From a virus, in the IMG/VR virus record IMGVR_UViG_3300044492_000297, positions 1-37,360 of that record: a DNA stretch of 37,360 nucleotides; one strand, given 5' to 3'. The notes beneath the pieces were generated by a model that did not search any database, had not been told where the DNA came from, and worked only from the letters and a program-made list of their open reading frames with translations. The position numbers and the translations under genes were made by a program. Below are positions 1 through 37,360 of this stretch, in pieces. The number at the start of each line of letters is the position of its first letter. The stretch's first letter is position 1.

Positions 1-1
1 G

Positions 2-108
<107 letters not shown>

Positions 109-128
109 GGTACCATACTCCTCTCCGG

Positions 129-233
129 ATGTCACTAGCTATCAACAAATCTGCCCCGCCTGAGTTTGACGGCTACATTCCGAACGACCGAGAAATCGCG
201 GCGCTGAGAAAGCGTGGGCCGCGCCGTGCCTGA
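129..233 (+). CDS. Small hypothetical protein, possibly 5'-truncated
   Basis: An ATG at 129 opens a 34-residue frame ending in TGA at 231-233. The product begins MSLAINKSAPP and ends basic (RKRGPRRA). It overlaps the next gene, whose possible starts are GTG at 214 or 226, in the same overlapping style as the rest of this block. There is no clear Shine-Dalgarno sequence before 129. Because the sequence upstream is the poly-C artefact, this could equally be the 3' end of a longer gene. Function unknown. Confidence 0.3.
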   Translation: MSLAINKSAPPEFDGYIPNDREIAALRKRGPRRA

Positions 234-516
234 TCACGAGCGGGTGATCGACGAGACCGCCCTGATCGTCACGCGTATGGCGGACGAGTTGCTCGCGAAA
301 GTTCCCACCCCGATGGAGATCGTCTTCCAGCCCATGACGATCCTCGAACTGGCGGGACTCGTACAGCTGGCGCTGCGGCATCCTGGCGTCACGCCGGATC
401 ACCGGCACACCGCGTCGCGGTTCCTAAACAGCATTCGTTTGTATTTTTCGGATTGTCCCGCCGTGCTTGAAGTACTGCGCCTCGGTGACGATCCCGCCAA
501 GGATCGAGAGCCATGA
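214..516 (+). CDS. Hypothetical protein, first full gene of the early block
   Basis: The frame gives 100 residues from GTG at 214, or 96 from a second in-frame GTG at 226; the sequence does not settle the start. The product is mainly helical, with the segment VTRMADELLAKVPTP followed by a leucine-rich stretch (TILELAGLVQLALRHP), and I recognise no family. Its stop overlaps the ATG of the J-domain gene in an ATGA at 513-516, so the two are probably translationally coupled. Such small soluble proteins are usual in early or accessory regions of temperate phages. Confidence 0.6.
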   Translation: MGRAVPDHERVIDETALIVTRMADELLAKVPTPMEIVFQPMTILELAGLVQLALRHPGVTPDHRHTASRFLNSIRLYFSDCPAVLEVLRLGDDPAKDREP

Positions 517-1136
517 GCCTCCTTGAGGGCAAGACGCGATGCCCGCTGTCCTGGCCCCTGGGCTGGAAACGGACCGTGCGCTATGACAGGAAACGCGCGT
601 CGTTCCGGTCGGCGCAGCAGGCGATGTCGGTGTCCGGTGGGCTGCGTCGGCTGTTGGGCGAGCTCGGGCGGCTCGGCGTGGCCGAGGGCGACTGCGTCAT
701 CTCCACGAACGTCCCGACACGATTGGATGGATTCCCGTATTCGACCGCGCGGGAGCCAGATGATCCCGGCGTCGCGGTGTACTTCCGGCTCAAGAAGCAG
801 GACCGCGTGCTCGCGTGCGACACCTGGACACGGGTGGCGGACAACCTGACGGCCGTCGCGCAGCATATCGATGCCCTGCGCCGCATCGACCGGTACGGCG
901 TGGGCACGCTGGAGCAGGCGTTCGCCGGCTATCAAGCACTGCCCGCGAAGGGGCAGACGTGGCGAGCCACGCTGGGCTTCGGCCCGACGCAGGACGTGAG
1001 CGAAGAGGCGATCGATGCGGCCTATTGGGCCCGTGCAAAGGTGATGCACCCGGACGTCCCGCAGACCGGGAGCCACGATGCGATGGCGACGTTGAACGAG
1101 GCCCGGGCGGATGCGCTGCGAGAACTGCGGGCGTGA
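513..1136 (+). CDS. Phage J-domain (DnaJ-like) protein
   Basis: This 207-residue protein carries a C-terminal J-like domain (about 150-207): a helix preceding the diagnostic HPD tripeptide (residues 179-181, in AKVMHPDVPQ) and a following helix containing LNEARADALREL. The HPD loop is what J-domains use to stimulate the ATPase of Hsp70. The first 150 residues (with RLDGFPYS and DPGVAVYF) match my memory of an N-terminal region common in phage-encoded J proteins, without zinc-finger or peptide-binding DnaJ domains. It begins in the ATGA overlap at 513. It may recruit host DnaK to a phage complex, but the partner is unknown. The J-domain is seen directly; the role is inferred. Confidence 0.8.
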   Translation: MSLLEGKTRCPLSWPLGWKRTVRYDRKRASFRSAQQAMSVSGGLRRLLGELGRLGVAEGDCVISTNVPTRLDGFPYSTAREPDDPGVAVYFRLKKQDRVLACDTWTRVADNLTAVAQHIDALRRIDRYGVGTLEQAFAGYQALPAKGQTWRATLGFGPTQDVSEEAIDAAYWARAKVMHPDVPQTGSHDAMATLNEARADALRELRA

Positions 1137-1309
1137 ATGTTACCGGCGACGCGTGCACGGGCCCCGCGGAGGATTTTACGAATTGTGAATCCTGTGGTTC
1201 GTGATCGTCGCGATCGTGAATTCCAGGCACCACTCACAACCGGCTGTTACGGCACGAAGCGTCAGGAAAGTACCGGAGCATGCAGGAACGGGCGGAAAGG
1301 ACTGAGCCG
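1137..1309. other. Intergenic region, probable promoter or leader
   Basis: This is the only sizeable gap (173 bp) in the first 6 kb on the plus strand. It is more AT-rich than its flanks and contains a short dyad, GATCG at 1203-1207 and CGATC at 1211-1215, plus similar words GTGAATCC and GTGAATTCC. These could be operator or promoter elements for the following gene block. I cannot assign convincing -35 and -10 boxes. A purine-rich GGAAAGG at about 1293-1299 serves the next start. Confidence 0.35.
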
Positions 1310-1609
1310 ATGAGCGACCAAGCGCAGCCGACGATCGACCATATCGAGTTCGCCTCCATCCTGAGCGCGCGGACGAAAGAGGGCCAAGTCGAGATGGTCC
1401 TGAACGGTCACAAGACCCAAATGACCCTCCCGAAAGCGCGCGAAGTCCTCGGCCTGCTCTCGGGCGCCATTGAGGCCGCCGTCTCCGACCAACTGCTCTT
1501 CCAATTCCTGACGACCCGGGTGGCCTTGTCCGAAGAGGCCGCCGCGCGGGCCCTGATGGACTTCCGCGACATGCGGCAAGGCTCGCGCGACACGGTCTGG
1601 CCGCAATGA
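1310..1609 (+). CDS. Hypothetical protein
   Basis: The ATG at 1310 is preferred over an upstream in-frame ATG at 1280 because GGAAAGG lies about ten bases before it. The product is 99 residues, starting MSDQAQPTIDHIEF. The middle (about 20-45) looks like a small beta sheet (EGQVEMVLNGHKTQMTLP); the second half is helical (REVLGLLSGAIEAAVSDQLL). No family is recognised. It shares an ATGA overlap (1606-1609) with the next gene and appears to head the long polycistron that runs to 6087. Confidence 0.65.
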   Translation: MSDQAQPTIDHIEFASILSARTKEGQVEMVLNGHKTQMTLPKAREVLGLLSGAIEAAVSDQLLFQFLTTRVALSEEAAARALMDFRDMRQGSRDTVWPQ

Positions 1610-1896
1610 CCGACCCGGTCTTCGTGCACACCGCACGCACGAGACGCCGGACCTGTCCGGCGTGTCAGACGCCGTTGGATGCGGCCACGAGTCTGTCCCT
1701 GGACGCGGCCGACCCGCAGCCGACGCTGTCGCCCGGCGATCTCACCGGCTGTGCCGGCTGTGGGACCATCCTCGTCGTGACCCGCGCGGGCTTTCGCGTC
1801 GCCACGGACAAGGATCTCTCGACCCTCGACCCCAAGCTGCGGGCGATCTTGTTGCAGTTCGTCGCCGAACATCCTACGGGCCAGCGGAGAAGCTAG
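1606..1896 (+). CDS. Small zinc-ribbon-like protein
   Basis: A 96-residue protein with two CxxC pairs, CPAC near residue 18 and CAGC near residue 50, spaced as in a zinc ribbon. The first 14 residues are basic (HTARTRRR) and the last part is a helix (LRAILLQFVAEHP). Zinc ribbons of this size act as DNA- or protein-binding modules, but nothing here shows which. The gene starts inside the stop of its upstream neighbour (ATGA) and ends directly before the methyltransferase ATG at 1897, so it is co-transcribed. Confidence 0.6.
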   Translation: MTDPVFVHTARTRRRTCPACQTPLDAATSLSLDAADPQPTLSPGDLTGCAGCGTILVVTRAGFRVATDKDLSTLDPKLRAILLQFVAEHPTGQRRS

Positions 1897-2676
1897 ATGC
1901 GCGACCACACTGCTGCCGCCGCCGCCCTCCGCGCCATGTTCCACCCGCCCGCGTGGGTCCAAGGCGGCATCAGCAGCCAGGATGCCGTGTTCCTCCTGGA
2001 GCTCGTGCGCGCGACCGCGCCGTACCGGATCGTTGAACTCGGGGTGGCCGCCGGGACGTCGTCGGCGGTGCTGCTCTTCGCCCTCGATCGCGCGACCGAG
2101 GACATCGACAGCGGCGAGCTCTACTCGCTGGACGTGCGCGAGACCTGCTATTTCGATTCGAGCCGCCAGACCGGCGCCGCCGTCGCCGAGATGTATCCCG
2201 CGCATCGGGCCGTCTGGTTGCGCGACACCGATCCGATCGGCGCGCGTCGCTTCAGCGTGGATCGGTGGGTGGCGGTGTTCGATCTCGCGTTCATCGATGC
2301 GACCCACGACCATCCCTGCCCGCTGCTCGATCTGCTGTACCTGGCGCCCGCGCTGCGACCGCGGGCCTGGGTCGCGTTGCACGATATCGATCTCCCGAAT
2401 CTGGACCCGAATGAGGGTTCCGGCGCGATGTGGCTCTTCGAGGCGTGGCCCTTTACGAAATTCCGGCCGCTGAGCGGCGTCTCGAATATCGGGGCGGTGC
2501 AATTGCCGGACGATCTCGGCTTGCTCGTCCCGATGGCCCTGGATCTGTTGACCTGGCCCATGAACGCCGTACCGCACGCCGAAGGCCTGGCGCCCGTCTT
2601 CGCGCCCATCGAGGCGGCGGCGCGGCGCCGGGGGCGCCCGGACCGCCGCGCGCGCGCAGAAAGGCATCGACGATGA
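1897..2676 (+). CDS. Class I SAM-dependent methyltransferase
   Basis: A 259-residue protein with a Rossmann methyltransferase pattern. Motif I is VELGVAAGTSSAVLL (about 46-60), followed by an acidic strand end (YSLDV, about 76-80). A second acidic motif, FIDATHDH (132-139), and LHDID (161-165) follow, as in the Methyltransf_24 / O-methyltransferase-like group that includes cephalosporin hydroxylase-type proteins. There is no NPPY or PCxxP motif, so it is not an obvious DNA base methylase. It more likely acts on a small molecule, sugar or protein; the substrate is unknown. The extreme C-terminus is Arg-rich and low in complexity. The gene abuts the preceding stop and overlaps the next gene by ATGA at 2673-2676. 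Confidence 0.75.
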   Translation: MRDHTAAAAALRAMFHPPAWVQGGISSQDAVFLLELVRATAPYRIVELGVAAGTSSAVLLFALDRATEDIDSGELYSLDVRETCYFDSSRQTGAAVAEMYPAHRAVWLRDTDPIGARRFSVDRWVAVFDLAFIDATHDHPCPLLDLLYLAPALRPRAWVALHDIDLPNLDPNEGSGAMWLFEAWPFTKFRPLSGVSNIGAVQLPDDLGLLVPMALDLLTWPMNAVPHAEGLAPVFAPIEAAARRRGRPDRRARAERHRR

Positions 2677-3188
2677 CCAGGAACAAGGATCAGAAGAGCG
2701 CCGCGGAATGCAGTCTCTGCGGCGATGTAGACAGCGCGCTGTTTCTGCACGCGGCGTGTCACCCGTCCGCACCGTTGCGAGCGATTAAGGAGGGCGATGT
2801 CCTCGTGCTTCGGTGCTACGTGCCCGACTGCGATCGGGAGGTGGTGCGCCTGGAGCTGGCGACCAGCGAGGCGATGACCGCGCTCGCCGCCGATCTTGAT
2901 CGTGTGCATCAAGAATACGCGGAGGTCAGCGAAGTCGCGGTGGACAATCGTGACCAGGTGATCGCGCTCACCGCCGAACTTGAGGAAGCGCGAGGACAGC
3001 GGGATCTTGCTGAACAGCGCCAACTGGATCGGGGCGCGCAATTGAGCGAGTTGTCGGCGGCCCTTGAGGAGAGCGTCAAGCTCCAAGCCCATTACGCGAA
3101 GCTCCTGAACATGCACGATGGCGGCGAGCGGATGATCTTCCCGACCGTCGAATCGTGGCTGGCCCGACTGCGGCGGCTGCGTCAATGA
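2673..3188 (+). CDS. Cys-rich N-terminus plus coiled-coil protein
   Basis: The start is the ATG in the ATGA overlap at 2673 rather than the longer upstream frame, which lies within the methyltransferase gene. The 171-residue product has a Cys/His cluster at residues 13-50 (CSLC, then HAAC, CYVPDC), probably binding zinc. This is followed by a long heptad-like region (about 65-145) rich in Ala, Glu, Leu and Gln, predicted to be a coiled coil. The arrangement recalls phage zinc-finger proteins related to CHC2-type primase fingers, but no catalytic domain follows and I do not claim that function. Confidence 0.6.
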   Translation: MTRNKDQKSAAECSLCGDVDSALFLHAACHPSAPLRAIKEGDVLVLRCYVPDCDREVVRLELATSEAMTALAADLDRVHQEYAEVSEVAVDNRDQVIALTAELEEARGQRDLAEQRQLDRGAQLSELSAALEESVKLQAHYAKLLNMHDGGERMIFPTVESWLARLRRLRQ

Positions 3189-3406
3189 GCGAACAGTTCA
3201 TCGTCGCGGAGGTGTCCAAGAACTGGATCGCCGGCCAGGAACTGACGCCTGGGTCCGGCCTCCTCGCGCAACAATTCGAGCACGTGATCGCCGTGAACCA
3301 TGCGCGCGGTTACCGGCTCCTCACGTTCCAACTCCATCGGCTCATGACCCAGCCGGACGAACTGAACGAAACCATCATCGCCGTGTTCGAGAGGATCCAT
3401 GTCTGA
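3185..3406 (+). CDS. Small hypothetical protein
   Basis: The 73-residue product (MSEQFIVAEVSKNW...) starts in the ATGA overlap at 3185. It reads as a compact alpha/beta protein with the segment HARGYRLLTFQLHR in the middle and a helical end (ELNETIIAVFERIHV). It looks like the single-domain accessory proteins found in phage early operons, and I recognise no specific family. The stop at 3404-3406 overlaps the next gene's ATG at 3399 by eight bases. Confidence 0.55.
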   Translation: MSEQFIVAEVSKNWIAGQELTPGSGLLAQQFEHVIAVNHARGYRLLTFQLHRLMTQPDELNETIIAVFERIHV

Positions 3407-3647
3407 TCAGCCCCCGGCCGCCGCGCTTTGCGGCGCGGAGATCCAAGAACGGCTCCGCGCGTTTCTCCTCGACATGATGTCGCAGGCGGCGCCACACGAG
3501 ATCGCGGCCGCCCTCATGTATGAGCACGTCAGCATCTTGGCCAGCGTCGCGACGTCTGAATTCGCGGCGCTGACGGCCCTCAAGGAGAGCTTCTTCTTGG
3601 CGGTCACGCAGATCGGGACGCATGGGATTGGGCACCCGCATCCATGA
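3399..3647 (+). CDS. Hypothetical protein, paralogue of the 3863-4102 product
   Basis: An 82-residue, mainly helical protein. It shares a pattern with the product of 3863-4102: RLRxFLxDxM, then IAAALxYExVS, and an identical GxGHPHP ending. The conserved order, similar length and conserved C-terminal GHPHP identify a local duplication. The His-Pro-His tail could bind metal, but that is a guess. The gene begins within its neighbour's stop and ends in an ATGA with the next gene. Confidence 0.6.
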   Translation: MSDQPPAAALCGAEIQERLRAFLLDMMSQAAPHEIAAALMYEHVSILASVATSEFAALTALKESFFLAVTQIGTHGIGHPHP

Positions 3648-3841
3648 CGCCGCGCACCGACGACGAGCAATCGCCCGTGCATCCGTTCTGGTGCGACGAG
3701 TGTGGGGGGAAGGCCGCCTTCACGATCCAGGGCTGCCCGATTCAACACGCAGCCGCATGCCCACGCCGCGGCGAGGATCCCATGACGGTGTTCGCGCGGG
3801 CGAAGGCGTACTGCCAGCGAACCGGCAAGGCGATCCCTTGA
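3644..3841 (+). CDS. Small Cys-rich (zinc-binding) protein between the duplicated genes
   Basis: A 65-residue protein with CDEC near residue 17, then isolated cysteines at CPIQH and ACPRR, a pattern fitting one structural zinc site. The C-terminal third is a basic helix (TVFARAKAYCQRTGKAIP). It starts in an ATGA at 3644 and is followed by a 21-base gap with a strong GAGGAGTGAG ribosome-binding site for the next gene. It separates the two paralogues on either side. No function is assigned. Confidence 0.55.
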   Translation: MTPRTDDEQSPVHPFWCDECGGKAAFTIQGCPIQHAAACPRRGEDPMTVFARAKAYCQRTGKAIP

Positions 3842-3862
3842 CGATCGAGAGGAGTGAGAACG

Positions 3863-4102
3863 ATGCCTGACCTGTCCCCTGAGCACACCGCGGAATTGCA
3901 CCGCCGCCTCCGCCGCTTCCTGATCGACACGATGGCGCGAGAATCGCCGGCGTCCATTGCGGCCGCGCTCTGGTATGAGCTCGTCAGTCTCGCCGCGTGC
4001 GTGTCCGAGAGCGAAGCGGACGCGATGGCGCTCCTGGACCACGGGCGAAGGGACGCGCGCGAGCAAATCCGCGCCTTCGGCGTGGGGCACCCGCACCCGT
4101 GA
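3863..4102 (+). CDS. Hypothetical protein, paralogue of the 3399-3647 product
   Basis: The ATG at 3863 is chosen over the in-frame ATG at 3854 because GAGGAGTGAG (about 3849-3858) sits at the right distance. The 79-residue product begins MPDLSPEHTAELHRRLRRFL and ends FGVGHPHP. Shared residues with the earlier copy run through most of its length, including the IAAALWYELVS helix. The divergent middle (LDHGRRDAREQIR) suggests specialisation after duplication rather than assembly duplication. Function unknown. Confidence 0.6.
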   Translation: MPDLSPEHTAELHRRLRRFLIDTMARESPASIAAALWYELVSLAACVSESEADAMALLDHGRRDAREQIRAFGVGHPHP

Positions 4103-4107
4103 GACCG

Positions 4108-4416
4108 ATGCATTACATCCTCGCTGGGAGGACGCCCGTGGCGGTCGATCTCATGACCTGGGCCGTGTGGTTCGAGGACAACGAGAACCGGCGCATCGCG
4201 GACGATACGATCGGCGCCAGCCGCGTCTCGACCGTCTTCCTCGGCCTCGACCACAACTTCCGGCCGACGGGCCCGCCGATCCTCTTCGAGACGATGGTCT
4301 TCGCCGGCCCGCTCGATGGCGAATGCAGCCGGTATCTCACGTACGACGACGCGGAGGCGGGCCATACGGCCATGCTGGTGCGCGTCGCCGAGGCGACGGA
4401 GGCCGGGCGCCCTTGA
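4108..4416 (+). CDS. Conserved phage hypothetical protein
   Basis: A 102-residue protein from ATG 4108. It has the arrangement DLMTWAVWFEDNENRRIA, DTIGASRVSTVFLGLDHNF, then LFETMVFAGPLDGE and a C-terminal helix with AEAGHTAMLVRVAEA. This LGLDHNF/ETMVFxGPLD signature is one I remember from many unrelated phage and prophage genomes as a small uncharacterised family. No enzyme motif can be read. The last base pairs (TGA 4414-4416) overlap a tiny TTG frame that runs to the next gene's start. Confidence 0.7.
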   Translation: MHYILAGRTPVAVDLMTWAVWFEDNENRRIADDTIGASRVSTVFLGLDHNFRPTGPPILFETMVFAGPLDGECSRYLTYDDAEAGHTAMLVRVAEATEAGRP

Positions 4417-4441
4417 AGATTTACCGCACGAGGAGGGGGAA

Positions 4442-5143
4442 ATGACGGAACTGCGGAAAGAACTCGAAGCCCTGCCGACGCGTATGCGCCGGCTGTCGCT
4501 CGATGCGCGGGGGTATCCCGTCCCCTGGTTCGTGGCCTGGCAGAACGGCGCCCCGGAGTTTCGCGCGATGGACGTCGCCAAGCTGCGGCGGGCCGTGCGC
4601 GAGCGCCGGTGCTGGGTCTGCGGCCAGATCCTCGGCCGGCACCTCGCGTTCGTGGTCGGCCCCATGTGCGGCGTCAACCGCACCAGCGCGGAGCCGCCAT
4701 CGCATCTCGAGTGCGCGGAATGGTCCGCGCGCAACTGCCCGTTCCTGTCGCGGCCCCACATGGTGCGCCGCGAGGATGACGTGATCAATGACGCGGCGCT
4801 GCTCAAGCAGAGCGACGGGTTCGCGTTGGCGCGCAATCCCGGCGTGACGCTGGTGTGGATCACACGTCACTACCGGACCTTCCGTGGCCCTGGCCCGATC
4901 GTGGCGGGGAAGCCCGCAGGCGGCACGCTCGGCAAGCTGTTGTTCGAAATGGGCGAGCCCGAGCGTGTCCTGTTCTACGCGTCCGGGCGCCCCGCGACAC
5001 GCGCCGAAGTCGTCGCGGCGGTGGAGTCGGGCCTCCCCGCGTTGGCAGAAATGGCGGAACTGCAGCGCGAGGAGGGGGCGCCCGCCGCTCTGCTCGCCAT
5101 GAAGGCGAAGTTCGAAGCGTGGTATCCGAATGCACCCCGATGA
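4442..5143 (+). CDS. Conserved phage hypothetical protein with zinc-binding cysteines
   Basis: The ATG at 4442 follows an excellent AGGAGGGGGA site, so the longer upstream frame is rejected. The product is 233 residues. It has RGYPVPWFVAWQNGAPEFR (about 24-42), then CWVCGQILG (about 58-66), GPMCGVNR, PSHLECAEWSARNCPFL (about 92-107) and a second half with no familiar motif. The spaced Cys/His pairs suggest a metal-stabilised fold. I recall this pattern from other phage genomes as an uncharacterised family. It ends in an ATGA with the DUF3846-like gene. Confidence 0.7.
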   Translation: MTELRKELEALPTRMRRLSLDARGYPVPWFVAWQNGAPEFRAMDVAKLRRAVRERRCWVCGQILGRHLAFVVGPMCGVNRTSAEPPSHLECAEWSARNCPFLSRPHMVRREDDVINDAALLKQSDGFALARNPGVTLVWITRHYRTFRGPGPIVAGKPAGGTLGKLLFEMGEPERVLFYASGRPATRAEVVAAVESGLPALAEMAELQREEGAPAALLAMKAKFEAWYPNAPR

Positions 5144-5394
5144 AGATCTACCGGGCCGCCTCCGGCGAGATCGAGCGCGTCCCGCTCGAAGGTCCGCACG
5201 TCACGCTCGCCGAACTGCAGCGAGCCGTTGGTGGGTATATCGAGGCGATCCCGGGCGCGCGGATCGGCCGCGCCTTCTGTAACGAGGACGGACGCAATCT
5301 CGGGCTGCCAGTCAATGTCGCCGCCTCGATTCGCTTCCGCCAGGCGCTCGTCGGCGATGTGGTCGAGCTCGAACCGGGCGAGCGCCACTCATGA
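5140..5394 (+). CDS. DUF3846-like protein
   Basis: An 84-residue protein starting at the ATGA overlap at 5140. The order LAELQRAVGGYIEAIP, then CNEDGRNLGLPVNVAAS, then ALVGDVVEL is the hallmark of the DUF3846 family: a small alpha/beta protein frequently encoded in phage and plasmid accessory regions, with a conserved NExG and an N-x-x-A. No biochemical role is established. The gene is coupled both upstream and downstream (ATGA at 5391-5394). Confidence 0.75.
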   Translation: MKIYRAASGEIERVPLEGPHVTLAELQRAVGGYIEAIPGARIGRAFCNEDGRNLGLPVNVAASIRFRQALVGDVVELEPGERHS

Positions 5395-5696
5395 GCGACG
5401 ATGTTCTCTTGCCCCCAGCGCGCCCCTTTCAGCGTGGCGACTTCGTCATCATCAGCGCGCACGGGGTGAGCAAGGGGGCGATGGTTGTGCTGGCGAGCGA
5501 GAACGGGCGCTCATTGATGGTGATGTGCGACGGCGGGCTGTTCTGGCCTGATGACGAGGGCGGCTACGCAGGCGCGATTCCGCTGCTCCAACAGGATGAC
5601 GGCACCTACGTCGAACTGATCAATCGCCGTCCCGTCGGGATCGAGCTGGCCCCTGAGCCGCTAACGGGAACGAAAGGCCGGATGCCTTGGCACTGA
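5391..5696 (+). CDS. Small hypothetical beta-rich protein
   Basis: A 101-residue protein starting in the ATGA overlap at 5391. The core PFQRGDFVIISAHGVSKGAM with alternating hydrophobics reads as an SH3-like or small-barrel fold, followed by DDGTYVELINRRPVGIEL. No catalytic motif or family assignment. Its TGA (5694-5696) shares its last base with the next gene's ATG at 5696. Confidence 0.55.
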   Translation: MSDDVLLPPARPFQRGDFVIISAHGVSKGAMVVLASENGRSLMVMCDGGLFWPDDEGGYAGAIPLLQQDDGTYVELINRRPVGIELAPEPLTGTKGRMPWH

Positions 5697-5896
5697 TGGT
5701 GACGGTCCACTTCGTCGACGTTGGGCGGAACAAGGAAACGTGGTCGGTCACGCTCCCGCGCCCGCTCACCCATCACGCGCTCTATCGCGAAGTGAGGAAG
5801 AACGGGCGCCTCCTGTCACAAGACATCGAATTCACCGACGACGGCGGGATCTATGTTGGGTTGGGCCTGCGCGTCGGCTCATGGAGGACTGAGTGA
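5696..5896 (+). CDS. Small hypothetical protein
   Basis: The start is taken as the ATG at 5696 within TGATG; an in-frame TTG at 5687 would add three residues. The product is 66 residues (MVTVHFVDVGRNKETWSVTLP...), a beta-rich small domain ending in a GGIYVGLGLRVGSW motif. No family is recognised. It is followed by a GTGA overlap at 5893-5896, so it belongs to the same polycistron. Confidence 0.55.
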   Translation: MVTVHFVDVGRNKETWSVTLPRPLTHHALYREVRKNGRLLSQDIEFTDDGGIYVGLGLRVGSWRTE

Positions 5897-6087
5897 CCGG
5901 CCCGATCATGCGCGTCAGGTGCACGCGCTGCGGCGGGCTGTTCGCCAGGCGTCGCGATGGCACGCCGTACCTGCACCACTGCACCGATGGGAGTTGGCGG
6001 CCGGCGCCGCGGGCGCGGTGTGGGGGCTGCGGCGCCTACGTGGCGAAGGCGCGAGGGACGCTATGCCGGAAATGCGGCCGGTACTAA
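5893..6087 (+). CDS. Double zinc-ribbon small protein, last gene of the early block
   Basis: A 64-residue basic protein starting with GTG in a GTGA overlap. It has CTRCGG near residue 10, HHC near 29, CGGC near 44 and CRKC near 58, enough ligands for two zinc sites. Its TAA (6085-6087) overlaps the TAG of the convergent minus-strand gene (6084-6086), so two transcription units collide tail to tail with no intervening terminator. A nucleic-acid-binding or adaptor role is plausible for such a protein but not shown. Confidence 0.6.
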   Translation: MTGPIMRVRCTRCGGLFARRRDGTPYLHHCTDGSWRPAPRARCGGCGAYVAKARGTLCRKCGRY

Positions 6088-6287
6088 TCCTTTGGCAGCA
6101 CGTCGGCCAGCCGGATCTTGATCCACTCCTGGCGCGTCACGCCAACCCAGGTCGCCTCGCGGTCAATAGCGCGGAGGAACTCGGTCGGGAAGTCCACAGT
6201 GACGCGCTCGAACCGGGCGGCCGATGACTTGGGCGCGCGGTTCCTCTTCACGCGTCGGCGCGTCACGGGGTGCTTCTTCGTCTTCAC
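6084..6287 (-). CDS. Ribbon-helix-helix (CopG-like) DNA-binding protein
   Basis: Starts with GTG at 6287, in a GTGA overlap with its upstream partner, giving 67 residues. The basic N-terminus (KTKKHPVTRRRVKRNR) precedes an RHH domain: strand RFERVTVDFP, helix TEFLRAIDREATWVG, turn and second helix VTRQEWIKIRLADVL. RHH proteins bind DNA as dimers and usually repress their own operon, commonly as antitoxins. There is no recognisable toxin beside it, so it may be a phage regulator instead. It is the last gene of a three-gene minus-strand unit. Confidence 0.7.
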   Translation of the reverse strand: MKTKKHPVTRRRVKRNRAPKSSAARFERVTVDFPTEFLRAIDREATWVGVTRQEWIKIRLADVLPKD

Positions 6288-6469
6288 GCGCGGGCGGTGG
6301 CGATCTCGGCCCGCGCTTCTTCGGCGAGCTGGTCGAGCGCCTCGGGCGACGTCGCAAACTGCCGCGTCCACTCCGCCTCGTCCGCGATCTCCTCGACCAG
6401 CCAACGGGCGATGCGGTCCTGGTCCTCCGGCGCGAGCGTGGCGAGGGCGGCGTCTAGCGTGGGCGTCAT
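6284..6469 (-). CDS. Small acidic antitoxin-like protein
   Basis: A 61-residue, acidic, helical protein. Its pattern is LAPEDQDRIARWLVEEIADEAEW, then SPEALDQLAEEARAEI. This is like short antitoxin-type proteins that I remember accompanying RelE or PIN toxins in bacterial genomes, except that its C-terminal toxin-binding tail is missing or very short. It overlaps its neighbours on both sides (ATGA at 6466-6469, GTGA at 6284-6287). It could instead be a small regulator partner of the RHH protein. The family resemblance is from memory and unverified. Confidence 0.5.
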   Translation of the reverse strand: MTPTLDAALATLAPEDQDRIARWLVEEIADEAEWTRQFATSPEALDQLAEEARAEIATARA

Positions 6470-6678
6470 GCTTCGGCCGTCCCTGGCGGCTCGTTCAATT
6501 CCTTCAACGTTTGCCGAAACGCCGCGCGTATCAATTGCTGCATCTCGGCGCGGAACTCGGGCTCGCGCAGGAGCTCCCGCGCGAGCTCTTCGGCCAACGT
6601 ATCGATCGAACGGCCCAAGCTGTTGATGACGGACGAGGCGGTTTGTTTGCGGACGATCTCGGTGAGGAGCGTGCTCAT
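6466..6678 (-). CDS. Small helical hypothetical protein, first gene of the minus-strand trio
   Basis: A 70-residue, mostly helical protein (MSTLLTEIVRKQTASSVINSLGRS...) with amphipathic helices LAEELARELLREPEF and AEMQQLIRAAFRQTL. No motif is recognised. It starts at 6678, on the edge of the 460-bp non-coding region shared with the divergent AlpA/integrase unit, so its promoter must lie there. It is translationally coupled to the downstream acidic protein by ATGA. Confidence 0.55.
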   Translation of the reverse strand: MSTLLTEIVRKQTASSVINSLGRSIDTLAEELARELLREPEFRAEMQQLIRAAFRQTLKELNEPPGTAEA

Positions 6679-6783
6679 GCGAGTAGTTTACTGTCAGTTT
6701 ATGGCGCTATCCAAGCGCAGCCCGGACCCCCGTTTCGCCAACGCCACCAACCACCGGCGACCGCGGAAATCCGCGCCACGACT

Positions 6784-6805
6784 GCAGGGAAAAACGCAGG
6801 GAAAA
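6784..6805. repeat. Tandem GCAGGGAAAA direct repeats
   Basis: Two perfect copies of GCAGGGAAAA lie at 6784-6793 and 6796-6805, 12 bp apart centre to centre. They resemble the GTAGGGA words further right (GYAGGGA consensus). The spacing is close to one helical turn, as for cooperative protein binding. The binding protein is unknown; the integrase Arm domain, the AlpA-like protein or the RHH protein are candidates. Confidence 0.55.
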
Positions 6806-7017
6806 CGGCCTTTTATACCGGTGTTCGCAGGGGATTGGCTTCCCTCCTCCGGCACTTTTTCATGAATTCCGCCAGATACCGCCTTCGGTTACCAGCGACC
6901 CGCAACAGCCGCGTTTTTGTTGAATCCACTAGATAAACTGGCAGCTAATCGCTACCATGCCCCTGTGCCGACTACCGCCATCAATCACCATCAATCACGG
7001 GTAGCCACTGGTCCTCC

Positions 7018-7111
7018 TGTAGGGAATAACTGCAGGAAATCGGACTCGGGTAGGGACGCCCATCGACGATGTAGGGAACTTTTCAGGCGGAGGCGGACTT
7101 TCCCTACATCG
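7018..7111. repeat. TGTAGGGA repeats and 12-bp perfect inverted repeat
   Basis: Direct copies occur at 7018-7026 (TGTAGGGAA), 7050-7056 (GTAGGGA) and 7070-7078 (TGTAGGGAA). The last is part of CGATGTAGGGAA (7067-7078), whose exact reverse complement is TTCCCTACATCG at 7100-7111. The array ends 27 bp before the AlpA ATG. This is what arm-type integrase sites or operator sites look like. It could also form a hairpin in the 5' leader of the AlpA message (12-bp stem, 21-base loop). Confidence 0.65.
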
Positions 7112-7138
7112 CCACACAGGAGACAGCGAGAAGAACAG

Positions 7139-7420
7139 ATGCCAAAGAAGACCCTCACGATTCCCCAACACGAGCCCGCGGCTGCCACGGCGGCGCCGTC
7201 GCATGTGCCCGCGCAACTCATCAATCTCAAAGAAGTCTGTCGCCGAACCGGCCTCGGTCGCACGTCGATCCAAAACCTCATGGCAGCCGGGAAATTTCCG
7301 GCGGCCCTGAAGCACCCGGATGTCCGGGCCACACGGTGGAGCGCTGCGGCCGTGGACGCCTGTATCCAGAATTGGATCGCCGCGGCTACCGCCCCCAGCA
7401 GAAAGGAGGACCGATGCTGA
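7139..7420 (+). CDS. AlpA-family / excisionase-like DNA-binding protein
   Basis: A 93-residue protein. After a 25-residue Ala/Pro-rich leader it has the MerR-type winged helix-turn-helix typical of AlpA and phage excisionases: LINLKEVCRRTGLGRTSIQNLM (28-48), AAGKFPAALK, and W67 near the end of the wing, followed by a helix. AlpA proteins activate excision of P4-like integrated elements, and excisionases bend DNA at att sites. The gene overlaps the integrase start (stop 7418-7420, ATG 7414), a usual xis-int arrangement. The repeat array just upstream is a candidate target. Confidence 0.8.
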   Translation: MPKKTLTIPQHEPAAATAAPSHVPAQLINLKEVCRRTGLGRTSIQNLMAAGKFPAALKHPDVRATRWSAAAVDACIQNWIAAATAPSRKEDRC

Positions 7421-8676
7421 ACGACCTCACGATCACGCGAACCAAGACCGATCCCACGAAGGAACTCCGCCTGCCCGATGGCGAGGGTCTGCACCTGGCC
7501 CTCCTGCCGAATGGCCGCCGCTACTGGCGGTGGGATTACAGCTTCAATGGCCGCCGCAAACAGCTGAGCTTCGGCAAGTACCCGATCGTCACGCTGAAAC
7601 GGGCGCGGGAGAAGAAGCTGGAGGCGCAACGGCTCGTCGACACCGGCACCGATCCTTCCATCGCGCGGAAGCGCCAGAAGGTCGCCGTGGTGACCGACAC
7701 CTTCCGCGTCGTCGGGGAGGAATGGATCGAGCGGGAACGTCACACCCTGGGCGCCAACACGCTGGGCAAGAAGCGCAGCCTCCTCGATCGGTACTTGCTC
7801 CCCGCGCTGGGCGCGCGCACGGTCTCGACCATCCTGCCGACGGATGTGCTGCCGCTCCTCCAGGCGATCGAGAAACTCTCGAAACACGAAACGGCCCACC
7901 GCGTCCGGCAGATGGCGTCGGAGATTTTCCGGTACGCGGTGATCACCTCACGCGCGACCGCCGATGCCGCCGCGCTGCTGGGTGGGGCGCTCACCCCCGT
8001 GACCACGCGGAATCATCCGTGTCTCTTGGATCCGCCGGCGGTGGGCGCGCTCCTCACCGCGATCGATCAAGCGGACGGCTTCCCCTTCATCGTGGGTGCG
8101 CTGCAGTTGGCGCCGCTCCTGTTTGTACGGCCGGGAGAACTGCGCCGAGCGGAATGGCAGGAGATGGATCTGGCCGCAGCCGTCTGGCGGATTCCGGCGC
8201 GTCGGATGAAGCCCACGAAGGATCGGATCGCGCATCCGATCGATCACGTGGTGCCCCTCTCGCGACAGGCGATCGAGATCCTGCGGGCCCTCCAAACGAT
8301 CGCGGGGGACAACCGGCGGCTCGTGTTCCCCGGGTTGAAGTCACCCAATATCCCGATCTCCGATTCCACGCTGGCCACCGTGCTGCGGCGCCTGGGCTAC
8401 AGCCGGGAGCAGCAGAGTGTGCACGGCTTCCGCACGCTGGCTTCCACACACCTGCGGGAAATTGGCTTCGAGGGCGACCTGGTCGAACTGCAGCTGGGCC
8501 ACAAGATCGCGAACCCCGTCCGCGCCGCGTACGACAAGGCCGCGCGCATCCCGGAGCGCGTGCGGATGATGCAGCGGTGGGCGGACCACCTGGATGATCT
8601 GAAGGCCGGGCGCGTGGTGGCCTTCACCGGCCGCGTGCTCGCGTTCGCCCCCGAGGACGGCCGTGCGCAGGCCTGA
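7414..8676 (+). CDS. int: Tyrosine recombinase integrase with Arm (DUF4102) domain
   Basis: The ATG at 7414 follows AGGAGG at 7404-7409, giving 420 residues, a normal length for P4-type integrases. Residues about 15-90 are the Arm-binding DUF4102 domain (LPDGEGLHLALLPNGRRYWRW, SFGKYPIVTLKRAR). Residues 95-190 are the core-binding helices, and 205-390 the catalytic domain. Catalytic residues seen are R239 (VRPGELR), H337-x-x-R340 (HGFR), H363 (LGHK) and the nucleophile Y373 (RAAYDKA); a lysine near 266-269 probably completes the set. The gene looks intact. It shows the element integrates site-specifically, commonly at a tRNA in this family, but no att core could be located. Confidence 0.92.
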   Translation: MLNDLTITRTKTDPTKELRLPDGEGLHLALLPNGRRYWRWDYSFNGRRKQLSFGKYPIVTLKRAREKKLEAQRLVDTGTDPSIARKRQKVAVVTDTFRVVGEEWIERERHTLGANTLGKKRSLLDRYLLPALGARTVSTILPTDVLPLLQAIEKLSKHETAHRVRQMASEIFRYAVITSRATADAAALLGGALTPVTTRNHPCLLDPPAVGALLTAIDQADGFPFIVGALQLAPLLFVRPGELRRAEWQEMDLAAAVWRIPARRMKPTKDRIAHPIDHVVPLSRQAIEILRALQTIAGDNRRLVFPGLKSPNIPISDSTLATVLRRLGYSREQQSVHGFRTLASTHLREIGFEGDLVELQLGHKIANPVRAAYDKAARIPERVRMMQRWADHLDDLKAGRVVAFTGRVLAFAPEDGRAQA

Positions 8677-8678
8677 TC
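8657..8678. repeat. 22-bp direct repeat, left copy (overlaps integrase 3' end)
   Basis: This segment, covering the last codons and stop of the integrase, recurs at 9226-9247 with one mismatch (position 8 of 22). The perfectly shared core is GCGCAGGCCTGATC (8665-8678 and 9234-9247). The two copies flank the toxin-antitoxin pair, 569 bp apart. Confidence 0.75.
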
Positions 8679-8684
8679 GGATTC

Positions 8685-8709
8685 GACGGAGGACGCCGAG
8701 CCGTCTTTT
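8685..8709 (+). terminator. Weak possible terminator after integrase
   Basis: GACGG (8685-8689) and CCGTC (8701-8705) can pair, and TTTT (8706-8709) follows. The stem is only five base pairs with an 11-base loop, so it may be only partially effective, allowing some read-through from the integrase into the antitoxin gene starting at 8716. Confidence 0.3.
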
Positions 8710-8715
8710 GCTAGG

Positions 8716-8949
8716 ATGACCCTTATGGACGTGCACATCACCGCAGAACAGGAAGCCCGCCTGGCGGACATCGCGAGCCGCACCGGGCGGCAGCCTGACG
8801 ACCTGGTGCAGGAAGCCGTCAATCAACTCCTGACGGAGCACGCGCGGTTTCTCGAAGCGGTCGAGCAGGGCTTTCGCTCGATCGATGAGGGCCGGTTCGT
8901 CACCCACGAAGAAGTCGGGGCGCGCCTCGCGCGCGTGTTCAGTTCCTGA
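8716..8949 (+). CDS. ParD/RHH-like antitoxin
   Basis: The frame gives 77 residues from ATG 8716, or 74 from ATG 8725; an AGG at 8713-8715 would suit the second start better. The N-terminal strand MDVHITAEQEARLADIA and helix RTGRQPDDLVQEAVNQLL form a ribbon-helix-helix DNA-binding dimer domain. The remainder (EQGFRSIDEGRFVTHEEVGARL) is the usual toxin-binding tail; the E/G-R-FVTHEEV motif is common in ParD-like antitoxins paired with RelE/ParE toxins. TGA at 8947-8949 overlaps the toxin ATG at 8949. Autoregulation by the antitoxin is expected. Confidence 0.8.
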   Translation: MTLMDVHITAEQEARLADIASRTGRQPDDLVQEAVNQLLTEHARFLEAVEQGFRSIDEGRFVTHEEVGARLARVFSS

Positions 8950-9224
8950 TGCAGATCCGTTGGTCGCCTGAGGCTGAAGACGACCTCGAACGCCTCGTGC
9001 AGCACCTCCACCAGGACAACCCAGACGCCGCACGACGCGTGGCGAGAACGATCTATGAGGGGGCGGCCAGTCTAGCCACGCTCCCCCATCGCGGCCGCGT
9101 CGGCAGATTTCCAGGGTCGCGCGAACTCCTGTTCCCGCCCTACATCCTGGTCTACCGCGTTGGCCGTGAACACGTGGAGATCTCGCGCGTGTACCACGGG
9201 GCCCGCGACTGGCCCCTCGCATAG
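8949..9224 (+). CDS. RelE/ParE-superfamily toxin
   Basis: A 91-residue protein with the compact RelE/ParE fold: IRWSPEAEDDLERLVQHL, then a helix ARRVARTIYEGAASLATLPHRGR. The beta sheet follows with RELLFPPYILVYRV, then HVEISRVYHGARDWP. The P-x-x-G-R-x-G and final RVxHGARDW pattern are typical of ParE-type toxins, which poison DNA gyrase, whereas RelE members cleave mRNA. The sequence alone does not decide which. It is translationally coupled to the antitoxin. The pair may stabilise the prophage or defend against other phages. Confidence 0.85.
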   Translation: MQIRWSPEAEDDLERLVQHLHQDNPDAARRVARTIYEGAASLATLPHRGRVGRFPGSRELLFPPYILVYRVGREHVEISRVYHGARDWPLA

Positions 9225-9225
9225 C

Positions 9226-9247
9226 ACGGCCGGGCGCAGGCCTGATC
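9226..9247. repeat. 22-bp direct repeat, right copy
   Basis: This is the second copy of the integrase-3'-end repeat (21 of 22 identical to 8657-8678). It starts two bases after the toxin stop codon. The presence of a non-coding copy of the integrase tail directly after the toxin gene suggests the pair was inserted at, or duplicated with, this sequence. Confidence 0.75.
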
Positions 9248-9250
9248 CTA

Positions 9251-9263
9251 TGATTTGAAATCA
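9251..9263. repeat. Short palindrome
   Basis: TGATTT and AAATCA flank a single G, forming a 13-bp dyad in an AT-rich island, with a related GGAATCA at 9272-9278. It could be an operator, or part of an attachment core, immediately right of the direct repeat. The function is undetermined. Confidence 0.35.
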
Positions 9264-9328
9264 CATGTTTTGGAATCACGATGCACGACCGCCGCGCACC
9301 GCTTCGCCTAAACGCCGCCGTACACGCA

Positions 9329-9361
9329 GAAGGGGCAAGCCCACCGCCGGCTTGCCCCTTC
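9329..9361. terminator. Perfect 13-bp hairpin, probable bidirectional terminator
   Basis: GAAGGGGCAAGCC (9329-9341) and its exact reverse complement GGCTTGCCCCTTC (9349-9361) are separated by a 7-base loop. It lies between the toxin gene (ending 9224) and the convergent late operon (last stop 9393-9395), exactly where a bidirectional terminator is needed. There is no long T-run on either strand, so it may act as a strong hairpin block or need Rho. Confidence 0.75.
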
Positions 9362-9392
9362 GTGATTCGCGAACCCTCCGACCTCGACCGCG

Positions 9393-9827
9393 TTACTTCG
9401 GCGTCGCCCCCGGCTCGGTCGGCAACGTGTGGTCGGGATGGTCCGGCAGGGAATGGTCGGGATAGCCCTGGACCGGCGCGCCCGGCAGCGTGTGGTCGGG
9501 CACCAGAATCAGACCTAAGCACGCCAGCCACTTCACCATGTACCGGCGGCCCGGCACGATCGGCAACTGTGCCGCGTACGGCGGGAGGCTGTTGTCCGGT
9601 TTCTCCGTCGGATCGTACGGAAACACCGGCAACTGGACCGCCTGTCCCGGTGGCGGTAACTGAATCGGATGCGTGGGCGTGCCCCCGCCCCCGCCATAGA
9701 CCGGCAACTGCCCGGCCGCCGGGGGCGCAATGTAGATCGGCGGCATCGGATACGGCCCCCCACCCGGCAGCGTGTTGTCGACCTGCCCCCCATCCAAGAA
9801 CGTGATCACTGCGAGACGTGATGCCAT
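9393..9827 (-). CDS. Proline-rich protein with repeated D(N/H)(T/S)LP motif; last late gene
   Basis: The start at 9827 is chosen from GTGGAGG just upstream (144 residues). An in-frame ATG at 9887 also has a strong GAGGAGG site and would add 20 residues starting MCECVASNN. The protein begins MASRLAVITFLDGGQ and then repeats D-[NH]-[ST]-LP at least five times (VDNTLPG, PDNSLPP, PDHTLPG, PDHSLPD, PDHTLPT), with proline/glycine-rich PPPGQ spacers. There is one hydrophobic segment (WLACLGLILVP). I remember similar PDxxLPG repeat proteins near phage tail genes. It is probably structural or adhesive, but uncharacterised. The 286-bp gap upstream (9828-10113) shows no other convincing gene. Confidence 0.6.
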   Translation of the reverse strand: MASRLAVITFLDGGQVDNTLPGGGPYPMPPIYIAPPAAGQLPVYGGGGGTPTHPIQLPPPGQAVQLPVFPYDPTEKPDNSLPPYAAQLPIVPGRRYMVKWLACLGLILVPDHTLPGAPVQGYPDHSLPDHPDHTLPTEPGATPK

Positions 9828-10113
9828 GTGGCCTCCACTGAACTGATTGTTGACGGCTGCGTTATTCGACGCGACACACTCACACATCGTAGTACGCCTC
9901 CTCGCGCTGTAGAATCCTTCCCCCTGATGACGACCGACGCGCGCCGTCCAGAGCTCCCACCCTTGCCGCCGCGTGGCGCGCGGGCGGCTCGTCGCCGTGT
10001 TCACGGCGATCCGGCCGACAGCGGCACGGGCCTCGGAGGCTTCATCTCGGCTTCCTTGGCCTTCCACGCCGCGATGACTGTGAATAGACTCTGTCAATCG
10101 TACGTCCTCGTCC

Positions 10114-10767
10114 TCAGAACGTGACGGTCACGGGCAGGCCGTCGAGCGGGCCCAGGATCCCGCCGGCCGCCGAGAACACGACCACAAACTCGACATGCCC
10201 GTCCGCGCCCTGTCGCTGAATCGGCGCCGCCGTGGTGACGACCAGCAGAAACGTCGAGGGGTTGTCTGGATCTTCGATACGGATGGCGGTATTCACCGGA
10301 ATGGCCATCAACCCCATCATCCGGTCGATACCGTTGGCGTCCAGATAATGGAAGTAGAGCTTCGTCACCGTGACGACATTCGCATCGCTGACGTCCATCT
10401 CGACTGACTGCGTGGACGGAGGCGGCGCACTGCTCTTCGACCACTGGTAGGTCGCGGCCGTCAACGGCACGGTGCCGCCATGCTCGACCACGACCACTTC
10501 GATGTCCCGCTGTGCCGCCTCTCGATTCTCGGGCGGGATGGTGCCCAACGTGGTCAGCAGATCGGTGGTCTTCACCGACTGTTGACGCGTCACCATCGGA
10601 GACACCACCGAGTGGTGCGTCATCCGGTCGAAGAACGCCTCAATGGTTTCCACATCTCGACGACCGGGCACCGGACTCCCAAAGAGCGGCACACTCTGCG
10701 ACTGCTGATAGGCATACGTGATCGCGTCGTCCTCAGTCGTCGTCGTCTGCACCGTCCAGTTCCCCAT
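10114..10767 (-). CDS. Hypothetical late protein, probable tail-associated
   Basis: A 217-residue protein (MGNWTVQTTTTEDDAITYAYQQSQ...) with no recognised family. The N-terminal half is polar and helical (about 38-95, with DVETIEAFFDRMTHH). The second half is beta-rich with repeated hydrophobic strands (VEMDVSDANVVTVTKLYFHYL; HVEFVVVFSAAGG; LDGLPVTVTF). The lack of an export signal and its place after the fibre genes suggest a virion tip protein, a fibre assembly factor or a fibre-bound domain. It is separated from the fibre gene upstream by only 17 bases, so it is part of the late operon. Confidence 0.5.
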   Translation of the reverse strand: MGNWTVQTTTTEDDAITYAYQQSQSVPLFGSPVPGRRDVETIEAFFDRMTHHSVVSPMVTRQQSVKTTDLLTTLGTIPPENREAAQRDIEVVVVEHGGTVPLTAATYQWSKSSAPPPSTQSVEMDVSDANVVTVTKLYFHYLDANGIDRMMGLMAIPVNTAIRIEDPDNPSTFLLVVTTAAPIQRQGADGHVEFVVVFSAAGGILGPLDGLPVTVTF

Positions 10768-10784
10768 TCGTGTCTTCCTTTCCG

Positions 10785-11981
10785 TTACCCGACGCTGATC
10801 GTGATCGTCAAAAACATCTCGAGTGGGATGGCAGGAAACGCGGCATATGCAGGACGATACAGATCAATCGTGGTGCCGCCAGGGGGCGCATAACAAAACC
10901 CCGGCTCTAACACCACCGCCGTCCCGGCTCCACCATTCGGAGTAAACGACCCCACACTCATGCGATACGTCTGAAATCCTCCAGGTATCTTGACGCTCAA
11001 GACCGTTGGAGCACCAGACACCGAACTATTGGCTATGGGGATATACATAAGCACCGTCATCGTATTCCCGACCAACGTATACGCGAAGTAGCTAAAGCCG
11101 GTCACTGCCCACGCACCAGCGTTCGCTGTGAAATCTCCAGCGTTAAAAGGCACATCAATCCACGCGCCCATCGGCGTTGTGCGGCCTCGCTCGGAAACGG
11201 CCCCACGCGCTCCGATGCCACCGGACCGGTCAAAGATCACTTGCGTCACGTGGCCGGATTCGCCGTCGTCCTGCGTATAGAACCGCAGCTGCTGCACCTG
11301 ATTCATGATGCGCCAGACCCGCAAGTTCACGGGATCGGCCATGTTCATCAGGTAGAGGCTCGGATTGCTCACGGTGTTGACATGAATCTCGTTGGCGAAC
11401 GTCGTGCTCCCGGCCACGGTCAGGTCTCCACGCAGCGTCGTCAAGCCCACGACAGACAAGCTGGGTACCTCCAGCAGGCCGTCTCGCCCGAACCTGAGCC
11501 GCGCTACATAGCCGCTATCGGAGTCGAGGACGTGAGACACGTAGAAGTCGCCAAAGCCCTCTAGTCGCGTAGCTCGGGCATCAACCGGCACACTCGGCTC
11601 AGTATTCTTCAGCAGGATGTACGACACGTTCGATCCCACAATTTGCTGAGGACCGTTCGTGAAGATATTCGCCGCGTCCTTCAGCGGGACGTTGGTGCTC
11701 AGCCGTGCATCCACTACCGTGCCGGTCGTCAGCACCTCACCTGCAAGAGCCGTAATGGCGTCCGATCCGCCCGGTTCGTGCATCGCGTGGTGCGGCGTCG
11801 TCGGGTCTCCCGGCGGGCCCTGCACACCTCGCGGACCTTCCGGACCGAGTGGCCCGATGTCGCCTTTGGGGCCGATCGGACCCTCTAGCCCGACAGGACC
11901 AGCCGGGCCGGTGCTAACCGGGTTCCAGATCGGCACCCACTCCGTGGTCGCCGGGTCAGGAGGGATGTAGGGGTCAGCCAT
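10785..11981 (-). CDS. Collagen-like tail fibre protein
   Basis: A 398-residue fibre. After a 24-residue start ([15 protein letters not shown]) it has Gly-X-Y triplets at residues 25-59, then [20 protein letters not shown]. Next comes [18 protein letters not shown] and a beta-rich shaft with the word [17 protein letters not shown]. The C-terminal region (about 260-398) is beta-rich, with [18 protein letters not shown] and TMTVLMYIP segments, plausibly a receptor-binding or trimerisation head. Part of the shaft is shared with the larger fibre at 12375-14324. Collagen triplets are common in trimeric phage fibres. Confidence 0.8.
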
Positions 11982-11989
11982 GCGTGCCT

Positions 11990-12367
11990 CTAGGCGCGAG
12001 CTTCACGGTTCGTTTTCTCGAGCCAATCGATCGTCTCGACGGCATACTTGACCGGTCGCCCGCTCTGCCACGGCACTTGCCCCAGGTAGTTGTAGAGCAG
12101 GTCAAACTCCTGCAGCGTGAGCTGCATCTGCGGCGACACCGGACGCCCATCCTCCGTGGCTCGCAGTTGACGATCAGGCTCGCCCGTGACGAGCTTCTTC
12201 CCGCACGGTTTCGCCTCACTGATACCCTCAAGTTTCTCGTACAGTCCGACTTCCGTCCGGAGCACCTGCATTCCCTTCTTCTCTTGCAATGATCCGCCGA
12301 GGATGAAGCCCACGAAACAGAACTCGAAGTGCCGCTTCCCTTGCTCGTCGCCGAAATCCAAAATCAT
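11990..12367 (-). CDS. Hypothetical protein between the two fibre genes
   Basis: The ATG at 12367 (125 residues) is chosen because the longer frame reads into the upstream fibre gene. The product begins MILDFGDEQGKRHFEFCFVGFILGG and contains a basic/glutamate-rich middle (EVGLYEKLEGISEAKPCGKKL). The C-terminal half is helical (QLTLQEFDLLYNYLGQVP). Located between two fibre genes with 8-base spacing on either side, it may be a fibre assembly chaperone, by position only. No family is recognised. Confidence 0.55.
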   Translation of the reverse strand: MILDFGDEQGKRHFEFCFVGFILGGSLQEKKGMQVLRTEVGLYEKLEGISEAKPCGKKLVTGEPDRQLRATEDGRPVSPQMQLTLQEFDLLYNYLGQVPWQSGRPVKYAVETIDWLEKTNREARA

Positions 12368-12374
12368 CGCCGTC

Positions 12375-14324
12375 TCAATTCTTTTGACAGAGGAAAATGT
12401 CGATGTAGGGCGGCAGGTGCGCCACATCCTCTGACCGCCCCACCAGCCCCAACCCGCGATCCGATCCAGCAGTGGCCCCACTCACGGCTGGTGAGTCGCC
12501 GGAGATACTGCCCGACCCCGACCCGGACCCGCTGAACGAGTGGGTATGACTACTCACGGGCTCGGTGTCTCCGGCCACGTTCCCGCTGAACGAATGGCCG
12601 TGAGGAGACGACGACATCACCCCGCTGCCGCCTGCATCCGCATTCATGCCTCCGGCATTATTCGGACCGGTGGTCCCGGAGAAGCCAATGTCCAGATGGT
12701 GGCCGTGCCCACCCCCTCCGTCCGTCGTTCCACTGATGCTCACGCTGACCTGCCCGGTCTGCCCGCCGTGCATGTGATTATCGGCCCTCAGCGTTCCCGC
12801 CTGATGCAGATGGTCTGGTGCGGCATACGTGCCCGGTCCATGAGCATGGCTCCAGGTCCCACCGGTTCCTCCTGCCGTCGCGCCGACGGTCACGCGAAGG
12901 AAGTAGTTGTCCCAATTCACACGCGTCCAGCCAGCCGGACACGGCGTCACACTGATCACGATGAGGCCAGAGGGGAACGGGCTGGCCCACGTCGAATCCC
13001 CACGGAGGAACGTGCTGGAATTCGCGGTCCCGTTGCCGAGTCTCGCCGGGTTCGCCACTCCCGTGGCGAGAGCCGCAGCGTTCAGGTTGGTCAGCCGTGA
13101 CCCATCTCCAGAGAATGCCGCATAGACGATGCCGTCTCGTCCGAAGGCGAATTGCGATTGAACGGTCTGATAGTCATCCGTCAGGGCTTCCAGGTACAGA
13201 AGGCCCGAGTTGTAGTTGACGAACCGCCACCGTTTGAGATTGACGCCTGCCCCATCATCGACAAAGTTCAAGACCGAGTTATTGCCCTGAATGGTCATGC
13301 CCGATCCGATGCTTTGAGCCGTGAAGAAGTTGTTGATGTTCTTCAGGGCGACGTTCGCCGTCAGGCGGGCATCGGGAAGCGTGCCCGTCGTGTCCGTCAA
13401 GGGAATGGCCGCCACGGTGCTCGGCTCGCCGCCCGTACTCTTCACGTAGCCGTTCGCCAGGGTATTCAGGGCGCGCTCATTCGTCAGTTGCGAGTGCGTG
13501 GACACGGTCCAGTAGGTCGCATCGTTGGCCACCGTCCCGGCCGGTCCTGGCGGCCCCTGCGGTCCAGGCGGTCCCTCTGGGCCCTCGTCTCCAGTCGGCC
13601 CAGGAGGGCCTTCTGGACCGGGCGGGCCAGGAGGACCAACCGCACTCGCGATGCCGACCCCGGGCCACGGCTCGGGTGGCGTCGTCGTGCCGTCCACCAC
13701 GCACATATAGGCAATGCCATCGGCGGCGATGACGATGTCACCGTCGTAGTAGGTCTTGGGATCGACATAGTTGCCGAGATACTCGAGGTCCATGCCTCCG
13801 GCACTCGGGCCGCCGATGATGACGATCTCTCCCGGGGTCGAGATGTCCAGGGCGATGTTGGCCCCGGCCACGAGCTTCCGGCTGTTGACCAGCGTCGGCT
13901 CATCGGTCTGCACCAGAAAACTCTCGGTCAGCGACGGTGCCGGCCCCTCCGGCCCCTGTGGCCCCTGCGCTCCTGGCTGCCCCTGTGGCCCGGGTGGACC
14001 TTGCACCTTGCCGGCATCAATCCACGCCTGTATGTCCTCCTCCCAGACCCAGAGGTGCCCCGTATCCCCCACGATGTAGGCATCGCCATCGGCGTTACCG
14101 GCCGGGGGCAGACTCCCAACATTCGGGACGGTGCCCTTGATCGTGACGCCCGTGCCGGTTGCACCCGTCGGCCCTTGCGGACCTTCCACCCCCTGCGGCC
14201 CTTGCGGGCCTTCCACCCCCTGCACGCCACGCGGCCCCGGCGGCCCTTCCGGACCGGCCGGTCCCGTCGCAGACACGGGCACCCATTGCCCGGCAACGTT
14301 CACTTTCAGGACGCCATCGGCCAC
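12375..14324 (-). CDS. Collagen-like tail fibre with tail-collar-type histidine-rich tip
   Basis: The start is GTG at 14324 (649 residues). Gly-X-Y segments occur at about 21-57, 109-130 and 230-263, separated by globular parts. [18 protein letters not shown] (about 315-335) begins a shaft shared with the smaller fibre. Residue 455 onwards has the signature [27 protein letters not shown] of a phage tail-collar domain. Next comes a Gly/His-rich tip with HAH, HLH, HMH, GHGHH, HGH and HTH motifs, then a Ser/Gly stretch and the common ending [13 protein letters not shown]. By analogy with T4 short tail fibre, the histidine pairs may chelate metal along the trimer axis. Probable receptor-binding fibre. 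Confidence 0.85.
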
Positions 14325-14326
14325 GG

Positions 14327-14773
14327 CTACTCCGGCTCGTACACGAGCGGCCCCAGCGCCAGCAAGTCGGCCGCGGCAATTTTGTCCACGTCATCCAGCA
14401 CGAGCGGATCGCGGGGAATCGTCACCTCGACACTCGTGAGCGCATCGATGTCTCGGCGGTAGGCCTCCAGATGCTCCGGCATCACTTCGATCACTTCCGC
14501 CCCGTGCGTCTGACGCTCCAGATCCGAGAGCGGTGCACGCGCCAGGCCGTACTGCCGCACCAAGGCGTTCCGCTGCGTGAGGAATTCGTCCACCTCGCCC
14601 TGCGTGACTTTCACCATCCGCGCCACGCTGTAGGCCAGCTTGACCGGCAGCTTGTCTGTGGCCAAGCGCGTGAGCGCCGGGTGCGCATCGAGCAAGGCTC
14701 GCAGCGTCAGGCGAATCGCCGCCCGCTCGGGCGATCGTCCGAACTCGGATCGCATCGGTTCAACCTTCGACAT
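14327..14773 (-). CDS. Hypothetical tail-region protein
   Basis: A 148-residue, mostly helical protein: [32 protein letters not shown] (about 22-53), then [20 protein letters not shown] and a helical region ending in [20 protein letters not shown]. It may bind a tail protein or fibre, but I recognise no family. Its stop (14327-14329) lies two bases before the fibre GTG at 14324. Its ATG lies inside the end of the preceding 68-residue gene, so expression is coupled. Confidence 0.6.
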
Positions 14774-14966
14774 CGGGGTCTCCTCTCGTCGTTTCCAATC
14801 TCGCGACCCGCAACTCCAAGGCCGTCACGAGCTGCATGAGCGGCGACGGAGGAAAGGGCCCCGTCGCGACCGGCCGCTCGTCCCTCGCCTGCGCCGGTCG
14901 CACGCCCGCATCGTTGAGGGCGGCATCAATCGCGTCGCCGTTATTGTTCCACTCCCGTTCAGCCAT
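14760..14966 (-). CDS. Small hypothetical tail-region protein
   Basis: A 68-residue protein starting MAEREWNNNGDAIDAALNDAGV, with GGGTGAG upstream of its ATG at 14966. The middle is Pro/Arg-rich and the C-terminus has a heptad-like helix (LMQLVTALELRVARLETT) that could oligomerise, perhaps as a short coiled coil next to a trimeric fibre. It overlaps the following gene's start by 14 bases and begins just after the end of the 1121-residue hub gene. Confidence 0.5.
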   Translation of the reverse strand: MAEREWNNNGDAIDAALNDAGVRPAQARDERPVATGPFPPSPLMQLVTALELRVARLETTRGDPDVEG

Positions 14967-14969
14967 AAC

Positions 14970-17900
14970 TCACCCGAGCCAGACCGGCACCCACCCGCGT
15001 GCATACGGGCCCGTGGGAGGAATCCCGCCACCACCTCCGGTGTACATGAAGACGCGCATCCAGCCCGACAACTCGTGGCTCCCGAACGGCCCGTTCCAGA
15101 TCGACGGCGGATTTGTCCCTTGCCCGGTCTGGTCCCACGCACCCGGCATGATGTAGAGCTGCCCGCCGAGGAACAGTCGCCCATCGCCGTAAGTCAGCAG
15201 CGTGGCCACGGTCCCGGCGTGATTGGTGACGAGCAACCCGTACGAATTCGCATCGTCAGTATCGGAGGCGATGTTCAGCGTGGCGATACTGTACGGCGCC
15301 GCGCCCATCCCAATATGCCCGCCCGCGCTTCCGTCGATGAGCAACTTGCCGCTCCGCACCGTGAGCCCGCCCGAGCCGTCCCATGCCAAGCGATCTGCAT
15401 TCGGATTGCCGACACGGAACCGTGGCGTGCCGCCGTTATAGTCGAGCCACCAGCCAATCCCTGAGTTGAAGGCCGCCGCGCCCGACCGCATCTGCCCGCC
15501 GGTCCCAATGACAAAATCACCCGTGATGCTGCCGCTCGTCGCCGTGATCGCGCCGCTCAACGATGCGCTGGTCGCGGTCAGGTTGCCCGCGGCATCCAGC
15601 GCCGTGTTCGCCGCCTTCCAGTAGAGGAGGTTGCCGTCGAACACCAGATAATTCGAGCCCGTGGGCGAGTAGCACCAGAACTGCGCCAACCCCACGCCGG
15701 CGTTGTAGCTCAGGACGATGCCCGGCCCCTGCCCGGCGGCCGGATACGCGGGGTTGCCCAACGAAATGTACGGAGACCCGCCGCCAGGCGAAATGACGAC
15801 GACCGGCGTGAACCCGGCCCACCACTGCGCCGTGATGTTGTGCAGTTCAAACGTCGTGTTGCTTGCGCGGAAATACGACCCGCTCGACGCTCGATAGGTG
15901 CCTGCGATCAGCCCGTACTCGTCTGCCACCCCGGTGATTCCGCGCAGATTCCCAAAGCGTGCGCGGACGGTCTCATTCGCCCCGGTCGGCGCATTCGTCC
16001 ACGTCACGACCTGCGCATAGGGCGAATTGGCCCCGTAGGCCCCATCAATCGCGTTGACCTCGTAGTACCCGTTCCCGCTGAATCCGTAGTCGAGCGCCAG
16101 GCTGTCCACGCTGACCAGGCCGCCGCTCATGTTGCCGCCCTCGGCTCCGGTGTTGCGCGTAAAGACCCACGTCTGCGTGCCGTCCGGTTGGTCCGTCCAG
16201 CCGCTCACCGTGCCGATGCACTCCGCGATGTCCAGCACCCCGGCCGCACGCGAAAACCGCCGCAGCATCACGGTATCGCCCGGCTCGAATGCGGCCGTAT
16301 CCGCCATCGACGGCAGGTCCCGCACGCGCAACACGGAGGTCGCGCCCATCCCAGGCACTGAGAAGGGCGCGGCCACCATCGCCACGGACTTGCTGATAAT
16401 CTGCCCGCCCGCCAGCGCCATTTCCAAGTCGGTGATGAACGACTTCGCGTGCATCTCATCGACGAACAGGTACCGGAAGTCGGCGCCGCCCGTCGCATCA
16501 ATGCGCCAGCCCGTCGTTTGCGAGGCATACGTCGGACTGCCGATGAATCCGGTCAGGGTCTGATTCCCGATCAGGGCGAGTTGGCTGCCTGTGAACGTCA
16601 GGTTGCCACTCTCCCCATACGTGTTCGCCACGGTCGCGTAGACGAGGCGATGCAGCGTGGCCGTGTTCGGCAGCAGCAGCGTCGATGTGGCCCAGTTCGT
16701 GCCGTTAGAGCGCACCACGGTGCCGGCCGCTCCGGCTCCGGCAACATAGGTGAGGCCAATCGGCGTCGCATTCCACACGCCCGAGACCACCGTGCCGAGC
16801 CGCGTGATGCTGTTTTGCACGCTCGTCGGCAGGATCGACAGGACTTCGACGTTGCCCACGCCGGCCGTCGCGCGACCAAGGAGCGTCTGCGATGGAATCT
16901 GTTGGAGCTTGACCAGCGTGACGGAGTGGTCGGGAATTGTCGAGTCCGGGGCTGGCGCATCGACGTCGTACCAGAGTTCGAGCGATCCGCCCGGATCGTT
17001 CGGGCCGACGAACACTTCCTCCTGCCCGCCGCCGCCGCTTCCCGGCGGCGCGCCCGTGATCGTCGTGCTCCCGCCGCCCACGCCGGCGATCTCCCGCCAG
17101 GCGTCCAAGTACGATCCCTGATAGATCGGCGAGTCGATCGCTTCGATCGTGTATTGCCAGCACCGATCGCCCTGCGTCGTATCCTGTACGATCGTCAGCG
17201 CGACCGAGGTAATCAGAAAGGTGCCCGCGATCGATCGCGTGGTGGCGAGCGCGATCGTGAGCGCCTGTCCCGGCACGAAGCCATCGGTGTCCGTCATGAT
17301 CGTGGCTTCGCGCGGCGCCTCCTGCGCCTGGGCGAGGAGGCTGTCGGCGATCTCTTCCCCGACCGGGATCGACAGCACATCCGGCCGCGACTCCGCGTAC
17401 TCCACGATCGGCGTGGCGCCCGTGCTCCGCGTGACGGTGAAGGGAAATTGCGCGGTATACGAGATCCACCAATAATCGCCCGCCGCGACCACCGGTTGAT
17501 CGGCCCGCTGATGCATGGCATTCGTGGCGAGATTGACCGTCCACGGCTGATCGTCCACGCCGTAGATGCCGACCGGATACCCGCCGCCGCCTTCGGAGTG
17601 GATCGAGAGCGCGCCAATCATGGAGACAAACGGCGCGTCGAGCGGCCAGATGCGGCGGGCGCCGTCGCCGTAATGCCGCTCGTCGGTGACCGCCGCGGGC
17701 CCCCCCGGTCCGCAGTAGACGACGATCTTGTTGTACGGCGTGCGATCGGAATCCCGCCACACGATCTCGTGGCAATGCGGCGCCGCCTCCGTCATCGCCA
17801 CCGGCGCCGAGAGCGTGGCGGGCACGAACATGCGGAGCCGCTTCGCGGGATCGATCCGCACGACGTACGTGGTGCGGTCCGAGAGCTCCCGCAGCGCATC

Positions 17901-18335
17901 GGCGACGCGCTTGCCGGTCCAGGTGAAGGCGGCGAGCGTGGGCCCGTCCACCTGCGCGGGATCGAGGCTGATGCCGTACTGCGCCAGGTGCTCGACCACG
18001 AGATCGGCGAGGACTTGTTTGAGCGTGACCGCCACGGGATACGCCTTCGTGCTGTAGCACCAATCGGCGTACGTGAACCAATCCCCGACCTCCAGCGTGA
18101 GTTGATACGTGGGATCGTACGGGTTGCGCCCGAGGAAACTCCGCTGGAGAATCAGGCCCCCGAAGAGCGGCGTCACGCCATCGGGCGCGTAGCTGATGAG
18201 CTCCGCGTACCGCGCCGGCATCACATCGCCCACGATAACGGTGGCGCGCGCGCGATCATTGAGGGAGACGGTGGTGGTGAAACTGTCCACCGCGGCCGTC
18301 TGATCCACCCCCCCGACCGTCAGCCGCCAGGCCAT
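14970..18335 (-). CDS. Tail hub / minor tail protein fused to fibre-like region
   Basis: A 1121-residue protein directly after the tape measure gene. The N-terminus (about 1-380) has strand-rich motifs (MAWRLTVGGVDQTAAVDSF, NDRARATVIVGDV, GGLILQRSFLG) and then LKQVLADLVVEHLAQYGI. It resembles the baseplate-hub/gpD-like type found in many siphophages, forming the ring at the tail tip. Beyond a Gly/Ser linker (about 420, GSGGGGQEE), the rest reads as repeated beta-structured fibre modules (GNLTATSASLSGAITATSGSITG near 930-955, and SGGLTVRSGKLLIDGSAGG). No peptidase or lysozyme motif could be seen. It probably connects the tape-measure tip to the fibres. Confidence 0.75.
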   Translation of the reverse strand: MAWRLTVGGVDQTAAVDSFTTTVSLNDRARATVIVGDVMPARYAELISYAPDGVTPLFGGLILQRSFLGRNPYDPTYQLTLEVGDWFTYADWCYSTKAYPVAVTLKQVLADLVVEHLAQYGISLDPAQVDGPTLAAFTWTGKRVADALRELSDRTTYVVRIDPAKRLRMFVPATLSAPVAMTEAAPHCHEIVWRDSDRTPYNKIVVYCGPGGPAAVTDERHYGDGARRIWPLDAPFVSMIGALSIHSEGGGGYPVGIYGVDDQPWTVNLATNAMHQRADQPVVAAGDYWWISYTAQFPFTVTRSTGATPIVEYAESRPDVLSIPVGEEIADSLLAQAQEAPREATIMTDTDGFVPGQALTIALATTRSIAGTFLITSVALTIVQDTTQGDRCWQYTIEAIDSPIYQGSYLDAWREIAGVGGGSTTITGAPPGSGGGGQEEVFVGPNDPGGSLELWYDVDAPAPDSTIPDHSVTLVKLQQIPSQTLLGRATAGVGNVEVLSILPTSVQNSITRLGTVVSGVWNATPIGLTYVAGAGAAGTVVRSNGTNWATSTLLLPNTATLHRLVYATVANTYGESGNLTFTGSQLALIGNQTLTGFIGSPTYASQTTGWRIDATGGADFRYLFVDEMHAKSFITDLEMALAGGQIISKSVAMVAAPFSVPGMGATSVLRVRDLPSMADTAAFEPGDTVMLRRFSRAAGVLDIAECIGTVSGWTDQPDGTQTWVFTRNTGAEGGNMSGGLVSVDSLALDYGFSGNGYYEVNAIDGAYGANSPYAQVVTWTNAPTGANETVRARFGNLRGITGVADEYGLIAGTYRASSGSYFRASNTTFELHNITAQWWAGFTPVVVISPGGGSPYISLGNPAYPAAGQGPGIVLSYNAGVGLAQFWCYSPTGSNYLVFDGNLLYWKAANTALDAAGNLTATSASLSGAITATSGSITGDFVIGTGGQMRSGAAAFNSGIGWWLDYNGGTPRFRVGNPNADRLAWDGSGGLTVRSGKLLIDGSAGGHIGMGAAPYSIATLNIASDTDDANSYGLLVTNHAGTVATLLTYGDGRLFLGGQLYIMPGAWDQTGQGTNPPSIWNGPFGSHELSGWMRVFMYTGGGGGIPPTGPYARGWVPVWLG

Positions 18336-18338
18336 GAT

Positions 18339-21300
18339 CTAGACCCCGGCCAGCGCGAGCGCGCGCGGAATGTACTTGATCTGATTGCGCGCGATTTCCT
18401 TCCCGTCCAAGGTCGAAATCACGGTGATCTGGATCGGCGCGCCGCCGCCCGCGTGCACCGCTTCGCCCTCTGGCGTCACGCGCTCTCGGCCGTGGAGCGT
18501 CACCGGCGTCCCGCTGCCCCAATCCACGTACTGGCCGTGCGTCCCGCCCTGGAGCCCGATCTCCGGCGGCGGCGCCGGCGTCGGCGTCCGATAGTTGTAG
18601 GGCTTGGACGGATCGTCCGACCGGTAGTCATACTCCACCGGAATCGTAACCGGGTGCTTCGCGAACTCATCCTGGACGCCCTGCGCCCCCTTCTGCGCGG
18701 CCGCCGGCAAGCCGTCCGCCAGGAGATTCCGGATCTCCTTCAGCACATCCACCACCGCCGTCAACGCTTTGTCCTCGATGTCCTTGAACGCGACCGCGTT
18801 TAAATCCTGCACCTTCTCGCCGTTCTCATCGACGAGCAGGCCCATGGCGATCAGTTGGTCCATGTAGGGCTTGAGGGTGTCCGGCAGCGCGACGCCGTTC
18901 TTTTTCGCCTCTTGGTACAGCGTGGAGAGCTCATCGCTCATCCCCTGGAGCACGCCGGGCATGTCCGCGCCCACGTCCGCGAACGCCTGGAGATCACGCG
19001 CGTAGCCGAGCGCAATGTCGCCGAGCTTGGCGGATTGGAATTGGGTGCCCAGGTTCGAGAGATCGATGCCGAGATTCTGGGCCCGCTGCTGCAACGACTG
19101 CCAGCTGGGGTCCTTCGTCATGTCGGTGAGCGCCTGCTTCATGTCCGCGGAGAGCCCGCTGGATTTGAGGAGCGCGTCGATCATGGGCTGCAGCGCTTTG
19201 GGCGCCACGCCGCCAAACGTCTGGAGCGCGCCGGAGAGTTTCCCGACGTTCGCGGTGAGTTGCTGCTGCTTCGCCGCCGCCTGATCGAACGCCCGGCCGA
19301 TGTCCCCGATCACCTGCTGCGCGCCTTGTTCGTCTTTCTTGCCCACGCCCGTGAGGCGCTTCCACATCTGTTCGCCTTCGGCGCCGAGCGTGGCGAGTTT
19401 GTCGTGGAGCGTGTCAAACCCGCCCTGGGAGTCCGCGAAGGCCACGGCCGCATCGCGGCCTTTGTGGCTGAAGGCTTTATCGATCATCCCGCCCACCGCG
19501 GCGCCAATGATCGGGCCCACGATCGGGATCGCGTTCCCCGCGAGCCCGCCGATCGCTTTGCCCAGGCCGCCGCCGATCGCTTTACTGAGGATCGGGCCCA
19601 CCGCTTTGCCCGCCTGCGCGCCCACCGTCGATCCCACCGTGGCGCCGATCGATTGCGCCACGTTCCCGCCGCCCTGGAACGCGCGCTGGATCGATTGCGG
19701 CACCTGGGCCACCAGATCGGCACCGAGGGTGGCGCCAAACGAGGCCGTATCCACCAGCGGTTTAAGTTTCACGGCGGGCAGCTTGCCCAGGGTTTTGGCC
19801 AGCGCCTTTTGATCTCCGGCCTGCGTGAACACCTGCCCGAGTTTGTCCGCCTCTTTATCGAGCGCCGCGGCCTCCTGCCAATTCGCGCGCAGCGCGGGCG
19901 TGAGATCCTGCGACACGCCCAGGAACGCTTTCATGGCATCTTTGGCGGATTGCGTGGAGGCGTGGAGCAGCAGATATTGATAATGAATATCCGCGAGCGC
20001 CGGCGGCACCTGGAACCCCTGGATCAGCCAGTCGTTAATCTGTTTCCCGTACTGGATCAGGCTGTCTTTGGCGAGGCCGCCGGAGGCCGCGGCCGCCTGC
20101 ACCGCGGCGGCCATTTCTTTGATCTTGTCCGTCACGCCGCCCACGCTGATCGCCCGGCCCAGTTTCGCCACGGCCTCCGCGTGATCCTCCGCCGCCTTCT
20201 GCGCCTTCTTCTGTTCCTTCGTGAGTTCCGCGGTGGCGCCCGTGTGCGTGCCCGTGGCGGCGGCGGCCCTGCCGGTGGCCGCGGCGGCGGCCGTGGTGGT
20301 GGTGGCCGCGGCCGCCGTGGTGCCGTTCAGCGTGTTGTACGCGGCGGCCGCCTCCGTCGCGTTCTGTTTCAGGCGCGCGATCTCCGCGTTCAATTTGATC
20401 GAGGCGTCCAGGATGTCTTTGGGCGCGGTGAGCGGTTCCAGCCGCGCGTCTGTTTTCCCGCCAAACCCGATCCGCACGGGCTTCACGGCCTTGCCCTGGA
20501 GCACCTGCTGCTGGCGCGCCTCCGCGGCCTTCACCGCCGCCTCCGCGGCGTCCAGTTTCGTTTTCGCCTGGGCGATCGCTTCCCGGAGGAGATCCTGCCG
20601 CGCCTTCAGCTGCTCCCGCAGCGCCGCGGTGAGCGTGTCCGATCCCTGCTGCTGCTGTTTGAAGGCGTCCACGGTGAGGCCGCTCGATTCCGCGAGCAGC
20701 CGCGTGGCGGTGTCGAGATCCTTCGTTTCCTTCGCGGTCAGGTTTTGTTTGTGGGCCAGCGCGTCATAGGTTTTGAGCGCCTCATCCAGCGCCTGCGTTT
20801 GATCGCGGTACCGCGCCGTGTTCGTGCGGATCTCCCGTTCGGCGGCCGTCTCCGCGGTCGCCACCAAATAGATCGCGCCCGCGAGCAGGCCGAGGGCGGC
20901 GACGACCGCGACGATCGGATTGGCCGCGAGGAAGGTCATCGTGGCCCCGAAGGCCTCGGCCGCAATCCCGCCCGTCTTGAAGGCGCCCACCAGCGTGCCC
21001 AGGCCCGTGCTCATCGCGCCGAACGCGATCAGCGCCGGGCCCACCGCCGCGGCCAGCGCCGCGAAGGCCACGATGCTGACCTGCAGGCCGGCCGGCAAGT
21101 CGGTAAACGCTTTCACGAGACTCTCGAGGATCGGGACGGCCCCATCGAGCGCGTTCACCAGGGTCTTGACCACGGGCAGCAGCGCCTGGCCGATCGAGAT
21201 CCCCACGTCCTTGATCCGATTCCAGAGGATCGTCAATTGCGCGGCCGTCGTCTCGTACCGCTTCTGCGTCTCGTTCTGGAGCGCGTTGTTGGCCTGCCAG

Positions 21301-22295
21301 GCGGCATTCGCATTGGTGAGATCGGTGCGGAGGAGATCGCCGGCGCCCGCGAGGCGCAGCATCGTGTCCTTGAGAATGATGTTCTTCCCGATCAGCGGTT
21401 CGAGCGTGGCGCTGAGATTGCCGCCCGCGCCCTGGAGCTTCTGCAGGCCTTCGACGAAACTCGTGACGGCGCCCGCCGCGTCGGTCTCGAACGCGCGCTG
21501 GAATTCGGCGGCACTGACGCCGGCCACTTTCGCGAACCCGGTGAGCGCCTTCCCGCCCTTGTCGACGGCGTCGTTCATCTTCAGCAGCACGCGGCTCATC
21601 GCGCTGCCACCCGCTTCCGCGTTGATCCCGACACTGGCCATCGTCGAGGAGAAGGCCAGGACTTGCGCCTCGGTCAGGCCGACGGCATGCCCCGCGCCCG
21701 CGATGCGCGCGGCCATCTCCACGATCTCCTTCTCCGTGGAGGCGCCGGCGTTGCCGAGCGCGACGAGCGTCGACGCGAACCGATCGGTGTCTTGCCCCGC
21801 GGCGCCGAAGATGTTTTGAATCCGCGCGATGGAGTTCGCGGCTTCGTCGGCGGTGAGATTGGTCGCCGTCCCGAGGCCCGCCATCACCTCCACAAATTGC
21901 TTGAGCTGCTCTTTCGGAATCCCGAGGGCCCCGGCGCTCTCGCCGAGCGCGTTCAGGGCGTTCACATCGACGGGGATCGTCTTGGCGAGATCGCGGAATT
22001 GCTGGGAGAGCTGGGCGAACTCGGCTTCGCTCGCGTTCACCGTCTTGCGGACGCCGGCAAAAGAGGCTTCAAAGTCGATCGCGAGTTTCGCGGTGGCGGC
22101 CCCCAACGCCGCGAGGGGGGCCGTGATGCCGACCGTCAGGGTGCGGCCGACCTTCTCCGCTTCGGCCCCGACCTTCTTCAGATCGCGCGACCAGGCCGCG
22201 GCCGAATCCGAGGCGCGCCGCATCGCTTTGTCGAATTCAGCGGTGTCCGCGACGAGCAGCGCGCGCAGCAGTCCGACGACGGCACTATTGGCCAC
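18339..22295 (-). CDS. TP901-family tape measure protein
   Basis: The start is taken as GTG at 22295 because GGAGGGAA lies six bases upstream; the longer frame to 22334 overlaps the chaperone gene. This gives 1318 residues. About residues 65-270 are the TP901 core (FEASFAGVRKTVNASEAEF, LAGLGTATNLTADEAA, ALGNAGASTEKEI, AGHAVGLTEAQVLAF). Two long hydrophobic helices occur near 400-440 (VSIVAFAALAAAVGPALIAFG) and 455-480 (IVAVVAALGLLAGAIYLVAT), with a third Gly-rich one near 920-960 (KAIGGLAGNAIPIVGPIIGA). An Ala/Thr linker lies near 640-680. It sets tail length and probably helps DNA entry. No lytic domain is visible. Confidence 0.9.
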   Translation of the reverse strand: MANSAVVGLLRALLVADTAEFDKAMRRASDSAAAWSRDLKKVGAEAEKVGRTLTVGITAPLAALGAATAKLAIDFEASFAGVRKTVNASEAEFAQLSQQFRDLAKTIPVDVNALNALGESAGALGIPKEQLKQFVEVMAGLGTATNLTADEAANSIARIQNIFGAAGQDTDRFASTLVALGNAGASTEKEIVEMAARIAGAGHAVGLTEAQVLAFSSTMASVGINAEAGGSAMSRVLLKMNDAVDKGGKALTGFAKVAGVSAAEFQRAFETDAAGAVTSFVEGLQKLQGAGGNLSATLEPLIGKNIILKDTMLRLAGAGDLLRTDLTNANAAWQANNALQNETQKRYETTAAQLTILWNRIKDVGISIGQALLPVVKTLVNALDGAVPILESLVKAFTDLPAGLQVSIVAFAALAAAVGPALIAFGAMSTGLGTLVGAFKTGGIAAEAFGATMTFLAANPIVAVVAALGLLAGAIYLVATAETAAEREIRTNTARYRDQTQALDEALKTYDALAHKQNLTAKETKDLDTATRLLAESSGLTVDAFKQQQQGSDTLTAALREQLKARQDLLREAIAQAKTKLDAAEAAVKAAEARQQQVLQGKAVKPVRIGFGGKTDARLEPLTAPKDILDASIKLNAEIARLKQNATEAAAAYNTLNGTTAAAATTTTAAAAATGRAAAATGTHTGATAELTKEQKKAQKAAEDHAEAVAKLGRAISVGGVTDKIKEMAAAVQAAAASGGLAKDSLIQYGKQINDWLIQGFQVPPALADIHYQYLLLHASTQSAKDAMKAFLGVSQDLTPALRANWQEAAALDKEADKLGQVFTQAGDQKALAKTLGKLPAVKLKPLVDTASFGATLGADLVAQVPQSIQRAFQGGGNVAQSIGATVGSTVGAQAGKAVGPILSKAIGGGLGKAIGGLAGNAIPIVGPIIGAAVGGMIDKAFSHKGRDAAVAFADSQGGFDTLHDKLATLGAEGEQMWKRLTGVGKKDEQGAQQVIGDIGRAFDQAAAKQQQLTANVGKLSGALQTFGGVAPKALQPMIDALLKSSGLSADMKQALTDMTKDPSWQSLQQRAQNLGIDLSNLGTQFQSAKLGDIALGYARDLQAFADVGADMPGVLQGMSDELSTLYQEAKKNGVALPDTLKPYMDQLIAMGLLVDENGEKVQDLNAVAFKDIEDKALTAVVDVLKEIRNLLADGLPAAAQKGAQGVQDEFAKHPVTIPVEYDYRSDDPSKPYNYRTPTPAPPPEIGLQGGTHGQYVDWGSGTPVTLHGRERVTPEGEAVHAGGGAPIQITVISTLDGKEIARNQIKYIPRALALAGV

Positions 22296-23036
22296 GGTTC
22301 CCTCCGTCTCCCCGCGGCCGTAGCGGGATCCCATACTGCGCGCTGAGCACGGACAAGGCCCCTCGCATTTTCGCCACCTTCCCCGCGGCCGTCTCGGGTC
22401 CCGGCTCGGCGGTGACCAGATACGGCTGGAGCGGCGGCACGCGCTTCTTGTTCATCGCCGTCGCCCAGATGGAGACCGCCAGGTGCGCCAGGCGCGCGTC
22501 CCGGTTGGCTTGATTCCGGCGCCGCGCATTCTCCGCCGCGAATTCGCGATAGAGCTCCCGCGGCGTCAGCGCCCAGAACAGATCCGGACTCAGGCCAATT
22601 TCTCGCGCCTGGAGGTAGAGCGCGTGCCAGTCGTAGAAATCGTGCCCGCCGCCAGCGGGGACGGCGTCCGCGCGTGCGCGTTCGTTTTTTTTAACGCCCC
22701 CTGATCCCGCGCGTCCGGCGTCGTGGCCGTCATCATCTCGGTGATGAGCGCGACCACTTGCGGGATCGCCTGGAGCCCGCCCAGCCGGTCGATGATCGTG
22801 TCGGCGCCCGCCTGGGTGACCTCCGGGTGATGGCGCTGGAGCGCGCCCCAGACCATCACGCTGAGGTATTCGATATCCCCATTTGTCGCGCCTTGCACGA
22901 CCTCCCAGAGCGTCACGCGGTGCGCCGGCGTGCTGACCGCCGCCTGAATCGCCCGGAGGCCCCCCATCCCGAGCGCCAGGCGATAGCGCGTCTCGCCGAC
23001 GTCGAGATCCACTTCGCCGCGTTCGGGATTCGCCAT
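22285..23036 (-). CDS. Tail assembly chaperone, long G-T form made by -1 frameshift
   Basis: Ribosomes that slip -1 at the A-AAA-AAA heptamer (22692-22686) leave the short frame after its two lysine codons and continue in the second frame to the stop at 22285. This gives about 250 residues. The added domain begins KNERARADAVPAGG and includes HDFYDWHALYLQAREIGLSPDLFWALTPRELYREF, typical of the T-type half of tail chaperones (a W...L..R-G.sp..FW.LTP pattern). It overlaps the tape measure start by 11 bases. It probably escorts the tape measure and recruits tube protein, as G/GT does in lambda-like phages. The frameshift is inferred. Confidence 0.8.
22590..23036 (-). CDS. Tail assembly chaperone, short G form
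   Basis: The ATG at 23036 sits in a TAATG overlap with the tube gene. The product is 148 residues. MANPERGEVDLDVGETRYRLALGMGGLRAIQ and ALQRHHPEVTQAGADTIID are typical of the G-type or GTA-like chaperone. The frame ends at 22590, after about 34 residues beyond the slip site that look random (THARTPSPLAAGTISTT), consistent with the usual short product. Upstream in-frame codons lie inside the tube gene and are not used. Confidence 0.8.
   Translation of the reverse strand: MANPERGEVDLDVGETRYRLALGMGGLRAIQAAVSTPAHRVTLWEVVQGATNGDIEYLSVMVWGALQRHHPEVTQAGADTIIDRLGGLQAIPQVVALITEMMTATTPDARDQGALKKTNAHARTPSPLAAGTISTTGTRSTSRREKLA
22686..22692 (-). promoter_or_regulatory. Programmed -1 ribosomal frameshift heptamer
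   Basis: On the minus strand the chaperone frame reads TTA AAA AAA ACG. The last A of TTA with the two AAA codons form the classical X-XXY-YYZ heptamer A-AAA-AAA, within eight consecutive A. After a one-base slip the reading continues AAC GAA CGC, the open frame of the T domain. This octamer stands out in very GC-rich DNA, which supports selection for its retention. Confidence 0.8.
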
Positions 23037-23530
23037 TACGGCAGATCCGCGGAGAAGTCGCCGAGCGGCGTGATCTCGGCGGTGAAGGGCACCTTGGCAT
23101 CGCCCGAGATTTCCCCCGGCTGGAATTTCGTGACCACGCCACGGAAGGGCCACTCGGTGCCGGGCGATCCGTCCGTGAGCACGATCTTGAAATTGGCTTC
23201 CTTGCGGGTGCGCCAGAGATAAATCAGCCCGCCATCGGTGAAGCCATCGCCGCCGGCGTTCGACTGGGATCCATGCGTCGGCCGCCAGTTGCCCGCCAGC
23301 GCAAACGCGCCGGAGTCGCGCAAGCCGGCGAGCTTCTCGCGGTGCGCCTCGGGGCTCCGCAGATGCGTCTTCTCGATCACGTCGGTGCTCATTTCGCCAG
23401 GCGTGATCGATTCCAGATCCGCGATCGCCGCGAACCCTTCGGGCGACGCGCCGCCCTGCCCCACGAGCAGCTGCACGCCGTAGCCGGTGAACGCTTCACC
23501 GGGATAGTAGGTATCGGTGACATCAGACAT
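23036..23530 (-). CDS. Major tail tube protein
   Basis: A 164-residue protein. An ideal AGAGGAGG site precedes the ATG at 23530. It has a siphovirus tube pattern: PGEAFTGYGVQLLVGQGGASPEGFAAIADLESITPGEMS, then EKTHLRSPEAHREKLAGLRDSG, and a C-terminal strand VPFTAEITPLGDFS. The region with FKIVLTDGSPGTEWPFRGVVTKFQPGEIS is typical of tube beta sheets. It polymerises into the tail around the tape measure protein. It is placed directly upstream of the chaperone pair, as expected, with the stop and the next start sharing bases (TAATG). Confidence 0.85.
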   Translation of the reverse strand: MSDVTDTYYPGEAFTGYGVQLLVGQGGASPEGFAAIADLESITPGEMSTDVIEKTHLRSPEAHREKLAGLRDSGAFALAGNWRPTHGSQSNAGGDGFTDGGLIYLWRTRKEANFKIVLTDGSPGTEWPFRGVVTKFQPGEISGDAKVPFTAEITPLGDFSADLP

Positions 23531-23554
23531 GATCGCCTCCTCTTACACCTGAAC

Positions 23555-23995
23555 TCATTGCCCTGCGTGAAACCACACGATGAAATCCTGTTCAATCCGG
23601 ACGAATTGCGTCTCGGCGTCGTACCGCTCCCGCTGGTCGTCGGCGAGAATCCCGGTGATCGGAACCCCGGAGATCTCGCCCCGAAAGCCTGCCAAGCCGG
23701 AGGCCGAGCCGCTCTCCAACGATCCGCGGACCGCGTGCGCGAGCGCCTGCGCGCGCGCATACGGGTCGCCGTGAGAGCCCGCCTCGACCGCATCGATCTG
23801 GACGCGCGATCGGAGAATCTCCACGACGCCGCGCAGGTGCATCATCGAGACGCGATCGATCTCCTGCAGGCGGAGCGCGGGCGCGGTCACACTCTGCGGA
23901 AACGTGAGCGCATAAATCCGCGTGCCGACCATGTCGGTCACGGCCGGGATCGACAACAGACGATCGCGGAGCGCTTCGATCAGCGGCACGGCCAT
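23555..23995 (-). CDS. DUF3168-like tail completion / terminator protein
   Basis: The ATG at 23995 gives 146 residues; the longer frame overlaps the upstream gene out of frame. The pattern MAVPLIEALRDRLLSIPAVTDMVGTRIYALTFPQSVTAPALRLQEID, with GVVEILRSRVQIDAVEAGSHGDPYARAQALAHAVRGSLE, is the DUF3168 family. Its members cap the tail end joined to the head in lambda-like siphophages (gpU-type role). The position after the gp10-like protein and before the tube gene agrees. Confidence 0.85.
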   Translation of the reverse strand: MAVPLIEALRDRLLSIPAVTDMVGTRIYALTFPQSVTAPALRLQEIDRVSMMHLRGVVEILRSRVQIDAVEAGSHGDPYARAQALAHAVRGSLESGSASGLAGFRGEISGVPITGILADDQRERYDAETQFVRIEQDFIVWFHAGQ

Positions 23996-23999
23996 CGCG

Positions 24000-24458
24000 T
24001 CAGTCCTCCGAGAAGCGCCCACGCTTCTCCGTCGCGTCTTCGAGCAGCGCCCAGAGGCCCTTGCCGATGATCCCGAGCGCGACGTCGGTATTCGCATCGA
24101 AGGCGGGCCGCCCGAACGGATGCGCGCCGTGATGGACGGTCCCGTACTCCTGGAAGATCGCGTAGTAGATGTGCTTGGCCGGCCCGACCGCGAGCGCCGC
24201 CTGGAATTCGTCCACCGCTTGCCACTGCCCGCCCGCCACGCTCCCAATCCGCCGCGCGACACTCGTTTCGATGTTGTCCGCGAGCCCGCCCCCGCCCACG
24301 CCCGCTTGCCGCGGCGCCAGTTCGCCCATTCGCCACCGAATGACATCGGCGGCCGGACGGAGCACGTCATAGAGCGCCCGCTTCCGGACCGCCTTCGAGA
24401 GCGTCAGGAGCGCGGCGCGGAGTTCCTCGGCGCCCTCGAGTTCCAGGCCGAGTTTCAT
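24000..24458 (-). CDS. HK97-gp10-like neck/tail protein
   Basis: The ATG at 24458 gives 152 residues. Motifs include the N-terminal MKLGLELEGAEELRAALLTL, KAVRKRALYDVLRPAADVI, a glycine-rich loop, and YYAIFQEYGTVHHGAHPFGRPAFDAN. The F-x-E-YGT and P-F-x-RPAFD motifs are diagnostic for the HK97-gp10-like family, a neck or tail-connector component of siphophages. Its start overlaps the stop of the upstream gene in an ATGA at 24455-24458. Confidence 0.85.
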   Translation of the reverse strand: MKLGLELEGAEELRAALLTLSKAVRKRALYDVLRPAADVIRWRMGELAPRQAGVGGGGLADNIETSVARRIGSVAGGQWQAVDEFQAALAVGPAKHIYYAIFQEYGTVHHGAHPFGRPAFDANTDVALGIIGKGLWALLEDATEKRGRFSED

Positions 24459-24853
24459 GGGCCCACCGCCGGTTCGCTCGGGACTTTCGCGTACGCCTCG
24501 GTCATGAACACGACCGCCTGGCGGCGCCCGATCCGGACGGCCGCGATGATGTCGTAGGTCCGATCGCGGTACAGGAGCCGCCGGAGCTTTGGGATATCGA
24601 GCCGCTCGGGATCGCAATCGGCGCGGTACGCCGTTTCCCACCGGGTGGTGGCGCGCGCGCGCTCCTGATTGGCGCGCGCGACTTCCATCGCATCCACCTC
24701 TTCGCGCGCCATCGCCACGGTCGCCAGATCCGTCCAGGCGCCATCGATCGGGAACCCGGAGGCCGCGGTCGAGTCGTCCGGCCGCGCCTGGATGGTCACC
24801 CACCGATCGCGCGCGCCGCTGCCGACCGGTCCGGCCGCTTGGCGGAATCTCAT
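24455..24853 (-). CDS. Head closure / head-tail joining protein
   Basis: A 132-residue protein resembling the phage head-tail joining family. It starts with an Arg/Gly-rich N-terminus (MRFRQAAGPVGSGARDRWVTIQARP), then WTDLATVAMAREEVDAMEVARANQERARATTRWE, and RLDIPKLRRLLYRDRTYDIIAAVRIGRRQAVVFM. This matches the usual RxxVxiq...w.dv.twA.r...rE......a......iR......v....rl.y.g..Y.I......rr..l pattern of this family. It should form the ring joining connector and tail. It follows the sugar-enzyme gene with an ATGA overlap. Confidence 0.8.
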   Translation of the reverse strand: MRFRQAAGPVGSGARDRWVTIQARPDDSTAASGFPIDGAWTDLATVAMAREEVDAMEVARANQERARATTRWETAYRADCDPERLDIPKLRRLLYRDRTYDIIAAVRIGRRQAVVFMTEAYAKVPSEPAVGP

Positions 24854-25626
24854 CGGTGGGCCGCCTCCGGCGCCCGTGGCGGCCGCGCCACGCTCGGCCA
24901 GGCGCGCGCGTCGCCGTAGTACTCGCGCACCCAGCCGATCCCTTGCGCGGCCCGACTCCAAGGATCGACCACGCCGTGAAAGTTGATGATGCGCGCGCCA
25001 TGCGGGAGCCGCGGCCGCCGCACCTTCTCGAAGTGGCGCCGGTAGGAGAGGACCCCATCGGCCGGCGTAAAGACGGGCTCGCCCTTCCCGAGCACGTGTG
25101 AGATCCAGGCTTGATCGCCGCCGCGGCCGCCCGCGAGGTACGCCTCCTGCGGGGAGGTCGCCGGATCGAAGCGGGTCCACACCTGCGATCGCGTGCCGGG
25201 CGTATGGAGCCAGAGGCTCGCGTTGTAGAACTGCGTCCGCGGCCAATCGGTCTCGTTCCAGATGACGAAGTCCTCCTCGCGATCGAAGAGCGGCGCGAGA
25301 TCGCCGACGATGACCGTATCGAGATCGAGCGAGACGTACCGATCGCCGAGCCACGTGCGCGCCTCTTCGGCGAAGGCGCGGAGCCGGACATAACACGAGG
25401 GCCAATTCCAGCCCTCGGGCGGCGGAATCTCGATGAGCCCGTCGTCCCAAATCGGGATCGTGTCGATCCCGTCGAGCCCGGTCGGATCGTCGGTGACGCA
25501 CACAAACCGATGCGGCGCGGGGTAATGGGCCGCGACCATGCGCTTCAAGGTGTGCACGGTCTCGGGCGCGTACGTCGATCGGTACGCACGCGGCGGGCGC
25601 CACTTCCAACACACGACGGTGATCAC
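24850..25626 (-). CDS. Putative GT-A-type glycosyltransferase
   Basis: The start is GTG at 25626 behind GGAGGTG (258 residues). The N-terminus is an alpha/beta nucleotide-sugar domain: MITVVCWKW at 1-9, HRFVCVTDDPTGLDGIDTIPIW at 39-60, and YVSLDLDTVIVGDLAPLF at 97-114. The DLD (101-103) is the likely metal-binding DxD, and FYNASLWLHTPG and GGRGGDQAWISHV follow. It looks like a GT8/GT-A-type enzyme that transfers a hexose to an acceptor. Its position in the neck module, overlapping structural genes (GTGA with the upstream gene, ATGA with the downstream one), suggests it decorates a virion protein or host glycan. Substrate unknown. Confidence 0.75.
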   Translation of the reverse strand: MITVVCWKWRPPRAYRSTYAPETVHTLKRMVAAHYPAPHRFVCVTDDPTGLDGIDTIPIWDDGLIEIPPPEGWNWPSCYVRLRAFAEEARTWLGDRYVSLDLDTVIVGDLAPLFDREEDFVIWNETDWPRTQFYNASLWLHTPGTRSQVWTRFDPATSPQEAYLAGGRGGDQAWISHVLGKGEPVFTPADGVLSYRRHFEKVRRPRLPHGARIINFHGVVDPWSRAAQGIGWVREYYGDARAWPSVARPPRAPEAAHR

Positions 25627-26327
25627 GCGCCCACCTCCGGCAGGACTGCCTGTTGTTCACAGGCGCGCGAGGCGCGCTCGGACGTCATCTCAGAAGCGAG
25701 CTCGGAATTGAGATCCGCCGTCTCGAAAGCGTCGAGGCGCGTCCGCGGCGTGCAATTGCGGACCGCAATCCCGGCGGCCGCGAGCGCCGGCGCGAGCGTC
25801 TCGTAGGCCCGGCGGAACGCGGCATAGTTCGTCTCAGTCGATTCGGTCAGGCCGACCGGGTGGCGGCCGAAGAAGTGCGACTGCGTGGCCATCGGCCCAC
25901 CCTGATAGCCCAGGAGCAGGATCTTCCGCGCGCCGAGGTGCACGGCGAGATTGATCGCGGCATAGCCCGAGTTCCCGCCGGTCCGGAGCCCGGTCGGATC
26001 GCGCTCCACGCCCTCGATCCCGGTGTGCCTGAGCACCACGATCGGCGCCGCCCAGGGCCCGCCCGGGATCGGATCGGCGGCGCCCAGCTTCGACCCCACC
26101 GAGACACGGAGGCCCGTGTAGCTCGGCACGCCGCGATAGAACCGCCACCAACTGCGATCGGACGAATATAGGACCGGCGCCCAAGGCGCGAGGCGGATCG
26201 CGTCGTTGACCGCGATCACCGGCAGCCCAGAGGCGTGGACGCGCGCGACGTCGTCGTCCGTGAGCGTGGGCCCGCTCGCGAGACAGACGATCGTCGCCCC
26301 CGGCCAGAACTGCAGGAGGCTAGGCAA
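25623..26327 (-). CDS. Rossmann-type sugar-related protein (DUF115/glycosyltransferase-like)
   Basis: TTG at 26327 is chosen because GGAGG sits correctly upstream, giving 234 residues. The pattern ATIVCLASGPTLTDDDVARV (11-30), LPVIAVNDAIRLAPWAPVLYSSDRSWWRFY (35-64), GGNSGYAAINLAVHLGARKILLLGYQGG (117-144), HFFGRHPVGL and a terminal NCTPRTRLDAFE matches proteins I remember beside phage structural genes. They belong to the DUF115/MptE-like or sialyltransferase-like Rossmann group. The family's activity is not settled, so only a nucleotide- or sugar-binding role can be suggested. It overlaps the connector gene by 8 bases and the glycosyltransferase gene by GTGA. Confidence 0.65.
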   Translation of the reverse strand: MPSLLQFWPGATIVCLASGPTLTDDDVARVHASGLPVIAVNDAIRLAPWAPVLYSSDRSWWRFYRGVPSYTGLRVSVGSKLGAADPIPGGPWAAPIVVLRHTGIEGVERDPTGLRTGGNSGYAAINLAVHLGARKILLLGYQGGPMATQSHFFGRHPVGLTESTETNYAAFRRAYETLAPALAAAGIAVRNCTPRTRLDAFETADLNSELASEMTSERASRACEQQAVLPEVGA

Positions 26328-26658
26328 AGCTGGGCCTCCGGAGCGGATGGAGCAGACGGCGCAGGCCGGCGCGCAGATACGCGCTCTGCTCGGGCGTCTC
26401 GGGCTTCTCCTCCGCATCGTCGCCGCGGAAGCGCCAGAGTTCGCCCGTGTACCAGAGAATCGCGCCGAGGACGATCGCGAATTCCGCGTCGGCGGTCGGA
26501 TCGGTGTCCACCGTCCAGTCGTTGTCGAGGCGCCCGATGTGCGAGAGCACGCGCGCCGTCGCGGTGGCGATCTTCTGCTCCACATCGGCCCGCGCGTAGT
26601 CGTCCTCCAGGTTGAGGTGGGCCTTCGCTTGCTCGTAGGTCACGAGAAAGAGCGACAT
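26320..26658 (-). CDS. Head-tail connector (gp6-like adaptor)
   Basis: A 112-residue protein from ATG 26658. It starts MSLFLVTYEQAKAHLNLEDDYARADVEQKIATATARVLSHIGR, the classical start of the phage head-tail connector family (PF05135-like): a VTYEQAKAHLN helix followed by ADVEQKI. A second helix, AEFAIVLGAILWYTGELWRF, follows. It forms the first ring below the portal. It follows the collagen-like gene with only two bases between stop and start. Confidence 0.85.
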   Translation of the reverse strand: MSLFLVTYEQAKAHLNLEDDYARADVEQKIATATARVLSHIGRLDNDWTVDTDPTADAEFAIVLGAILWYTGELWRFRGDDAEEKPETPEQSAYLRAGLRRLLHPLRRPSFA

Positions 26659-26660
26659 GG

Positions 26661-27359
26661 TCAGTACCGCACGCCGGGCACGCCCTGCTCGCCCCGATCG
26701 CCCGCGGGGCCGCGCGTGCCGGGCTCGCCCTTCTTGCCGGGTTCGCCGCGCTGGACCGCGAGCGTCCAGGCCGCGATCCCCTCGAGGGGCCGCTCGGCCG
26801 TCGCCGCGTTGCACACCCAGATCGCGCCCGCATAGGACACCGCATCGCCTGGCTCGAAGGCGGCGCCCTTCTGATAGAAGCCGCGATACATGAGTTCGGC
26901 CGTCTTCCACGATCCGATCGCGGACCAATCCGCGCGGCGGACCGTGATCGTCCGGCCCTCGCGTTCGAACGTGACCGCGTCGAGCGTCCCATCGCGACCC
27001 GGCGCGCCTGGCGCACCCTTCTCGCCCGCCGTGCCGGGGGTGCCGGGCGCGCCCGGCGTTCCCGGCGGACCTGGGGGGCCAGCGGGGCCGGGCTCGCCCG
27101 GCACGCCGCGCTCGCCTGGCGTACCCGCCGCCCCAGGCAGACCGGGCGGACCCGGCGCGCCCGCAGGGCCGGCGGAGCCGGGCTCGCCCGCCCCCCCGCG
27201 CTCGCCGGCTGGTCCGGGCACGCCCGGCAAGCCGTCGCGGCCATCCCGCGGCGCGATCGAGAGCAGCGCTTGCCGCACCGCGCGCTCCACTTCGGAGACC
27301 ACGAGCCGCTCAAGTACCGGAGCGATTTCATCGACCAGTTTTTCCACGGCAGGCGTCAT
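26661..27359 (-). CDS. Collagen-like protein with carbohydrate-binding-type module in head-neck module
   Basis: A 232-residue protein whose ATG (27359) overlaps the portal stop as ATGA. Residues 1-37 are a helical region ([30 protein letters not shown]). Gly-X-Y triplets run from about 40 to 124. A compact module at 145-202 follows ([40 protein letters not shown]), resembling the small aromatic carbohydrate-binding modules on many phage proteins. A last Gly-X-Y stretch is at 205-230. Likely a trimeric capsid- or neck-attached fibre that could help adhesion. The sequence supports the architecture; the location on the virion is inferred. Confidence 0.8.
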
Positions 27360-28807
27360 GGGTGCAGCTCCACCGGCGTGGCGCGGACGAGCCGGGGTGC
27401 GAAGTAGCGAGTCAGTCGTTCGCCCACGCCAGCCATTTGCGAGGCCTCCGGCGCCGGCGTGACATCCTCCGCCGGCGGCGCACTCTCGTCCGGCGGCGGT
27501 GTGGCCGCGGGCGTCCCGAAGGGATCGGCTTTCGCGTCCCGCTTGGCGAGCGCGGCGAGCGAGTAGTTTTGTTGCTGCAGGTACGGCGTCTCGCCGCCGG
27601 AGACGGGCCCGAGGTCGAGGTACCGGAAGCGGGCCTCGTTCGGCGACATCCCGCCGCCCTTGATCGCGTCGGACGAGGCTTTGACCTTCGACGCCGTGTC
27701 CATCCGCATGAGATCGTCGAGATCCATCTCCGTCCCGATCGGGCGGCCCGCCTCGTTCTTCGTCATCTCCAGGCCTTCGTCCATCAGCAGTTCGATGCAC
27801 TCGATCAGGCTCTGGAGACATTGCGAGTAGTAGAGAATCTGGAGCGTCTCGGGATTCGTGTTCGCGGGCAGCGGGCCGATCCCGATCATGTAGGGTGGGA
27901 CGCGAAACGCCGTGCACGCATTCTCGGCGGTCCAGCGCAGCTGCTCGATGAGTTGCGAATCGCTCGCCGAGACCGCCATCTTGTCGTACGTCAAGCCGTC
28001 GCCGAGCACCGCCACGCGGCCCACGTTCTCGCCCGTGAACGCGGCTTCCCACCGCTCCTTCAGTTCGTCCGCGTTCGTCTGATCGATGTGCCCCGGCGCG
28101 GTGAGCACGCCCGACGGGACCGCGTTGTTGGTGAAGAAGCGCGCGGAATTGTTCTGAATCTGGATGCCCTGGAGCGCCGACACGCCGCAGGCATAAATCG
28201 GCGACACGCCCACCAGCGGGTGATAGAGCGGCACCATCACGTCATGGATGATTTCCGATTGCGGAATGACCACGGATTCCGACAGCCGCGAGAGCCGATC
28301 GGGCCCGAGCTTGTAGTAGACCGCGCCATCGGGCGCGACGAGCGGCGTCACACAGGTCGGATCGAGGATATAGAGCGCGCTGACCATCCCGCGCCCGTCG
28401 CGCTGCTTCAGGACGTACGTGTTGCCGTGGATCAGCTTCGAGACGACCCACTGCTCGTAGAACTTGATGCGATTCTGGATGCGGTTCGGCCGCCGGAGCA
28501 CCGGCGAGTGGGCCGTGTTCTCCGTCTCCGTCCAGATCCCGTCCTCGTCCTGCTCGACCAGATAAATCCGGAGCTTGCCGACATCGCTGCCGATCAGGGT
28601 GACGCAGGCGTACACCGCGGCATGCGCCAGGACGGTCTCGGCGCTCGCGGTGACGTTCTGTTGCCAGGCGCCGGGGTGGCTTTCGCGAATGACCGGCCAC
28701 CACCCGCCGCCGCCACGCGTCGGGACAGACGAGATCCCGGCCGGGCCGGCCGCGGTGCTCGCGCGCAGGCCCTTGACGCGCAGACGGAAAGAACGCCACC
28801 ACGCCAT
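27356..28807 (-). CDS. HK97-family portal protein
   Basis: A 483-residue protein from ATG 28807. Family motifs are [25 protein letters not shown] (about 60-85), [23 protein letters not shown] (about 120-142) and [35 protein letters not shown] (about 200-234). PPYMIG and [23 protein letters not shown] lie near 315-350, and the C-terminus is Pro/Glu-rich. It forms the dodecameric channel through which DNA is packaged and ejected and is the connector's docking site. The order and size fit the HK97-type head module. Confidence 0.92.
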
Positions 28808-28814
28808 CGGTCCT

Positions 28815-29111
28815 CTACGACTCGGCTTCCAGATCGCGCCGCCGATAGCGGCGCCGCTTGGTCTCGGGCTCGGCCCCGCGCGGGAGATCGGCCGTGAGCG
28901 CGCGCCCGAGGACCGGCGGCGGCGCGGCGTGGCGGATCGTCGCCGCCTCAATCGCCGCTGGCCCCGGGCGTGTCAGTGAGATCCAGCCCTGCCGGTACGC
29001 CTGGGCCGCCTCGACCGGCGTGAGCTGGACGAGCTCGCCCTTGCGGGGCTGGCGGCCGCCGACGGTCCACCCGTCCTTGGCCACCTGCACCCAGATCGGA
29101 TCGGTTCGCAT
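28815..29111 (-). CDS. Small hypothetical head-region protein
   Basis: A 98-residue protein whose start at 29111 follows the capsid stop. It begins MRTDPIWVQVAKDGWTVGGRQPRKGELVQLTPVEAAQAYRQG and ends with an Arg/Glu-rich basic tail (KRRRYRRRDLEAES). The first half resembles a small beta barrel that could sit on a capsid or neck; I recognise no family. It lies between major capsid and portal genes, eight bases before the portal start. Confidence 0.5.
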   Translation of the reverse strand: MRTDPIWVQVAKDGWTVGGRQPRKGELVQLTPVEAAQAYRQGWISLTRPGPAAIEAATIRHAAPPPVLGRALTADLPRGAEPETKRRRYRRRDLEAES

Positions 29112-29119
29112 CGGTGCGC

Positions 29120-30544
29120 TTACGATCCGCCGGCCCAATCGACGTGGTTCATGAACACGACCGCGCCACTCCGCAACTTCTTCCAGTTGATGAAGCGCTC
29201 CGCCTTGAGGGCGAGCGAGTTCGTCTGCCACATCGAGACGAGCTGGGTTGGCGTGGGCGCGACCGAATCACCGGTGGGCGTATCGCTCATTTCGAGCGAG
29301 GCTTCGCGGCTCGCTTCGATCGCGACCGCGCCATCGTCCGCGAGCCCGATCGCTTTCGCATTGAGCGCGATCACCATGTCGCCGGCGGCCGTGGTGTGCG
29401 CGTACTGCGAGGCGATCGCCGGAATGCCGACGAGGGTGCCGCCCTGGAGCGTCATGCCGGGGAACTCCGGCGTCCCCATCGCATTCGTCATCAAGGACAG
29501 CTGGAGCGCGAGCGCATTCGGCAGCACGAGCACCAAGTCCCCGACGTTTTGATTCGAGACGACGAAGGCCTGGAGGATCGCCGCGAGATCGGCGCGAATC
29601 GAGTCGGGGGTGGTGCCCGCCGTGCTCACGAGCGGGGTGACGCCGTTGGTAATCGAGGCCGGCGACACGTTCGCGACCGCCGCCTTCGCCGGATCGACGA
29701 AATCGATATCGAGCCGCTCGACGAGCGCATCGCGCAGCCCATCGCGGACGAGTTGTTCCGCCGACGGCGACGACGTGCGCGCGAGTTCGTCGGTAATGAC
29801 GGAGATCGCCGCCACTTTCGAGGGCCCGAGCGCCTGGCGATCGTACGAGAACTTGGTGAGCGGCTTCGCCTTGCCCTCGCCCACCCAATAGCCCGCGCCG
29901 CCACTGGTCTGCCCGATGATCCCCACGTTGAACGGGACCGCCTGGAGGCTCGGAATCCCGCCCGTCCCGAATTTCCCGATGATGGTTTGCGGACGGAGCC
30001 AGGCGATGAATTCCTGCGTGAGATTCGTGTAATCGACGAGCGCGCCCGCCCAGTTCGGATCGGTCGTCGTCCCGGCCGGGACCGCCGCGCGTTCCAGGTA
30101 CTGGTGAATCCGGTGATTGTCCGGATACCGCGCCTTGGCGACCGCGAGCGGCGAGATCGAGAACTGATGCTGGAAGGCGACGAGCCGACACATCACCATC
30201 CGCGCAAATTCGATCCCCGGATCGAGATTCTGCCGCAGGAAGATCGGCGTGCGCGGACGCGCGGGATCGGCGCTGCGGGAGTCGGCGGCGGCCTCGCGGC
30301 TCCGCCCATCGGCCGGGACCGCGGCCGCGCGATTGGACGCCTCCAGGGCGCTGAGCCGATCGAGATGCTTCTGCAACTCGTCGACCTTGACCTTGGCCGC
30401 GTCGTATTCGGTCGACTGCGCTTCGTCCAAGGTCACCCCCGCCGCCGCGGCGGTGCCCATGAGATCGCGCATGCGGGCGGCGGACGCCTCGCGCATGCTC
30501 GTGTAGCTCTGGATCTGTTCGAGCGTGGTTAGGGTCGTACTCAT
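29120..30544 (-). CDS. Major capsid protein made from an internal in-frame start
   Basis: The ATG at 30544 begins MSTTLTTLEQIQSYTS and is in frame with the protease fusion. It gives 474 residues: a scaffold-like segment (1-105; coiled coil with AAKVKVDELQKHLDRLSAL) and the HK97 coat domain. The GAGGAG 10 bases upstream is stronger than the site for the GTG of the fusion. Thus most coat protein may come from this site, while a small share carries the protease. The free coat product is inferred. Confidence 0.75.
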   Translation of the reverse strand: MSTTLTTLEQIQSYTSMREASAARMRDLMGTAAAAGVTLDEAQSTEYDAAKVKVDELQKHLDRLSALEASNRAAAVPADGRSREAAADSRSADPARPRTPIFLRQNLDPGIEFARMVMCRLVAFQHQFSISPLAVAKARYPDNHRIHQYLERAAVPAGTTTDPNWAGALVDYTNLTQEFIAWLRPQTIIGKFGTGGIPSLQAVPFNVGIIGQTSGGAGYWVGEGKAKPLTKFSYDRQALGPSKVAAISVITDELARTSSPSAEQLVRDGLRDALVERLDIDFVDPAKAAVANVSPASITNGVTPLVSTAGTTPDSIRADLAAILQAFVVSNQNVGDLVLVLPNALALQLSLMTNAMGTPEFPGMTLQGGTLVGIPAIASQYAHTTAAGDMVIALNAKAIGLADDGAVAIEASREASLEMSDTPTGDSVAPTPTQLVSMWQTNSLALKAERFINWKKLRSGAVVFMNHVDWAGGS

Positions 30545-31039
30545 GGCTGCGGTGCTCCTCTGAAGATCAAACGCCTTGATGGTGTGAATCGACGCCTCGG
30601 CATTCGCCGGAATGGCGACGAGGGACAATTCGAGAATTTCAATCTTGGTGAAGCGGAGCCCGCCGCCCTTCATCATCTGCACGCCGCCCTCGAGCGGACG
30701 GAACCCGATCGAGACACCGCGAATCAAGGGCGGCCGGGACTTGACCGACTGCCAGGCTTCCTCAACCCGATCCCGGAGGGTCCCTGGCTCGGCGATCGCG
30801 GGGATCGAGGCGCGGAAGGCAATCCCGGTCTCGCTCGGCTGGCCCATCGTCGCGGCCCCGACGGGCTTCTTCGCATCGTGGTACAGCAGAAGCGCCAGCG
30901 GATTGGCGAAGGTCGCGCCCATGGGCTCGATGACATCGCCCATGCGATCGGTCGTGGGCGACGTGGCCAGCCCTTCGATCGCACGCTGCTCGCCATCGAG
31001 CGCGCGGACCTCCAACTGGGCGTAGGCGCGGTGGATCAC
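29120..31039 (-). CDS. Prohead protease-major capsid fusion (HK97 fold)
   Basis: The start is GTG at 31039 (639 residues); no better start is available, and the ribosome-binding site is weak. Residues 1-160 are an S78-type prohead protease: EGLATSPTTDRMGDVI (about 22-37), H54 in LYHDAKKPVG, catalytic S110 in IRGVSIGFRP, and ELSLVAIPAN (137-146). A capsid gene starts at residue 166 (M) and includes a coiled scaffold-like N-terminal region, then the HK97 coat fold (TIIGKFGTGGIPSLQAVPFNV, VGEGKAKPLTKFSYDRQALG, and the C-terminal QTNSLALKAERFINWKKL). The protease digests the scaffold segment during maturation. Confidence 0.85.
   Translation of the reverse strand: MIHRAYAQLEVRALDGEQRAIEGLATSPTTDRMGDVIEPMGATFANPLALLLYHDAKKPVGAATMGQPSETGIAFRASIPAIAEPGTLRDRVEEAWQSVKSRPPLIRGVSIGFRPLEGGVQMMKGGGLRFTKIEILELSLVAIPANAEASIHTIKAFDLQRSTAAMSTTLTTLEQIQSYTSMREASAARMRDLMGTAAAAGVTLDEAQSTEYDAAKVKVDELQKHLDRLSALEASNRAAAVPADGRSREAAADSRSADPARPRTPIFLRQNLDPGIEFARMVMCRLVAFQHQFSISPLAVAKARYPDNHRIHQYLERAAVPAGTTTDPNWAGALVDYTNLTQEFIAWLRPQTIIGKFGTGGIPSLQAVPFNVGIIGQTSGGAGYWVGEGKAKPLTKFSYDRQALGPSKVAAISVITDELARTSSPSAEQLVRDGLRDALVERLDIDFVDPAKAAVANVSPASITNGVTPLVSTAGTTPDSIRADLAAILQAFVVSNQNVGDLVLVLPNALALQLSLMTNAMGTPEFPGMTLQGGTLVGIPAIASQYAHTTAAGDMVIALNAKAIGLADDGAVAIEASREASLEMSDTPTGDSVAPTPTQLVSMWQTNSLALKAERFINWKKLRSGAVVFMNHVDWAGGS
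30555..30560 (-). promoter_or_regulatory. Internal Shine-Dalgarno for free capsid protein
   Basis: GAGGAG on the minus strand, 10 bases before ATG 30544, lies inside the protease-capsid reading frame. It is a good match to the ribosomal anti-SD and marks a second start in the same frame. Confidence 0.7.
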
Positions 31040-31092
31040 CGCCCACGAAAATACGGCCGACGGCGGCGCGCGCGAATTTCTGGAACCGAAAA

Positions 31093-31314
31093 TTAGGTGG
31101 ATCGCTCGAACATCACGCGCGCGATCGTCTGGCGGCCGCGGCCCGCGCACGCCGAACACGCGACGGTCGCCACAGTACTGGTCGGATCGCTCCCAACGAC
31201 CGTCCGGCTCGCCGAGTACTCGAAGGCGCGCGCGCGATTGAGGCCCGTCCCGGCGCAGGCCGGACAGGGCATCGTGGGCGCCGGCTTCCCCGCGTCGAAT
31301 TTCGATCGGCGCAT
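31093..31314 (-). CDS. Small DnaJ-type zinc-finger protein (two CxxCxGxG)
   Basis: A 73-residue protein from ATG 31314 with GGAGG just upstream. It contains two exact CxxCxGxG motifs, CPACAGTG near 16-23 and CSACAGRG near 52-59, which is half the DnaJ zinc-finger set. Between them is a short polar stretch. Such modules bind unfolded protein or act in redox; no J-domain is present here. The first residues are basic (RRSKFDAGK). Its start overlaps the stop of the preceding gene (ATGA). Confidence 0.65.
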   Translation of the reverse strand: MRRSKFDAGKPAPTMPCPACAGTGLNRARAFEYSASRTVVGSDPTSTVATVACSACAGRGRQTIARVMFERST

Positions 31315-31541
31315 CACCGCCTCCCTTCCGGGGGGCGCTGGGCCACTGCGCCAGGCCGCGGGACCGATCGGCGCGCGGCGATCTTGCGGCGGGCGTCGGC
31401 GAGCTCGTCGCCGTGTTTGGCCGCGGCCACGCCGAGGGCTTCATCGTGGCCGCGGAACTTCACGGCGATGCCGGTCGGCTTCCAGGCCGGATCGGGCGCG
31501 TCATCGACCCCGAGCACATGCAGAATCCAGCGCAGTAGCAT
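31314..31541 (-). CDS. Small hypothetical protein
   Basis: A 75-residue protein (MLLRWILHVLGVDDAPDPAWKPTGIAVKFRG...) with an AGAGGAGG site before its ATG at 31541. The first 12 residues are hydrophobic and could anchor in a membrane, but the stretch is too short to be certain. The rest is helical and basic (ADARRKIAARRS). No family is recognised. It overlaps the zinc-finger gene by ATGA. Confidence 0.5.
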   Translation of the reverse strand: MLLRWILHVLGVDDAPDPAWKPTGIAVKFRGHDEALGVAAAKHGDELADARRKIAARRSVPRPGAVAQRPPEGRR

Positions 31542-31588
31542 CGGGCCTCCTCTGGATCAACGCGAAAACCGGATCAGGCGGCCGCTCC

Positions 31589-32527
31589 TCAGAAGAATTT
31601 CCGGCGGGATGGGCGCCATCGATAGCTTTCTGGACGCCGGAAGCCTTCGCGCCAGCGTTCATGAATCTTGGCGCGGCCGCGTTCATAGCTCCAATTGAGC
31701 GCGGCGGGCTCTCTGATGAGCGCCGTTTCGCGTTCATACCAATCATCGACACATGCGATCGTCGCCACCTGTGCCGGCTCCGGAAACCCACTCATGTCGT
31801 TGTCATCGAGATTCCCGTTCCCAGCGCAAAACGGGCGCCCTGATTGCTGCCAACACTCCACATCTGTTAGGCGATATTGGGAGCGTTGATCTGATGGGCA
31901 TGGCAGAGGGATGAACGCCGGGGCCGCTCGCGGCGGACGCCTGGCCCGCCGCGGCCGCTTTCGCGCCGGTCGCAGCGATCGCGCCCGTCGCAGGGGTGGA
32001 GCGCTTGCGGGTGACAGACGGCGGAACGTCCCCCGCGAGATGGGTGGCACGCGTTCATCCCATTTCGGGGAGTCATATAGTGCGACTTCTGTGGGCTTTG
32101 GCGAATCGTAGCGGGCGATCGCGATCGGCCACAGCATCGCTGGCAGATCGGAGGGGTTCTGAAGTTCTCCATTCACATCAAGTGTCGCGACGATGGAGAC
32201 CAGTGATCCCGAAAATGGCGACCACAGAGAGGTTGACTCCGTCTGCAATCGCGCACGGCCAATGATGCGGTTCTGAGGCTGTAGGGTGAGCACCACTTCG
32301 ATTTCCATCCCCGACGATGGCGTCCAGGATTTCGTCGGATCGACAATCGCCACGAGTACAGGCTGAGCGCGATAGATAACGGCGCCGTAATGCCCCCCAC
32401 GGCCATCACATCCGGAACACCGCACCGCGGCCTTGCGACTGGTCTGTGCAATCGTACGCGCGGCTTCAAGGCCCGTCCCCTGACAGATCGGACACAGGAT
32501 TATTGGCCGCCCCGTGCGTGCGGTCAT
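31589..32527 (-). CDS. CxxCxGxG zinc-finger protein with low-complexity middle (composite ORF)
   Basis: The frame gives 312 residues. The start, MTARTGRPIILCPICQGTGLEAARTIAQTSRKAAVRCSGCDGRGG, carries two CxxCxGxG motifs (about 12-19 and 37-44), like the smaller zinc-finger protein at 31093. The middle, to about residue 170, reads as a beta-rich domain (MEIEVVLTLQPQNRIIGRARLQ). The stretch 165-220 becomes Arg/Pro-rich, while another frame there looks more natural. The end, with DDWYERETALIREPAALNWSYERG, again looks coded. Codon choice here is less GC-rich than neighbours. A frameshift, or two separate genes, is possible. Confidence 0.5.
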   Translation of the reverse strand: MTARTGRPIILCPICQGTGLEAARTIAQTSRKAAVRCSGCDGRGGHYGAVIYRAQPVLVAIVDPTKSWTPSSGMEIEVVLTLQPQNRIIGRARLQTESTSLWSPFSGSLVSIVATLDVNGELQNPSDLPAMLWPIAIARYDSPKPTEVALYDSPKWDERVPPISRGTFRRLSPASAPPLRRARSLRPARKRPRRARRPPRAAPAFIPLPCPSDQRSQYRLTDVECWQQSGRPFCAGNGNLDDNDMSGFPEPAQVATIACVDDWYERETALIREPAALNWSYERGRAKIHERWREGFRRPESYRWRPSRRKFF

Positions 32528-32534
32528 GCGGCCC

Positions 32535-32753
32535 TCACCGCGGCCGCCGTGGCAGGGCGCGGCGGACCGCGGACCGGACGAACTCCGCCACGGTCAGGCC
32601 GCGTTCACTGGCCGCGGCGATAATCCGATCGTGCTCGGTCGCGCCAAAATGCGCCGTGACCGGGCTCCGCGGCTCCGGCCCGCGCGGGCGGCCGCGCCTC
32701 GGCGACTCCGCGCCGAGCATCGTGAGCGAATGCCGATCGGGCCCGGAGCTCAT
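32535..32753 (-). CDS. RHH / MobC-like small DNA-binding protein
   Basis: A 72-residue basic protein from ATG 32753. After an Arg/Pro-rich N-terminus it shows RSPVTAHFGATEHDRIIAAASERGLTVAEFVRSAVRRAL, the strand-helix-helix pattern of RHH proteins as in small plasmid mobilisation (MobC) or antitoxin proteins. It might control late genes or bind packaging-related DNA. The start overlaps the ASCH-like stop in ATGA (32750-32753). Confidence 0.65.
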   Translation of the reverse strand: MSSGPDRHSLTMLGAESPRRGRPRGPEPRSPVTAHFGATEHDRIIAAASERGLTVAEFVRSAVRRALPRRPR

Positions 32754-33091
32754 ACGTACTCGAACTCGATGCGGCGCACCTGACTGTCCGGATGGCAGCC
32801 CTGATGCGTCCGGCAAAACATCGAGATGAATTTCTCCGGGTACAGTTCTGGAAACCCTTCCTTCTGGACCTCGCCCGGGTGGCGGACGCGCTTCAAGGGT
32901 TCTTCCCGCACGTCGAGCACGCGAAGTACGGCCAGCCTTCGGACGCGCTCGCCTTTCTTGAGGCCCTGGCCCTTCTCGATCGCCTGCAGGAGATCGCCGG
33001 GTCTGAGGAACGCCCAACCGAATCGGCGGGTGACGGTCTTGGTCCGCGCGAGGATCTGCGGCGTCGTGAGGGCGAAGGACATCTGTCTCAT
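32750..33091 (-). CDS. ASCH-domain-like protein
   Basis: The ATG at 33091 gives 113 residues. The pattern MSFALTTPQILARTKTVTRRFGWAFLRPGDLLQAIEKGQGLKKGE then RLAVLRVLDVREEPL and EVQKEGFPELYPEKFISMFCRTHQGC is typical of small ASCH-like proteins common in phages. The fold is a beta-barrel in the PUA-like superfamily that generally binds RNA. The role in phages is unknown, possibly interference with host RNA processes. It sits in an ATGA chain between two small genes. Confidence 0.8.
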   Translation of the reverse strand: MRQMSFALTTPQILARTKTVTRRFGWAFLRPGDLLQAIEKGQGLKKGERVRRLAVLRVLDVREEPLKRVRHPGEVQKEGFPELYPEKFISMFCRTHQGCHPDSQVRRIEFEYV

Positions 33092-33318
33092 CGTGTCTCG
33101 CCCCGCACGACCTTCAACGTTAGCCCGTCGCAAAGTACGATGATCTTGTTCTTGGGAAACACGCCGCTCAGGGCCGCTCTGATGGTGTCCATGTCCTCCG
33201 CCCTGGCATGTCCCGCGATCTCCGCGACCAGCACATCGCCCGGATGCAGATCGGCGCGCTGCACCGTCGTCAGGCCGGGCACCCCCGCAAGAATGCGTAT
33301 CGCGTCTCGACGGTTCAC
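33088..33318 (-). CDS. Small hypothetical protein
   Basis: A 76-residue protein (MNRRDAIRILAGVPGLTTVQRADLHPGDVLVAEIAG...). It has a beta strand pair (DVLVAEIAGHARAEDMDTIRAAL) and a second (IIVLCDGLTLKVV), like a small alpha/beta fold. No family is recognised. The start and stop overlap with the neighbours (ATGA 33315-33318 with the terminase, and 33088-33091 with the ASCH-like gene). Confidence 0.55.
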   Translation of the reverse strand: MNRRDAIRILAGVPGLTTVQRADLHPGDVLVAEIAGHARAEDMDTIRAALSGVFPKNKIIVLCDGLTLKVVRGETR

Positions 33319-35153
33319 GGTTTCCCCCCAAAGACGAACACCGAGTAGGTCGGGCCCGGGCCGGCGGCGAGCATCTTGATCCCCATGATCGAGGCCACCA
33401 CGCCATCGATCCGCTTGCCGGGCTTCTTCGGGCGCACCGGCCGAATCCGGCGCGCGTCATCGGTCTTCACGGCGACGTTCTCGATGTGGTGCCGGAGGAC
33501 GCGATGGCCGCCATGCGTCACCCGGCCCGCTTTGATGAGGGCTTCGAAGGCTTGCGACGGCTCGCTCAGATGCTGGTAGTTCTGGAGGACTTCGGCCACC
33601 TTCAAGCCGGCCCGATCGCGGAGTTGCGAGGCCAGATCGGTGGCGAAGGCGGGGTCGTATCCGAGCGTCGCTTGTTTGAGGAGTGGGAAGCGCGGGACGA
33701 TCCGCCGCGTAATGTCGTCGTAGATTCGCGAGTAGTCAATCACGCCGCCCTCGGTCGCGGTGACGAGCCCGTTCGCGGTCCACTGCGCGTACGGGACGCC
33801 ATCGAAGCGCTCATGCTCGACCATCGTGTCGCGCGGGATCCAGAAGAACGGGACGATCACGATCCGGTAGTTCAGGTTGACGGTGCGGATCGCCGGGACG
33901 GCCGGATCGACGGGCGCGTCGTCGGCGACCTCGACGGGAAGCGGCGTCTCCACGGGAAAACGAAAGATGACCGAGAGACAGGCCAGATCGTACTTCTGCG
34001 CGAGGTCGAGGCCCATCGCGACGGGCGCCTGGCGGAGGACCTCGTCGCTCGGGAGCGGCGCGCGGCACGCGTCCCACCAGTTCAGCGGAATCCAGGCGGT
34101 TGCCTGATTCGTCCAGTGATTGCAATGGAAGCGCAGGAAGTCGTTCCGCTTCCGCGGCTCGGCTTCCGCTTCGGCCGCCTCCGACGCGATCGCGCTCGCC
34201 TGGACCGTGATGCCATGCCCGGGATTGACGCGCGCCCACGTCTTCGGATCAGTCCACGGCTCGCCGTCGCGGATCTCGAAGATGACCGGGAGACAGGAGG
34301 GATCGGGCACGGTGCCCGACAGCACCTTCTTCGCGTACTCGTACTCCTCGTAGCAGATCGATTCATCATCGGTCCCGGCGTGCGTGACGAGAATCAGGAG
34401 CGGTTGCCGGCGCTTGACCATCGACTTCTTGATCGCTTCATACAAGTCGCGATTCGGCTGGCCGTGAAACTCGTCGAAGATGGCGCCGTGCGGGCGGAAG
34501 CCGTGCTTCGTGGTCGCGTCGGCCGACAGCACTTGATAGACGGAGCGCGTCGCGAACTGGAAGATCGAATCGCGCAGCACCTCGCACATCTCCGCCAGCT
34601 CGGGCGCGGCTTCGACCATCACCTTCGCGTTCGTATGGACGACGCGCGCCTGGCCTTTGTCGGTGGCCAGCGCGTAAATCTCAGCCGCCGGTTCGTGGTC
34701 GCAGAGCATCAGGTACAGGCCCGTCCCGCTCGCCCACGGACTCTTGCCCGCGCCCTTCGGGAGAAACGCGAAGATCTTGCGGAAGCGCCGGAAGTCGTCC
34801 GCGACGCGCTTCCAGCCGAAGATCGGCATCGTCAGCAGGAGCGATTGATACGGCAGGAGTTCGAACGGCCGCCCGGCGAACTCGCCGATGTGATGCGTGA
34901 GATAGGTCGGGAAGAACTCGCAGGCGCGTTCCGCTTCCGCCGTGTCGAAGTAATACCGGCCGTCGAGGCTTTCCCACCGGTGTCGCCGGGCCGAATAACT
35001 GGCCGTTATCTCGATGGTCACCCCTGGCCACCGCTCGCTCGGCGGCGGACCCTCGCCCCACCACCCGCGCGAGGCCGATCGCGGCCGCGGGCGCCGCTCA
35101 GGCCGGTTTGAGACGGGAGCTGCTAGGGCCAAAGAACCGATCCCTCTGCGCAT
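33315..35153 (-). CDS. terL: Terminase large subunit (Terminase_1/HK97 type)
   Basis: From ATG 35153 the product is 612 residues; a GTG at 35021 (569 residues) is an alternative with a shorter start. Walker A is LPKGAGKS (131-138), Walker B is GAIFDEFH (223-230), and the RNase H-like nuclease shows a first Asp in MGLDLAQKYDLACLSVIF (about 374-391). GYDPAFATDLASQLRDRAG follows, with a distal DGVVASIMGIKML. It powers DNA packaging and makes the cuts. TerS and TerL frames overlap by 56 bases if the ATG is used. Confidence 0.9.
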   Translation of the reverse strand: MRRGIGSLALAAPVSNRPERRPRPRSASRGWWGEGPPPSERWPGVTIEITASYSARRHRWESLDGRYYFDTAEAERACEFFPTYLTHHIGEFAGRPFELLPYQSLLLTMPIFGWKRVADDFRRFRKIFAFLPKGAGKSPWASGTGLYLMLCDHEPAAEIYALATDKGQARVVHTNAKVMVEAAPELAEMCEVLRDSIFQFATRSVYQVLSADATTKHGFRPHGAIFDEFHGQPNRDLYEAIKKSMVKRRQPLLILVTHAGTDDESICYEEYEYAKKVLSGTVPDPSCLPVIFEIRDGEPWTDPKTWARVNPGHGITVQASAIASEAAEAEAEPRKRNDFLRFHCNHWTNQATAWIPLNWWDACRAPLPSDEVLRQAPVAMGLDLAQKYDLACLSVIFRFPVETPLPVEVADDAPVDPAVPAIRTVNLNYRIVIVPFFWIPRDTMVEHERFDGVPYAQWTANGLVTATEGGVIDYSRIYDDITRRIVPRFPLLKQATLGYDPAFATDLASQLRDRAGLKVAEVLQNYQHLSEPSQAFEALIKAGRVTHGGHRVLRHHIENVAVKTDDARRIRPVRPKKPGKRIDGVVASIMGIKMLAAGPGPTYSVFVFGGKP

Positions 35154-35592
35154 CGGCCGCCTGCTTCTTCGGCAGGTGCACGCGCGATCGCGACGTGGGC
35201 GTGCATCCGAATTCCATCAGGAGTAAGCGGCATTGGGCTTGCGCCTTGTTCGAGATACTCAGGTATGGCGAAATCATCGGATACGGATTCCCCTTCGCGG
35301 TGATCAACAAGCCATACCGCCGGAGTTGCGTTTCGGCCTGCTTCCATCGCGCGAACGTGGCGCAATAGAGAATCAGCGCGTCGCCATCGGCTTCGCTCAG
35401 CAGGCCCAGCCGATGCAGCATCGGCGCGGTGCGCTCCCATTCGGCGCGCGCGTCCGGGTCGTCCGCGAGAATGGCCGGGACCGCGAGATCGATCTCGGTG
35501 CTCGGTTGCGGCTCGTCAGCCGGCAAGCGCCGTTGTCCGGGATTGCCGCGCGCAATCTTGAGCACGGTCGGTACCGGCTTGCGTCCTCGCAC
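35098..35592 (-). CDS. terS: P27-family small terminase subunit
   Basis: A 164-residue protein whose N-terminus MRGRKPVPTVLKIARGNPGQRRLPADEPQP is the diagnostic start of P27-type (Terminase_4) small subunits. It is followed by DDPDARAEWERTAPMLHRLGLLSEADGDALILYCATFARWKQAE, and the C-terminus (about 110-150) has SPYLSISNKAQAQCRLLLMEFG. It recognises the packaging site and loads the large subunit. The gene directly precedes TerL, overlapping its probable start. Confidence 0.9.
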   Translation of the reverse strand: MRGRKPVPTVLKIARGNPGQRRLPADEPQPSTEIDLAVPAILADDPDARAEWERTAPMLHRLGLLSEADGDALILYCATFARWKQAETQLRRYGLLITAKGNPYPMISPYLSISNKAQAQCRLLLMEFGCTPTSRSRVHLPKKQAADAQRDRFFGPSSSRLKPA

Positions 35593-35779
35593 CCTCTCCC
35601 CTACCTCCCGCGCGCCTCCGCCCCCGCGTGCCGGTCAGACCGGCGCCGCAGCCGCGCGGCACCCCGGCCGGACGGGGGCCCCACCCCCCCCGGCGCCAAT
35701 TTCGCAGCCGCGTGCGCGAGGGCGCCGCGCTCGTCGGGATCGTCGCCTCGCGCCCGCCGATCCCCCCCCCACCCCCGGC
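35593..35779. other. Non-coding region upstream of terS, with dyad and C-runs
   Basis: This 187-bp gap holds a near-perfect 15-bp dyad, GCCGGTC (35630-35636), A, GACCGGC (35638-35644). It also has C homopolymers of 8 (35684-35691) and 9 (35762-35770). The C-rich sequence is unlike normal genes and may contain errors. The dyad could be a TerS (packaging) site, an operator or a weak terminator. The plus strand here has no convincing gene. Confidence 0.4.
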
Positions 35780-36121
35780 TCAGCGCCCGCGGCTGCGGCC
35801 GATCGTCGCCGGCGGCGCGCTGACCCGCGGCCCACGTGGCGGCACGGGCCGCGATCGCGCGGCGTCAGGGGGGCCAGGCGCGGCGGCCGCCTTGGGCGCG
35901 CCGGGTGGGCGCGTCCAGCGCACGTCCGCCTTCAGCACCAGGGCCCGGGCGCCGGCGTGCAGGTCGCGCCCAGCCAGGCGCGTCCGTACGCGGGCCCAGA
36001 TCCGGTAGTGGTGCTCGGTCTCGCCGATGACGTCGACCACCTGGTACGCGGGCGCGCGCCCCTCGTCCTGGGCCACCCACGCGGGTCGCGGCGTCTCGAA
36101 GACGATCTCGCGCACGCCCAT
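35780..36121 (-). CDS. Hypothetical protein before terminase
   Basis: A 113-residue protein from ATG 36121. The first 70 residues (VREIVFETPRPAWVAQDEGRAPAYQVVDVIGETEHHYRIWARVRTRL...) are a beta-rich domain. The C-terminal 40 residues are Ala/Pro/Arg-rich and may be disordered or a read-through of GC-rich DNA. No family is recognised. It lies five bases after the lipoprotein's stop and before the terS upstream gap. Confidence 0.5.
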   Translation of the reverse strand: MGVREIVFETPRPAWVAQDEGRAPAYQVVDVIGETEHHYRIWARVRTRLAGRDLHAGARALVLKADVRWTRPPGAPKAAAAPGPPDAARSRPVPPRGPRVSAPPATIGRSRGR

Positions 36122-36126
36122 GCGCG

Positions 36127-36555
36127 TTACCGGCGCCAGGTGCCGCTCACCGCGATCGTGCGCAGGAGGAACTCATTCGACGTGTCCTCGCGGAAGAGCG
36201 TGCCGTTCGCCACGATCTGGGCGGACAGGAACGGATAGTCCGTGAGGAACGAATAGGCGATCGGCGTCGCTTCGAGCGAGAGGAAGAGCGTGTCGGCCGT
36301 CGTCGTGAAGGTGATGGAGTACGGCAGCGTCGTCACGACTTGGGTCAAGCCCTCGGACGGGCTACTGAACCGGACGCGCACCGACGTGGGATTGCCGACC
36401 ACGCGGAACTCGATCGTGCTCTTCACCACCGCCGGCGTCGTGCCCGTGGTGGTGGCTTGATTCGAGGGCTGGGTGGGGAGATTGACGATCGTGTCGCCGC
36501 AGGCGGCCAGTGTCAGGGCGAGCAGGGGAAGGAGGCCAGCGACCAGCGATCTCAT
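36127..36555 (-). CDS. Lipoprotein (probable MmpS-like/beta-sandwich), lysogenic conversion candidate
   Basis: A 142-residue protein. MRSLVAGLLPLLALTLAAC (1-19) is a type II signal peptide with lipobox LAAC and lipidated Cys19. Residues 25-45 are a Thr/Pro/Gln-rich linker. The rest, IEFRVVGNPTSVRVRFSSPSEGLTQVVTTLPYSITFTT, then TLFLSLEATPIAYSF and AQIVANGTLFRE, reads as a beta-sandwich with a resemblance to MmpS-like lipoproteins. Having its own apparent promoter (36615-36643), it may be a moron, such as a superinfection-exclusion or cell-surface protein. The function is inferred from type and position. Confidence 0.75.
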   Translation of the reverse strand: MRSLVAGLLPLLALTLAACGDTIVNLPTQPSNQATTTGTTPAVVKSTIEFRVVGNPTSVRVRFSSPSEGLTQVVTTLPYSITFTTTADTLFLSLEATPIAYSFLTDYPFLSAQIVANGTLFREDTSNEFLLRTIAVSGTWRR

Positions 36556-36614
36556 CGTTCCTGATCCCGTCTATCGAGCCGCCGGGCTCGATGGTGTGAA
36601 CAACCCTGGCGGCG

Positions 36615-36643
36615 ATTCTAACGATTTGTGAATCCGCGAACAA
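36615..36643 (-). promoter_or_regulatory. Possible sigma70-type promoter for the lipoprotein
   Basis: On the minus strand, TTGTTC (36643-36638) is followed by a 17-base spacer and TAGAAT (36620-36615), a 5/6 match to TATAAT, in an AT-richer pocket about 60 bases before the lipoprotein start. The -35 box is only a partial match (3/6). This supports independent expression, not proof. Confidence 0.45.
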
Positions 36644-36657
36644 GCCACCCGCGGGCG

Positions 36658-37038
36658 TTAACTCGGATCGATGCCGTCTGCCGCCGCCTCCGCCTCCCGG
36701 GCCGCCATGAACGCCTTGTTCGCGGCCAGGCCCAACCCCTGGGCGGCCCGGAGGCGCGGGGGCGCCGCGGGGCGGGCGGGCGCGGCCTGGCGCAGATCGC
36801 GCGCGGTGGCCTTGAGGACGGCGAGGGCGGCGGCCTCGGTCGAGAACGGCGGGACGCCACCGCGCAGATCCGTCTCCATCCGTTGCGAGAGGCGATCCGC
36901 GGCCCGCGTCCGGAGGCGGCGCCCGAGCGGCGAGAGATTGGAGACCGGCCCGCGCAAGAGCGCATCGGCCGCCTCGAAGTTGCTTATGTGCGCCGGCGTC
37001 CGTCGATCGATTCCCGTTGGCGTTTGCGGTTGTGGCAT
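36658..37038 (-). CDS. Hypothetical basic protein
   Basis: A 126-residue protein starting MPQPQTPTGIDRRTPAHISNFEAADALLRGPVSNLSPLG, with helices in the middle (RRLRTRAADRLSQRMETDL), then a helical Ala/Arg-rich region (EAAALAVLKATARDLRQAAPARP) and NKAFMAAREAEAAADG at the end. The C-terminal half is low in complexity. The start overlaps the HNH gene by 55 bases. No family is recognised. Confidence 0.5.
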   Translation of the reverse strand: MPQPQTPTGIDRRTPAHISNFEAADALLRGPVSNLSPLGRRLRTRAADRLSQRMETDLRGGVPPFSTEAAALAVLKATARDLRQAAPARPAAPPRLRAAQGLGLAANKAFMAAREAEAAADGIDPS

Positions 37039-37360
37039 CGGTGACAGAGCCCCTGGAGATTCGTCAGATCGAGACGCCGCGGATCGGCCGGACCCGTGAT
37101 CGGGACGATGTGATCGACGAGCTCGGCGGGCGTGTAGCGTCCACGCCGCGCGCACTCCGAATCGCCCGTCTCGGGCGCACTCGGATGCCGGCACCCGCAC
37201 AGCCCGGCGCGCGGGACGCGCAGGCGCCAGAGCTCCGTGAAGAAGAACTCGCGGAACCGGCGCCACGCGCGATCGTACCCGAGCTGATGGGCGTTCAGAC
37301 GCCGGCGCCCTGGCGCGGTGGATCCGTGCTCGGGACAGGGTTCATTGTTCGGACACCCGA
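36984..37360 (-). CDS. HNH endonuclease, 5'-truncated by window end
   Basis: Reading in from the window edge (first full codon at 37358) gives 124 residues ending with TAA at 36984-36986. Features are CPNNEPCPEHGS, then RAWRRFREFFFTELWRLRVPRAGLCGC, ECARRGRYTPAELVDHIVPITG (with catalytic DH) and LDLTNLQGLCHRCHNRK. This HNH pattern (DHI, NLQ, CxxCH-N) is typical of phage HNH proteins beside the terminase, where they can be needed for DNA packaging (HK97 gp74 type). The start lies outside the window. It overlaps the following gene by 55 bases. Confidence 0.85.
   Translation of the reverse strand, partial: GCPNNEPCPEHGSTAPGRRRLNAHQLGYDRAWRRFREFFFTELWRLRVPRAGLCGCRHPSAPETGDSECARRGRYTPAELVDHIVPITGPADPRRLDLTNLQGLCHRCHNRKRQRESIDGRRRT

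Follow-up and report, generated by a model that had tools for sequence, protein, structure and literature searches.

The window analyzed here covers all 37,360 bases of a linear IMG/VR virus record and has ∼67% G+C. On its minus strand the order is tail tube gene, G, T and tape measure gene, so that the G/T pair is flanked as in lambda-type G/GT loci (Table 1). The ATG of G overlaps the stop codon of the tail tube gene (TAATG), and the tape measure gene, whose reading frame was checked, overlaps the end of T and has a GTG start preceded by GGAGGG. A search of the window for tRNA genes found none, and no close DNA relatives were found among isolate phages.

Table 1. Features of the putative tail chaperone locus (window coordinates).
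Feature	Position	Strand	Basis or remark
Major tail tube protein gene	23036..23530	-	PF16461 E=1.3e-9; phrog_158 E=1.1e-13
Gene G, putative tail assembly chaperone, zero-frame product, 148 aa	22590..23036	-	ORF; families; AF2 model
A8 run	22685..22692	-	predicted slippery heptamer A AAA AAA = 22692-22686
T part, -1 frame, Phage_TAC_6 domain	22285..22686	-	after the predicted slip, entry at AAC (22686)
Tape measure protein gene	18339..22295	-	PF10145 E=1.3e-23; phrog_13339 E=1.1e-100

Elsewhere in the window, a prohead protease (PF04586) and a major capsid protein (PF05065) are encoded in a single 774-aa reading frame (29120-31444, minus strand). Collagen-like Gly-X-Y repeats occur in three minus-strand reading frames (26661-27446, 12375-14324 and 10785-11981); one of them lies directly downstream of the portal gene, within the head-tail module, and the third scored below the Pfam cut-off. 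The head-tail module also holds two minus-strand genes of non-structural appearance, at 25623-26330, with a weak MptE-like match under the cut-off (E 0.005), and at 24850-25626, without a Pfam match. A run of 93 C at positions 2-94, at the contig start, followed by GCGCGCGCGCCCCCCC, is most likely an assembly artefact of the contig end.

The G frame reads TTA AAA AAA ACG at 22694-22683 across an unbroken A8 run, and the codons and coordinates that we recovered are those given in the initial annotation. The stop codon of G ends 95 nt beyond the run, and the frame terminating at 22285 is the -1 frame relative to G. A -1 slip on A AAA AAA would continue as AAC GAA CGC, with the junction ...GALKK/NERARAD... 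and a predicted fusion of 250 aa. The run had been called striking for such GC-rich DNA. It is the sole A or T run of at least six in the 37-kb window; however, the A7-pattern count of the window was equalled, anywhere, in 5 of 100 dinucleotide shuffles. The presence of A8 alone is only mildly unusual, and the unusual part is its phase together with its place. Lysine is mostly encoded by AAG in the genes scored (133 AAG vs. 56 AAA), and among the 11 Lys-Lys codon pairs in 12 genes AAA AAA is found solely at the slip site.

T had also been described as enterable only by a -1 slip. In the window, however, this frame stays open upstream as far as 23142, and the tail tube gene contains a GTG (23142) and an ATG (23100) in it. 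From 23100 to 22455 (mid-T) it has no ATG, GTG or TTG. Two relatives, L064 and L005, have the T frame closed off 40 and 88 nt, respectively, ahead of the slip codons. Entry into T by slippage therefore still holds. Across the tabulated pairs, 31 of 34 lack a usable T-frame start codon in the part of G that precedes the T domain.

T was assigned to PF09550 (Phage_TAC_6) above the cut-off (E 5.6e-6, 27.1 bits vs. 23.4), and 12 of 15 aligned T relatives matched the same family. The window G alone matched PF11836 (Phage_TAC_11) under the cut-off (E=0.037); PF11836 was matched by 17 of 25 aligned G relatives (best 1e-9), and PF12363 (Phage_TAC_12) by three. Membership of the G half in PF11836 is thus supported through its relatives. 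The HMM searches that the initial annotation had proposed for both halves agree with its view that they resemble the G and T parts of siphovirus tail chaperones. The AF2 model of G (mean pLDDT 87) resembled predicted phage proteins, including several labelled tail assembly chaperone, with TM-scores of up to 0.70 and weak E-values. Nothing credible was returned from the PDB by sequence (G and T) or by fold (G). The fold search of T against BFVD was weak (best E 8e-3, an uncharacterised protein), and the T part had no match at E 0.01 among 50,697 phage records.

Relatives were collected by querying viral contigs with two proteins, T and the tail tube protein. The closest group, termed A-type, contains seven distinct sequences, the window included, each with an in-phase A AAA AAA (TTA, CTA or GTA AAA AAA ACG; ATA AAA AAA GCG, an A7; GAA AAA AAA CGG). 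The in-phase heptamer is the sole feature common to all A-type junctions. The A7 form is that of lineage L005-L007, and the eighth A lies upstream of the heptamer in L004 and downstream in the other A8 sequences, with the phase of the heptamer unchanged. Across the A-type relatives, 18-59% of the comparable fourfold sites in G carry a different base from the window. A T start of its own combined with loss of the heptamer, a pattern that would speak against slippage, was looked for in this close group and was not seen. On sequence grounds, the window adds a well-supported A AAA AAA site of an uncultured phage lineage to a known kind.

All 39 pairs examined (34 tabulated loci, the window included, and five further records, some of them near-duplicates) have T in the -1 frame relative to G. 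Both distant Bacillota MAG loci from a genome-contig search are -1. An apparent zero shift in L009 was traced to its contig, IMGVR_UViG_3300045051_000199 (L009 and L066), where the frame is broken once more within T, probably by a sequencing indel. The letters at the junction vary: A AAA AAG in Paracoccus phage Shpa, G GGA AAG in Pben1, Psul1 and L049, A AAA AAC in L082, T TTT TTC in Lactococcus phage TP712, and C CCC CCG in Caulobacter phage Kronos. L081 has G GGG GAA, which is reported to be common (PMC10885494). G GGC CCT and A AAC CCT are further heptamers at the junctions of distant relatives, and the archaeal-virus record vir515 has no clear heptamer there. Such variety speaks for a common mechanism of ribosomal slippage and against one that depends on a homopolymer. 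Among isolates, the annotations of Rivra, Shpa, Pben1, Kronos, Psul1 and TP712 (L083, L084, L050, L085, L086 and L088) treat T as a gene of its own. In these genomes the T frame extends into G, in the -1 frame, over slip-like sequence, and a G-T fusion was probably missed in their annotation.

A sister class of loci, whose G is 24-39% identical to the window G, lacks the poly-A site and carries nnC CCT, read in the zero frame, at the G/T junction. The motif is invariant in 21 of 21 loci (L008, L010, L011, L013, L014, L016-L018, L022-L026, L028, L030-L032, L065, L066, L073 and L080), and occurs elsewhere in the same genes at 3 of 4738 codon pairs; its presence at every junction is far above chance, although the loci share descent. 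The codon that precedes CCT varies (AAC, GGC, CGC, GAC or ACC), and A AAC CCT or G GGC CCT is found in 11 loci, with no X XXY YYZ heptamer at the site in the remaining 10. The T frame of L011 does not open before the nnC CCT site. Agrobacterium phage Rivra carries CGC CCC at the position of this motif. A tree of T places the A-type and C-type sequences nearest to the window in a single set of 14 with strong support, and groups the A-type inside it with weak support; their placement together indicates that the signal changed within this set, possibly accompanied by exchange of the G module. We give about even odds to the reading that nnC CCT would be a minimal signal in the sister lineages, with a single proline tRNA re-pairing from CCU to CCC, and that the frameshift signal has been exchanged within the chaperone family. 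Conservation of the amino acids encoded in the overlap (Pro-Ser in T) could account for part of the nnC CCT sequence. A literature search for AAACCCT or GGGCCCT in phage frameshifting returned only GGGCCCU in Trichomonas vaginalis viruses (PMC8953718). The C CCT class, whose slip is a prediction and which lies outside window coordinates 22590-23036, is the main added value of the comparison.

A search for downstream RNA structure, which the initial annotation had proposed as a check, found no pseudoknot-free fold beyond shuffles: z was -0.1 to +1.7 for the window and -1.6 to +1.0 across six relatives. Covariation downstream in the alignment was next to none (term 0.06). One hairpin in the window, GUCCCCGCUGGCGGCGGGCAC, has a tidy appearance but does not outperform shuffles, and the corresponding region of relatives contains indels. 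In six of the seven A-type sequences, an AGGG or GAGG stretch starts ∼10 nt upstream of the run, with a spacing of ∼6 nt; the conserved Gln/Arg-Gly also explains these codons. In E. coli dnaX a Shine-Dalgarno-like element lies ∼10 nt from the slip site, farther than the AGGG-like stretch of the window.

From the anatomy, the protein families, the frame relation, the conserved heptamer and the lack of a T start, all of which can be read directly, we infer the slip, its rate and a chaperone role in the window phage. The locus would be a lambda-type G/GT tail assembly chaperone pair expressed by ribosomal -1 frameshifting on A AAA AAA, a reading to which we assign a probability of ∼0.9. The majority of ribosomes would translate G alone. 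In a minority, the two lysine tRNAs on AAA AAA would slip back by one base with perfect re-pairing, and translation would continue as AAC GAA CGC into the G-T fusion. A_AAA_AAA is described as a frameshift site in PMC3711429, where another gene showed slippage of 10% with an A7 site and 40% with an A9 site, and two tail chaperone genes gave 6-7%. By analogy with lambda, G would bind the tape measure protein, the T part would recruit the tail tube protein, and neither would remain in the virion. Several points count against this reading: the lack of downstream RNA structure beyond shuffles and of covariation, the closeness of the AGGG-like stretch to the run, and the 95 nt from the run to the end of G, when compared with averages of 26-36 nt for tail chaperones (PMC10885494).

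The same frame change could arise during transcription. One extra A copied from A8 would place G and T in one frame, and runs of more than seven A, as in the window, have been implicated in programmed transcriptional realignment (PMC3711429). RNA polymerase slippage could thus contribute to the fusion, but it is improbable as its main source: lineage L005-L007 has A7 only, so that the homopolymer is not kept throughout the family, and members with G GGA AAG, A AAC CCT or G GGC CCT have no junction homopolymer at all. Polymerase slippage would also not need a fixed A AAA AAA phase, yet the phase is kept while the eighth A moves, as in L004. An incidental A8, with T translated separately by re-initiation or from a non-standard start, would fit the separate T genes annotated in the isolate relatives and the CTG and ATT codons found in the window T frame at 22599-22569. 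The CTG and ATT codons nearest to the junction fall, however, within the conserved T domain, which a start there would cut, and the stretch free of ATG, GTG and TTG in the window, like the 31 of 34 pairs without a start inside G, also argues against separate translation. Nor would separate initiation need the constant -1 relation, and we consider this explanation very unlikely.

The frame break could finally be a sequencing or assembly error, with nine A and a single G-T gene in the real phage; such errors are common in homopolymers, and the record is a contig assembled from a metagenome. Contigs from independent metagenomes nevertheless share the frame relation with A8 or A7, as do relatives without a homopolymer, isolates among them, which leaves this the least credible of the explanations, with next to no weight. 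Ribosomal frameshifting on A AAA AAA is the reading that we retain. The -1 relation of this gene pair is fixed and its slippery letters take at least eight forms, so that the pair offers a natural test set for the minimal bacterial slip site, and the comparison across relatives is worth more than the single instance in the window.

The frameshift pattern was already recognized in the initial annotation as known for this gene pair, and the lambda G/GT tail assembly chaperones are described accordingly (PMC5009743): G attaches to the tape measure and T to the tube protein, and the ratio matters. The window resembles lambda in gene order, in the -1 relation, in a short G with a longer GT and in a slip near the end of G (PMC5009743). 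In contrast, lambda slips at G GGA AAG and the window would slip at A AAA AAA, the window proteins fall in Pfam TAC_11 and TAC_6, and 95 nt of zero frame are left after the slip. The TAC_11/TAC_6 pairs of alphaproteobacterial phages (Paracoccus phages Shpa, Pben1 and Psul1, Agrobacterium phage Rivra and Caulobacter phage Kronos) are related to the window pair, lie at the same place and have T in the -1 frame, although their identity to it is low, their junctions read A AAA AAG, G GGA AAG, C CCC CCG or CGC CCC, and T is annotated separately. When compared with dnaX and the A_AAA_AAA and A_AAA_AAG clusters (PMC3711429), the window has no downstream stem-loop above shuffles, and its Shine-Dalgarno-like stretch is weak and closer to the site. 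It shares with them the slippery type, on tandem lysine codons.
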